Of a stretch of DNA of 64,000 nucleotides, positions 1 through 64,000 are shown in pieces. Below the pieces are notes generated by a model. The model searched no databases. It was not told the origin of the DNA and saw nothing but the letters and a program-made list of their open reading frames with translations. Position 1 is the first letter of the stretch. Each line of letters starts with the position of its first letter. Origin of the DNA: Hoplostethus atlanticus (lineage: Eukaryota > Chordata > Actinopteri > Trachichthyiformes > Trachichthyidae); the NCBI GenBank assembly GCA_034670405.1, contig JAXDDX010000041.1:2893001-2957000 (forward strand), written 5' to 3'. The position numbers were made by a program, and so were the translations under genes.

Positions 1-384
1 CCTGACTTGTAAGAGATGAGTAGACGGAAACCATGCCAGAAAAGGAAACCAATCAACACGTTCCTATTTTTTTAACCGTGCCTATACCCAGAAGTGACAT
101 AGTCCAAAAACTACAGATGAAAGCTTTAACATAATAATCTGTGACATGTTCACATAATTGAATTTCTATTTTGCTAAAGCTTTTCCATGAGGTATGAAGA
201 AAGTCAGTTTCATTTAATGTTTCAGCTGGCATTGAATTGAGTTGTTGGGGGTAGATGGAAAGTCATTGTTTTCCACTACTGAGAGACAAATCTGTATAAA
301 AATGTATTATTTTGCAAGTAATAAATAAATAAATAAATGTCTGTTTTGCTGTTCTTTATTGTAGATTGATGTAACACATGTGCT
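1..384. other. AT-rich sequence without a recognised gene
   Basis: I see no coding exon here. The stretch is AT-rich and carries a short AAAT tetranucleotide run near 320-340. Family X repeat sequence begins near 382. Short open frames look like chance. Confidence 0.6.
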
Positions 385-909
385 TGAAAGCTTTTACATT
401 TGATGTTATAAACACTTGGTGTCAGGTAAGTCTTTCTAGAAAAAATTCCTCTGTCGCACAGGAAGTGATGCGTTTTACATTTCCGACACACTGTTTGATT
501 GACAAGTGATCTCTGGGAAGCAGTGGCGGCTGGTGCATTTTTCTCCAGGGGGGGCTATACCAAAAATCAAACAAACATGTACTAAGGTATCATCAGTGTA
601 TTTAAATAAATGAAAAGGCCTTTATTTGTATTTGCTGAGCTGAATGAACATTTGTTGTAATGAAACGTGCTTAAGGTAAGTTAAGGTACTTCAATTAGTA
701 CAAATTCTTCATAATAATTATCTTTTATACTACAATATGTAATGGTGAAAGACTAAAGTAACCGAAAAGTGCCTCGATAAGTGCAACAGAAATCTGACAA
801 CACAAAACCCTGAGACAATGGCAGAAAATTATGAACACAATAACACCTAATAGAATTTTTTTTTTTTTTTTTTATTAATATGGTATTACATTTGAAATAC
901 CCAGTGCCA

Positions 910-1388
910 TCAAAACGCTGAGTGAACTGGCTCAAAGCCATATGACTTTGCCACCTTGTGGCTTAAACGTTTTGTACATAAATGTTGCCCTTCTCTCCTT
1001 GAGAGATGCACATTTCTCAATGACTCTATGGCACCACAGAACTTGACACAGTTTATTATTTTAGACAGGATGTGCCTGTTTTTGTCAACCTCTTCATTAT
1101 GCTCACGGATCCCTGTCCTGTAGCCTTCATCAAGCTGAGCAGCTATGTTTACTTTCCCAAACATTTGCTTTTGCTTTTTCTGATATGTGGTTTAAATCAT
1201 TCAAACCTTTCTGAATCCATGCTGGGTCTGAGACCTGTCGTTTGAAAAAGGGTGCAGGGAAAGCAAAATAAAGCATTGGTGTCACTACATACAGTTAGCC
1301 AAGCCTTCCTACTAAACCAGCTCCTTGAAAACGACCGAGTATATTGTCTCATTCTGGCGCATTTTATGTCAGATGTACCACGAGCCAC
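910..1388 (-). pseudogene. Broken hAT transposase (TTF zinc finger plus start of DUF4371)
   Basis: The minus-strand frame at 1197-1388 gives a fragment with SRSWFSRKAWLTVCSDTNAL and CFPC, the hallmark of TTF-type zinc-finger hAT transposases of vertebrate genomes. The next frame at 910-1164 gives the beginning of the DUF4371 region. Between them the frame shifts and the usual spacer has been lost. No hAT C-terminal dimerisation domain follows before the element ends at 521. This is a remnant and is unlikely to make an active protein. The same two fragments recur in the second copy. Confidence 0.8.
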
Positions 1389-1453
1389 TCGCTCTCTGCT
1401 GCCAACCAGTGGTTGGTGGTGTGTAAATCAGCAGCATTCAGATAAATGCTGTT

Positions 1454-1546
1454 TGTACATGCGCAGTTCGTTGGTGGGGCGCAGCTTTCCTGCGCCCCAC
1501 CAAGCTCCTATCTCTTGTATTGAGAGGAGCGAACTGCGCATGTACA
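1454..1546. repeat. Perfect nested palindrome inside hAT copy 1
   Basis: Two perfect inverted-repeat pairs are nested. The outer arms are 17 nt (1454-1470 with 1530-1546). The inner arms are 14 nt (1471-1484 with 1490-1503, 5-nt loop TTGGTGGGGCGCAG type). The left arms are contiguous, giving a 31-nt arm, and the right arms are separated by a 26-nt bulge. The structure could form a strong hairpin or cruciform. It is conserved in copy 2 (11200-11292). Confidence 0.9.
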
Positions 1547-2060
1547 ATTTATAACGAGAGTCAATGGGCAAAGATTTTTGCGCCCCAGGCCGGAAATACG
1601 TGGCCTAGCAGTAACTTTAGACAACGTAGAACAATTTTAATCTACATTTTATTGCAGATTATACATTCTACTCACTAACTATATGATATTTACCTCGCTC
1701 ATTTAAAAAAAATATATAAGAAAGTAATTTTTAAAGTCTTATTCAATGAAGTCTAGGATGTGGGGAGTGGTGGGGCGGCGCCCTAGCGCCCTCTATTGGC
1801 CAGCCGCCACTGCTGGGAAGTGATCCACAGAAACACCACAGTGACCAAAGATGTTGACAAAATAAAAACAAAAATCTGGAAGATTACCACTTTGAGATTA
1901 AAATTTATTAAATATTAACAAAATAATTTATAAAATATTTTATACACATCACTTTCATTATTATTTATTTCATAATTTATGAGCAGCTTAAGGAGTGGAA
2001 TGAGTGATCTTCTAATACAAAATATCCATTTAAAATTGGATATGTCTACACAAAATTGGG

Positions 2061-2066
2061 TTTATT
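2061..2066 (-). terminator. Possible polyadenylation signal of the polyketide synthase gene
   Basis: TTTATT on the plus strand reads AATAAA on the minus strand, about 260 nt past the stop codon. Another candidate is at 1904-1909. The choice between them cannot be made from sequence alone. Confidence 0.35.
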
Positions 2067-2327
2067 TTGACTTGGCTTATAGTTAAAACAATGTAAAACT
2101 ACTGTAATATTTTAAATATATAATATAAAAATAACTGAGAATAACCATAACCAAACATTTACAAACATGATGAAAAATACAGTATGAATACATGCTTTTG
2201 AATAACGGGAATGCTATTCTTTTGTAAAAACCATTGCAAGTTATTGAATTCACTGATTCTCAATTAGATATTATGATGGTTAAACCTGCATTGCATTAAG
2301 TCTGTGTCATATCTGTGTTTGATAGTC

Positions 2328-5300
2328 CTACAATCTTGTTGAAATAACATCTTCAATCAGAACAGACTCTTGGTTATCACTGACATTTTCACCTCCAGTT
2401 TCTGCACTTAGGATAGCTACCACTATTGATAGTGTGACATTGGGGTCCAACAATTTGACCAAAGGTACATTCACACCTCTCTCTTGAAAGATGAGATTCT
2501 GCAGAGTCATGGCCTGCATTGAGTCAATGCCTAAAGATGAAAGAGGCGCATCATCATTCAGCTCACTCTTGTCAGTACCAATGGTCTCACTCAGCAGAGA
2601 TTTGATATACTCTTTTGGTGAGACAGAGTCTGTTTGTTTAATTTGTGAATCCATCTCTCTGGATTTTTGGAAAGCCTCCTCTACTAATGAGGACAGGCGT
2701 ATGGTCAAGGCAGCATTTTGAGAGAGGATGTTGTACCTGAGGTTTTTGAAGTGAAACCTGCAAACAGCCTGTTGGGGTCTGTTGAGCACAAGGCATTGTT
2801 CCAAACTTTTATAAATCTCAGCCACATCCAACACCATCATCCCCTTTGCCTCCAGAAACCTCTGGAAATGTTCCTTGTTCAAGAGCAGACCAAGGTTCAG
2901 AGCTCCCCAGTTGATAGACTGTCCAGGGAGCCCAAGTGTGCGTCTATATTGACAAAGTGTGTCAAGGAATGTATTAGCTGCAGCATAGTTTGTTTGTGAT
3001 GCATTTCCCAGAAAAGCTGAGATGGAGGAATAACACACAAAGTAATCTAACTGACAGTGCTGTGTTGCATGGTGCAGATTCAGAGCACCATTTACTTTGG
3101 GTTTCAGAACTTTCTCATAGAGAGATTTGTCAAGGGTCTCAATCAGCCCATCGTGCAAGACAACTGCACTGTGAAACACTCCTCTGATTGAACAAGCAGC
3201 GAATTTCTTGCCAATGACACTGATAGCCTTGTTCACATGCTCAGAGACAGACACATCACACTCCAAGGTAGAGATGCATGCCCCACACTGTTTCTCCACA
3301 TTGTGTATCTCTTGTTGCATATCAGGTGTGGGTCTTCTTCTGGAGAGTATGACAATGTGTCCTCCCCCCCTTTGAGAAATGAATTTGACTGTTTCAAAGC
3401 CCAACCCAGAGAGACCACCTGTCACAATGTATACAGCTCTCTTTCGGAAAAGCTGTTTTTTTGTTGCCAGCAATGGAATCTCAGATAGTGTACCTTTGAC
3501 ATCCTTTTCCAGGGCCACAACAGGCAGTTTCTTTAAGTTGAAGTATGATTCTGATCTCTCTAAAGGGAGAATGTTGCTTTCTGCTGTCACATTCTGAAAG
3601 GTAAAGCTCTCAAGAGCAAATGATTTCCTGTTCAAATTTAAGGACTTGAGCCAATGATAAATGTATGGCCTCTGTGCATTCAGTGATCCCTTTTGTAAAA
3701 TGCATGGCATGTGAATGGTCTGCATGTGAACACTTTCCTTCACACTTTGGAAAGCATCTTGAGCAAGCAGACACTGAGACTGAGATTCACAGATGATGAC
3801 AACATTTCGGATGCCAGGAAAGCTGCCAATTTTAGCAATCAGAGATTCATCATATGGAGGCAGGAGGAGAAATGCATCCACTTGATTAATATCCACAAAA
3901 GATCCATTGCACTGTGTGCCAACAACGACATTCCACCCTGATTTGTAAGATGTGACGGCCAAGACTTTCATCAGAGCAGAGTCAGGAACAGAAGATATGA
4001 TTCCCAGATGTTGTTTGGTTCTGGGTAAGGCTCTATGCAGGATCTGCCATGCTAGCACAAAGTATGACACACAGGGTGTTTTTTGAAAGAATGGGAACTT
4101 TTTCACACTGTAGCACACATCCTCCGGAACGGTGATCTTGTTGGCTGCCACAACAGGGTAACAACAAACAACATTGTCTCCAACTTTCAATTTGCTAACA
4201 TCCTTTCCAACTGCTGTAACAGTACCGCTAAAATCGAGAGCAAGTAGCTTGTGGTTCTGAGATGAATATTTATTCCAGTAGAACGTCTGGCCAAATTTCA
4301 AATGTGATGCGCTGACAGGAAAATAATCAGATGAATGAACACATATCTTACTGACCCGAATTTCAACTGATTTCTTACTGATTGGCTGATCCTCATCATC
4401 AAAGGGAGTGGCACACAGTTTAGTCATTGTATATGCATCAGCCGTCTGAAAGATGTAGGGTTCAGACAATGTAGAGCAGAAACTGCCCTCTGAACTGTCA
4501 GTGATTTCAACAGGGGTACGGACGATGGAAGGTTTCAAAATCAACCCGTCTTTAACCACTAATTCTGGGTATTTACTGCAAGGATACAAGCTTAAGACCT
4601 GAGACAGAGCTGTGATGTCAGAGGTAGAGGTAGAACCCATGTCAATCAGCTGAAATGAAAGATCTGCTATCTCTGCAGCAAATGATCTCGTCATACCAGA
4701 GAGGGCAAAACCTGGACTTATGTGGTCTACTGTGATTTCAGATGAACGGTAGGTTATGGTTCTGATGGAGTTTGGAAAATGAATTACCTTCAGTTCAAGG
4801 ACTATTCTGCGGTAAATCTCACAGCAGCTCACCAAATTCTGTAGGACAATGTCAGCTGCCAGTGAAGTGAGGTCTTCTTTACCCCACAAAAACAAGACCT
4901 CGTCAAAGTTTTTCTCAATATCTGTGATATTGAGATTTGCCATGAGAGTGGGGAATCCATGGCTCAAGATATCTTTTGCATGTGTGAAGGAAATGTATCT
5001 AGATCTTGGGTCCAGGTGCTGTTGCATGGCTTTGGATATCCCTAAACGGTCACAGAAGACCAAGGCCTTAGGAGGATGAGAGGATGTGATGCCTTCAGAC
5101 ACAACATTGTAGTCATTATGGTAGAAGTATTCCTCAACTACATAAGAACGAGTACCAAGGTACTTGATCAGCACGTGCTTAACCTCAACCAGCACTCTTC
5201 CCTCTTTATCTGTGAAGCAGCCACATACTTCAAATTGATCAGCAGCCACATTAATTGCTCTCAGATAAACAATCATCTCATCTTGCAAGGGTTCAAAAAC

Positions 5301-8300
5301 CGTCAAACTTCCTATTTTTGCAGGAAACCCTGGTCTGCCAGCAAATGCGTGTGCTATTGTAACTGGGAGAAGTTGCATTAGGAAGTCAAGAATAACAGGA
5401 TGGATGCAGTACTCGTGCAACTGAGACCGTAATTCTTCTGGAACTGTGACAACTGAAAAAGCCTCCATCAGTTCTTCCCCATAATGCACATCGCACTTAT
5501 TTTTGAAAACATCCCCATACTGAAAGCCACCTTGAGAAAGGTATCCATAGAACTCTTCAGAGCTCACTACAGATTTGCATCTTTTGTAGATGGAGCTTAT
5601 CGAAATACTTTGCTCCTCAATTAATCTCTCTGGCTTGGAAACTACTGTACCTGATGCGAAGACTGCAGATGCGGAGAACACTGTGAAATTAGTTTTGTTC
5701 CCTGCTTGCTCTAGTTGCACTTTCATTTCTGGTGCATTCTGGGTTAAAACAAATGGACTCTGAAAATTGACACTGAGCTGAAGTGAATTAAGAGGGACCT
5801 TTGGCTTGGCACTGGCCATGAATGTGGCTAAACCCAACTCAGCGTAGAAGGCTCCAGCGATGATGGGTATACCATTGTGTGTATGCTCGCGCAAGTAGGA
5901 TGAAGAGTCAGACAACAGATCACAGCTGAAAACATTGCTTTCATTACCAGTTTGACAGAGCACAGGGTGATTACCTGCTGTGCTTTTCTGTGCTGCTCCA
6001 ATGATAACATCTCTCTTCGAGCAATCAAACTGGTATCTTGGGAAAGGCAATGGGGTTGTCTCATATCCTCTGTAGAACTGGTTCCAATCTACCCGCACCC
6101 CGAGTTCAAACAGCTTAGATACAGTGGTCAGCATTGTTTCATGGTCTTTCTCTGGCTGCACTGAGGCAAGAACAGGGGTGTTATTTCCCAGAGATTCCAT
6201 GATGTTCCTTTGGAGGGCCCTCCTTGGGCCTATTTCTACAAAGACTACATTCTTCTTCCCTTTAGTTGCTGATCTCACTGCCTGCTCAAAAGATACTGGC
6301 TCACGAATATTTCTGGCCCAGTATTCTCCTGTGCAAAAATCAGGCTGCTCTACCTCCTTGCCTGTCACTGTAGAGAACAACTCTGTCTCTAGATCATTCA
6401 CCTGTAAGGAACCAATACTGTCCTCTATTTCAGACAGAACTGGGTCCATCATGTGGCTGTGGTAAGCGGCAGGGACATCCAGTACACGGAGGAACAGATT
6501 CTGACTATTCATAGAGGTGCTTAACTCATCGTGGAGGCTTTCTATTGCGTCTGCATCACCTGAGAGGGTGCAGGACTGGGGGCTGTTAAAAGCAGCAATG
6601 CAAACCCTATTGGAGTAACGAGGGAGAAGGTTAGCAACATCTGATACAGCCATATTGCTGATCACAAGCATTTTCCCTCCTGTGACCTTGTTCTGGAGAG
6701 TACTGCGTAAGTAGATTACTTTTACGGCATCCTCAATAGACAAGAGGCCAGAACAGTGAGCAGCTGCCACCTCTCCAACAGAGTGTCCAAGAATGGCATC
6801 AGGTTGGACACCCCAATGCTTGAATAGGGTGGCAATGCCAACCTGAATGGCAAAGAGGAGGGGCTGGACAACGTCTGGTTTAGTGAAATCGCTACTCTCA
6901 AACTCACTCTGAAGTATGTCCAAGATGTTCACCTTACTCAATCTTTGGAAACGTTCGCCAATCTCTTTGATCTTATCTCTGAATACACTCTCCTGTTTTA
7001 ATAGCTGCTTACACATGCCATGGTAAGTGACGCCATTCCCACAGAAGACAAACACTAATCTTGGATCTGAGTAGGAGGGGGCAATGTTTTTGCTCAAGGC
7101 AGATTGTAGCTGATCTTTAAGATCAACTACAGATGAAATCATGACAGCCTTTCTGTATTTGTGTTTTAGATGGCTCCTCCTACAAGCTGATGTGTACACC
7201 AGGGAATCTAGATCAACTTTACTCTCTCCATCTAGCTGTTTAATGGTGTCTTCCATCATCAAAGTGAGTGATTTTGATGAATTTGCGGACATAACAAAAT
7301 ACTTTGTTTGTTTCCCAACATTGTCTTGCTGAAGCTGTGACTGCTTGTGTTGCTTGACAATAGCATGTGCATTTGTTCCCCCAAAGCCAAAGTTGTTAAC
7401 GCCTGCTATTCTTTCGCCAGAGGCTTGCCACTTCTCTGCTTCAGTAGGAACCTTTATGTTTAGGGCTTTGGCATCTACACTGGCACTGTCTTCGGAGTAG
7501 AAAACGGAGGGAACAATGGTTTCATGCTTTATCATTAAGAGTACCTTAATGAGCCCTGCCACTCCAGCTGCAGATTCTGTGTGTCCAATGTTGCTCTTCA
7601 CAGAGCCGATGCGGAGTGTCTCTGAATCTGGAGGTCTGGCTTTAGCAATGACGTTTGAGATGCTCCCTGCCTCTGCTGGGTCTCCAATTGGGGTTCCGGT
7701 CCCGTGTGCCTCTATGTACTGGACATTTGCAAGGTCAGACCCTGAGTAGATTCTGCGCAGCAGCTCTTCTTGTTGAACCATGGAGGGCTTGGTGATTGGA
7801 GTGACTGAGTGGCCATCTTGGTTGACTGCTGTTTTGCTGATGATTCCCCATACATGATCATGGTCCTGTATAGCCTGTTTGACATATAGGAGTTTGCAAT
7901 GTTATTCTATAGATTATAATTACATTGTTATGATGGAATATTGTTGCATACAAAGTCAAGATTACACAGTAAGATCCTTAAATTGAATAGGAATAAAAAA
8001 TAAAACAAATCAATGAACTGGGCAAATCATATCAATATTGGTTGAAGTTACCAATATTGTGTGAAATGAATATTGTGATATCAATTTATATTAATTCCTG
8101 AATATTCTGACCTTTTTCAGTGGTTTCAGCAGAACGACCCCACAGCCCTCTCCTCTGCCATAGCCATCTGCTCTGCTGGAGAAAGGCTTGCTGGTTCCTT
8201 CAGGTGAGATCATCTTCGCCTTGCTGAGAGCAACAAAGACTCTTGGCTCGATGATACAGTTGACCCCTCCACACACTGCCATCTCACAGTCTCCTGATAA

Positions 8301-10056
8301 GGTAAAACATCAGTATTTTATGGCCAGTTCTAGAGGGAGTATTGTGTCAATAGTTTTTGTTCAGACATACTCTACATACACACCCTGTTTAATGGATTGA
8401 CAGGCAAGATGAAGAGCCACAAGGGATGATGAGCAAGCACAGTCTATGGACAGTGACGGTCCAGTGAAGTTGAAGATGTAAGAGACTCGGTTCGCTGCTA
8501 TACTCATAGCTAGCCCTGTGCCAGTCCAGTGGTTGATCACACTCGGGTGCACGTGTGCAGCAGATTGCTCATAATCTCTGTTCATTAGGCCTATAACAAA
8601 AACAGAAAATGTACACATCATAGTGGATACTACTTTAATATTGCACTGAGAGATTTATCAATGAGTAATTGTAAATTTAAATTGCATGGTAAAAACTTCC
8701 ATCAGGGAAAATACTCAACTACAATGTAATTGCATTTTTGACTCAACGTAGAAGCAGCATTGGTAATATAACACCAAATTAAACATAAACAGTTATCAAT
8801 AACATATTTTTATCGTTTTACCAAAAAACACGCCTGTCCTAGTCCCACTGGCCTTCTCCATTGGAATTCCAGCATTCTCTAAAGCCCTGTACACACACTG
8901 AAGAAGCTGTTTTTGTTGAGGGTCCATTTGTTCCACTTCGCTGTCACTGATGCCAAAGAACTTGTGATCAAATTCATTGAACCTGGAGAAATTCACAGAC
9001 ATTTCAGGTTGGATTTAATGAGTGAAAAAATAGGTTGTTAGCCTAAAATGACACCAGGTTAATATGACGTTCGATTGATGTTTAATTGTTTTTTATGGTA
9101 ATTATCACTCATTATACCCATTAGTATCACTCATTATCCATTACTAATCATGTGAGAGAACCGGTAGTTATGGTAGTTATGAGTAAAACATATGTCTTAG
9201 TGAATTATTTGTTGTTAATTTGACACAGGTTTAAAGCCCTTACCCATCAATAAGAGCAGCCTTAGCAGTGCGGGATTTTCCCGCTTTGTTGTCATCGGGG
9301 TCATACCAGCTGGCTAGGTCAAACCTCTCCTTGGGAATTGGCACAGAACAGTTCCTCCCATCCACAAGAACCTTCCAGAAATTGTCAAGCCCTTCTCCTG
9401 TTTGAAATGATAAATACAGTGGGGTCCACTACCACTACTTGTTTTCATCATTCATCAAAAACTAATACATTTTTTTCAGTTGATACTTATAATTCAACAA
9501 TACATTATTTAGATGCAAATCCAAATGTTTAGCTCTTTGAGAAATGCTTGTATGAAATTGAAATAAGAGTGAGTCCACAGTCCTGATTTAAGTTGTGCTC
9601 AATGGCCTAGAGGTTGCTTTTCAAATAAAATTGTAATTTGTGCACATTAACTTAATATTAAATCAAATAATTGCACAAAATCACACAATCACCGTATTCC
9701 ATTTTACTGTATTTGTTTAGTAACTAGTCTAGTGCAAGGCGTAGTACCTGTCAAGTACAGTATCGGTAAAGAAAACATTTTATGCAAACTAAAAGTGATG
9801 AAATCCTAGACACAATTTGTTTGGATTTTTTATTTTTTGTTTCACATATTTGTTTCACCTTTGTGTAACAATATATTTTGCATTTTCTTTGTATATCTTT
9901 TTTAATATTGTGTGTGAGAGGTCTGTTAATGCCACTTATTCTGTAAAATGTAGAGAAACAATAAAAACGTTCAAAGCTTCAAAACTCAAATGGCTTACCC
10001 CCTGGAAAATTGCATCCTATGCCCACCACGGCAATGCCATCTTCAGCTTCTTCCAT
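2328..10056 (-). CDS. pks1: Type I polyketide synthase (animal PKS1), six exons, 2102 aa
   Basis: Coding exons on the minus strand are 9999-10056, 9244-9397, 8822-8982, 8384-8590, 8112-8293 and 2328-7874. All junctions are GT-AG, phases agree, and the total of 6309 nt gives 2102 residues plus stop. The product is a cytosolic iterative megasynthase related to fatty acid synthase. It condenses acyl and malonyl units on its own carrier domain. Domain order: ketosynthase (about 5-430; active Cys177 in DCACSSS, His311 in EAHGTGT, His352 in NIGHTE); acyltransferase (about 525-830; Ser619 in GHSVGE); dehydratase-like (about 890-1170; His near 918); a region like an MDR enoyl reductase (about 1400-1700) whose nucleotide-binding glycine loop is not recognisable; ketoreductase (about 1735-1920; TGGLSGLG, then YAAAN); carrier protein (Ser2039 in GIDSMQ). 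There is no thioesterase, so release must be in trans or non-enzymatic. The ATG begins [20 protein letters not shown]. Fish homologues are known for a role in otolith seeding and bird ones in pigment; the role here is inferred. Confidence 0.95.
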
Positions 10057-10266
10057 GATTACTGTACATCACTGTGAACAACTGCAAACAGAATGAAAAA
10101 AAATTCTGATATTAGTCCAGCTATGTCATGCACCCATGCCTCCCTCACTTTGCTGTTTGCTTATACAGCCATACAGTTGGTTCTTATAGCCGAGTTTCTT
10201 TTCTTTATAAAACATTAATGATTGACCGTAAACGTGGCCATGGAGATGAAGGACTTCAGTGCACAC
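10057..10266 (-). promoter_or_regulatory. Upstream region of pks1 before the hAT insertion
   Basis: These 210 bases lie between the pks1 start codon and the second hAT element. On the minus strand a short upstream ATG out of frame with pks1 is present about 15 nt before the start. CAG sites just before it could act as a splice acceptor, so an untranslated first exon may lie farther upstream, beyond the hAT copy. I see no TATA box here. Confidence 0.3.
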
Positions 10267-10661
10267 CAGTGGCGGCTGGTGCATTTTTCTCCAGGGGGGG
10301 GCTATACCAAAAATCAAACAAACATGTACTAAGGTATCATCAGTGTATTTAAATAAATGAAAAGGCCTTTATTTGTATTTGCTGAGCTGAATGAACATTT
10401 GTTGTAATGAAACGTGCTTAAGGTAAGTTAAGGTACTTCAATTAGTGCAAATTCTTTATAATAATTATCTTTTATACTACAATATGTAATGGTGAAAGAC
10501 TAAAGTAACCGAAAAGTGCCTCGATAAGTGCAACAGAAATCTGACAACACAAAACCCTGAGACAATGGCAGAAAATTATGAACACAATAAGACCTAATAG
10601 AAAATAACATTTAAGAAAAAAATTAATTAATATGGTATTACATTTGAAATACCCAGTGCCA

Positions 10662-11140
10662 TCAAAAAGCTGAGTGAACTGGCTCAAAGATATATGATTT
10701 TGCCACCTTGTGGCTTAAACTTTTTGTACATAAATTTTGCCCTTCTCTCCTTGAGAGATGCACATTTGTCAATGACTCTATGGCACCACAGAACTTGACA
10801 CAGTTTATTATTTTAGACAGGATGTGCCTGTTTTTGTCAACCTCTTCATTATGCTTACAGATCCCTATCCTGCAGCCTTCATCAAGCTGAGCAGCTATGT
10901 TTACTTTCCCAAACATTTGCTTTTGATTTTTCTGATATGTGGTTTAAATCATTCAAACCTGTCTGAATCCATGCTGGGTCTGAGACCTGTCGTTTGAAAA
11001 AGGGTGCAGGGAAAGCAAAATAAAGCATTGGTGTCACTACATACAGTTAGCCAAGCCTTCCTACTAAACCAGCTCCTTGAAAACGACCGAGTATATTGTC
11101 TCATTCTGGCGCATTTTATGTCAGATGTACCACGAGCCAC
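10662..11140 (-). pseudogene. Broken hAT transposase, copy 2
   Basis: The same TTF zinc-finger fragment (10949-11140) and DUF4371 start (10662-10916) as in copy 1 are present, with the same frame break between them and the same missing C-terminal half. The shared break means both copies descend from one already defective element, which was mobilised by transposase supplied elsewhere. Confidence 0.8.
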
Positions 11141-11199
11141 TCGCTCTCTGCTGCCAACCAGTGGTTGGTGGTGTGTAAATCAGCAGCATAAATGCTGTT

Positions 11200-11292
11200 T
11201 GTACATGCGCAGTTCGTTGGTGGGGCGCAGCTTTCCTGCGCCCCACCAAGCTCCTATCTCTTGTATTGAGAGGAGCGAACTGCGCATGTACA
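11200..11292. repeat. Nested palindrome inside hAT copy 2
   Basis: Same architecture as in copy 1: outer 17-nt arms, inner 14-nt arms and a 26-nt bulge on one side. Both arms are unchanged between the two copies. Confidence 0.85.
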
Positions 11293-11718
11293 ATTTATAA
11301 CGAGAGTCAATGGACAAAGATTTTTGCGCCCCAGGCCGGAAATACGTGGCCTAGCAGTAACTTTAGACAACGTAGAACAATTTTAATCTACATTTTATTG
11401 CAGATTATACATTCTACTCACTAACTATATAATATTTACGTCGCTCATTTAAAAAAAAAAGAAAAAAAAGAAAGTAATTTTTAAAGTCTTATTCAATGAA
11501 GTCTAGGATGTGGGGAGTGGTGGGGCGGCGCCCTAGCGCCCTCTATTGGCCAGCCGCCACTGGTGCACACCTTTATGGTGCCTTGCAAATGATTAGACCA
11601 AGTTTAATGAGTAAATCAATATGTTATCAGGTGACTTTAGATCCTGTTTCATCAAGGCTTATATTGTGAGAGTAACAAACAACCAAACAAGCAGGAAATC
11701 GAGTTTAAAATATTCTTC

Positions 11719-11948
11719 GGTGTTCCAGGCATGTCCAACGGGGAGGAGGCCCCGGGGCAGACCAAGGACCAGGTGGCGTGATTACATTTACGCATTGGCC
11801 TTGGAACGTCTTGGGATCCCCAGGGCAGAGCTGGCGGATGTGGCCAGGGAAAGGGAAGTCTGGGGCTCTCTGCTGGAACTGTTGCCTCCGCGACCCGACC
11901 CCGGATAAGCGGATGAAGATGAAGATGAGAATTAATAGGATTTTAAAC
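11719..11948 (+). mobile_element. LINE ORF2 3' end, truncated, copy 1
   Basis: The plus-strand reading frame ends in the typical tail of a fish non-LTR retrotransposon ORF2 (motif GRRPRGRPRTRWRDY, then LLELLPPRPDPG). A GATGAA-type simple tail follows. The copy is 5' truncated. It is identical over all 230 bases to the reverse complement of 13468-13697. I cannot assign the clade with certainty. Confidence 0.85.
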
Positions 11949-12343
11949 CTATTTACCACACTACACCACACTACATAGTTTCCATGCAAAGCTAACATTT
12001 TGACTTGTGTTTGACTAGTTAACTTTCCACCATGAAAACATTATACCTATTGATATACCTATTGATACTTTTTTATACCTAGCAATAGTTACAGTAGTCT
12101 TTGGCTAGTGTCACCCACCCTAAAAATGGCACAATAATTTGGGTATGCTTACAGTGAAGAGATGTCTTGAGGCTTGTGTAGGAGACAATCGATGTCGTAA
12201 TTCCTACAGCTCACCGATAGAGGTTGATCAAGGTCATAGATTACTTAACGCCCCTTTAAGAATTTGTAAAGATTAATTTTTAGAGCCTTCATGAAGGACA
12301 GGAGTGGTAGAATGCTTCATGGAAGAGCAGAAGCAGCAATAAA

Positions 12344-12855
12344 CAAGATTCAAGATTCAAGATTCAAGGAGTTTAATTGTCACATACACACACGAGGTGT
12401 GTAGTGAAATGCAAAGTGGCAATGCTCAGCAGAAATGTGCAAAATAACAGGTTCACACTATTTACAATAACCAACACAATATTTACAATATTTAAGAGCT
12501 CTATATAAAAAAACAACACAATATTTACAATAAGAGCACTTTATAAAAAAATATAGTAAAAAAAGGGAAAATTGTATGTGTAATATAAATTATAAATTAT
12601 GTGTAGTCTTTACCTAAGTGTGTGTGTGCATAAGAGGGGCAGTGTGTGTGTCTTGGTGGGGGCCCTGGTGAGGTCGGAGTTCACAGTCCTGATGGCCTGA
12701 GGAAAGAAACTCCGTCTCAATCTCTCTGTTTTTGCAGCGTGACTACGGAGGCGCTTGCCTGACCGCAGCAGCTGAAACAGTCCGTTGTTGGGGTGGTGAG
12801 GATCCTTCATGATCCTGCAGGCTCTGGTTCTGCACCTCCTGGTGTACAAGGCCAT
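12344..12855 (-). mobile_element. Rex1-like LINE 3' end, copy 1
   Basis: On the minus strand the 5' part encodes the C-terminal end of a CR1/Rex1-type ORF2 (residues with RTRACRIMKDP and RRSFFPQAIR; 12610-12855). A 3' untranslated part and a terminal array of TTGAATC-type repeats (12344-12370) follow. The copy is 5' truncated, as is usual for LINEs. The same untranslated part recurs on the opposite strand at 35749-36099. Confidence 0.8.
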
Positions 12856-13467
12856 AGCTAATCACTTTAATATTAGACTATGATCCCTGAATCACCCTGG
12901 TGGACAAAACAAGTACATAGGCAATAACAAGAAGATAACTGTTGAATATGAATATCACTGCCTGTTCAGCAAGATGGAAAATCCATAAAGGAGCAAACAA
13001 CTTGTATAACCAAGGTGATTTTCCTAGTATCAAACAAAAACTTGCCTCATCTAAAACATTTAACAATTGAAATGCTCTTGGTCAGTTGTAGTTGCATAAG
13101 GTATGTCCAAAGGCCAGTTTTGCTTACCTTACCTACACATTTCAGCACAGTAATCAACAACAGCAACTTATCGGTATCAATAAGCCTTATTCAAGGTTTG
13201 TCTGATAAGTTTTGATGTATGACTTCAAAAGATGTGTTCCTGCATTCTGAACAACGACTACCTTGACCTGAACATATCTAATCAAAACATATCATAATGG
13301 AATATAAATTAAGGCCATCCTCGTAAATAACAAGCAGTCAATACATTATCTAATGTATTGACATCTAGATAACATTGCTCACTCCCTTAATGTTTATGAG
13401 TGATGAAACAGGGTTACTTAATGTTTAAGTTTGTGTGATTATTAATGGATTACAGTGTGAGGATCAT
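12856..13467. other. Intergenic spacer between two LINE relics
   Basis: I see no gene. A perfect small palindrome lies at 13337-13362 (12-nt arms GTCAATACATTA, 2-nt spacer). Confidence 0.5.
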
Positions 13468-14092
13468 GTTTAAAATCCTATTAATTCTCATCTTCATCTT
13501 CATCCGCTTATCCGGGGTCGGGTCGCGGAGGCAACAGTTCCAGCAGAGAGCCCCAGACTTCCCTTTCCCTGGCCACATCCGCCAGCTCTGCCCTGGGGAT
13601 CCCAAGACGTTCCAAGGCCAATGCGTAAATGTAATCACGCCACCTGGTCCTTGGTCTGCCCCGGGGCCTCCTCCCCGTTGGACATGCCTGGAACACCTCT
13701 CTAGGGAGGCGCCCAGCAGGCATCCTGACCAGATGCCCGAACCACCTCAACTGACTCCTTTCAACGCAAAGGAGCAGCGGCTCTACTCTGAGTCTCTCCC
13801 GGATGACTGAACTTCTCACCTTATCTCTAAGGGAGACGCCAGCCACCCTCCTGAGGAAACTCATTTCAGCCGCTTGTATCCTGGATCTCGTTCTTTCGGT
13901 CATGACCCATCCCTCATGACCATAGGTTAGGGTCGGGACAAAGATTGACCGGTAGATCGAGAGCTTCGCCTTCTGGCTCAGCTCTCTCTTCGTCACGACA
14001 GTGCGGTAGAGTGACCTCAAAACCGCTCCTGCCGCTCCGATTCTCCGGCCAATCTCCCGCTCTATAGTCCCCTCACTCGTGAACAAGACTAT
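13468..14092 (-). mobile_element. LINE ORF2 3' end, truncated, copy 2
   Basis: The minus-strand frame from about 14090 to 13508 encodes the C-terminal part of a non-LTR retrotransposon ORF2 (VLFTSEG at the start, LSIYRSIFVPTLTYGHEGW, LRWFGHLVRMPAGRLPREVF, then GRRPRGRPRTRWRDY). It is uninterrupted for about 190 codons. The last 230 bases are identical in inverted orientation to 11719-11948, including 20-odd bases beyond the simple tail. The 5' end is truncated near 14090. Confidence 0.85.
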
Positions 14093-15600
14093 TAATTCAA
14101 TTCCACCGAAATCAGGCCAAGGAAAAAATAGCAAATAGTTCAAAACACAGTACAGGCCAGTGAAATAATCCCCTACTATGAATTGTTGAATTTTATAATT
14201 GTAATGGACTTTTCAATTTACAAAAGTTATTATTATTGTAATTAATATTATTAATATTAAGTTATATATAAGTTATACATTCATAAAGATGTCAAGGAAA
14301 AACACAATACAATTCAGTCAAACAGTCAGCAACATACAGGGACATCCTCATAGATAATGTGAGACATCATTGCTTTGAAAACATTGAGGGGGGGGTAATA
14401 AATTCTCAATTCAAAGTGCTTGGCAATTCCATTTAAATGTGCATTGTAGCAGAAACCAGTCTTGCCACATTCAGGATTTAAAACTAACCAGTGCTGTATA
14501 AACTCAAACATGTGGATATTATACACAAAAAAAAGCAGAGGCAAAAGATATACATGCACAGGTAAGGTCCATTAGCATTAGTTATAGAAACAGGGAGGTT
14601 CAATGATACACCAGAGGACAGGAGAAAATTAAAATAAATGCATTTTATGTTTTATTTTCCTTTATATGATGAGCTGCAACATGTGCCTGACAGCAAAATT
14701 ACCTATTTCTGCTTTTTCTCTTGGATTCTATAGGAGGGAAACCTTTTCTGTCAAGACTGGGGCAGAACAACAACATGCTTTGACACTTAGATAGTCACTT
14801 CATCAATACTGAATGACTAATGTAGAATACCACACAGAAAGCTCTTGCTGGACAGTAATTGTGTAAGTCTGTCAATAGTTGTGATAGACACAAGATAATA
14901 CAGAGTAAGAACTCTTTCTTGTCAGTAGAAACTCTTTACTAGCATAATGAAGACACTCTGTCTTTACTAGTCTTTTATTTTATTCATATCATATTGTTTA
15001 CTGGTTCATCTTCTGCTATATTTTAAATTGGGCCTCCCATTGTTGCATCATGAGCCAATGCAGTTCCATCAGTCCATTATTACACTGGTTCTGGAATTCA
15101 ACCTCATAACTCTGCAGAGCCTCAGGTGTCATTTGCTCTTCAGTCAACCACTGATCAACTGCACAACTCTGCTACTCATATCCAGACATTTTAGCTTTTG
15201 AAGCATCCATCAAGATGGAAAAGGTGAGGATGGAAGTCTAAATTAGCTTGTAACCAATTAAATGAGTTTCAGACTGTGGTAATGTATGGTTGAAAGTCCA
15301 AAGAAGATTGAAAAAAATTGAACAAGTGTTAACCAATAGGAGGGCAGGAGTCTGTTTGATTGACGTCTGTACATGATCTATGGTGTTGGGATTAAATGCA
15401 CCTGTATTCTCTGAATTTATACCGAACTGGGGTCCCTCCAAAAATGTCAGTTAGCAGGAAGGCTTTTCATTCAGTCTTTTGTAGAACGTCTTAATGACAA
15501 TTCTCAGACAAATAAAAACAAGATCAAATTACACATATTACCTTTTATTATTTTAAAGAAAATCAGAAAACAGCTTGTATGTATTAAGCTAAGTAGCATT
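14093..15600. other. Intergenic AT-rich sequence
   Basis: I see no gene, RNA or recognisable repeat. Open frames are short and composition is AT-rich. Confidence 0.5.
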
Positions 15601-15639
15601 CGAAAACAGCTTGCATTCGATTGAGACTGTATTTAGGAT

Positions 15640-16476
15640 TTGGCCCTATACCACCTAATTTGCTTACACTCATTCTCACACCCACGAAGCATCCAAAATG
15701 TTGGTGCATTGCATATCATAGTGAAGCGGCAGGGGCGTTGTCAGTGGACGTTCACTGTTACTGTTCCACCACAGAATCGATCCCGGCCTCGAGAGAAGCA
15801 AACTCCTCTCCGCCGTCACTTGTGGGAGGCGCGAGTCCAGAGGACCATCCCCTGTGTTCCCCTGGTGAGGCACCTGAGGCCCCCTGCACGAATCCAGGAG
15901 AGACCCCTGGGTGCTGTGGAGTGTCAGGGTGACCCACCCCTGGGTGCTGTGGAGCATCAGGATGACCCACCCCTCAGGTGTCGGATCAGGCGCACCCCCT
16001 TGCGGCGCCACCTCAGGAACACCCGGATGGGAGCTGGAGACAGGTGGGGCCAGAGCTTCACGGACCAAGAGGCAGAAGCCCAGACTCCACCAACCATGAC
16101 TCCCCCCATGTGGATGAAGGACTTCCCATTACTTCCAGTAAGCAGATGATAAACCCATCTAGTGTAGCCTTATCTGACAGAGTAACAGCTCCCTCTGGTA
16201 ACCAATCCAGAAATAGTGTTGCAGTGTGCTGTGTTCTGTATTGAGCCGACGCCTTCAACCCAACAGGCTGAGGAAGGCAGGAGGAGGAAGGAGAGGCAAT
16301 GGCAGCTCCTCATGAGTGTCACAGTTCAGCTTGAAGAGTTCAGCCGTCCCGCCTCTACTCCCTGTGGAATCCACAGCCATGTTTCTGATCAGGGAAGAGG
16401 CAGCACTAAGCGCTCTGCAGCCCAGAGCGATGTAGACACCCACGGCCCGCCTGACATGAAGAGAGCAAGGACCTAA
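15640..16476 (+). pseudogene. GC-rich decayed coding-like stretch of unknown origin
   Basis: This block is clearly richer in G and C than its surroundings and holds overlapping frames (15640-16149 is 169 codons). It is rich in Arg and Pro, with repeated PLRRHL-type segments and a PPMWMKDF motif near 16105-16130. Two imperfect units of about 36 bp repeat in tandem at 15902-15974. The PPxWxxDF motif after Arg-rich text faintly recalls the integrase-RT linker of Ty1/copia polyproteins, but no catalytic domain can be seen. I do not recognise a gene. Confidence 0.3.
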
Positions 16477-16914
16477 TATCAGCATCAGGAGATTCACACT
16501 TGCATTTCTCTTTTATTCTACAGTATATTATTTCATTTTTCAATTAAAATTACATTTTTAAAAAAATCATTTGACTTTGTCCAAGACCTTTCTGAAACCT
16601 TTAAAAATGCTTTCTATGCACTGTGTTACATCAGATTTTTATATGATAATGATATGGAACAATTGAATTTTGTCTAGTTTTTGACCAATATGGGTGTTTT
16701 TGTATTGAAGCTACCGATATTTTGTGCCAATGTTCATTTCAGTTCAATATTCTTTAAATTTGACCACTGTCATGCCACAAACTACAAGAACATCAATAAT
16801 AGTAATCTTCATAATGTATACTGACATATATATATGTATGCATGCCTATAGATAGACACATGGATACAATTTACAGTCGCTGGTAATCTCCTGATGTAGA
16901 AGTAGACCTGACAT

Positions 16915-17105
16915 AAGGAGTTCACTAAGCGACCACATGGGGCGGAGTTCTTCCTTGTCCTCTGTGAGGGTCCAAGGCTGGGGATGTCGTGTACTAACCA
17001 TTTACCATTTATTGTTTTCACACTTTGGGCACCGTGAAGCCTTTTGAGACTGTAACGGTGATTAAGGGCTATACAAATATAATGTGATTTGATTTGATAT
17101 ATATA
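16915..17105 (+). mobile_element. LINE 3' tail fragment
   Basis: The stretch has the common teleost LINE 3' end pattern: TTCTTCCTTGTCCTCTGTGA, then a GTGAAGCC-TTTTGAGACTGTAA block, a GGCTATACAAATA block, and a degenerate TTGATT tail. A related tail is at 37405-37480. Confidence 0.65.
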
Positions 17106-18898
17106 ATTAAGGCTCTGCTTTAAGACCCTACCATTGTCTCACTTACATCAGTTTGATACTACTGACCATGATGTCTAGCATGATTTTACATCACAAAGAT
17201 TGATATCAGCCTAAAAAGGTGGGTAAAGTGATTTTTAGTGGGTTGACCCTCCAGAACCCTGTATTTAATACTGCAGTGATATTTAGTAGGGGTATGAAGT
17301 CTTTCAGTGTGCAGAAAAGTAAGGATCTAACCATCTTTATTGCAAAAATTCCAGATATGACCAAAAACATTGCATTCAAATGAAAAAATAAGGTACAGAG
17401 GGATACTGTTGAATTAACAGATAGAGACGGGCAGAACGCCTTTGCTTTCCATAAGGATGTATTAGAGATATAATAATGTTTGTAGCACTTCCAGGTGATT
17501 TTCCCACTATAAAAGTGGGAAACTCAAAGAGGGCTTCTAACAAATAGCGGGTAGCTTACAATAGTTGTCTATAGTTATTAATAATTAATGAAATTTACTG
17601 TTACATATAAGTGCACTGAATGTGCACTGATGTATTAGGATTCCTGAGTGTCAGGGGATGCAGTTGTATTTGGACCCAGAAGGCAGACTACGACAAGGGA
17701 GTATGGAAAAAGAGGTTTTAATGGAGGAGCAGGTGATGGGATGGTGGGGGGTGCAGAGGCTGGGCTGGATGGAGCTGGGGCAGGCAGGTGAGAGCGGAGC
17801 AGGCAGGTGAGAGGGAAGCAGGCAGGCTGGTGGGTAGCAGTGGGGAGACACGGGGAAAGAGACGTTCAGGGGACCCTGGGAGATAGGAGAAGAGGTTTGA
17901 ATTTGTTTTTGATTGACAGAGGATTGTAAGCCTCTGATTGGCCAAATTAAAAAATGATTGACAGTTGTCATGCCCATTACCCGCCCCTCTCAAGTCTCCG
18001 GTCTGCAGAGATACCCTACTCAAATAATCAGGATCTATTGGTTATTGGTATTGATCAACAGCCCCATAAATCCCCCATGGACATATTATGATCCTTTTGT
18101 TCTGTAGTAAAAAAAACCTTACTTTTTCCATCTTTCACTGCTTTTTTTATCTGAGTAAAATATCTTTGATTATTTAAAAAAAACTCGGCAACCAGGATCA
18201 ACTAGTCATTCCATCTGTTGTCTTAGTAAAAAAAGTGATTCCTATGTACCCCTCAGTATACTGTACAGTCTCTAAAGAGATAAATAATAGCTTTGCTCCA
18301 ACAAACTGAAATCTCTCAACAAGACGATAAAGCAAAGGACTAATTAAAAAACCTCCAAACTTTTCAAGACCCTTCAATATGGATTTTTCAATGCATTTTT
18401 TTGTGTCACATCAGTGTGTTTTCTACCTCAAATGATTGAAAAGAAACAATAAAAAAACTGCATGATTTATCCCGGGCACTTTGTCTATGATACCTGCACA
18501 TAACAGTATTCACAAAGAGCCGTCGTAATTACCACTTAACAATTAGGACCGAAAATAGTTGCCAGCTGAAATATGAGTAAGCAGAGACAAGAGAAAGATA
18601 AGACTGAATTTAATAACAGAAAATACAGGAAGCGGTCACATTTTTACTTTGCCATAGCTGTAGAAAAATGTTACTTTATCCTATTTGAAATGGTTATTTT
18701 TTTCTCAGGTTAATCAATTACAAAAGCACTGTCAAAATGCAAAAATAATTGAAGATTACGGTAATCACTGTTCACTTATTAGCATTTGCTTATAATATAA
18801 AAAACATATATGCATACATATGAAAACTGCATAATAAATATATAGTTGTGAATCACGTCATCATCATCATCATCAAAAAAAGTATTCCACATAACTAG
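17106..18898. other. Intergenic sequence downstream of the retinol dehydrogenase gene
   Basis: No gene is seen. A small hairpin lies near 17499-17522 (TTTCCCACT with AGTGGGAAA). A purine-rich, GGCAGGTGAGAG-like imperfect repeat lies at about 17735-17830. A CAT trinucleotide run lies near 18860. Confidence 0.5.
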
Positions 18899-18904
18899 TT
18901 TATT
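18899..18904 (-). terminator. Likely polyadenylation signal of the retinol dehydrogenase gene
   Basis: TTTATT reads AATAAA on the minus strand, 110 nt after the stop codon of the gene ending at 19014. Confidence 0.45.
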
Positions 18905-19013
18905 GTCAGGCTGCGTTAATGTATATGGTCATGAAATTAAGCTCTATTGTATAACCTAGCAAAGAATCAGTTGTGTTTTGCCATTAGAGAGCGTAAAAAG
19001 GAAGATTATATTT

Positions 19014-22000
19014 TCACTCTTGAGAGGTTGAATCCCACGATATAGACAGCATCTGACAGCTTAGCTCCCATAGCTTCTGTGCCACGTTGTCATCTGTGGC
19101 GGCCGTTGAGCAGGTAGCGGGGGCACAGTCGCTGTAGGCAAAGAGATATGAGCTTAGTGATATGTCTTAGTGAGCAATGTCTTTCACACAATTGTGGCCC
19201 TGTATAGTTTAATGGGTAGAGCACACTGCCAGGGTTAGGGGTTCAATTCCCCTGGGGTTACCCTTGTTCCATATGTATGCAATTATGGCATTGGAAGGCG
19301 CTCACCAGATGGTATGGAGGGCTTTAAGGTTATAGTAGAGCCCCCTTTTGCGGCGGCTTTATTGGAGGTCCTCGGCTTTTGGGCTGAGAACAGCTGATTG
19401 TGTTTCTGAACGTACAACTTAGCCGTCTCAACAGAATTCAGTAGACGTGGTTAATTTCTGTGCCATTTTTGACCAGAACTGATCGTTTGGATTGATTTTG
19501 TGTTTAGATATCAGCTTGTTAGCTAGCAGCTAACCATCTTGTTGTAAACATCTGCCTTGCGCAGTAGCTAATGTATCTAGTGGCGTTAGTATTGTCTAGT
19601 AGTCACATGTTAACATTAACATCGGTTGCTTCGCTAAATTAGCCTGCTGGCTAGGTAGCTAGCTAACATATTTAGCCATTATTTGCGCACAGCCAAGTCT
19701 CCAAGGGACCTCCACGATGGCACCAGACGTGGTTGCCAGCAGATATGTGACACAACTGCAGAGCCTTCATATGTTAAATTACACGTTTTAACACAAAACT
19801 ACCTGTAGTATCCACCACTCTCTGTCTCCAGTGTTGGTTCCACAGCACAGTAGATGGTTGTCTGGGCTCCCTGGACGGAGTTCTTGGTGAAGGGACTGAT
19901 GATCTTCATGGCAAGCTGCTGAGGGCCATTCAGGTGACGCCATAGCTCAGTTTGGACGACCCCAGGGTGGAGAGAGTACACGGTCACACCTGTACCTGAA
20001 AGAGGAGTTAAGACCATGTTAATCTAACATATTACTGTACAAAGTAAAAAAAAAAGTGTAAAAAAAAGTGTAACTGCATCTGTACGCTGCACATATAAGT
20101 ATGGAAACAAAGTATGACAGACTTCTACACTATGAATTGTAATGAATACTGGCTTTTCACAATTATCACCAGTGATTAAGAATGGCATCCATATTGTCAG
20201 AATGTTAACAACTGTACATCTTCCAATTTCAGTGGACTTACAGCTGTACTAGGCAAGTTGTTTATATGTAAAAGTGGGGCTGCAATAGAATATTGAGTCC
20301 CTGTAGATTCGCCCCGTCTGCCCAATTAATGTGGTGACTGATGGAAAATCATCTCCGCCCACAGGAAGGTGTGTAAGCACGTTGACGTTGGATCTTTTGC
20401 ATTTCTTTGGTTTCCTTTGGTATGAAGCATCACAGACCGGCCGGGTTGGTAAACATGAGTGTGCAGTTTGATGGCATGTCACATGATTTCTGGGTATCGA
20501 AGTTCAGACAGTTTTCAAACAGTTACCTCTCGCTGCCACTTGGAGCTGCCAAGGGGCAGGGGGATCATACACACCTTGTAGTTTCTTGGCCAGTGAGCGA
20601 GTGAAGAGAACGTTGGCTAGCTTGCTCTGGCTGTAGGCTGCCTTCTTGTCGTAACCCTTCTCGCTGTTGATGTCTTCTAGGTTGATGGTACCCCAGGCGT
20701 GAGCCATGGAAGACACATTGATAATCCTGGCGGGGGCTGATCTTTTAATCAGATCAATCAGCAAATGTGTCAACAGGAAGTGACCTAGAGAACAAGGTAG
20801 TCTGGTAAGTGTCATGTAGGAACATCTATTTTCAAGTTTTATCCAGAATATGAGAGAGAAGAAAGAGGAGATTCTTTCTTGGAGGTATTATGGCACCATC
20901 AATCGCACCATCAATTACCGATTACGATGCCATTTTCGATTTCGAAATACGTCATTTGTTTGCCATCAATGGCACACCAAAAGGACCAAAGGTCTGTTGC
21001 GCAGCTGTCAGAACAAACACCATCCAGCTGAGCAACATCCTCTTGGCACTGATGAGAGGAATCAATAGTAAAATGAGCTTATTGATGAGATTGGTTATGT
21101 AACTATCACAAATGTTATAGTGACACCAAATAACAACCTGGGCAGAGAAGGAGATGTACTGAATAAATTGTCTTTTTATCTTTCGGAGGGACTATTTTCC
21201 TTTTCAGGCAGCAGTATAGCCAGCAGCTGTAATACCAATAAATATTTAACAGCAAAATAATATTGCAGTTAAATAATAAAGTCATTAAGGGCTATATACA
21301 GTACAGAACGACAGGACTGTCCTATCATTTGTGACTGAAACAAAAGTAAGACAAACATTTTTGTTTACCTTAGTCCTAAGTGTAGGTATAGACTGTGTAT
21401 AGACAAGTCATGGCCCTTAAAAGGCACAAGTGATATATGGTTTATTTGTAAGTGCTACCATTCCCCAGGCAATCCAGGCAAACAGGATTGAGGGAGTAAT
21501 GCTGCATTCACGTCATGTTAGATTTATCAGCTTCCTAGTGGCGACATAGGTGGCAAACATGGCAGCAAATCCACCGAAGGCAGCAGTCCAATAGAAAATC
21601 CAAATGATCAGTCATATTCACGCTAATACAATAAACTCTGCTTGCAAAAAGCGAGCAATATCTGCTGCAGTTCGTGTACGGTTGATTTTAAAGTAACACG
21701 TGAATGATTCCAACGACATGTCACCCCGTTCTTCCGATATGACGTGAACGCAGCACCTAAGACACCACATTTCTAGAGAGTAATTTGGCTTATAATGAGG
21801 TATTTTGTCAAAACGACTGGTCAGTTGAATCAGACATTGGTTGTATGACTCTTGGATGTACTTTCCTTCCCTCTTTACACAGGTAAGAAACTACCTGGTT
21901 TCACTTACCCATGTGATTGACACCAATCTGCATTTCAAAGCCATCTGCTGTCTTCCCATATGGACAAACCATTACCCCGGCATTGTTGATGAGGATGTTG

Positions 22001-22685
22001 AGTTTTGTCTCTCCTGCAGAAAGTATCATTCAGAAGTCAGTTAATATGGCCTACTAGTCCCATCATGTTGACTAGTTTCTAAGGAGCAAACGTTGATCTT
22101 AAAGCATCTGCTATAGTCTGAAGCAGATGGCCACATGCAGTGACAGCAACTTTATTGCAGGGTCAAAACTCCTTACCTTTGTTGATGGCTTCAGCAAATT
22201 CTCGTATCGACTTGGTGTCTGACAAATCAAGTTTCATGCAAGTGACATTTTCGTTTGCAGAGGCTTCAATGATTTCTTTCACAACGGCCTCGGCTTTCTC
22301 CATATCCCTGCAGGCCATGATGATCTTTGCCCCTAAACAGAAATGGCAGTGAAACAGTGAAATAAAACATCAGCAACAATGTATGCATGCATGCACGTGC
22401 ACACACAGTTCATGTGCATGCACGCACAGACACACTCGCACCACATATAAAAGGCCCTCTGCTGATGAAGAAGGCAACAGTATGTCCAGTATGTGTAACA
22501 TTGAAACTGGACAATGGGAAGTGGGACCAACCTCTCTTTGCCAGGTCAAGCGCTGTCTCTTTGCCAATACCACTATTGGCGCCTGTGATGACCACAGTTT
22601 TGTCAGATAATGTTACAGCAGAGGACCATGGGCTCCGGAAGAGATTTCTGAGAAATTGAGAAATCGGTTTAACTTGCGTAATCAG
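19014..22685 (-). CDS. rdh12l: Retinol dehydrogenase 12-like short-chain dehydrogenase (first coding exon not found)
   Basis: Minus-strand exons are 22532-22685, 22177-22332, 21909-22013, 20575-20784, 19803-19995 and 19014-19131. All have GT-AG junctions with matching phases. They give 311 residues plus stop, close to the usual 316 of RDH12. The protein is an NADP-dependent classical/extended-type SDR of the endoplasmic reticulum that interconverts retinals, retinols and lipid aldehydes. Visible motifs are TGANSGIG (cofactor loop), NNAG, NVSS (catalytic Ser region), the active-site YSQSK, and HPGVV. The stretch ahead of the cofactor fold is basic and hydrophobic, but no ATG lies in the open frame. 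The exon has a good acceptor (CTCAG at 22686-22690), and a TAA stop lies just upstream. The start and most of the membrane anchor must be on an upstream exon that I could not identify. The RDH11/12/13 families are hard to separate; the best fit is the fish rdh12-like gene. Confidence 0.9.
19195..19261 (+). repeat. tRNA-like sequence, probably a tRNA pseudogene or SINE head (in an rdh12l intron)
   Basis: Box A-like (TAGTTTAATGGGTAGAGC) and box B-like (GGTTCAATTCC) blocks are present. The T arm is a perfect 5-bp stem with a 7-nt loop, and an acceptor stem can be drawn with several wobble pairs. The anticodon arm is too short and does not pair, so this is not a working tRNA. It lies in the last intron of the retinol dehydrogenase gene. 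Confidence 0.5.
19363..19716. repeat. Possible small non-autonomous DNA element in an rdh12l intron
   Basis: TGGAGGTCC near 19363 is matched by GGACCTCCA near 19706 as short inverted ends. The interior is rich in GCTAGCTAAC-type sequence. No convincing target duplication is seen, so this is a weak call. Confidence 0.25.
20840..21110 (+). other. Coding-like relic in an rdh12l intron
   Basis: Overlapping plus-strand frames (20850-21068 and 20890-21102) look more protein-like than the surroundings, but contain no domain I recognise. The piece may come from an inserted element. Confidence 0.2.
21497..21758. mobile_element. MITE with 16-bp terminal inverted repeats in an rdh12l intron
   Basis: GCTGCATTCACGTCAT at 21501-21516 is the inverted match, with one mismatch, of ATGACGTGAACGCAGC at 21739-21754. 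The 260-bp interior has no open frame. A clear target duplication is not visible. GTGCTGCGTTCACGTCAT-type ends are common on small fish DNA transposons. Confidence 0.6.
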
Positions 22686-22935
22686 CTGAGAGGTGTAGAC
22701 AAAAAATTAAAAATAAACACTGTCAAGACAAGACAAGACTACACAGCTTTGTCCTTGCCCAGGAAAAATAACAGATTTGAACTTTGATTTGAGCAATCAG
22801 CAGATGGGTGTGGTGTAGACAAACAGCAGAAAAAAGAAAAGAAAATGACTCACTCAAGATAGACTACAGGCTACTGATTTGTCCTTACCCAAGGCAAATA
22901 ATGTATTTCAACTTGAATTTTTTCAAGATCAAATT
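22675..22935. repeat. Locally duplicated sequence upstream of rdh12l exon
   Basis: Two diverged copies of a segment of about 120 bp can be aligned by eye. 22675-22770 has an ATCAGCTGAGAGGTGTAGAC block and a TTTGTCCTTGCCCAGG block. 22795-22905 has ATCAGCAGATGGGTGTGG, then GTGTAGACAAA and TTTGTCCTTACCCAAGG. The duplication lies where the missing first exon or its intron should be. Confidence 0.5.
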
Positions 22936-24540
22936 GTTGATAATATTTATATATGTTAGTGTTATGGTGACATTAGGCTATAGTTAACCGAGAGAGCCTA
23001 TGGTTCTGTCTATCTAATACCTGTTAATTAGCATCATTGAAGCAATTGTGTAACCTGCTATCTTATTTTATAAATGTATAAGGATTCCTCACCTTAATGC
23101 CTGCATTTCAACTTAGTATAGCAGACAGAGTGGTTGTTGTAACAGCTGAAAACAAATTCTCTAGATAAAGTTCAAAGAAAGAAAAAAATATGCGAAGCCC
23201 ATATAGTTCTAGAGCCAGGGAGCGTCAATAAGTAGATTGCGGAACTGTATAATATAATGCTGATATCTGATAGGCTGCAGTTTTAGCCAATCAGTTGTGC
23301 CTTCATTGTTGTCGGACAATTCTGATTGGTTAAACTTTGGCCTGGGTCTGCCTCCTGTGGTGTGCGTTCGGTTACAAATACAGGGTGCACCGGAAAACTA
23401 AAGCCACTATATTGGTCAGAAAAAGAGTCTGCCACAGTCTCTGATTTAATCTCAACTCATATTTTTTCCAAATTACAATAAAAGCCTAACATTTTTAATT
23501 ACCTTTCTTCGTACATTATGAGAAAAAAACGCATGCTTGCTATTAAATGTGATTATATATTATATTCAAGAAACTGTACAGTAGGTACCCAGTTTAGGTA
23601 CCTTGAACAGATGATGATGTGACACTTGGTCTTTTGGATTCTAGCACTAAAATTTACTTGGCTATATGATTTAACTAAAATATATTTATTCTACATTTTA
23701 CAAGATTTATGTGCTTCAAAGCATATATAAAATCCTAATCATAAAATCTGAAGGGTGTTAAAATATTATTTATTTATCTAGCAATTTTTAAGCATTTATT
23801 TTTTAAATAAATAAATAAATACATAACTTAAAGCCTCTACAACAACAATAATATTAATATTAATAATAATATATGTGCTTTATGTAATGTTTTTGATCTT
23901 TTTAATCTTTTGTTTCTTATATTATTTATTTATTTATTTTCTTTTAACTACTTTTACTCTTGTGAATGTACTTCCTGGGTTTTATCTCTCGCTCTAAATT
24001 TCACTACTCTTGTATTTATGCCCTCCTCATTCTCTAAGGATAGTCTCAAAGTCAAACTGAAACAATTTCCCAGCTTTTAGTTTTAGTTCTAGTTTTAGTT
24101 TAGTAGGGTAAGCATCTCCTTTAGGATATGAACATCCCATCAAGCCACAGAATATCAAACTCTCACCACCAGGTGGCAACCCATAACCATCTGTTACCAT
24201 ATGAATCAGCAGGAGGAGCACACTTGCTATCTTGAGATGCTCATTATCTCTGCAGACAGATTAACAATTTGGTATTTGGGTAAATCTAAACCCTAAGATT
24301 TTTCCTGTTGGCAAGGAATTCCCAGGAACAGGCCGAGTCACTCATGCTTATCCAAAGTTCACCGAAAAACCATGAATGGTTCTTTCATTATTACATTACA
24401 CCATGCAGTGGGATTACACTTCCCTCTCTCAAATGCAGTGGACAGAAGGTCATTAGACCAGGAAACATGATGCAGCCATCAGCTGATTGTGTGTAAGCAA
24501 ACATTTCCTTCCTCTTGCTCTGCTAAATCAGTCACCAAAG
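22936..24540. other. Region upstream of rdh12l without a recognised gene
   Basis: This AT-rich DNA should contain the promoter and first exon of the minus-strand retinol dehydrogenase gene. Short ATG-plus-donor candidates (for example near 23519) do not fit the phase of the next exon, so I do not call one. ATTT runs are frequent at 23760-23940. Confidence 0.4.
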
Positions 24541-24700
24541 GAGTACATGAGTGTGCATGTGGGTGTGGGTGTGTGTGTTATTTGTGTGCCTGTGTGCATG
24601 CATACATCTGTGTATATGTGTGTGAGAGAGATACAGTGCTAGAGGGAGAGAGAGAGAGAGACAGACAGACAGAAAGACAGAGAGAAAGAGGTGTTTGTTT
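24541..24700 (+). repeat. TG-rich and GA-rich microsatellite block
   Basis: A degenerate GTGTGT tract at about 24550-24625 is followed by a purine (GA/GACA) tract at 24645-24690. Confidence 0.8.
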
Positions 24701-25867
24701 GTGCGTATGTAGGACACAATTAGATCTGTCCTGATTAGAAAACTGCAGGATTTCCCATTTTAGTACAAAGCTAAATCAAGTTTGTGTGCACCTATGCTGA
24801 TTGCATTGTTTCCTCCCCCACTTTAGCTTCCCTTTCCGTGTTTATTTAAGCAGTAAGTGGTGGCAAGTGGCCGCTGAGTAATTCTTTACATATTACAATG
24901 TGACTTAGTGTAAATGCATTACACTAAATCACCCTAATTATATGACAGGCGCTCGATGGTTCAGTAGGAAACCAAATGCATGTACACATGAGTTATACAT
25001 TCCAGTGAAATATGAATATCAGACAATCCAGTAAAGTCTTGCGATATTTTGTGTTTGTGATACAATGAACTATTTGTTTATTTCTCTATCATTTGTATGT
25101 GCATTTCCTCTCTCCTTTATGTTTGAAGTTGTGGATAGGCTACTGTTTGTCATAGGCTGAAAAAACATCAGCCATAACAGTTTATTTAAGCTATCGCCAC
25201 ATCAGCAGCTTCCCAGAGGCCAAAGACAATGGAGAGGCAAAAGGATGCACTGTTGTGGACCTATTCAATAAACTATGAGAACAATCCATTAGCTATAATG
25301 AGACTATTAAACCTGTTTATCATTGGCAGATGGGAGGCAAAATGATGATGTTTTTATTCTTCACATTCTTCATAAAAAAAACCTCCACTGATAAACAAAT
25401 GAAACCTATCCTGTATCAATACAGCCACGAACCGCCCAGGTGAACCAACAATGGTATTTCTTTTTATTTATTTTGCTGTTAATTTAGGACATAAGCCAGC
25501 TAAAATACAGGCTTGGTAATATAGACTCATTCTGCTCAGGAGTAAGACAAAATATTTGGACTAGCTGAACTAAATTACATTCCAGAGAGAGACGTTATGA
25601 TATCCCAATAAACTCTGCATAGAAATATAGCTGTTTGCTCAGCTTGTGTAACCTTGTACAACCTCTTGCCCTTACAGACGTTTATCCTGGAATGAAAGAA
25701 AATGCATTCAAGGTCAGTGCAACATCTCCCAGTTACTAACCCACCTACTACGGCACCATCTGCCTCTAGATGGCAATAGCACCAAGTACAATTTCTAAAC
25801 TGACTAAAGCATGATATTTATATCTCCTCACACTAGACAGTTATTTTCACATTCTTTCTTATTATTT
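24701..25867. other. Intergenic sequence
   Basis: No gene, RNA or repeat that I can name. Confidence 0.5.
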
Positions 25868-26005
25868 TAAAGACTTTTTTTGGTGGCAGTTTTTGCCTTT
25901 ATTTGGATAGTGATAGAGAGGAGGGATGACAAAGGTCCCAGGTCGAACCCACGACGTCATGCTTACATGGTACTTAGACCACTGAGTCACGAGTCACGCC
26001 CCTAT
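25868..26005. repeat. Interspersed repeat fragment of a common teleost type
   Basis: The block has TTTGCCTTTATTTGGATAGT, then GAGAGGAGGGATGACAAAGG, then a GGTCGAACCCACGACGTCA box. I associate this layout with a widespread fish repeat in which the last part resembles a tRNA T arm. The family name is uncertain. Confidence 0.4.
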
Positions 26006-27844
26006 ATTATTCTACAGAAGAATTTTATAATAATAATTATATATATATATAATTTAATAATATGGTACATCGATGCTGCTTGGCTCTCATCATGCCAAAC
26101 ATCATGTCACACCAATGCACATGACACCACAGGCCCGTTTTTGACCCCGACCTCATTCTGACATTAGTTTACCCTTTGAGCGGTGGTGGAGCCGGCAGAG
26201 CAAGCAGCCGCAGTGTTTACATTATACCAATATATCTCACAGGCCACAACCCCTACTGCCTCCCCTGACACAGAAGCAGGCAGCTAGCAGTCTTTTGTTT
26301 TAAAAAAAAAAAAGCAAACTCTCTACAAATCTACAAAACCACAAAGTATCAGAAGCTGTCACATCCTCTCGCAGTGCAACCATAGCCTCCCACCCCTGTT
26401 TTTACTCTGCAGAAAACCTTTGTCGGTTCATCTTTGTGTCGCTATCACTCGCATTTTGTTTAGGCTGTCTTTTTTGTCTGTGCCTCTGCACCTGCATCTG
26501 TACCCCCTCGTGTCTCGGTATTGGATTTCCCACCCTCTTAGCCTCCCCTCCTCACCCCTCTGAGTGGTTATATAACACATAAACGTTTCCCTTCAATCGC
26601 TGAGACCATTCCCATGTACTGATCCGATCTCAACTGCTGCCTTTTTCAACTGCTCCATCATTTCCTTCAGATACCAATCTATACCTAATTGCGTGTTTTC
26701 TTCTGTTTTTTACAGTGGTCATGTTTTGCACCAGATGACTACACCCTTTCATCTCTGCACTGCGCTGTTGACTGACAAACATTGCGGTTTTTTAACCTTG
26801 CCTACATTGGTTTCCTTGATAATGGAGCAGAGGCCTTTTTCTCACCAGTTTTCTCGGGTCATTTAGATGCAACGCTGGCTGACAGACATCTGAGTCAACA
26901 CTCTCTTTCTTTTGCTTTTCTCAAGGTCATTTAAAGGTTATCCTGTTGTTGTTGCAGGCCGGGATTAATCTTTGAGGGACGGAAAGCGATCCTCCCTTTG
27001 GTCCCAGAGAGACGTATCTCAATAATACAATTTGTTCAAGAAAAAACAGTTTTCTGTTATATTGCACTTCCCCTCATGGCTGCAAATATACTTTTGGGTA
27101 TAAATGTAGAAGTTGTGGTTGGCCTTATCTTCTCGCTCCACGTAGCACCCCTGCTGTAACCCAAATCTCTCCTGTGAGAGAAGCAATTATACAGCACAGA
27201 GGGGATTATGGATCATGCAATTAATCTCCAACATGGGATTCATGTATATTCTATACCTGGTTCATATACTTGAACAAGAATCCAGTATACTCTGGCAGTG
27301 TTTCCTGCATTCCCCAGCTAGGAGTACCAAACGCAGTTCAAGAAACATTTCCTTGCCCTTCCAGTAACTTCACGTCAAACCAGCCTATACTTGACCTTCT
27401 TCCAGAGAAAGTGACTATCCATTCTGTGTCCTTCCTTCCTCATTATGCTTAGCTTGTAAGTGCTTGTGAACCTGAACACAAATACCATGTTAGCCAATGA
27501 GACGCCCCAGATGTCTTCACCAGAAACATTGCATAATCCATTTATCTGTAGATGCCCCACCTCCAACACGTCTTCCTCTCAAACACATCTTTTGATCTTT
27601 GCTGTTTCATCTCGTTGGCCGTGTGTTTCTTCCATCGCAAGCAACACCTCTGTGCCACTTTGTCACAGAAAATTGGGAAAGTGAAGGTGAGCAGACAGTC
27701 ATTAGGGCCCTGCGACGAGGCCCGGGAAACAGTGCTATATATAGAGCTGTCTCAAGGAGTCAATATTGTAGGTCACTGCTGTGCTCTGCTGGGGAAGGGT
27801 AACCCGTTTTAATGGCCGCTTTATGACAACGGAGAACGGATATT
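26006..27844. other. Intergenic sequence
   Basis: No gene seen. An AT dinucleotide tract at 26035-26060 and an A run near 26300 are the only simple features. Confidence 0.5.
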
Positions 27845-28231
27845 TCAGTGTGAGAGTCTGTGAGTGTCATTCAACAGTAAGGATTTGAAATAACATGGTG
27901 GGATTGGAGGTGGATTGGATGCTTTGCTGACTCTCCAGACGTCTTGTAACTGATGTAACGACCTGCCATCGCATGGGATTAGTTTGTTTATAATCAGCTG
28001 GCTCAAGATTTTTGTTCTTAACAAGCAGACAGGTAAAGGGGCATCAAGTAGTCCAGGAATTTTATCGATCTCTATCGTCAAACCAAGGAACTGGCACAAC
28101 ATCCTCAGGCCCAGCTTACAGCGGTCTGCAATCGACATAAATAATAAAGTCACAATAGAGAGATCCAACAGAAACATCCAGTGAAAAGGTAAAGGAAATC
28201 TCAGGACCTGATGAAATAATCGTTGCGTCAC
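27845..28231 (-). pseudogene. 128-codon open frame, possible reverse-transcriptase relic
   Basis: The minus-strand frame contains a QFLGLTIEIDKIPG segment. It resembles the FLG(I/L)xIDxxxxxxxLP step found in DIRS and related reverse transcriptases, but lacks a catalytic YxDD in the same frame. No splice context or neighbouring gene supports a cellular gene. It is a weak call and could be chance. Confidence 0.2.
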
Positions 28232-28458
28232 TGGTATTGATCAACAACGCTCTCAAACCCCCAGTGATATAGTGTGGTGCAGTAAAAACCTTTAATGGGA
28301 TGTAGTGGGACCTCAGATTGCTTTATGATATTGAGCAGGGAGAGAGATATTTTCCTTGCTGTGTTTTTTCCATGAGTGTATCAATGAGCCTGCGGTATCT
28401 TTACATCCCCTTGCCTCATGACACGTTTATTCCCCTTGTAGCCTCAAAGTCATCTTTG

Positions 28459-28680
28459 CATTACATTACATTACAGTCATTTAGCAGACACTTTTATCCA
28501 AAGCGACTTACAATAAGTGCATTCAACATAGATAGGCATGAGAACTACTAGTCACCAGAAATCATAAGTGCATTTCCTTCCTAAACAAGCAACTAAGAGC
28601 AGAACCAGTGCTAAGGTAAAAGTGCAATAAGTTAGCTACCTACTTTTTATTTAAACAAATGAGACCAATAAGTGAAGCAA
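28459..28680 (-). repeat. SINE/LINE tail of the AAGCGTCTGC type, plus flanking repeat
   Basis: The minus strand reads TGTAAGTCGCTTTGGATAAA and then AGTGTCTGCTAAATGACTGT, followed by a TAATG-type tail (28459-28478). This is the 3' end shared by many teleost tRNA-derived SINEs and their partner LINEs. The following 150 bases (28530-28680) also look repeat-derived. Another copy of the tail is at 47885-47935. Confidence 0.65.
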
Positions 28681-28854
28681 GAGCTAATAAACAAGAGCTA
28701 ATAAACAAGAGTTAATAAACAAGAGCTAATAAACAAGAGTTAATAAACAAGAGTTAATAAACAAGAGCTAATAAACAAGAGCTAATAAACAAGAGTTAAT
28801 AAACAAGAGTTAATAAACAAGAGTTAATAAACAAGAGCTAATAAACAAGAGCTC
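28681..28854 (+). repeat. 14-bp minisatellite, about 12 units
   Basis: The unit is GAG(C/T)TAATAAACAA, repeated about 12 times without length change. One position alternates C or T in the order C C T C T T C C T T T C, so units have been shuffled by local exchange. Confidence 0.95.
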
Positions 28855-29321
28855 AGACAAAGTGTCAAATAACACACACTGTACATGGGAGTGGCACCAT
28901 CCTTATATCGCTCCACTACCATTACAGCTATATATCATCCAGCTAACTGCACTAACAGTCATACAGTACAAAATGTCCCAGTGCTGTGAAAGATCGGCCC
29001 TCACCAGGATCCAATGTCATCGCCCCGCTGCAGCTTCCTCTCCCTGCAGACAGATACGGTGCAGGTTGCTAAGTACTCTAACTTTATCCAGTACTGAGTG
29101 GTAAACAACTTAACAGCAGTAATCCATCATACTCAATCGCTCAACAGGTGAGCAACTGGTGTCTGCCTTGCTACCCACAATAAAATGTACAGGGAGTAGT
29201 AAAGTAGTTATATAGATAGTGACCGTTGCCCTGTTGCATGTGTGAGGGATGTCAGAAATCAGAAGATCATGATTTATCACAAAAAGAAGTTTAAGACATT
29301 TTGTTGAACAGGGATTTCTTC

Positions 29322-29810
29322 ATGATTTCTTTGCTCTATCCCTGATCCTGATCTGGCTTTGGAACATTTTTCTCATTTAAGCATACTGCTGACAGTGATG
29401 CTCCATATAGGAAATTCAGAGTAGTTAGTAGAGACAAAGCATGGGCCACAGCCAAGGCTACTGGCTCCCTGATTGGCAGACCTTCAGGCAGCAAAGCAAA
29501 ATCTGACTTTTACTTGAATTCTCCTGCATTTTCCAATAGAAATGAAGTCTGAAGTCTCTAAAAATAACTTCACAACTTCACTCCCTGAGGCTTTTTAATC
29601 ATCGTTTTAACTCCTCAGGCTATCTATTCTACACTAGTGACACGACAGCATCAGTAGAAGATGTATTAGCTGCTTTATATTCTATGTGAATAGTGTCCTG
29701 CAGCCACAGCAGTCAGGATTTAGACCAGGCTATTGTACAGTAACAGCTGCAAGCCTTGTAATGGCTGATATCGTTAACGCTCTTGATAAAAACCAACAGA
29801 GCCCTTTCAA
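29322..29810 (+). pseudogene. Decayed LINE ORF2 fragment
   Basis: Pieces in changing frames resemble the segment between endonuclease and reverse transcriptase of a fish non-LTR retrotransposon: text like KHGPQPRLLAP and KSDFYLNSP, then QQSGFRPGYCTVTAASLVMA at 29704-29766, where LINEs have GFRPGxST. Several stops and frame changes make it non-functional. Confidence 0.55.
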
Positions 29811-31368
29811 GTGTTGTCGCCATTTTGGGGCTTTTGGACATTTTCCAGACGCCTTTTTTTCTGCCTTTGGCGAAAATGAATGGGATATTTGGATCCCATT
29901 TGTTATTTTCTTAAAATGGATAAAATAATGAAAGTAGAAATGACATATGGCGAAGATATTACACATTTTAACGCATTACACAATTAAAAAAAATATATCT
30001 TGCAAACAACTAGATGTTGTGTTATCTTCGGGACACAAAGGACAAACTATAGCTAGCGCTTTCAATTTTCTTCATCGCACTCTCAAAACCCATCAGAATA
30101 CACCTCAACAAATAGAGAAATGCATAATGGAGGAGCTCTGGGCTCCAGGCACCAGGGACTGCCATGGATGATTGGCCTGAAAAAAAAACACTCGAAGGGT
30201 GAATAATAGTGGTGCAGCTCCCTGCTACAATAGCAAAACACCCTGTGACCTTTCCTGTCCCCTTCCTGTGCCCAACAGGCTTCTCCACAGACGGAGATCC
30301 AAAAATACATAAACTGAGCGCAGATGATACATCGGGTCGAATTGGACTGGGGACACTATTTTCTACGTAACCTGAGTGGGTTACATTTGAGACTCAGCTG
30401 ACTCTGAAGTACACATCTCTGTTGATACTTTACAGTACATTCAGCATATACATCGTATACATTTTGACTCCTAGATTTAACCGGTTGCCCTTGTTATATC
30501 ATCATCATCATACAGCACAATAGGGTACATTCATGCCTGATACATTATACAGTATATGTAGCCCTTACATACTCCCCACATATTGCATACTGTATTTGCC
30601 CATTGGAAGTTACAAGGAATGATCTGGTAACTATTTAGCTGGGACACATTAGAGTTTTGTTTCACAATATACTGATTTGGTTCTACTGTATAACATCCAG
30701 GAAAGAAATGCCTGCAGTACCAATGCAGCATATCTGCAGGATGAATGCATGAAGAGGGACTTTAACACTGGCTACAACTGTATACATCTGGATAGTGTAT
30801 GTTAGCTAGACAGCTGGTTAATGGTATAAATCTTGTTCTCTGTGGGGTGAAAAGTATGTGCGGCAGGTCAACGCTCACTGAAACCCTGACTGTGGGTTGC
30901 TGTAGTGTCCCAATGAACTCCGCTAGGACGCACTTTTTTGATTTCTGATGTAACAGGTTGGAATTCTGATGTTCTCCTTTCACGGATTACATTATGTAAG
31001 ACCTCACATAATCCCAGCTTGTATTTAAACTAGATTTCAGCACCGTTCAAATTGATTAAAAAGGACAGAGCTACGAACAAGCCGCCGGTTTGCAGTGGGT
31101 TTCAAATGTTTCTGAAAATGTACATCATGCATATATCATATTTTGATATGTAGAATTATTGATAATATGTTTTATTGGCGCTATATGAGAACATTGAAAC
31201 ACCGGTTGGCTGACTGCATCACTGCTCATGTGCGTTCTGCAAATTTGCTATATTTTACCCACTGCAATGAAACCAGTAATATTCCAGATCAGATGCTATA
31301 GAGAAGGTGCAGGCAGCACATTACACACTGAACCAAATACCAGTATGTAGAACAACTGGTAGAGTTAC

Positions 31369-31369
<1 letters not shown>
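29811..31369. other. Intergenic sequence
   Basis: I see no gene or namable repeat in this stretch. Confidence 0.45.

Positions 31370-31433
<64 letters not shown>
31370..31433 (+). repeat. (CA)n microsatellite, about 31 uninterrupted units
   Basis: A perfect CA dinucleotide run. Confidence 0.98.
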
Positions 31434-31435
<2 letters not shown>

Positions 31436-32256
31436 TGTGGTGTTAACCTGAGTTTCTGAGGTAATAATGTAACACTCCACATCCTGCATGCAGGAGATGA
31501 ACAACAACTACTAATTCTATATCAAAATGTATTTGAGGCTGATCTATACAATTCTTTTTTTTATCATTTGTGTATCTGATCTTTAACTGCCCTTCAACAT
31601 TGCGATGCAGGATCACGTCTCCTCTCCACAGTTTTGTCATTGTCAAAAGGAGATGCGGTAGACTGCAACGGACGCGTCAAGACCTCGTTTCTATTCATTC
31701 GACACATTCACACAAAACGAGCTGCAGAGCCAGATGGAGAGAAAACCGGTCTCTTGAAAGAAACTCAGAGCACAAGGCTTAGAGGGGAGAGAGACAGAGA
31801 CAGAGAGAGAGAGAGAGTGAGATTAGAGCCTAACTAGCAGGGTGAATGAGATCTGCATCTGAATGAGAGACTAAGAAGAAACCGGATTTCAACTGTGATC
31901 CGTGGCGCTTCTCTTTAGCCTAGCAGGGGAAAACTGGCCATTGTAATTCCATTCATGTCCTGGCCGTGAATGCTCGACCCTCAGGGGATATTCAGGTCAC
32001 ACTCTTCATCCATCATAAGATGCTGAACACACACACACTATCAGCAAGGAACCTGTACTGACTTTATAGGTTCCTTGACCATCACCATGAACAAGCCAGA
32101 ACACTATGGCTGAATGTTTTACTCTCGTTTTACTCTTTCCATTCCCACTAATTTCCCCAATTAGAAATAAGACTTTTACATTTATGAAAACCCCTGTGGA
32201 TAATCAATGCATCAGTCCTAAACCCTCTTTAACTCTCCTGTGCCATACAGAAACAA
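31434..32256. other. Intergenic sequence with a short GA tract
   Basis: No gene. A GAGACAGAGA-type purine tract lies at about 31787-31822. Confidence 0.45.
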
Positions 32257-32600
32257 TGAATCAGAATCAGTTTTATTGCCAAATATGTTATGTCACATAC
32301 AAGGAATTTGACGCATTTGGTGCATAACAATAAACATAGCAAGAGAAAAATAAAAACAAAACAAGAATAAAAGCAAGTACTGTAAAAGGTAAAGGTCAAG
32401 AATACAATATAAAATACAATATCAAATATAAAATGGACATGGATTTTGGAGCAGGGCCAATCCAGCCAATCCTCCCGTTTTTTCTGCTTGGACAAATCAA
32501 AATATCCACTGTGTTGTAAACAAGGTACAAATCCATGCAATGCCTTGTTTCAATATACAACATGAAAATAAAAAAATAACTCTGGGACATGAACATGGTT
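32257..32600 (-). mobile_element. LINE 3' end (Rex1/CR1-like), 5' truncated
   Basis: On the minus strand the sequence ends with TGGCAATAAAACTGATTCTG and a GATTC-type terminal repeat (32257-32270). It is preceded by TTGTATGTG and a long AT-rich 3' untranslated part. This is the standard end of Rex1-related LINEs in teleosts. Confidence 0.6.
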
Positions 32601-33614
32601 GTGCATAATACAAGGTTAACACATTGCCATGACTACTATTGCCTGTGATACTCATGTGAGATCACTCTTGCTCTCTTTACATAAGAGCTCTTTTAAAACG
32701 GTGTTGAATCACGGCGAGACTGGAGAGGACGCCGGGGTCTGTGGAAGATGTGAGCGGAATGCTAAAATCTGTGTTTTGCCGGGTCTTTGTTTGCTGATTC
32801 CCATTCGGCCGGCTCACACCAAGTGGGTGACGAAGAGGTGGTGACGAAGAGCCGAGAAGAAACGGTGCTGAATCAACCGATGTGCAGTGCAGAACGGCTG
32901 TCCCTCCTGAGAGGATACCCAGGTCACTACGGTGTCGATGAGGCTCTAAACGATCTACTGAGACGTATCTACATCTTGTTGTCATATTTTTTGAAAACGG
33001 GAGTGGGGAGGGGGATTGGGGGATTATCTGTGTCACTGCAGACATTCTCCATTGCTTGCACTCATTCAGGCTTCAGCACACAAGCACACAATGAGGAGCT
33101 GGCCTTGTTTCTATGCCTCCGAGTTGCGGGGCAGACATCCCAAAGACAGACGGTGTTTGAGGGGATACTTGGCTCAGCGTTGTGCACCGTATGTACGCCG
33201 AATCCACCCAGCCATGAGTTCTGGCTCCCAGATACCCATCTCCCCTCTGGGTTACTGGCAAGGGAACATACTTAGTCCTAAGAGCCAAGAGCCAGACGGG
33301 AAAGTGTGTATGCATCTATGTGTGTTTGTGTGTGTGTGTGTGTGTGTTATGCCCGGGGAGGAATGGGCAGCTACTTTGGGGGGGCAGGGGCTTACGGGTA
33401 CTGTGAGGGGGGTGCAAGATGTGTGAAAACCCCTTTGTGAGTTAATGCTATCTAGAGATGTAACTCGTCTGTTGTTTGCAGAGCGTGCTACCAAATGTTG
33501 AGACAATTTACAGAGCCCAGACCGAAACATTCCCACTGTCAGGTGGGAGAGTTGTCATTACATTCTCCATGTGCTCCTCAAACAGACTACCGTGTCTGCT
33601 ATTACCAATGTGGT
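32601..33614. other. Intergenic sequence
   Basis: No gene recognised. A TG microsatellite lies at 33321-33347. Overlapping open frames on both strands (32677-33426) show no domain and no splice support. Confidence 0.4.
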
Positions 33615-33960
33615 AAAAAAGTCTCCATCTTTGGTGCTCAGTGCTGTGGTGTTCCTCACTGCACTTCCCAGAGATCACCTGTCACTCAAACAGTGTGTCC
33701 AGCACTGTGACGTCTTTCTCCTTGGATTTTCTGTTGATGGAGTTTGAGTTTCTGTAGGTGGCGCTCTTTTCCTTCTCTGTTCAGCCACGGCGGCTATCGC
33801 TGCTCATGCTAACTACCCAGATCTTCTTCTGTTTATTGCAAACAAACTGCTGTTGCTGCTACTGAAAAATGTAAAACACATCACTTCCTGTGCATCAGAG
33901 ATTTTTGACACCGGATGTTTACAGCAAGTGTAAAAGCTTTCATGAACTGGCTACAGGTCA
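33615..33960 (-). repeat. Family X repeat, copy C (empty hAT target site)
   Basis: The reverse complement of this stretch matches copies A and B. It includes CTTCCCAGAGATCACCTGTC at 33664-33683, which corresponds to the sequence that in copy A is split by the hAT element. Here the 8-bp CTTCCCAG occurs once and uninterrupted. Confidence 0.7.
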
Positions 33961-35748
33961 GATCACTATTGTGTTCAATTGGTCAATTGGTGATAGAGAG
34001 TAAAATGAAGATTTGCTTAAATGGAAAATTTTTTAGAAACTTCGTTTTATGGAAACTATGGAAACTATTTTAGAAAATAGTTTCTAAGTCTGTTTCTATG
34101 CTGTTCAGTCTCATGGTGCTTAGCTAGCTGAGCGGCATCAACTGTCTTTTTTTTGCTGATGTCCTTGTTTTCTATACGACATCTAGATCCGTCTAAATCT
34201 GAATGGGTTTTAGTATGATAGACGGTAACGATGTCAGACATGAGTTACATAATACTGACATAATGCACATTCATTTTTAAAAGACAACTGATTAATGGCT
34301 GTGGGAAATGAACAGAGAGAGAGAACATTGATGACTGGACACCATTAGCGACATTTCCATGGGAACCTATCATAAAAAACTTTATACATATACAGTATAT
34401 AGTTAGTATAGTAGTTCAATTTTAAGACAGTACATGATCTGGTGCATCTGGGTATCTGGGTCCGTTATCACTTCCATGATGACTACTTAAGTTTCGCCCC
34501 ACTGACTGACTTTACCATGACCTTTATCCAGGAAATGCCCTGCAAAGGAAACTCCCACAGAAAGAAGAATATTTTTTTCCATATACTTGTCAACTCTGAT
34601 GTATAGCTTTGAAAAGTTTTTTTCATTACATTAAATAACTGTGGAGCAGACATGCATGCTTGGTGAAAGGCTTGATTAAGATTGTTTGAACCGCTGGGGA
34701 TACAAGCCTAACGACTGTTGGGCTAAAATAATAAGAATTAGGTCTAGGAGAAAAATGACATGCCATTAGGTCCGTCTACAGCAGATGTTCAATGGTGAAT
34801 GAGCTTGCAGTTTCACATGCACAGTCACAGCTAGTAGTGAATGTGTTCACTATAAGGCTTTGGATTTTGCTAAGACGCTTAATGGTGTCGCGTTCCATTT
34901 TAAGATAATGAGATCTACTTTCTAAGGACGGACCTTAAAGAACGACCTTGACACATAACTGACAGAGTGAATGATTCATTCACCAGCTCAGCATTTTATG
35001 ACAATGCTTTTCATTGTTTCCTAAAACAGTTCAGCAGTGAGGGAGTGCTGCATGGGATAAAAATGAAATTCCCTCATTTTGTCCAAGAGCCATAACTAAG
35101 CCTCAGGTGCAAAGCACAGCTGAATTAAAACAATTAAAGCTAGCATAATAGACAACAAATGCAGACCTTTGTTCCTTCGTAAGCATCTTAAGGAATATGC
35201 CAGTGGTTTGAGTAGAAGAATAGAAGAAGGAGGTATGTTGTTGTAATCCTTTGGGCTGAAAACAGGCTTTTGTTGTCACCCAAAATATTAGCCCCTGAAA
35301 CAACGCTTTAGTCAGTAAGGTGTAAGAACAAGTTTTCCCTTATTTATTGTGTGTTCAGTAATGCCCCTTTATTGACGTATTGTAAGAAACCATCCTTGAC
35401 TGGATTATACTTCACATTTGATGGACTAATAAAACTTCAACTAAAAGTTCAACCATGGCTGAAAGTTGGGCGTTATCAGAGAGAGTTTGATAGAGACAGC
35501 ACACACAAGACAAAAGGTTTGCTAAATTTGCTAAAAAATGTTTAACATTGCACATTCTTTTTGCACATGTACACACACACCTGACTTTCTATTGCTTTTT
35601 TTTACATTGCCATATTGTCTATATATTTATATTTATTGTATTGTTAAATATATTCTTATTTCTTGTAGTAGTTTTTAGTATATCTCCTAGTTTTAGCCCC
35701 CTTTTCCTTTTCGACCCTTAGCATAGTGATCACGTATACCACCTTGCA
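33961..35748. other. Intergenic sequence
   Basis: No gene seen. The last part (35530-35748), with TTGCACA and TTTATTGTA blocks, looks like LINE 3' untranslated sequence but cannot be named. Confidence 0.4.
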
Positions 35749-36166
35749 TTGAACTCTGACCTCACCAGGGCCCCCACCAAGACACACACACTGCCCCTCT
35801 TATGCACACACACACACTTAGGTAAAGACTACACATAATTTATAATTTATATTATATTATACATACAATTTTCCCTTTTTTTACTATATTTTTTTATAAA
35901 GTGCTCTTATTGTAAATATTGTGTTGTTTTTTATATAGAGCTCTTAAAAATTGTGACATTGTAAATATTGTGTTGGTTATTGTAAATAGTGTGAACCTGT
36001 TATTTTGCACATTTCTGCTAAGCATTGCCACTTTGCATTTCACTACACACCTCGTGTGTGTATGTGACAATTAAACTTCTTGAATCTTGAATCTTGAATT
36101 TCACTGCACTTTTGTATCACTATAACTGTTTATGTGACAAATAAACCTTTGAACTTGAACTTGAAC
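35749..36166 (+). mobile_element. Rex1-like LINE 3' end, copy 2, followed by a second LINE tail
   Basis: 35749-36099 matches the reverse complement of 12344-12700: TGACCTCACCAGGGCCCCCA, CACTGCCCCTCTTATGCA, AACCTGTTATTTTGCACATT, and a CTTGAAT terminal repeat. It directly abuts another LINE-like tail (36105-36166) ending ACAAATAAACC and CTTGAA repeats. Confidence 0.8.
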
Positions 36167-37099
36167 AGAAACTGGCCTATCTTAAATTGCATTTCCATGA
36201 AACCTGCACAAGCATGTGAAGGTAATTTTAACTAACTAACATTAAATGCTCAAATATAAAAGGGAAAGATAGAGTTGGTGAATGAGGGAAAAGATGAATA
36301 ACTTGCGAGTCAGTGCATGTCATCGGATGCAAATCGTCTCTCTGGCACTCGCCCACTCGCCCACTGCCTGTTTAGATTTGCCTGTTTAGTCCCGAGTATG
36401 TCGGTGAAGAAAATGTCCGTACAGAAAACAACCACTAACACATCTCTAACTTGTCTCATTGATTCATGCTTTACTGTGTTTCTGCACTTTATTTTGTGAT
36501 TTATTTATTTCAATTAAAACAACAATGCATGGGAAAGATTCTTAAACTGATACAAATGATAAATGAAACACGGGAGGCAAATCAATCAAGTTACTTCAGA
36601 ATGTAATGGGCCAATTAATCAGCAAAGTAAGATCAGATGGATACTTATTTTTGGTGTATGTTGTGATTGAGACAGTGTAGTAAAATAGTAGAAGTAGAAT
36701 TCTGCACGACTGAATGTAAAGGCATTAGGCAACCTAATCCCACCTAATTCACTTGACCTAAAGCAAATTCATAAACTCTCTTCCCTCCACACTTCACTCA
36801 AAATATACTGACAGTCATGTGTTGAGACTTATTGCACACAAATACCGGAGGTGGATGAAATAACAGAAATACCACATGAAAAAAGGACTTTAACTGTGAA
36901 GTAACTAAATCCTAATTACAAAGGGAGCAACTAACAGAGATCCAAATAGGTCAAATAGTTGGTGCTCAAATTGCAGGTGCAAGGAGAACAATCTTGAAAA
37001 TCATGACAACATATATGAAATAAAATCAATTGATTCTCAATATAATAGTCAGATTCAATGTGTGAGTTGTCTGACTGAGCTGGTGTTTATGGCAACACT
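36167..37099. other. Intergenic sequence
   Basis: No gene or repeat recognised. Confidence 0.45.
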
Positions 37100-37395
37100 G
37101 GTCCGATGAGTCTTCTGTAAGCCTTTTTCCTACATCCAGATGGGTTTACGCTCGGAGAAGGACCAAGAATGCCGTCGACCCACAATGTCTGTTACCCACC
37201 GTTAAACACAGCGGTGGATCGGCCATGGCATGGACAGCCATCTAGTGGGTCATTAGGTCCGATGATTGCCGGCCCATATTCCAAGATAATGTCTCCACAC
37301 TGCTAAACAAATTATGGCCACATTTCATGAGCACCATGATGAAGTCAGACCTCTCTCTATGGCCTCCAAAATCACCAGATCTTGAAATGATTAAA
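37100..37395 (+). pseudogene. Tc1/mariner-like transposase relic
   Basis: Frames that shift along the plus strand give VKHSGGSAMAW (37203-37235), matching the VKHGGGSVMVWG step of Tc1-like transposases. FQDN follows near 37279 and SLWPPKSPDLE (37354-37386), matching the WPPxSPDLNPIE step around the last catalytic residue. Stops and frame changes show it is long dead. No terminal repeats could be located. Confidence 0.6.
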
Positions 37396-37404
37396 CCTTA
37401 ATAT

Positions 37405-37482
37405 CTTTTGTGAAGCCCTTTGAGACTGTAACTGTGATTAACTGTGACTATACAAATAAACCTGACTGGACTCAACTTGACT
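37405..37482 (+). mobile_element. LINE 3' tail fragment
   Basis: GTGAAGCCCTTTGAGACTGT, then ACTATACAAATAAACC and a CTTGACT-type tail. It is related to 16915-17105. Confidence 0.65.
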
Positions 37483-39063
37483 TCCAATATCCCACTACAC
37501 ACAGATCATGACTTGTATGACGGACTGTCCAAGCAGGAATAAAGCTGTTCTGGACGCAAAGGTTGACCCTACTCCATATTAGGTATTTGATATTGATATA
37601 TTGTTAGATGTTTCTGTTATTTTGCCCAGCCCCTGTATATCCAATAAATCTGTACTGCAAACACTGATGGTCACTGCATGTGCTGTGTGATGCAGACTTC
37701 GATATTTGTATGATTATTATCGAACACACTCTTAATATTTTTTCACTCATTGGTTCCCTCATCTCACAGTATATGTGCATCAGTTCACGTCCATATATAG
37801 GTGTCAGATAGACCATGTCAGGTTGCATAAGGAGGCCTCATGATGGACCCCTTATGCCCTCCTTATGCCCTCCTCCCCGGTGCTCACTGGGGAGGAAGTG
37901 TGATGGCAATCAGACGGCCTATTAGTGTGTCTGTTTTTACTTGGAATGATGGAGGTATTTGTGTTTGCTTTGCCAACATACACTCAGTATCTGTTTATCG
38001 AACCGGACAGATAAGGCGGCTGTTGCAGAGACACGAGTACTAGGTCAGTGAAATGTCTTGAGTGAACATCAAATGAAAGCATATTATCCAACATCAAATA
38101 CTGTTCTGAACTGCAATGTATGCTGTTGTTGCTTAGCTTAGGTAACCATAACCCCCCCAAGCACTGTATGTCAAAAATAAAAAAAAAGAGCATCCAAACA
38201 GGGAATTCAGGTCAGCAGGCTCATGCAGCAGATTTAGGAATCTCTGCTCTCTCAGATGAAACATAACGATAGAGAACAGCAACCCAACCCAAACTAGCTC
38301 TCCGATGGCTCAGTGTATTACAGCATGGTAATTGTCTGTCATCATCATCATCGTCTCCAAGGAGGCCAGACGAGCTCACCAAAGCAATTGAGGGGAAAAG
38401 CACTGCAGTTATTTTTTTCATGCACATTTCTCTCCTCCAAACTGCAGTAAGGAGAGGAGAGTACTGCCGCCATATCACCCTATTGTTGAGATGAATAGGA
38501 GTAATGTTGTGAACTGGGTATAAGCCAAAGTGGAGGTATAGGGAAGTGTCAGGTCTGATCAGTGTTGCGAGTGGTTATGGGATGTCAGAACTTACTGCTG
38601 AGCCTTCTGGAGGTGTTGTGGGCCTAATTCAATGAAGCATCTATGGTAGTAAGTGTCCAGAAATGAGGTTTCACTTAGACAGCACAAAGGATAGTACCAT
38701 CAAGCCTGGTCTCTCAAAATGTTGTGAAATGAGCATGATGTCTGAAAGTGCAAATAATATGTTCTGTGCATGAAAAGTGAAATACGTGAAAGCCGTGAAA
38801 GAATTATGTGGAGGAGACACGGCAAGAAAAAGGCAGTAGTTTGACATCGAAATAGCACGGTGGGAAGTAAGGGTGTGGCGGGCAGGGTGACAGATGGGTG
38901 CACACATTTGCCTTCCACTCCGATAACAGGTTTCAGTTCCCAACTCAGACTTCTATTTTGAGTTTTCTTTCAAAAGAAAAACTTTTGCTGAAAATGAAAA
39001 CTTTCAGCAAAGGTTTTTCTTATTAAACCATTTAACTTGCTTATCAACAAAACAATATTAGTA
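37483..39063. other. Intergenic sequence
   Basis: No gene recognised. A short ATC run lies near 38340. Confidence 0.45.
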
Positions 39064-39680
39064 CATATAGTGAGTTGGGAGACCTTCTACAGAGCTCATG
39101 ACCAGAGATGTCAAGTCACTACCTGCAGACAATCTCCAATCTGTCTGAAGGATAATAGGGGTGACTTGTGTGACGGCTTATCACCCCATCACCCCGTGTC
39201 AAAGCAATCTTTTCCCCACCAGAAAACCTGTGTTACTGAGGCCATCTTTGGGCTATCAAAGGAGAGATTTTTCTCTACACCCTTGTTTACATTCAAACAA
39301 TTTCCTTCCTTATATACGTGGCGCCAGACAAGTATTCCTTTGAAACGAAAGGAATTCTTTTCTTTCTTTCTTTCCCATCTTGCGTTGTTAAATGTGTTTG
39401 TGAGGTTTATGTCTGATTTACTCATTTTAGGGGGTTAGATTTTGTGTTGCTTTGACTTAATCTCTTATCTTTATAAATTATGAATTCTGCTTACAAGAGC
39501 AGTTGAGGAGTATATAAACTGAGTAACAATCTAAAGAAAATGTCATTTTCTAAATGTCCTTGCAACTGTGAACCTGTTTTAACACTGAGCTGTGAATGAC
39601 ATGTTGGGTATTGAGTGTGAATTTCTGTGTGAATGCTAAAATGTGTCATACTATGTTCACATGGTGGATTAAATTAAACA
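39064..39680 (+). repeat. Diverged direct duplication, copy 1
   Basis: The sequence from ACATATAGTGAGTTGGGAGA to about 39680 recurs in the same order and orientation at 42121-43410. Shared blocks include AGAGCTCATGACCAGAGATG, ACACCCTTGTTTACATTCAA, GGCGCCAGACAAGTATTCCT, GATTTTGTGTTGCTTTGACT and TGTGTCATACTATGTTCACA. No coding potential is seen. Confidence 0.8.
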
Positions 39681-40318
39681 AGATAATGTCTCTTTTTTTC
39701 TTTATATCTTCTTTATCTTCTTTATATCTCTTGTTTGACTAGTTACATTTAAAGTTATTGCATTTTCAAAAATCTTACAGACTTTATTTTGACTAACTCC
39801 TACTTGCCAAGTACTTAATAACCAAAACTATCACCAAAGTTATTTTAGATCCTAAACCAATAACAAACCTTTTCAAGTATGAAAATTCATGTGAAAATGG
39901 CACGTCCAATTCATGGTTCTGTCTCATAGTCCTTTATCCTTTATCCTTTAGTCCTTTATCCTTCCTTTACAGGAACACAACCTTCACAATACGTAACACG
40001 CAATATGTGTTTGTTACATCAGATTGTGTGTATTGGGAAGCTGGAGCTGTACTGTGAGGAACATGCTGGCCCTTGGCATCTAAATTTCTCCACCAAGCTG
40101 TCCTGAAACATCCCAGTGTGAACACGTTCATGACGATACACCCACCCAGGAGAGGGAGCAAGGTTACGTCCATCTGCTGAAACAGCTGTAGTGACCGAAC
40201 CACAGCACTTGCTTTTGTGCATGTACGTGCCCATGCACAGATACATGCACACATAGTTTATGTGTGCATGGGGCACGTACTTGAAGTGAAAGTAAGCCCC
40301 CCCCCCCCCCTCTCTCTC

Positions 40319-40349
<31 letters not shown>

Positions 40350-42120
40350 TGCTTGCATCAACACCCCGCAGACTTCACAGCCTCGACCCTCAAGGTCTTC
40401 CTCATGTCTTGCCCATTTGTCAGATTTGCTGTGAAGCTGTCATGTCTTATTGCCTTGCACAGCTACTAGGCCTGGGGCAAGACAGGGGCTACGGCAGAGG
40501 ACATTGTGGGATTCAGTTGTCTAGCCTGCACAGATATGCTGTCTCTTCTAGTGTGGGCATACTCCAGACACATTTTCACAACTGATGCAATACATATTAT
40601 GGAGATGACACGAACCATACACAGTAGAATATGAATGAAATGTTTACATACATGGTGTAGACTGTATACCAACATAGATTAAATAGAGGCTCTGCAGTGG
40701 CGTCACACATCTCCTAGTAACCTTGGCTGGCATGAGGTCCAATAGGGCATTGACTTCCCGCAAATCTTGATTCAAAATATACAACAAGAAAAAGAAAGAT
40801 ACAGTAATGTTATTACGTGGAAGTGAATTGTCCGATAGGGTAGATTTGTTTTAAAATGTAGGTTACTCTGAGACTGTCTTGTCTTCAGCACTAGTCTCTA
40901 CTCCAAAACATTCAAAAAGAGTCAGCTCAGTTAACCTGAACAAACTGCTGTTTTTCGGCATTGATAGCTATAAGGTACAATTTTGCAAAGCAGCTTCTGT
41001 TAATGTTCACGTCATCTGAAAGCCCTATATAACTATAATCATGATGCAATTAATTGGACATTGTTAATATAGTAGATTTGTATTTGATTATTATTATTAT
41101 TGTTTTCAGGATAGCCTATATTCTTCTTTCAGCAGTCCATCTATAGGATACTGTAGGTTTTGGCGGTCTTTGTTTTATAGTCTCCCTGATAAAAAAAAAA
41201 AAACAGCTAGTACTTCTGTTATCAGAGAGCTGCCATATATAGCAAGCAGTCAAGGACAGACAAACATTGAACATTAGATCCACGCTGCCCAACCCCACCG
41301 TGAGAAGCTGATAGTTATTGAGCGAGGGTTGAGTATGACTCAAATGTCTTTGCATCATTTGTGGGCGAGTTTCACTGATGACCTGACAAATGGGAGCATG
41401 AAGCGGTTTCTCATGAGCTGTGTTTGACAAAGCGTCTATCTACATCCATATTCAAACATTGCTATTTAATTTCTTGTCCGCCCAGAAATACAAACACGTT
41501 CATCATCATTTGCACAGCTCTTCCCTATTGTTTGTCATTTCCTTCAGTTGGATGACAGTGTAAAAACTGTTGTTTGGCACCCTCCCAAACAACACTAAAG
41601 CATTTACCAGACATGCTGCATTCCTTAAGCAGGACTGTCCTGGGGTAAGCATATTTCCTATGTCCTTTTAGCAATTAGACATTAGACATTAGGCTTAAAA
41701 ATCCTGTCATTGACAATTGACACCACACCGTTTGAAAAGCATTTGTCGCCTCAGTCCTTTCTTCTTCCTCATAGCATTTGGTGGTGAGGCTATGATGAGG
41801 GTACTTTATGAGAACGTTATCTCTACCGATGCCCTATTTCATGTGAAACCCACAGTGTGAACATTCCCGTGAGAGATATAACCCAACTTCCCCAAAACCA
41901 GCCCGCATTCGTGTGCAATTGATGTACAATATGTGTCAGAATGTGTAAGAGTTGCAGTAATGATAGATAAAGTGAAGCGGTGGCATATGAGGAAGGGTGC
42001 GATCATTTAACGTCAGAGATCGGAGGATGAGTTAATACTTGCTTATCAACTCAATCAATTTCTGAGATACACGCTGTTAGTTTGAGATAACCATTAACCA
42101 GCAACCTTTGTACTATTATT
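39681..42120. other. Intergenic sequence with simple repeats
   Basis: No gene. A CCTTTAT-type short minisatellite is at 39929-39968. A C run followed by a TC tract is at 40297-40343. Confidence 0.5.
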
Positions 42121-43410
42121 ACATATAGTGGGTAGGGAGACCTTCAACCAGAGTACCTGGGTTCAACAAGCATCTGGCCTGCAGTATTCCTATTGTTTTA
42201 AATTCCATTCTCCCTGATTCTCGAGAGGTAACCGTTTGAAAGATGTGATCTTAATACGCAGAAATCACGTGACATGATGCCAGTACACACAGTACACTCG
42301 TGTTTACCAGCCCGACCGGTCTGTGACGCTTAATACCAAAGGACACCAAATGGCAAGGGAGCTGGATTTGGTTTGCCGTTGGTTCATTAAGGCTGTCACC
42401 TGACTGTCATCTGATTTGAACTCACTATTGACTCACGTAAGGCAACTGCTTCTGCAGAGCTCATGACCAGAGATGTGCATCACTGACTGGTAGTCACTAC
42501 CTGCAGACAATCTGCAATCTCCAATCTGTCTGAAGGATAATGGAGGTGACAGTTTATCACCCCATCACCTCATGTTTCCCCACCATAAACCCTGTGTTAC
42601 CGAGGCTATCTTTGGGCTATCAAAGGCGAGGTTTTTCTGTACACCCTTGTTTACATTCAAACAATTTCCTTCCTTACATACGTGGCGCCAGACAAGTATT
42701 CCTTTGAAACGAAAGGAATTCTTTGGATATATCAACATTTTTGATTATGTATTGTCTAAGTGGTGGTATGGTGACAGACATCCCACTACTGTGTGATAAG
42801 TGATAAGGCTGTTTTCTTTTGGTGTCACATTTAGCATGTGCACGTAGCAACATTTAACTCCCAAAAAAAATATTTCATTCTATTTCTAATGGCAGAAACC
42901 TTCAGGTAATTACAGAGTAGGACGGTTGAATATACATAATATCGGCCTGTTTGTTTGTAAATCCAACAGCTGGATGCAAAAGGAAATGTCCCAAGCTCTT
43001 GTATCTCATTCTTTTCCACCTCTTACGCAACACGTTACGTAAATTGCCACCATAATATTCCACATCGTTTCACCATTTTAGGGCAGCCATCTTGCGTCGT
43101 TAAATCTTGTTTGTGAGGATTTACTCATTTTAGGGGATTAGATTTTGTGTTGCTTTGACTTAATCTCTTTTCTTTATAAGTGATGAATGCTGCTTACAAG
43201 AGCAGTGGATGAGCATAGAAACTGAGTAGCAACCTGTACAAAATTTCCTATAAAAATATATAAAAGTTTCCTAAAATTTCTTGACTTGAACCTGTTTTAA
43301 CACTGAGCTGCGAATGACACCTTGGGTACCCAGAGTGTGACTTTCTGTGTGAATGCTAAAGTGTGTCATACTATGTTCACATGGTAGTGTTAAGGATGGA
43401 TTAAACTACA
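42121..43410 (+). repeat. Diverged direct duplication, copy 2
   Basis: Partner of 39064-39680, about 3 kb away. Relative to copy 1 it holds two extra stretches, about 42150-42455 and 42725-43085. These are either later insertions here or deletions in copy 1. Confidence 0.8.
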
Positions 43411-44334
43411 CTTGTTAGCTAGTATAGAGTTAACGAACAACTAAAATGTTAATGGTACTTTAACACTTGGTTAGTTAATTCTTAATTACTAGTTAATAAA
43501 GCATTAAATAGTGAATTGTAACGTAACATGCTAGTGCTAGACATTTTTCATCTGCAGTATGTTGGTAGTGAAGTGGTCATTTTATCTTTGAATCAAGTGC
43601 TGCCAAGTAGTTTTCAGGGAGGAATGATTACAGTTATCTACTGATATCTACTGATAGCCTGTACAATACACAATAGAGCATTTCTTTATTATGTAATCTA
43701 AAACAAATACCAACACACCTTTAATTAGTTAGTGGCCATGGTTTGACCAATAAAATCTACGTAATTACTATTGTGCAAGCAAATCAACAACTCCTTTGTT
43801 AAATAATGCTCAAGTTCAGACATCGTTAAAGACAGCCTTTCTACAAAATTAAAACATTTTTGTTGACCATATTTTGAAAAGAAACCGCAAAATCTTGCCT
43901 TAACGTCCCCGTTTTGTTCCGCATCTCTACCCTTCCCCATTCCTTTGCTCTGCTTGTGCGTGGTGGTGAATGCAAGGAGGTGCAGGGAATGCACTTGCCA
44001 ACAGGTGGTAACGCGAGAGAGTTGACCTTCTGCGGCCCTACAGGAAACCCTACTCCCCTGGGTAATGCTAGCCAGCACACCACCGAGAGCGCAGGGGAGC
44101 ATGAACAGAAAACTGAACTGGAGGTTCGGCGTCCCACGGTAGGATAGGCCTGAAAGCCGGTCTCGACAGAGGGGGGGGAATCATAAGGGAGAACGAATAA
44201 GGAAGTCACAGTAGAAGGGAAGATTTTTAGGGAGAGAGAGCAGGAAGGAGGGCAACAAAGGAGGGAGTGAGAAAGTGAATAACCGATTGTTCTTATCTGT
44301 TCGGGTAAAACGTCTCTTCAAAAAGTCTCTTTGT

Positions 44335-44374
<40 letters not shown>

Positions 44375-44739
44375 CCCAAGAAACAAACAAAGGAATGAAC
44401 AAAGAAATGGCTGGGCCCGGTGCAGGTTTGCCGCACACTCACTAAGCAAACCGCTAGCCTGATAGCATCATTAAAAAGACCCATTCTTATCAGTGTGGCA
44501 AGGACAGGAGGAGGTAGCAGGAAGGTCCTATGTAGGTGACCTACATAGCGTTATTCCCGTGGTGAAGAACAGCAACGTGGTGGCCTCTGAAGCTAACACA
44601 CCCTTCTGCTATCAAACTCCCTCCTCCCTGTTATCGGTAGAAAACAACGGAGGTGCTAGTCAGGAGATAGCGCCAGCCTTAGGGACCCTACGGTTAAGGA
44701 AAGCTTAATAAAGTAACAATCCATTTTCAGAGAAATAAG
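43411..44739. other. Intergenic sequence
   Basis: No gene recognised. A GA microsatellite lies at 44336-44373. Open frames at 43725-44209 on both strands show no domain. Confidence 0.45.
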
Positions 44740-45305
44740 CTCATTTTGCTACTAGCACTGACTGACACAATAGCGATTCTACCTCTACCCAGTTCATGAA
44801 AGCTTTTACATTTGCTGTTGTAGCAGGTAGGTCTCTGGCACACCGGAAGTGATGCGTTTTATGTAGCAACAGCAACAGCGGTTTGTTTGGGATAAACAGA
44901 AGAATAACTGGGTAGTTAGCATGAGCAGCGCTAACCACCGTGACTGAACAAAGAAGTCGTTACAGTAGGGCTGGGTATATTTTTACTGATTCCAGTGACG
45001 TTTTTTAAAATTCTCCTTATTGATTTGATTCTTTAACGATTCCCTTATAGATTGCTATTAGTTCAATTGTAGGAGGAAGAGACTGCTGAGCTGCAAGCCT
45101 CTTGCCATCGATGAAAGGAATCATCCTCACAGGAGCTTATCGATTCAGAGGAATTGGGCAATTTGGAACGTGGTACTGGCAGCACTGAGTGGCTGCTGAG
45201 CGATCTGTGGGAAGAGCAGGGCTAAAACACCACAGCAATGACCACTTATCACCAAAAATGTTGCCAAAATAAAAAACAAGCATCTCACAGATTACCACTT
45301 TAAAC
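44740..45305 (+). repeat. Family X repeat, copy B (longest copy)
   Basis: This is the most complete copy of the unnamed family also seen at 382-1897 and, inverted, at 33615-33960. Its central part (44960-45200) is not present in the other two. Confidence 0.65.
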
Positions 45306-46560
45306 CACTAGAGACTAGAGCAATTAGCAGCAGGCCCACACACAAAATGCACAGTCATCATTATCCTGTAAGACCACAAAAGGATTTATCAATCATTAAT
45401 ACAAATTCTGATCAGTATTGGGCAGATGTTGAGCATTGTGTGTGTGCGTGCTTCGTCCATATGCTACAATGGGCCGTAATGACCCACAGCATAATCTCCT
45501 TGTGGGCAGATTGTGCAGCCCTATAGCGTTAGTTTGGTTCAGCAGTCGCACGACCCTCCGCTTAACAGGGATTATCCCATGATCCCATTAATGTTGGCGC
45601 TACATTGGACTTGTCATACGTCATGTAATATTACAGTGAGTGGTCCCGTACACAGCTCTTCTGCTATTTATACTCACCTGATCTAAAACTACATGCGATC
45701 AGGAAGCTTTCGACTTTGTTACATAAAGGTAATGAAGGTTCCTTATGAGAGAAATGGCATCTTTATTTTGTATCTGTGGGAATCAAGTCTTAACGAAATG
45801 GTGTTACTACAGTAGGTTGAGAGGGGAGGATGAGCACAACGGGGGACGATTCATTTTGAGGCTTTCAGTTTATGGATACTGGACAAGATAAAAATATCGG
45901 TTAATAACGAGGCTTGTTCGCTTATTCCCCGTGTGAAATTAAACAAGAGTGGTCCATGGATTAAATTCCACTCCACAAATATTTGCGTTTTTCTCCTCGT
46001 TTGTTGACAGAGAGTATGTTTTCTTGTCATCAGCATCATCCCCATGGATTAACATGTAAAAACATTGCTGTTGATGTTTGAGGCAAATATCCTGTTGTCC
46101 ATCTACATCTTGGCAGCAGTTGACTTAGTGGGTGCAACTTAATGACAGCCTACTTTTATAGACTTGTACTGAATTTATATCAATTTATACCAAGAACAAG
46201 ATGCACAATAATTGGTTTGATTTTCATTCTCAAATGCTTTTCTTTGATTTTCAACTGATTTACTGAAATCCACCGACCCCCTTCATCTTCACAGTTTGTT
46301 GACCTTGCCTATAGAGGTTTTATAGAGCATCATACAGTCAGTGTTTGTTAATGCTTATTTTATACATTGCATGGCTATTATATACAGCACACATCCGGCA
46401 TGTGTCCTAAATTCAGGATTAGGTCTGTGAGGAATAATATCTCATACATCATATTGCCAGTTGAAAAGGCGATGTGTGCTGAAACATTCATTTTCTAAGC
46501 AAATTAAATGAACTAATAAAGACCCTCTTACTGAACAACACTCATGTTTGTACCACAAAA
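45306..46560. other. Intergenic sequence
   Basis: No gene recognised. Confidence 0.45.
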
Positions 46561-47150
46561 GTGGGACACACTGAGCTATTGAAGCATCAGATCTTTCTCA
46601 CCAATTCACTTCCCATTCGGCAGAAACCCTATCGTGTCTCCCCTCCTAAACTGAAGGTGATGAAGGAACTGATTGATGACATGCTGAAGGACGATGTGAT
46701 TGAACCCTCTTGCTCTGCTTGGGCTTCTCCAGTAGTCCTGATTCCCAGGAAGGTTGGCAAACCAAGGTTCTGTGTAGATTTCAGGAAAGTCACAGACGCC
46801 TACCCCATTCCCACAATCCAGGAGATACTGGATAGTCTCTCAGGTGCTGCTGTCTTCTCTTCCCTGGACTTAAATAGCGGGTATTAGCAGGTGGAAATGG
46901 ACCCTGAGGTGCGAGAAATCACAGCCTTCATCTGCCCTCTGGGTCTGTTCCAATTTAAAGCCACGCCGTTTGGACTGAAGAATGACCCCGCGACGTTCCA
47001 GAGGCTCATGGAGAGAGCACTAGAAGAACTAAAAGGTGTCATCTGTTTTGTATACCTGGATGACATCTTCGTTTTCTCCAAGTCCTGGGAACAGCATTTC
47101 TATGATGTTCAAGCTGCCCTTGACGAGCTCCACAGTGCTGGCACTCCTCT
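46561..47150 (+). pseudogene. Ty3/Gypsy-type reverse transcriptase fragment with an in-frame stop
   Basis: One continuous frame holds most of a reverse transcriptase: KPYRVSPPKL, SAWASPVVLIPRK, RFCVDFRKVTDAYPIPTIQE, a SSLDLNSGY step, then after a TAG stop (46885-46887) TAFICPLGLFQFKATPFGLK, and the catalytic YLDD (about 47056). The match to the family ends abruptly near 47136. No protease, RNase H, integrase or LTR is seen nearby, so this is an isolated, truncated relic of an LTR retrotransposon. Confidence 0.9.
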
Positions 47151-47803
47151 TCCTTTAAAAGTGTCAAACCCGCTACAAAAAAAGTAGTTCACAAGCTTTA
47201 TTATCATAATGGATTGCAAGTCGTCCCAGATATTTCAGTGAAACAGCAAACCGTGCAAGCCTCGAGACTTCAGTTTACATACACCAGCAATGAGGGATGA
47301 GGACAGGAAATTACAGAGGAAATTTGTTATCGTAATGTTTACACGGGGCCATTCTCATTCACAATTTTTAAAACGTTTAGTGCCAAGAACGGGGCGTCTA
47401 GGAATTCTAGTTTTGAATTGATGACTTCTGGATTTTATACTAAAGAACACGAGTTTTGCTGAAAAAGGTGACATCTCAGAACAATTTATGATACTTTTTG
47501 TGGTGTAACATAAGTCCTTATGACTAGATCCTCTATATTCACTCTTCTTTACCAGCTGATTCCTACTCAGGGTCATGGGGGATATTTGATAATTAACCTC
47601 ATGTGACACTGCTTGCCAGTGAAACGTTTTAATTGAACTGCATCTGTATATTTCTGTTAGGATACATCGTCTAGGGGACATGAAATCAATGCTGGGGCTC
47701 ATTACAACACAACACTATTTTATATTGTATATAGCTGACACTAAATAATAGTACTTCTAATTCACTAATGTACTAATCTGAGTCAGTTATCAGACTGAAA
47801 TGA
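47151..47803. other. Intergenic sequence
   Basis: No gene recognised. A 115-codon minus-strand frame (47355-47702) has no domain I know. Confidence 0.4.
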
Positions 47804-47935
47804 TACTGAACAGCTCAGTCGGTAGAGCATGAGACTCTCAGTCTCAGGGTCGTGGGTTTGATCCCCACATAGTGTCAACTATCACCTTTGTAAGTTGCTT
47901 TAGATAAAAGCGTCTGCCAAATGACTGTAATGAAA
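47804..47935 (+). repeat. tRNA-Lys-derived SINE
   Basis: The head (47804-47876) keeps the D, anticodon and T arms of tRNA-Lys almost unchanged. The acceptor arms no longer pair, and the anticodon reads CTC instead of CTT. The 3' part (47885-47935) is the TAAGTTGCTTTAGATAAAAG and CGTCTGCCAAATGACTGTAA tail shared with teleost LINEs. An intact tRNA-Lys gene lies at 57889-57961. Confidence 0.85.
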
Positions 47936-49619
47936 GTGAAATTACAATACGACAACAACATTGCTAATCATTCATCTTTGTGATTTACAGATAGCAGGAA
48001 AGCACTAATTGATTTAAAAGGAAATGAGGTTTGGTAAAATCCATACTACTCCCATCAATATTCCAATATATCCCAGCATTTCTCAACATTTTTGAATTTC
48101 ACAATGGTGCAAATAGATGTCAGAAATGTGGGTTTTCCCCCACGAAATGAGATTATGGTATATTATAACACGAGTCCCTGTTGAAACAGTGTCACATTGT
48201 GTCTGTGCTGCAGTGCAATCCCTGCCCTTGACCAGGGGCTGGATCTCACACTGGTTGTTAATCACGCAGAAGTGCAACGTCAGATCTATCGACCGCACAC
48301 CGCAGTGCCCTGCATTTAGATGGGTTCCCCCTCTCCCTCTCCCCCTCTCTCCCCATCTCTCTCCCTCTCTCTCATCATGAGTAAGGGAGACAATTGCAGA
48401 GGCTAGAGTGTGGATGTGTGTGTGTAGTTCCTGTCTGCTTAATATGTCACCCGCCACGCTTGATTACGCAACAAGCTGAACCGCTGCCAAAAGCCTGGGG
48501 GAGTTAAGTATGACTTGCTGACAGTCCTGTGTGTCAAATGGCCATCATGCACTGACCGTAGAAATTCATACAAATAAAATCCATTAAAAAAATGGACATG
48601 TGTGTCCATGCGCTGAATCTATTATGTCACTGGGGTTTCTGACCTTGAGAAACACCTTGACCTTGAGATACTAAAAGACTTGAATGATTGGGATGTGTGA
48701 TGAAGGAGACCAAACATACGAATAAGCGTAGTCTCAGCTGTGTTAGATGGCACCCAGCAGGATCTTTCCTCTCACCCAGCTGTCACAACACCAGGAGAGA
48801 TAAAAAAAAAAAAGACATAATACAGAACCAGCAGTGGTGACATAACTAGCCCCGTGGAAGAGGGAAGCCAATTTCAAACGGCAGCAGGGGATGAAGGAGA
48901 TCAATGCGAGTGATATTTTATATAATCCGGTCAGAGAAGATGAAGAAGACCGCGTTCACACCAAGCACGATTGAAGCGTTTCAAACTCTCAGGTCGATTC
49001 ATTTGGGCAGGTGAGACCAACGCCATTCAAACTTGGGTGGCACCAAATGACAGCACCGACACTTCCTGAAAATGCAGTCCTCTTTCAAGCAAACTGTGAG
49101 ATGTGAGCACGTCATCCGCACCAAGAGGGTTTATGGGTATAAGGAGACAGACGTCGACATCTGATAGCCAGCAGTTCCTTGTGCTTGGAAAGCCTTGCAG
49201 AACAAGACGAACCCGACGGCAAACCGGACTGACGCTCATATTCAGCTGTTTCGTCATGTGTTCTTCACTGGTATGCAGAGAGGGTAAACTAGCGCAGACA
49301 CATTCATCATGCTTAGGTAAAGTTACAGGGAGTCAGGATGACAAGTCACCAAAACACTGTCCAATAAACAAGCTACTTGTGAGTGACTTGTGTTTACAAG
49401 CCCTGCTTCATGTGTAATTAACCAAATGTAGGTTTAGCTTACCGTGTATTTTTGTGTTACTGATTTACAGCAAGATAGACATTTCAGTGGTTCATGGCTC
49501 ATATTTTTTATTGAGTCTTTTTTTGGAAGACACATGCTACACTTGGGTTGACTGAGAGTACATAGGGGACGGGGTCAGCTCTATTACTGGAGATGGACTG
49601 GGGAAGAGGCCACCTCTAT
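47936..49619. other. Intergenic sequence
   Basis: No gene recognised. A pyrimidine tract (CTCTCCC) lies at 48329-48372. Confidence 0.45.
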
Positions 49620-49889
49620 TCAGAGCTCTGAGTGGTCAAGCCAGGTTTTGTGTGATCCACCGGACCAGCGAGGAAACACATTCCCCAGCAGAGCCTCAAA
49701 CCCAGCTGAGTATAGGAAGCGCTCACCTTCAAGGGTGAGGAGGTAAAAAAAACTGTTCCTTGACACCTCTCTGATTAGAATGTGTCTCGTCTTCCTGTCG
49801 AGTTTTAACCGGAGAGGTGTGAGCTCAAATGTTCTGCGCATTTGATCTCGGGTGAGAAATGGTTTCGCTAATTCAAGTCTTTTATACAC
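49620..49889 (-). other. 89-codon open frame of unknown nature
   Basis: The minus-strand frame reads as a well-mixed protein (RLELAKPFLTRDQMRRTFEL near its start, ending GGSHKTWLDHSEL). It lies in a somewhat GC-richer block (49560-49960). I recognise no family and see no partner exon, so it may be a repeat-derived or chance frame. Confidence 0.2.
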
Positions 49890-51650
49890 GTAGGTGTAAG
49901 CAGCCAGCAGCGTTAGGAGGGCCGCCTCCTCTTCCTGGCGTCTGGGTGATATGACATCATCACCTGTCGGCCGTTATCTGATTGGTGCCGTCAGTCATTT
50001 AATATGTGCACCTTTGGGACGCCGGCGGTCAGATGTTAGGGCTTAATCGAGTGATCATGTGACACTGTTGCTGGTTGGATTTCAGGGGTTGGTAGGTCAA
50101 ATTGGAGTCACTAGAGGGGATGTACAGGAGCAGCTGTCTGACTGCTAAGACTGCAGACTATCACAAATCTGACATGATTTAATTAATACATTAATAATAA
50201 CTCACAATAAGTCACTATCCTTCACTAACCTACACTAAGTGCATTTTTTTAAAAGGAAAAGTATATAACTTTACAAATTGAAGCTTTACTGGGGTAAATA
50301 TTAGTAGATTTTAGAGCACTGATAGAGCACAGATACACGAAAGGTAGGAATTAGCTCCTACAGTATGAAAAAAAGGAAGAAAAAACATTATTATGTGCTA
50401 AAATTGAGAATTTACTGCATTGTAGAAAGAGGTAAGAAAAAGTACAAAGTACAGCAGACACAGATTACTCATAAAATATATTTATGCAACTAAAACGTCC
50501 ATTTCCAAAATAGCAGAACAACATGACACACTTCCAGGGTGGGCCTTACAATGAAGTGGTTTTTAAGGTTAATCATGAAGTACAGTCATCCTTTCTGGAA
50601 ATACATGATTTGTGTTAAACTTTATAATTTGTTTAGAAGTGACAGACAGGGCATGATTCTGTGGTCCCAAATTGAAGGTGACCTCACATGATCTTAATTA
50701 TCCGTTCTCTATACACCAGGGTGACACTATAAACGTATCATTTGGCAGGTTCATTTCCTTCTTGGCTCCTCTTGTGCATTAGCTACTATGGCTTCGCCTA
50801 CAAGGCGACTGTGCGTTTTAAGCATTAGCACATGACATGGGGTTTTCAAAACAACACGTAAAGGGGTTTTCACATTTTTCACATTTCTGAAAAGGAGGGC
50901 CATTTTGGGTACAATACATAATTCAGGAATCACATCTTTTTTGCTGTCACATTAAAAAGCATCATCCATAATATTACTAAAAACACAACATGGGACGACA
51001 AATACATTTGAAGATTAGGCTGTAAAAGCAGAAACAAGTCGTTGCTCGGTAGCTAGCGCTAGCAGCAGCGTGTCCTCATGTCCTTTGTTGCTTTATTGCT
51101 ACACAGACAATGAAAATCAATAAGCAGGTCAGCGCCTATAGGCATTGCCTGTGTATATGTCAGCATGAGACGATGTGATGTTGTGTGTCTGCGTGTCTGT
51201 GCCAGAGGGGGATTTTCTGAGTCAATCGGGTATGATGGAAGCGGCCGCAGTGTTTCATTAAGCTGCTGTGATCCTGAGGCAGACAGTCAGTCAGAGATTA
51301 CAGACAGACTGGCACTGTAGTTTCACCCACCCCACTCCTACTAGTCAGGACTGTTTGTGTTTTCTGCTTCCTGCTGGCTCAACAGCGCCGGCTCGACTAT
51401 ATTTCTACATTTTCAGCATCGGCTTCGTTTGCGTGTTGGTTGCTGGTTGACACAAAAGGGGGAACGACACGCCACAGTTCGATGTCTCTAAAACGTTGGC
51501 ACCAGATGCGAAATCCCTGGTAAACATGTCACAGAGCCACCATGGAGCGTCTGTCTTTGTCTTTCGCTGGTGTAGTGTCATACAGGGAAACAAATATGGT
51601 TGACGCTAACGAGTAAGACAGCCCAGAATTGTAGGAATGGGCCACAGGAA
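49890..51650. other. Intergenic sequence downstream of carbonic anhydrase
   Basis: No gene recognised. Confidence 0.45.
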
Positions 51651-51656
51651 TTTAAT
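51651..51656 (-). terminator. Possible polyadenylation signal of ca2
   Basis: TTTAAT reads ATTAAA on the minus strand, about 130 nt after the ca2 stop codon. Confidence 0.35.
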
Positions 51657-51783
51657 TTCTTTAAAAACTGGACGGAGAGAGATATGTGTGCTTTGTAACT
51701 TACTGCAAGAGAGGTAATTCTGGGTGTCACCTCACTAGGCGGGGGAGGAGGGAGTATTGGGGCAAACAGGGGGGAGGGGGGTG

Positions 51784-52427
51784 TTACTGGAAGGAAGCAC
51801 GGACGCCACGACCCTTGAGGGGCTGAGGAGGGCGGTAGTTGTCCACCATGCAGCAGTCGGCCTCGCCCTCGGCGGAGAAGAGCAGGCAACGGAATTTGTC
51901 CATCTGTCAAAGGTCACAGATCACAGCGTTAGTCAAGCCCGCTGACCTCCTGTGACTGTCACTCACCAAACACATCACCGGCGTCACCGCTGATGTAAAG
52001 CTAAAGTTGAGCGCTAAGTCAGAGCAAGAAGTCAGAAGGTATCAGATGACCTCTTTAAGGGATTTGCCATTAACTTGGCTAATGAATGAGTCAATGGCAG
52101 TAGGTTTACATAGCTTCAGCCTCTTGAATAAAATAAAAGCCCTCTTAATGTGCACAGCAAGTAAAATAACTAATATTTACTTTCCTTATAAATGCTTAAT
52201 AAATGACTTTTTGATTGAAGTGTCACCATTAATGGCCACTATTGTACATTAATGACTTCTTTGTCATTATCTGCTTGTACCAGCCTTGCATGGCACCACG
52301 TCTAAAGGTTATGTACACACTCCCCTTGTTTACCCTTGAGACACCGACTCGCCGGCATGAAATAAACATTTGGCGGGGCAGTGTTAATTCTCACATAGCC
52401 AAAAGACTCTAGCTTCAAGGGCAGACT

Positions 52428-52488
<61 letters not shown>

Positions 52489-55400
52489 TACTGTGAGGTG
52501 AAGTAGACAAGTAAATGAATGGGTGGCCAGAAGTAAAATAATCATTTCGCTGGTAGGTTTATCCGGAATTTGGGGAGTAAATAGTTTGCAAATGTACACT
52601 GTGTTTACTCAAATATGGTTGAAAATAAACATTCAATGGAGCTGTGTCTCCACACCTATGTACTGTACTGTATGTGTGGGATGAACATTTCCTGCTTGCC
52701 GCACACTCACTTCCCACACAGTGACTCCCTACAATTCAGTATGGAGGACTGTGAGGAGGCATGATTAGAACTGTGAATTATCATGAGACCGGTGCTCTTG
52801 TTGGTCAAGTATCGGTTTTATATTTCAAGAGCAAAAAGGTACACTCTCTCTCTGCTGCAGCATTGGGTTTCATCGAGCTAAGAGGGTTTCTTCTTCTCGT
52901 TTCAACCATGCAGCTAATCTCAACAATCAAGTCCTTGATTTAGATAGGAATAAAGGAAAGGATTTGCAGAGCAAGCTGTTCTAGACTATGGGCACCCATC
53001 CAGCATGTCTGTGAGTCAAATCCCTCTGGTGCAACTGAATGGGGTCATGTGACCAGTCATACCTGGCAAGAGCTGACACTGATTGGCTCTTTGCAGACAA
53101 TCCAGGTAACACTCTCCAGCAGGGGGGGTGTGGTCAGAGAGCCGTCGTACGTCCAGTAGTCCAGGGAACCTGGGAGCAGGGTGGCAGGGTCGAAGTTGGC
53201 CAAAGAGTTCTGCTTGCCCTGGAAACAACAACAAGAACAGAAAGTGAAGAAGAGCAGACCAATGCTATTATGATTGACTGAATCAGACGATCAGCATCAA
53301 CTAAATAAAAATACATTTTGGATATAGACATACTTTGGCCTTGATGGCATCAAAGAGATCAAGAATCTTCTGGAGCTTGTCATTTTCAGCACCAATCTGA
53401 AAAAAGAAATCATGCATATATTGTCAACGGCTAATTATATCATCAATAGCAAACAATATTGACCCTGCATACACTTCTGTAGGTCAGTACACAAGAATCA
53501 AGCTATACATCTCTACTAAGCTAAGCCAATCAGAGTAATGCAATGTATTATGACGAACATAATAGTGAAATGGCTTCAACCATTGCTTCCATTTACCTCC
53601 AGGAACACTCCTACAACAGCAAGCCCATCAGGTTTGCTAGCAGCGTCACCAAAGCTAGGGTACTTGGTGTTCCAGTGCACCAGATGGAGCTGGAAAAGAA
53701 AAAAAAAACAGGACAAAAAGCCATTTGTAATTTGATTATGCAAAGATCTGTCCCTTTTTCAGAGTCCTGGGAAGCCTGTCAGTTCTGTTCCCTTAGCTTT
53801 AGGACCTTTTGTACAGCGGTTTAGGCCAGACCATTGTAGAGTTTCACGCCTGGAGGCTTTTATTCAGGGGCAGATGATGAGGTGAAAAGCAGATTTGGGG
53901 ATGGACTCTTTAAAATTAACTGAACTGAACAAAAATGCTTCTTTGGTTGAGGATAGTGGAAAAACACCTAATGGTACCAATCAAGATAACTTGAGAATTT
54001 GAGTCACAGAAATTGTATTAGAGGAAAACAAATCATACATTCACTTGCCGATTAGAGTTTTACTTATACAACCATTTCTTGGAGGCAGAGTTGCTCTGGA
54101 GGCAGAAATAATCTTATTGGTTGAGATAAACATCAGTGGGTGGAGCCAAAGAACCAGTTTTTTCAAATTAGCTAACTGGTAAACTTGAATGGCAAAGAAT
54201 GAACTCTGGTCAAAATATCAATAAAAAAAAAATATTTTTTCATTCATTCATGACCATGACATTCATGACATTGGATGGTCATGAAGGTCAGGCTTGCTAA
54301 CTAGCTTACCTGGGTAGATAAAGGCTAGTATGCCCAGTTTGAATTTAGCAAAGCTAACTAGCAAACCAAGATAACTTAGTATGGCTACATTGCATTTTTG
54401 CAGGAAGTACCAAGCACACTAGGTTTCATAATATTAGCTCCCTCTTCTCTTACCGCTTGCCTTTTTCACTGGGCTTCAGTCTAACGTTATCTAGCCCGAA
54501 AAACTGTGGTCATTTGGCTCCGCCCATTGGGGTTTGACTTAACATAACATAATTTCTGCCACCAGAGTAGCTCTGCCTCAGAAATGCTTGTATAACTAAA
54601 ACTCTCAAAAATGTAGCCCTGTAATCGATACATAATGTTTCAAGGGGTTACCTCAGCAGGATACTTGGTCCCAGCCACGGTGTGTTCAGAGCCCCTGTCA
54701 TCGCAGGCTCCCCAGTGGAAATGGAACTGCTTGAGCCTGTAGATCCCTGAGATGGGTCCATCTGTCAGAGCTGTAGACCAGACACACAACGCCCATCCAT
54801 TAAACCCACACTGAGCAGGAAGCATTTGAATTACACGTTCTGAAGATCATGGCACGATGGGTCATCATGGGGCCTTGATTGCCTAGAGTTTGCAATATTA
54901 TTATACAGCAATGCTCAAATTCTTTGTCAGACTTTGAACTAAAAATAGCATGATTACAGCAACGCCTGGGTAGAATTCGAAAGGAAGAAAACATTGATCA
55001 GGAAGTTCTTGATCAGGCTGACAGGTGGAGAATGATGATGTCAGCTCCTGCTTCAGAAGCAAAGCACGGGCAGATTAACTATCTCATTCCACATAAGGAT
55101 CACTGAGCTGCTAGCTGAACGGGATCTACGCACATACGTGGAGCTAGACTTCCTATTCGATGGAAGCAGACTCAGTTCCTGTTGTGTAACTGATGGTTAG
55201 ATTCGGTCCAAGATGATGTCCAGGTATTGTTAAGACCAAACCTCCCCTCCGCAGATCTATTTATGCAGTATATGCAGTAGCAGATAATCCCACATATTGT
55301 TCTATTTCAAACCCTTTCTCACAGCATGCTGATGTCAGACACGCTCTGTCCTCTCCAAACAGGATATTTGTCTCCTAAAACTAAACATGATAAGAAGGTG

Positions 55401-57253
55401 GATAATTTGTCTTGGAGCAAACCAGCATGAGGGTGTGCATTAAGTGGGATTACTTTACATCAACAACATTAGTTGCATACTGAATAGAGCATATAGAGAA
55501 GCTGTGATAGTCTCCTTTCCACTGTGCACACACAGGATGCACGACCAGGACCAGCAGGCTTAAAGCTTCATGGTGGGAATTAAGTACGGTATGAAACCAC
55601 TGAAGAATTAATAGTACGACTTATATCTTATGTATGGACAAGATTTGTGCCATAATGATACAGTTAATTTCCATTCTATGTGTATCCATCAGAAGCACCA
55701 TTCACAGGATTTTGTTGATTATGTAACCATACTTTTTCAATATCCTAAATCAAAAAAATACAAAACAAAAATTCCAATTATTCCATACTAGTCCAACTAC
55801 AAAATCACCAATATGAACCCCACCCCCGCTTAATATATAACAGCATGTTTCATTCTAACCATTCATTCATTGTTTCATTAATTTGTCATTATGCCCAAGC
55901 AATCAGTCATCTTGCCTGCCTTTGCCTGGTTGCTATAGGGTTTTACAGTCTAATCTAAATGCATGACTGTACTCAGCCTACTAATTAGAGTGAGAATATT
56001 TTTAATAATGCAATTTTCATAATGCATTAAAATGAGAATGTGGCTGGGTCAACAAAACACGTTCCTATGCACTCTTAAGACATTAATGATTAACCAAGAC
56101 CGGTCCTATTTGTAAGAGGTAACCTTCGTCTTTTTGAGCCTTTGACCTCACTTGGAATAAAAAAGGGCTGGCGTGGGAATGGTTTAACAGGGGTGACAAT
56201 ACCAGTTCACTCACTATTGTCTACAATAGTGAATGAACTGTGCGTGGGTTTTGAATCCAGCCTATTCCCAAGGCGACGTCCTTTTATTAAGCAAATGGAA
56301 AAATGGAAACAACAGCTACAGGGTTGATACTGTTATGCTGCTGCAATCCCAGAATTTCCCCCCGGGGATCAATAAAGCATCTATCTATCTACTTGGGTCA
56401 ATATTGCTGAGGCCCTAAGGTGCCATGTAATCTGGGGTGCATATCTGCACCATGCATTAATAGTAATATTGATATTACACTGCCTTGAGCTTCCTAAAAT
56501 GGACTAATCTATCAGAGCTGTAAACCAAACACACAACACCCATCCACTAAACCTGAATGAGCTTTTGTACTGCAGCCTTGAGTTTTATAACACCATAACA
56601 ATGAGTAGTACTCAAGTAAAAGAATTATTATATCAACACCAGGGTGGACTTTTAGAGGAAGAACACCACATATGATGATGCCATGCTCCCATTCCATCAA
56701 TCAGTGCATCATTTTAAACCCTGCAAAGACCAGTGGGCTGCTTGTAGGAGTATATTAATATTACACTAACTTGAGCTGTCGGTGTCATCAGCGAAGGTCA
56801 CTTGGAAGGAATGTCCGTTGTTGAGGATGTCAAGGGAGGTGGAGGGGTCGTACTTCAGACTGAGCGGCTTCAGCCCTGCGTCGTATGATGCTTCACCAGG
56901 TAGGATGTCAATGGGAGACTGGCGGGGTCCGTCGGCGATGGGGAAGTTCTCACACCATTTGTCGGGTCCTAAAGATGGCATAAGTGTGCACATTGAAATA
57001 CTCTTCTCAACATATGGATTTTATTTCTGAATTAATTTGCAAGGCTGGAGGGGTGGGGGTGATGATGGGGATGAAAACGCGCAAAAACAAAACACCAAAA
57101 GGGATGAATTAAAATCTATGCAATTACTCGTGCATGCACGACCACTTGGTTTTTGCACGCATTCGGACCCTTTCCATACTACCGCTAGATTACAGCATAT
57201 ACGTGTAAAAGTGCCTCACCGTTGTCCGCTGCGTATCCCCATGCATGAGACAT
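51784..57253 (-). CDS. ca2: Cytosolic carbonic anhydrase 2, seven exons, 260 aa
   Basis: Exons on the minus strand are 57220-57253, 56771-56968, 54652-54770, 53597-53689, 53334-53396, 53063-53218 and 51784-51903. All junctions are GT-AG in phase. The 783 nt give 260 residues, the normal length of vertebrate CA2. The enzyme hydrates CO2 to bicarbonate and a proton in the cytosol. All key residues are present: zinc ligands His94 and His96 (QFHFHWG) and His119 (ELHLVHW), the proton-shuttle His64 (NNGHSF, falling exactly at residue 64), and the SLTTPPLLE loop with the catalytic Thr. The start [12 protein letters not shown] is typical. A TATA box lies about 105 nt upstream, and rbis lies divergently beyond a tRNA gene. 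Fish have one or two closely related cytosolic CA genes (ca2/cahz). I cannot separate these further. Confidence 0.96.
52428..52490 (+). repeat. (GA)n microsatellite in the last ca2 intron
   Basis: About 30 GA units with one AAA interruption. Confidence 0.95.
54054..54605. mobile_element. MITE with long terminal inverted repeats in ca2 intron 3
   Basis: The left end AGAGTTTTACTTATACAACC and the inverted right end AGAGTTTTAGTTATACAAGC match imperfectly over about 120 bp. The match includes GAGGCAGAG, the GGCAGAAAT block and GGGTGGAGCCAAA/GGGCGGAGCCAAA. The 552-bp element has no open frame. I could not define a target duplication. It lies entirely in an intron of the carbonic anhydrase gene. 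Confidence 0.75.
56340..56392 (+). mobile_element. LINE tail (ATCTATCT type) in ca2 intron 2
   Basis: TTTCCCCCCGGGGATCAATA followed by a short ATCTATCT tail is the characteristic end of CR1-type LINEs in fish. It lies in antisense to ca2. Confidence 0.6.
56467..56561 (-). pseudogene. Vestigial fused exon in ca2 intron 2
   Basis: 56509-56561 copies the intron-2 acceptor and the first bases of ca2 exon 3 (compare 54763-54815). 56467-56494 copies the end of exon 2 and its donor side (compare 56753-56780). In gene direction the relic reads acceptor, exon-3 start, exon-2 end, former donor. The donor GT is lost (GG), and the frame from the exon-3 part meets a TAG. It is probably not spliced. Confidence 0.55.
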
Positions 57254-57356
57254 TGTTACAGTTTGGGTCTATGAGTATCTGGAGCGGTAATCCCCTACAA
57301 GTGCGTCGTCCCCGGGTGCAAAGCGGCCACTGTCCTCCACTTGACAGCTGACAGGG

Positions 57357-57364
57357 TTTATATA
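57357..57364 (-). promoter_or_regulatory. TATA box of ca2
   Basis: On the minus strand TATATAAA lies about 105 nt upstream of the ca2 ATG, in a GC-richer context (57260-57420). This spacing allows a 5' untranslated leader of about 75 nt. Confidence 0.65.
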
Positions 57365-57478
57365 GGGTCCCCGGGACGAGGCTATGTCTCTCAAGCTGCT
57401 GGACTCGGACACATGATGTCCGCGCAATTACCGGGAGGAGTTTAGATGCAATACTGCAATACTCTGGATCAATGAGAA

Positions 57479-57511
<33 letters not shown>

Positions 57512-57530
57512 TACTCTCTCTCTCGCTCGC
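57479..57530 (+). repeat. (CT)n microsatellite upstream of ca2
   Basis: CT/TC dinucleotide tract with a few interruptions, ending in CTCG units, about 230-280 bp upstream of the ca2 start codon. Confidence 0.9.
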
Positions 57531-57877
57531 TCGCTGCACTATAGTCTTCATTGAAATGCTGGTGGATTTTCCCCGATCACCATGTGCGCAGAGCGCATTC
57601 CCGTACCGCACTTCCCCGTCGACAGATTGAACTACTACATTGACAGGACTGGGAAGTAACGGGATTACAGTCTAATCTGACAGCAAAATTCCTTTAAATT
57701 TCTGAAAAACACTTTTATCACATTACATCAAATTTTAACACATTTTAGCACTTATGACATAAAAAAGCTTCCAGGGATAGTATGCCTTGCTTAAGGGTAT
57801 TAACTGACCTCTGGGTTGGAGACCTAAGCGCTCTAACGGGGAAGTCTCTCTTACCCCTTTAAATCACACTATCACTC

Positions 57878-57961
57878 AAAATGTGCAGCGCCCAACGTGG
57901 GGCTCGAACCCACGACCCTGAGATTAAGAGTCTCATGCTCTACCGACTGAGCTAGCCAGGC
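57878..57961 (-). tRNA. tRNA-Lys (anticodon CTT) with Pol III terminator
   Basis: The minus-strand sequence 57961-57889 folds into a canonical 73-nt tRNA. The acceptor stem is GCCTGGC with GTTGGGC. The D arm has GCTC and GAGC. The anticodon stem TGAGA/TCTCA carries loop CTCTTAA (anticodon CTT at 57926-57928), and the T arm is GTGGG/CCCAC with TTCGAGC. The discriminator base is G. A run of four T residues (57878-57881 complement) follows 7 nt downstream as terminator. Boxes A and B are intact. It decodes AAG lysine codons. Confidence 0.95.
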
Positions 57962-58540
57962 TGACAAAATTTAAATTATCACAGACAAAACAACAACAAA
58001 CTTTGGTAAATGAAGAAGAGGATTATTAACCTTAATTGCTGATATGAAGGGCAAACATTAACAAAAAATATGAAACATGGTCTAGACTATACATGCATGC
58101 TTTCCACAATACCCTGCGCAGTCTAATTAGTAGTTGAAATGCCTTTAAAGAGTATGGAATAAAGGAGATTTCGTTTTGTTTCGTTATCATTAAATGTGTT
58201 CATTTTTGGTTACACGATGTGGGTGTTTGTTGAAGACCTTTGAGGCTGCAGCCGAAGTTTATAAATAACCGGCGTGTCAATTAATCTACCTAATACTGAG
58301 GATGAAATGCCCCCTCCCCCCGTGCATTGCATAATCATAAACTTGGTATCTGGTTGATTACATATTGCATGTAGTATACAGGTATACAGGCTTCTATTTA
58401 TTGACATTGCTTGTTTTTTTCAGAAGTGTAGTATAAAAGTATAGTTAGTTATTCAGTGAGCAAAGGAGTCAGTGCACTGCGGTGTTAAGATGCCACCTGC
58501 TGTTTGCCGATGAGACTACAGGTACAGATGAGACACTAGT
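57962..58540. other. Spacer between tRNA-Lys and simple repeats
   Basis: No gene recognised. Confidence 0.5.
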
Positions 58541-58541
58541 A

Positions 58542-58573
<32 letters not shown>

Positions 58574-58622
58574 ATAATAATAATAATAGTAGTAGTAGCT
58601 GGTGCTGGAGGAGGAGGAGGAA
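58541..58622 (+). repeat. Compound trinucleotide repeat (ACT)n(AAT)n(AGT)n, then GGA units
   Basis: About ten ACT units pass into five AAT units, then four AGT units, then after a short gap GGA units. ACT and AGT are complementary, so the tract can fold back on itself. Confidence 0.9.
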
Positions 58623-59220
58623 AAATAGTTATCCTTTAATATTTTTAGAAGGATACTATTTATATATCACAAGAGCTTTAAAATGGTATGCAGTGAATAT
58701 AGGCAGAAAACCCACATAGGTCTCCTATAGAAAGTTTCTATAGGAATATTGTATGTAGTGTCTTTCGTTAGAGTATCTTGACAACATTGATGTCGGTGTT
58801 TTGAATTACAGCCTGTAGAAATAATTGACAATTATTAATTCTGTCTGTACTGCATCTTCATCTGTACAGCATCTGTCTGTATAGCATCTTCATCTTCCCG
58901 GCGGTAACTTCCTCAGGCCCTTTAACCCTGCCGACAGCAACTCCGCCCTCCCGGCACACGTCTGAGTACACATTAAGCGCTTTAATAGACAATCACATTG
59001 CGGACGCGTTCCAACATATATCGACACTTCCTCCTGCTCTCGTTTTTCTTATAGCCTATTAATGCATACAACGAATCCAGATCATTAACGCAGCTAATAG
59101 AAACTTCATCTTTTACATTTCTTCGTGTTTCATTTGAGTCATCTTACGGGGAAAACCCCCCACCCCCGGAAGAGGACTATATTTTGATACTGTTGGAATG
59201 CGTCGACTGTCGCACGCAAA

Positions 59221-59228
59221 TGACGTCA
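59221..59228. promoter_or_regulatory. Palindromic CRE/ATF-type site upstream of rbis
   Basis: A perfect TGACGTCA lies in a CpG-richer block (about 58900-59300), 1.3 kb upstream of the rbis start codon. The rbis leader exon probably lies near here, since the coding exon begins right after a splice acceptor. The link to rbis is inferred. Confidence 0.35.
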
Positions 59229-60558
59229 CCAAGCAGGCACACCTAGTGGCACATGAGGATATCAACATTAAGCAGTTCTCTCACAAGGTTCGGTATATGC
59301 TTTTTTTTAGCGTTACCTCGACGCTTTGTTGAAACATGTTACTAAGCAACTTTATTAGACTTTATCACAACATTTGAGTTATTCCTGCTTAATAAATGCC
59401 TTGAGGTTGGGGCGCAGTTTAGGCTTCACATACTGAACTCTCATATGCATTCACACGCATATACATACACACTTAAGCTCGCTCGCTCGCTCTCTCGCAC
59501 ACACACATAGTTGTAGGCCTACTTGTCTGACTTGTTTTTCGGTGATAGAATGAGGCCACGGCATCACCTTAGACCACTGTAGACCTACATTGCTGGCTAA
59601 ATTCAGAGTCTTAGCTTTTACATTATAAGATAGGACTGTCACTCCGTTATATAACGTTACTCCACAGATATTTGGCTACTCTCATGGTCCTGGATAGTCG
59701 GTCTCAATTTTCAAACTAAAAGCGTCTCCTAAATCTAGAGATCAGATCTGTGATGTTGGCTTGAGCAGAACCTGGAGATGCTCATAGTGGTTCATGGTTA
59801 TTGAAGCTGACACCCAGTTCTGAACCTGTAAACGTACTCTTAACCAGTGGAAATCACCCAGGTAGCTGATACAGCAGCTTTTCATCTGTCCTTGATTTTC
59901 AATGCAGCTGCATTACCTGGTGGAGTGGTTGTAGACATAGTGTGTTTACTGAGCAGAGGGTGTGGATATCTTGTGATCCCACCATCCTTGTTTATTTCAA
60001 TGGTAATTGTGGTGAAATGTGTGTGTACTCACTCAGTATACCTTTTGTATTATCTCATCTACAGGTCTGGCTAAATTTGACAGTTTAATGGTTTGCAGTT
60101 GTTTATGGCTGTGGTGGCTAGTGATTCTAGTGGATGGTCAGTAGGACTGTTCTAGGTCATAGCGATAATATATATGCTCAAATTCAGGTGGAGGCTATTA
60201 AAAAAAAAAAAAAGGCTGTATGTCTTTGCTGCTCACCATCACACGTTAAAGGACGAATCCACCCTACAACACTTGTACTTTGCATTTCTGGGTTGTTTGG
60301 TGGTGTATTTTTCTTATTATAGTATATCCAAAATATATCCGTTATATAGGGGGTTGATAGTTACGTGGATCAATATTTGTTTCGGTTAGAGGAGTAGTGA
60401 GCTAGTGTGATAAACTGCCCCTAGGTCTGGCAAGCACAGCACTTGCGGCTTTGAAACCAGTGAAGGGAAATCACAATATGAAACATCATCCATGATATAT
60501 AAAGAAAACCCCTACATGCACCTGTACATGATGGTTGGTGTTCTCTCCCCAGGTGATC

Positions 60559-61098
60559 ATGGCGAAGAATAAACAAAAAGGGAAAAAACAGAAGAACGTC
60601 TTCCAAGTGGCGAACAAGCAAACGAAGCACAAGAATAAAGCGAAACCGGTCAAGACAACACTCAAACACGTAAGTGCACTTAATTCTGGTTCTATCTTTT
60701 TTCTTCTTTTTTAAAAAAATATATTTTGTATCCTCCCTTGTATATAGCATTTGTTTTGCACGTGCACTAGCATCATTTGTGGCTTCACAGTTCAATGCAG
60801 TGAAAAACGAGAAGGTGGAGAACCTCAATCAAATCTTCACAGAAGTCCAGAGGGATGTTAAGAGTGTTTCGAAAGGTGTTGCGCCTAAACCCAAGAAACC
60901 AGCACAAGTAAAGGTGGAGCCCGATATAATTTGATCAAAAAGCTGTGGACATTTTAAACTCTTATTATTGAGCATTCAACGTTTTTAGTTGTCTTGATGG
61001 ATTTTTTTTTTAAAACTTTGTCTTATCAGGTTGTCAGAGAGCCACCAAAGGAATCTGTAAACGTGGACAGCGCTGCCCAGCTCTTCTCTCAGCTATAA
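60559..61098 (+). CDS. rbis: Ribosomal biogenesis factor (C8orf59 orthologue), 98 aa
   Basis: Coding exons are 60559-60669, 60791-60907 and 61030-61098, in phase, 297 nt in total. The human protein has 100 residues. It is a small, very basic nuclear protein that takes part in ribosome assembly. The N-terminus MAKNKQKGKKQKNVFQVA, the KNKAKPV step, a KNEKVENLNQIFTEVQRD helix and the C-terminal VNVDSAAQLFSQL match the family. The second exon donor could be at 60908 (CAA then GTAAAG, chosen) or six bases later (AAG then GTGGAG); both keep frame. The first coding exon starts after an acceptor (CCCCAG, 60547-60552), so an untranslated exon lies upstream. Its neighbour, divergent ca2, fits the human 8q21 arrangement. 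Confidence 0.93.
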
Positions 61099-61355
61099 CC
61101 TACAAATCCCAAGAACAAGGCAGAGTGACCGCCGACCGTGTCTCGTCATGCAGGAAATGTAAAATAAGTGATGGTGCTAAAGGAACCATAGGTTTGCTCC
61201 CCATGTATGTGGACATTTGATACCAGAACGAGGAGTGCGGATGATGTGGGGGGGTTGCCTTCACTGAACGACAGTGAAATGATGCGTGTAAGAATCCAGC
61301 ATATTCAGTGCAAAGAAATCTGATCAGTGGACAGTGGAGTATACCATCAACTGTG

Positions 61356-61361
61356 ATTAAA
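61356..61361 (+). terminator. Likely polyadenylation signal of rbis
   Basis: ATTAAA about 260 nt after the rbis stop codon. Confidence 0.4.
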
Positions 61362-64000
61362 GATTAGTGTTTTATTTAGACATTTAAGATGCTTTTGCTT
61401 TCTGTATTAATGGATGTGTTATTGTGTCTGGTTGGATCGATATTCATTTAAAGGTAACCTATGTAGGATCATTTGCTGCTTTTGATATCTGTAGGGGGGA
61501 TTTCTTAGGTTTCACAGCAGTTTGAACCCAAGTGCTTCTGATTTAGTGCAAATGAAAGCACATCATTGCGGCCCCATTTCATCATTAAAGTCTAGAATGC
61601 GTCTTTACAACTCAATTCACAGCAGTTAAATGGGAAAATCCTACACTCAGTCATCCATTAAGTGAATAAATTCCACAATGATTGACTATTTACAGTGGCC
61701 CGTCCTTCCTTCGAGATGTGTCACGTCCACGTGTACGTGCAAGCGTTGCCACTGAACCGAGTGCAACTGAAGATGAACTATAAGTTTTTCAGCTCCACCT
61801 GCAGCCAGTGGGCAGCGATCAGTATGCTGCTGGTGCATCCCGCGGTAGCAAGCTGACATCAGAGGTCATGGGTATGCCAGTGCCCAGCTGATTGCTTGTC
61901 ACTGTGAGGACTTCTGACTGAGTTAGGTGGTCAATAAATCTGTAGCAGGCTGAAACCATAAGTGAGCTTGGTAAACAAACCAACACTTGGCTGTCTTGAC
62001 AGGAAAAAAAACAAAAAGTCTATTTCAAGGGTAACTAGATGACTAAAACGAGTTCCATATATACTTTTAACCCGCTGTTGTTGCATAAATAGGAGAAAAC
62101 AGCCTGTATTATCCAGTGGGACCTGCTCAGTGAGTAGCTTCCAGGTGTAACTGTGTAACTGTCTGACTGAAATGTTGCTGAAAAAGGGAAGCGAACCTTT
62201 CTAGGATCAGTAGTGGTTGCTAAAAAAGACATCCGAATCACAGGAAAAAGCTCAACAAAGAGGACAGATTCGGCCTGAAATGCGGTATATCGATGCCTTT
62301 GGGGGCAGACGCGTTTATTTCTAATGTGGAAAAGAAAATGTTCTTGGTCGGGAATGATTGGATGGAGTGAGGAGAATGTGGCAGATGCAGCGTTAAGGTG
62401 TTAGCCTGCGAGCAGGTGCTTTCCACTGTGATCCAGATGGCTGCACCACAGCACAGGCAGCGGGGTGGCAGCACTACACACCCTGGGGAGAGAGATATCA
62501 CGCCGATTCTCACACACACACACACACACAGATTGCATTTTGAATGTGATCTACATGAGTTGCTAGGGGGTAGTATAGTCTGGTGGTTGTGTTGTTGTTC
62601 ATCTATTAGCTGTTATTCATACAAGAAGATATAAAAAAGTTCTGCTACTGTTTTTCAAAACGTGTTTCTTTTATTCAGCTTAATCTAAAGAAAAGTCAAG
62701 TATGATGGAACTGTGCTCAGCGCGTCTCGCTAGGCCTTAACGCCGAGGAAGGGCCAGTCAACGACGGCGATAATGCCTTTAACGCTTCGTAATTAAAAGT
62801 AAACAACAGATAGTCGATGTTCACAAATTGAATTCATAATTAAAAATCGTGTCTTTAAAAAACTCAGACACGTTTGATTGAAGTTGATGAGTCAGTTGGT
62901 TAATTGAACGTAATCAGAAGTGACATTTTCAACAACCACCAAAGAATTTCCACAAGATGGTGCTCTGGATGGGCTTATCATTATGCACAGTGACAAGCAG
63001 GAAGGTGGCTGTTTGTGAGTGTGTTGTGAGTGTGTGTGTGTGTGTGTGTGTGCTGGGGAGATGGAGAGAGATCTGTTGGCCTCAATGAATGCCAATAAGG
63101 AGCTGAAGGCCCATTTGCAGTATGTCACTCCCACTGCACAGCTGGGTTTTTCACTGTGACAGGACTAGCGCCGAAAGGTTACAGCACCTGCCCTTCTCCC
63201 CACGACAGCAATAAGAATCACCGTGTGTGTGAGAGAGTGTGTGAGAGAGTGTGTATGCACGCGTCCGTTGCTGGCTTGCGTTTGCTCGGGCAGATTCGCT
63301 TTCAGACCCATTTAAGGTCACAGCAGTTGACGCAGTGTAGAACCAAACGTCGAGGATATATTCTTTTACCACACTTCCACTGTTTTTTTATAAGGGGCGT
63401 TAGAAGTGTCAGTGACATAAAATGCCAGCCTTGCTGTCCAAATGCGATATTTTCCAAAATGAATAATAAATGTGCTGTTACGTAACGGCCTAGTCTTTCT
63501 TCATCAAACAGACTGCATCAAAAGTCAAGGAGCACTCAAGTTTAAAAGAGCCTTGTGAATTTGAATGGATTACAATTTTATGGTGGTCAGAAAGTCATTC
63601 AAAAGTTAGTTATCATGAAATAAAATATTTGATATGGCAATTGCACAATGGGTGCATATCCTGCAACATGACAGGGGCAGTGGGGCAGTGAGGGTTAATG
63701 ACATTGGGCACTTTTCCCCAGAAACTACATTATCATGAATGAAGCACATGATTCAACTTTTCTAAGAACTGTAATTGTAATGTTATTAATGTTACATTTA
63801 TTTGGCCAATCCATTTTTAGACACCAAAAAAAGCAAAATTCCTACCCAAATTTTCCTTTCACGAGCTAGAAATACCCATCAAGCCGTATAACGTTTCGAA
63901 CGGTCCGCACAACCGCTGTGTGTGGGTGTTCATATGGGCGCTTTTGAGTTGGGGAATAACTAGGATTAAGGGAATTAGGTAGATGCTGCCATTTGCTATT
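61362..64000. other. Intergenic sequence to the window end
   Basis: No gene recognised. CA/TG microsatellites lie at 62511-62531 and 63026-63052. A GAGAGTGTGT repeat lies near 63225-63255. Confidence 0.45.

Follow-up and report, generated by a model that had tools for sequence, protein, structure and literature searches.

Two same-orientation hAT-type copies around a polyketide synthase gene of Hoplostethus atlanticus are very probably independent insertions of a common family

Results

Two hAT copies flank an intact polyketide synthase gene

Within the 64,000-bp stretch of Hoplostethus atlanticus DNA that we analysed (hereafter the window), a type I polyketide synthase (PKS) gene lies between two non-autonomous hAT-type copies, and we consider it very probable that these were inserted independently around the intact gene and share their orientation by chance. 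The anatomy of the pair permits recombination or composite transposition, but this haplotype shows neither.

Copy A occupies 521-1812 (plus strand, 1292 bp) and copy B 10267-11562 (plus strand, 1296 bp). A perfect 13-bp terminal inverted repeat, CAGTGGCGGCTGG, is found at both ends of each copy. Copy A is flanked by the 8-bp target-site duplication CTGGGAAG (513-520 and 1813-1820), and copy B by the 8-bp duplication GTGCACAC (10259-10266 and 11563-11570). Both copies thus display the short terminal inverted repeats and the 8-bp duplication, here perfect, expected of the hAT superfamily, and the hAT-type ends with two different duplications that a first-pass annotation had described are confirmed. 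Since each copy has its own perfect duplication, the two appear to be separate insertions, as had also been proposed there. Scanning the window with CAGTGGCGGCTGG at up to two mismatches returned the four ends of A and B and no others, a count of four that was reached in 1 of 100 shuffles, and neither the window nor the adjoining 50 kb on its left showed a third copy of the element.

When aligned, A and B are identical at 1252 of 1286 ungapped columns (97.4%), with 34 mismatches and four gaps totalling 16 columns. The alignment upholds the same orientation for both copies, which are spaced ~9.7 kb apart. One poly-T/poly-A stretch holds 12 of the 34 mismatches, and the longest perfectly identical run is 228 bp, followed by runs of 152, 133, 124 and 116 bp. 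Copies this similar could be confused when assembled from short reads, yet it is extremely improbable that one of them is an assembly artefact: we found no positive sign of one, the substitutions and gaps tell the copies apart, their distinct duplications match on both sides, and the window contains no N, nor does the adjoining 50 kb on its left have a stretch of five N or longer.

The PKS coding sequence runs on the minus strand from 10056 to 2328, so that the earlier claim of a wholly enclosed coding sequence stands. It encodes 2102 amino acids in six coding exons with an uninterrupted frame (10056-9999, 9397-9244, 8982-8822, 8590-8384, 8293-8112 and 7874-2328; splice sites inferred from frame and GT-AG), and an alternative start of the last exon at 7865 likewise preserves the frame. 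A minus-strand open stretch of 1857 codons carries Pfam ketosynthase C-terminal, acyltransferase, dehydratase, ketoreductase and carrier domains, and the first 300 residues of the joined exons contain the full ketosynthase N-terminal domain (profile positions 3-252 of 252, E 7e-90). As in FAS-like animal type I PKSs, ketosynthase, acyltransferase, dehydratase, ketoreductase and carrier are found in one chain. The name pks1 for this gene is the label of the first-pass annotation and a candidate name. In medaka and zebrafish, pks1 is required for otolith mineralisation, according to the part of PMC6531356 available to us; the window gene resembles the gene described in that part in being a type I polyketide synthase of fish, and as two PKS paralogues adjoin here, either of them may be the counterpart of pks1.

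The start codon lies 210 bp from the left end of copy B and the stop codon 515 bp from copy A. As motif matches only, a putative TATA box, TTTATAAA, was seen on the minus strand at 10204-10211, 47 bp away from copy B's duplication, and three minus-strand AATAAA poly-A signals were seen within 1904-2066 (at 1904, 1964 and 2061). Furthermore, the sequence immediately preceding the start codon resembles a splice acceptor, which points to a short non-coding exon ahead of the coding ones. Because the TATA-like motif, the poly-A signals and the coding sequence all lie between the copies, A and B probably enclose the entire transcription unit including its core promoter.

Other repeats in the window include a 244-bp inverted repeat (11719-11962 and 13454-13697; 98% complementary, arms 1.5 kb apart), which gave no Pfam match and has a translation that is LINE-like by eye; it probably consists of two LINE fragments. 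Two UnaL2-type LINE 3' ends were recognised with Rfam at 28471-28525 and 47802-47930. The second is immediately preceded by a tRNA-Glu-like gene and therefore probably forms the LINE tail of a tRNA-derived SINE.

The flanking duplications bear no mark of recombination or composite insertion

Long, nearly identical direct repeats on both sides of a gene could make the locus a recombination hot spot, exchange at meiosis between the 1.3-kb copies giving rise to PKS deletions and duplications that segregate in the population. Loss or duplication of the gene through recombination between the copies had been suggested in the first-pass annotation, and part of it stands: direct orientation at this spacing and 97.4% identity with a perfect run of 228 bp make such an exchange physically possible. 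No trace of it is present in this haplotype. We saw no hybrid copy, whose flanking duplications would differ from each other; the two duplications of each copy match, which means that neither copy is recombinant and that this haplotype is unrecombined, and a recombination product at the PKS locus was rejected for this haplotype on these grounds. A whole-assembly protein search also speaks against a hot spot, as it recovered, besides the window gene, only an old paralogue and a pair of short, weak matches. We thus regard a hot spot as quite unlikely.

Alternatively, the bracketed segment might move as a unit, in the manner of the Ac macrotransposons of maize, which excise and reinsert according to the part of PMC9910405 that was available. 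The left end of A and the right end of B would together span 11,042 bp, the pair is in direct orientation, and these outer ends are suitable and properly oriented. As in the maize Ac/Ds macrotransposons described in the available parts of PMC9910405 and PMC4270019, a host segment lies between two direct hAT copies, but unlike those macrotransposons the PKS segment has no common outer duplication: CTGGGAAG stands on its left and GTGCACAC on its right. Since these outer duplications differ, the segment did not insert here as a unit, and a composite insertion at the PKS locus was rejected for this haplotype. At their inner ends, moreover, A and B carry their respective duplications, and the protein search of the assembly found no second close copy of the PKS gene. 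Composite movement of the 11.0-kb segment, also proposed in the first-pass annotation, was thus not corroborated, and a macrotransposon at this locus is very unlikely, although a unit of the same hAT family elsewhere in the assembly (described below) lends the idea some support.

Independent insertion remains our preferred reading. A and B would belong to one abundant family of non-autonomous hAT-type elements and would have entered independently on either side of the PKS gene by ordinary transposition with 8-bp duplications; their common orientation would be a one-in-two chance, the transposase would have come from an autonomous relative, and nothing further would have happened since both insertions.

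Copies A and B belong to an abundant family and are not especially alike

To place the pair within its family, we searched the whole assembly (632,777,144 bases, ~633 Mb, in 1161 contigs). The element DNA gave at least 57 matches, 40 of them long, among the best 40 of 925 candidates. A 31-mer from the left end, allowed up to three mismatches, matched 595 times (290 forward and 305 reverse; some are truncated copies), while the reversed control 31-mer gave 0 matches. Eight copies were compared, A and B included: seven have a perfect 8-bp duplication and the remaining one (L007) a duplication with one mismatch. Pairwise substitution among the eight was 1.4-3.3%, with 2.64% between A and B. Among the seven others, the closest to B is a copy on contig 55 (L004, 1.39%), and A and B as each other's closest copies were rejected for B on this ground; the closest to A is a copy on contig 78 (L002, 2.56%), with B second at 2.64%. 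Copy A, distinguished by a private poly-T stretch, has diverged further than any of the other seven. The earlier description of the two copies as almost identical is therefore fair as to their difference of 2.6%, but this likeness is not special, as it falls within the range of the eight copies, and by this comparison the pair appears unremarkable within the family.

Non-autonomous hAT elements of animal genomes are internally deleted derivatives. The present element is like them in its 8-bp duplications, short terminal inverted repeats and hundreds of end matches, and in having near-identical copies of similar length with no long reading frame. At 1.3 kb it is longer than a typical miniature element, from which it also differs by an internal inverted repeat near element positions 951-983. 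A search of paper texts with the 13-base end gave no match, and nothing on this hAT family was found among the papers listed in further searches, as judged by titles and abstract openings.

We also looked for a source of transposase. A 93-amino-acid open stretch of copy B showed no hAT domain in Pfam; its sole match was to an unrelated family with E 0.005, below the cut-off of that family. Proteins of the DUF4371 type, which we take to be hAT-derived, are abundant in the assembly (at least 121 matches among the best 150 of 202 candidates). In the four best DUF4371 loci, with ~1.5 kb of flank each, neither ends nor any convincing similarity in common with the element were found, so that none of the four was recognised as its autonomous partner within these flanks; ends located further out would escape this comparison. 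On contig 14 (L022, G000:C14), positions 353-2210 hold an 1858-bp sister element with its own 8-bp duplication and only its ends in common with the 1.3-kb family. Since the likeness is confined to the ends, the sister element suggests that internally different families may be served by one transposase.

Close pairs of the family arise in several ways

We then asked how unusual it is for two copies to lie this close together. Uniform placement of 595 copies would yield 5.5 pairs within 9746 bp, 2.7 of them in the same orientation. By eye, we counted four pairs within 10 kb, all in the same orientation, among 100 listed of the 595 places, the 100 being the exact left-end matches on contigs 1 to 16. 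Together with the PKS pair, these close same-orientation pairs look more frequent than the uniform expectation, as judged by eye. With 595 left-end matches in the assembly, the bracketing of the PKS gene is not unusual for a family of ~600 copies, and chance suffices to account for it.

The four close pairs differ in origin. The pair on contig 14 comprises two elements with different duplications of their own and hence independent insertions, one of the two being the longer sister element described above. On contig 6 (L025, G000:C6:1862100-1872000) the pair reflects a tandem duplication, ~99% identical and 7.4-7.7 kb from start to start, which carries one original hAT insertion (CTTAAAAC) in both of its copies; the element's right end is missing from the first of them. 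The breakpoints of this duplication fall beyond the stretch examined, which leaves it neutral on hAT-mediated exchange, and with its single insertion it neither supports nor excludes a hot spot at the PKS locus. The pair on contig 8 consists of truncated remnants, with no right end within 9.8 kb. The last is a composite-like unit. With one case each of independent insertions, tandem duplication, composite-like unit and truncated remnants, close direct pairs of the family seem to arise in several ways, not all by independent insertion, and the PKS pair is of the ordinary kind.

A unit on contig 9 with tubulin exons is bounded like one hAT insertion

The composite-like unit occupies 494-6808 of a locus on contig 9 (L024, G000:C9:6434600-6441700) and measures 6315 bp. 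Its right end at 494 and its left end at 6808 have the outer octamer GTCTGACC in common. A hAT copy that retains both ends but is internally deleted lies at 494-1549, and an extra left end of 169 bp at 6640-6808. Beyond the inner left end comes CATATGAA, and no counterpart of it is present on the other side of that copy. The interior of ~5 kb holds tubulin exons, with Pfam tubulin domains in three open stretches, and we read the sequence as a tubulin of the alpha kind. Judged by these boundaries, the unit appears to be delimited like one hAT insertion with host DNA inside.

Two origins fit this structure. The unit may stem from composite transposition, starting from a donor with two direct copies around the gene; or it may stem from ectopic repair of a broken hAT copy, with a copy beside a tubulin gene as template, followed by end joining. 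Composite transposition of this kind is known from maize, where Ac macrotransposons and composite insertions are bordered by 8-bp duplications, according to the available parts of PMC9910405 and PMC4270019. Like the Ac/Ds composites described in those parts, the contig-9 unit combines transposon termini and host DNA with a single outer 8-bp duplication; it differs from them in being a static structure in an animal genome, with which ectopic gap repair is equally compatible. That the same hAT family has a 6315-bp unit with alpha-tubulin exons inside one common outer duplication is the strongest support for the composite idea, but it is away from the PKS locus. One could go further and propose that entire host genes are mobilised in this animal genome by a single non-autonomous hAT family. 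The unit on contig 9 would then be a completed case and the PKS locus, with the same topology, one that is loaded but unmoved; we find this possible though doubtful.

Two PKS exon tracts resemble a convergent paralogue far more than the rest of the gene

In the whole-assembly protein search with the PKS, all 8 candidates were scored and five matches obtained. One is the window gene; two belong to a single long paralogue at C41:2884975-2890474 (plus strand), and the remaining two, at other places, are short and weak. When the complete protein is used, the paralogue extends over C41:2883723-2890489 (L017). It lies just left of the window and is convergent with the window gene, copy A being located between the two genes. 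Its two halves show 61% and 50% identity. The paralogue shifts reading frame once mid-gene, near C41:2887717, which may reflect a pseudogene, a short intron or a sequence error. The hAT pair as cause of the PKS duplication was rejected, given that the genes are convergent and 50-61% identical while the hAT copies are 2.6% apart; from this comparison of identities, the PKS duplication is far older than the hAT copies.

Strikingly high identity to the paralogue is confined to parts of the gene. Exon 5 (8112-8293, minus strand; aa 194-253) is 94% identical to the paralogue in DNA, with 24 of 28 fourfold sites identical, and early exon 6 (7479-7835, borders approximate, minus strand; aa 268-386) is 98% identical, with 61 of 63. 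Outside these tracts, the coding alignment shows 61% DNA identity and 145 of 374 identical fourfold sites (the set covers 1856 aligned codons from exon 5 on, with exons 1-4 left out). Exons 2-4 are ~60-75% identical to the paralogue in DNA where aligned. Fisher p-values for the fourfold sites were 1e-6 for exon 5 and 7e-20 for early exon 6, and a third stretch, aa 600-659, had 21 of 31 identical (p = 0.002); these values are descriptive, because the stretches were picked after viewing the profile. The borders of the exon 5 tract coincide with the exon borders within a few bases, and between exons 5 and 6 the two genes have introns that differ in length and have diverged in sequence.

Since adjacent tracts of 94-98% identity flank a diverged intron in genes otherwise 50-61% identical, non-allelic gene conversion between the PKS genes is the best reading of the two exon tracts; the rival reading is an unusual constraint on synonymous sites. 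Because the intron between the tracts is diverged, the pattern suggests either two conversion events or one with a spliced copy as template. Among the papers listed by literature searches, one of them with loosely matched terms, nothing was found on conversion between fish PKS paralogues, which is no proof of absence. The exchange that appears to have left a trace at the PKS locus is thus gene-gene and conversion-like, not transposon-transposon.

Discussion

The evidence comes from one assembly, with one haplotype at the PKS locus. On this basis the A-B pair is what a common family ordinarily produces, and the consequences proposed for it are possible but none is observed in this haplotype. 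Hybrid duplications and a common outer duplication are exact signatures that can be searched for at every close hAT pair, and it was such a search that led to the gene-bearing unit on contig 9 and to the conversion-like exon tracts of the two PKS genes. Altogether, this unit and the conversion-like PKS tracts merit more attention than the hAT pair itself, and the tracts concern the kind of gene that fish need for their ear stones.
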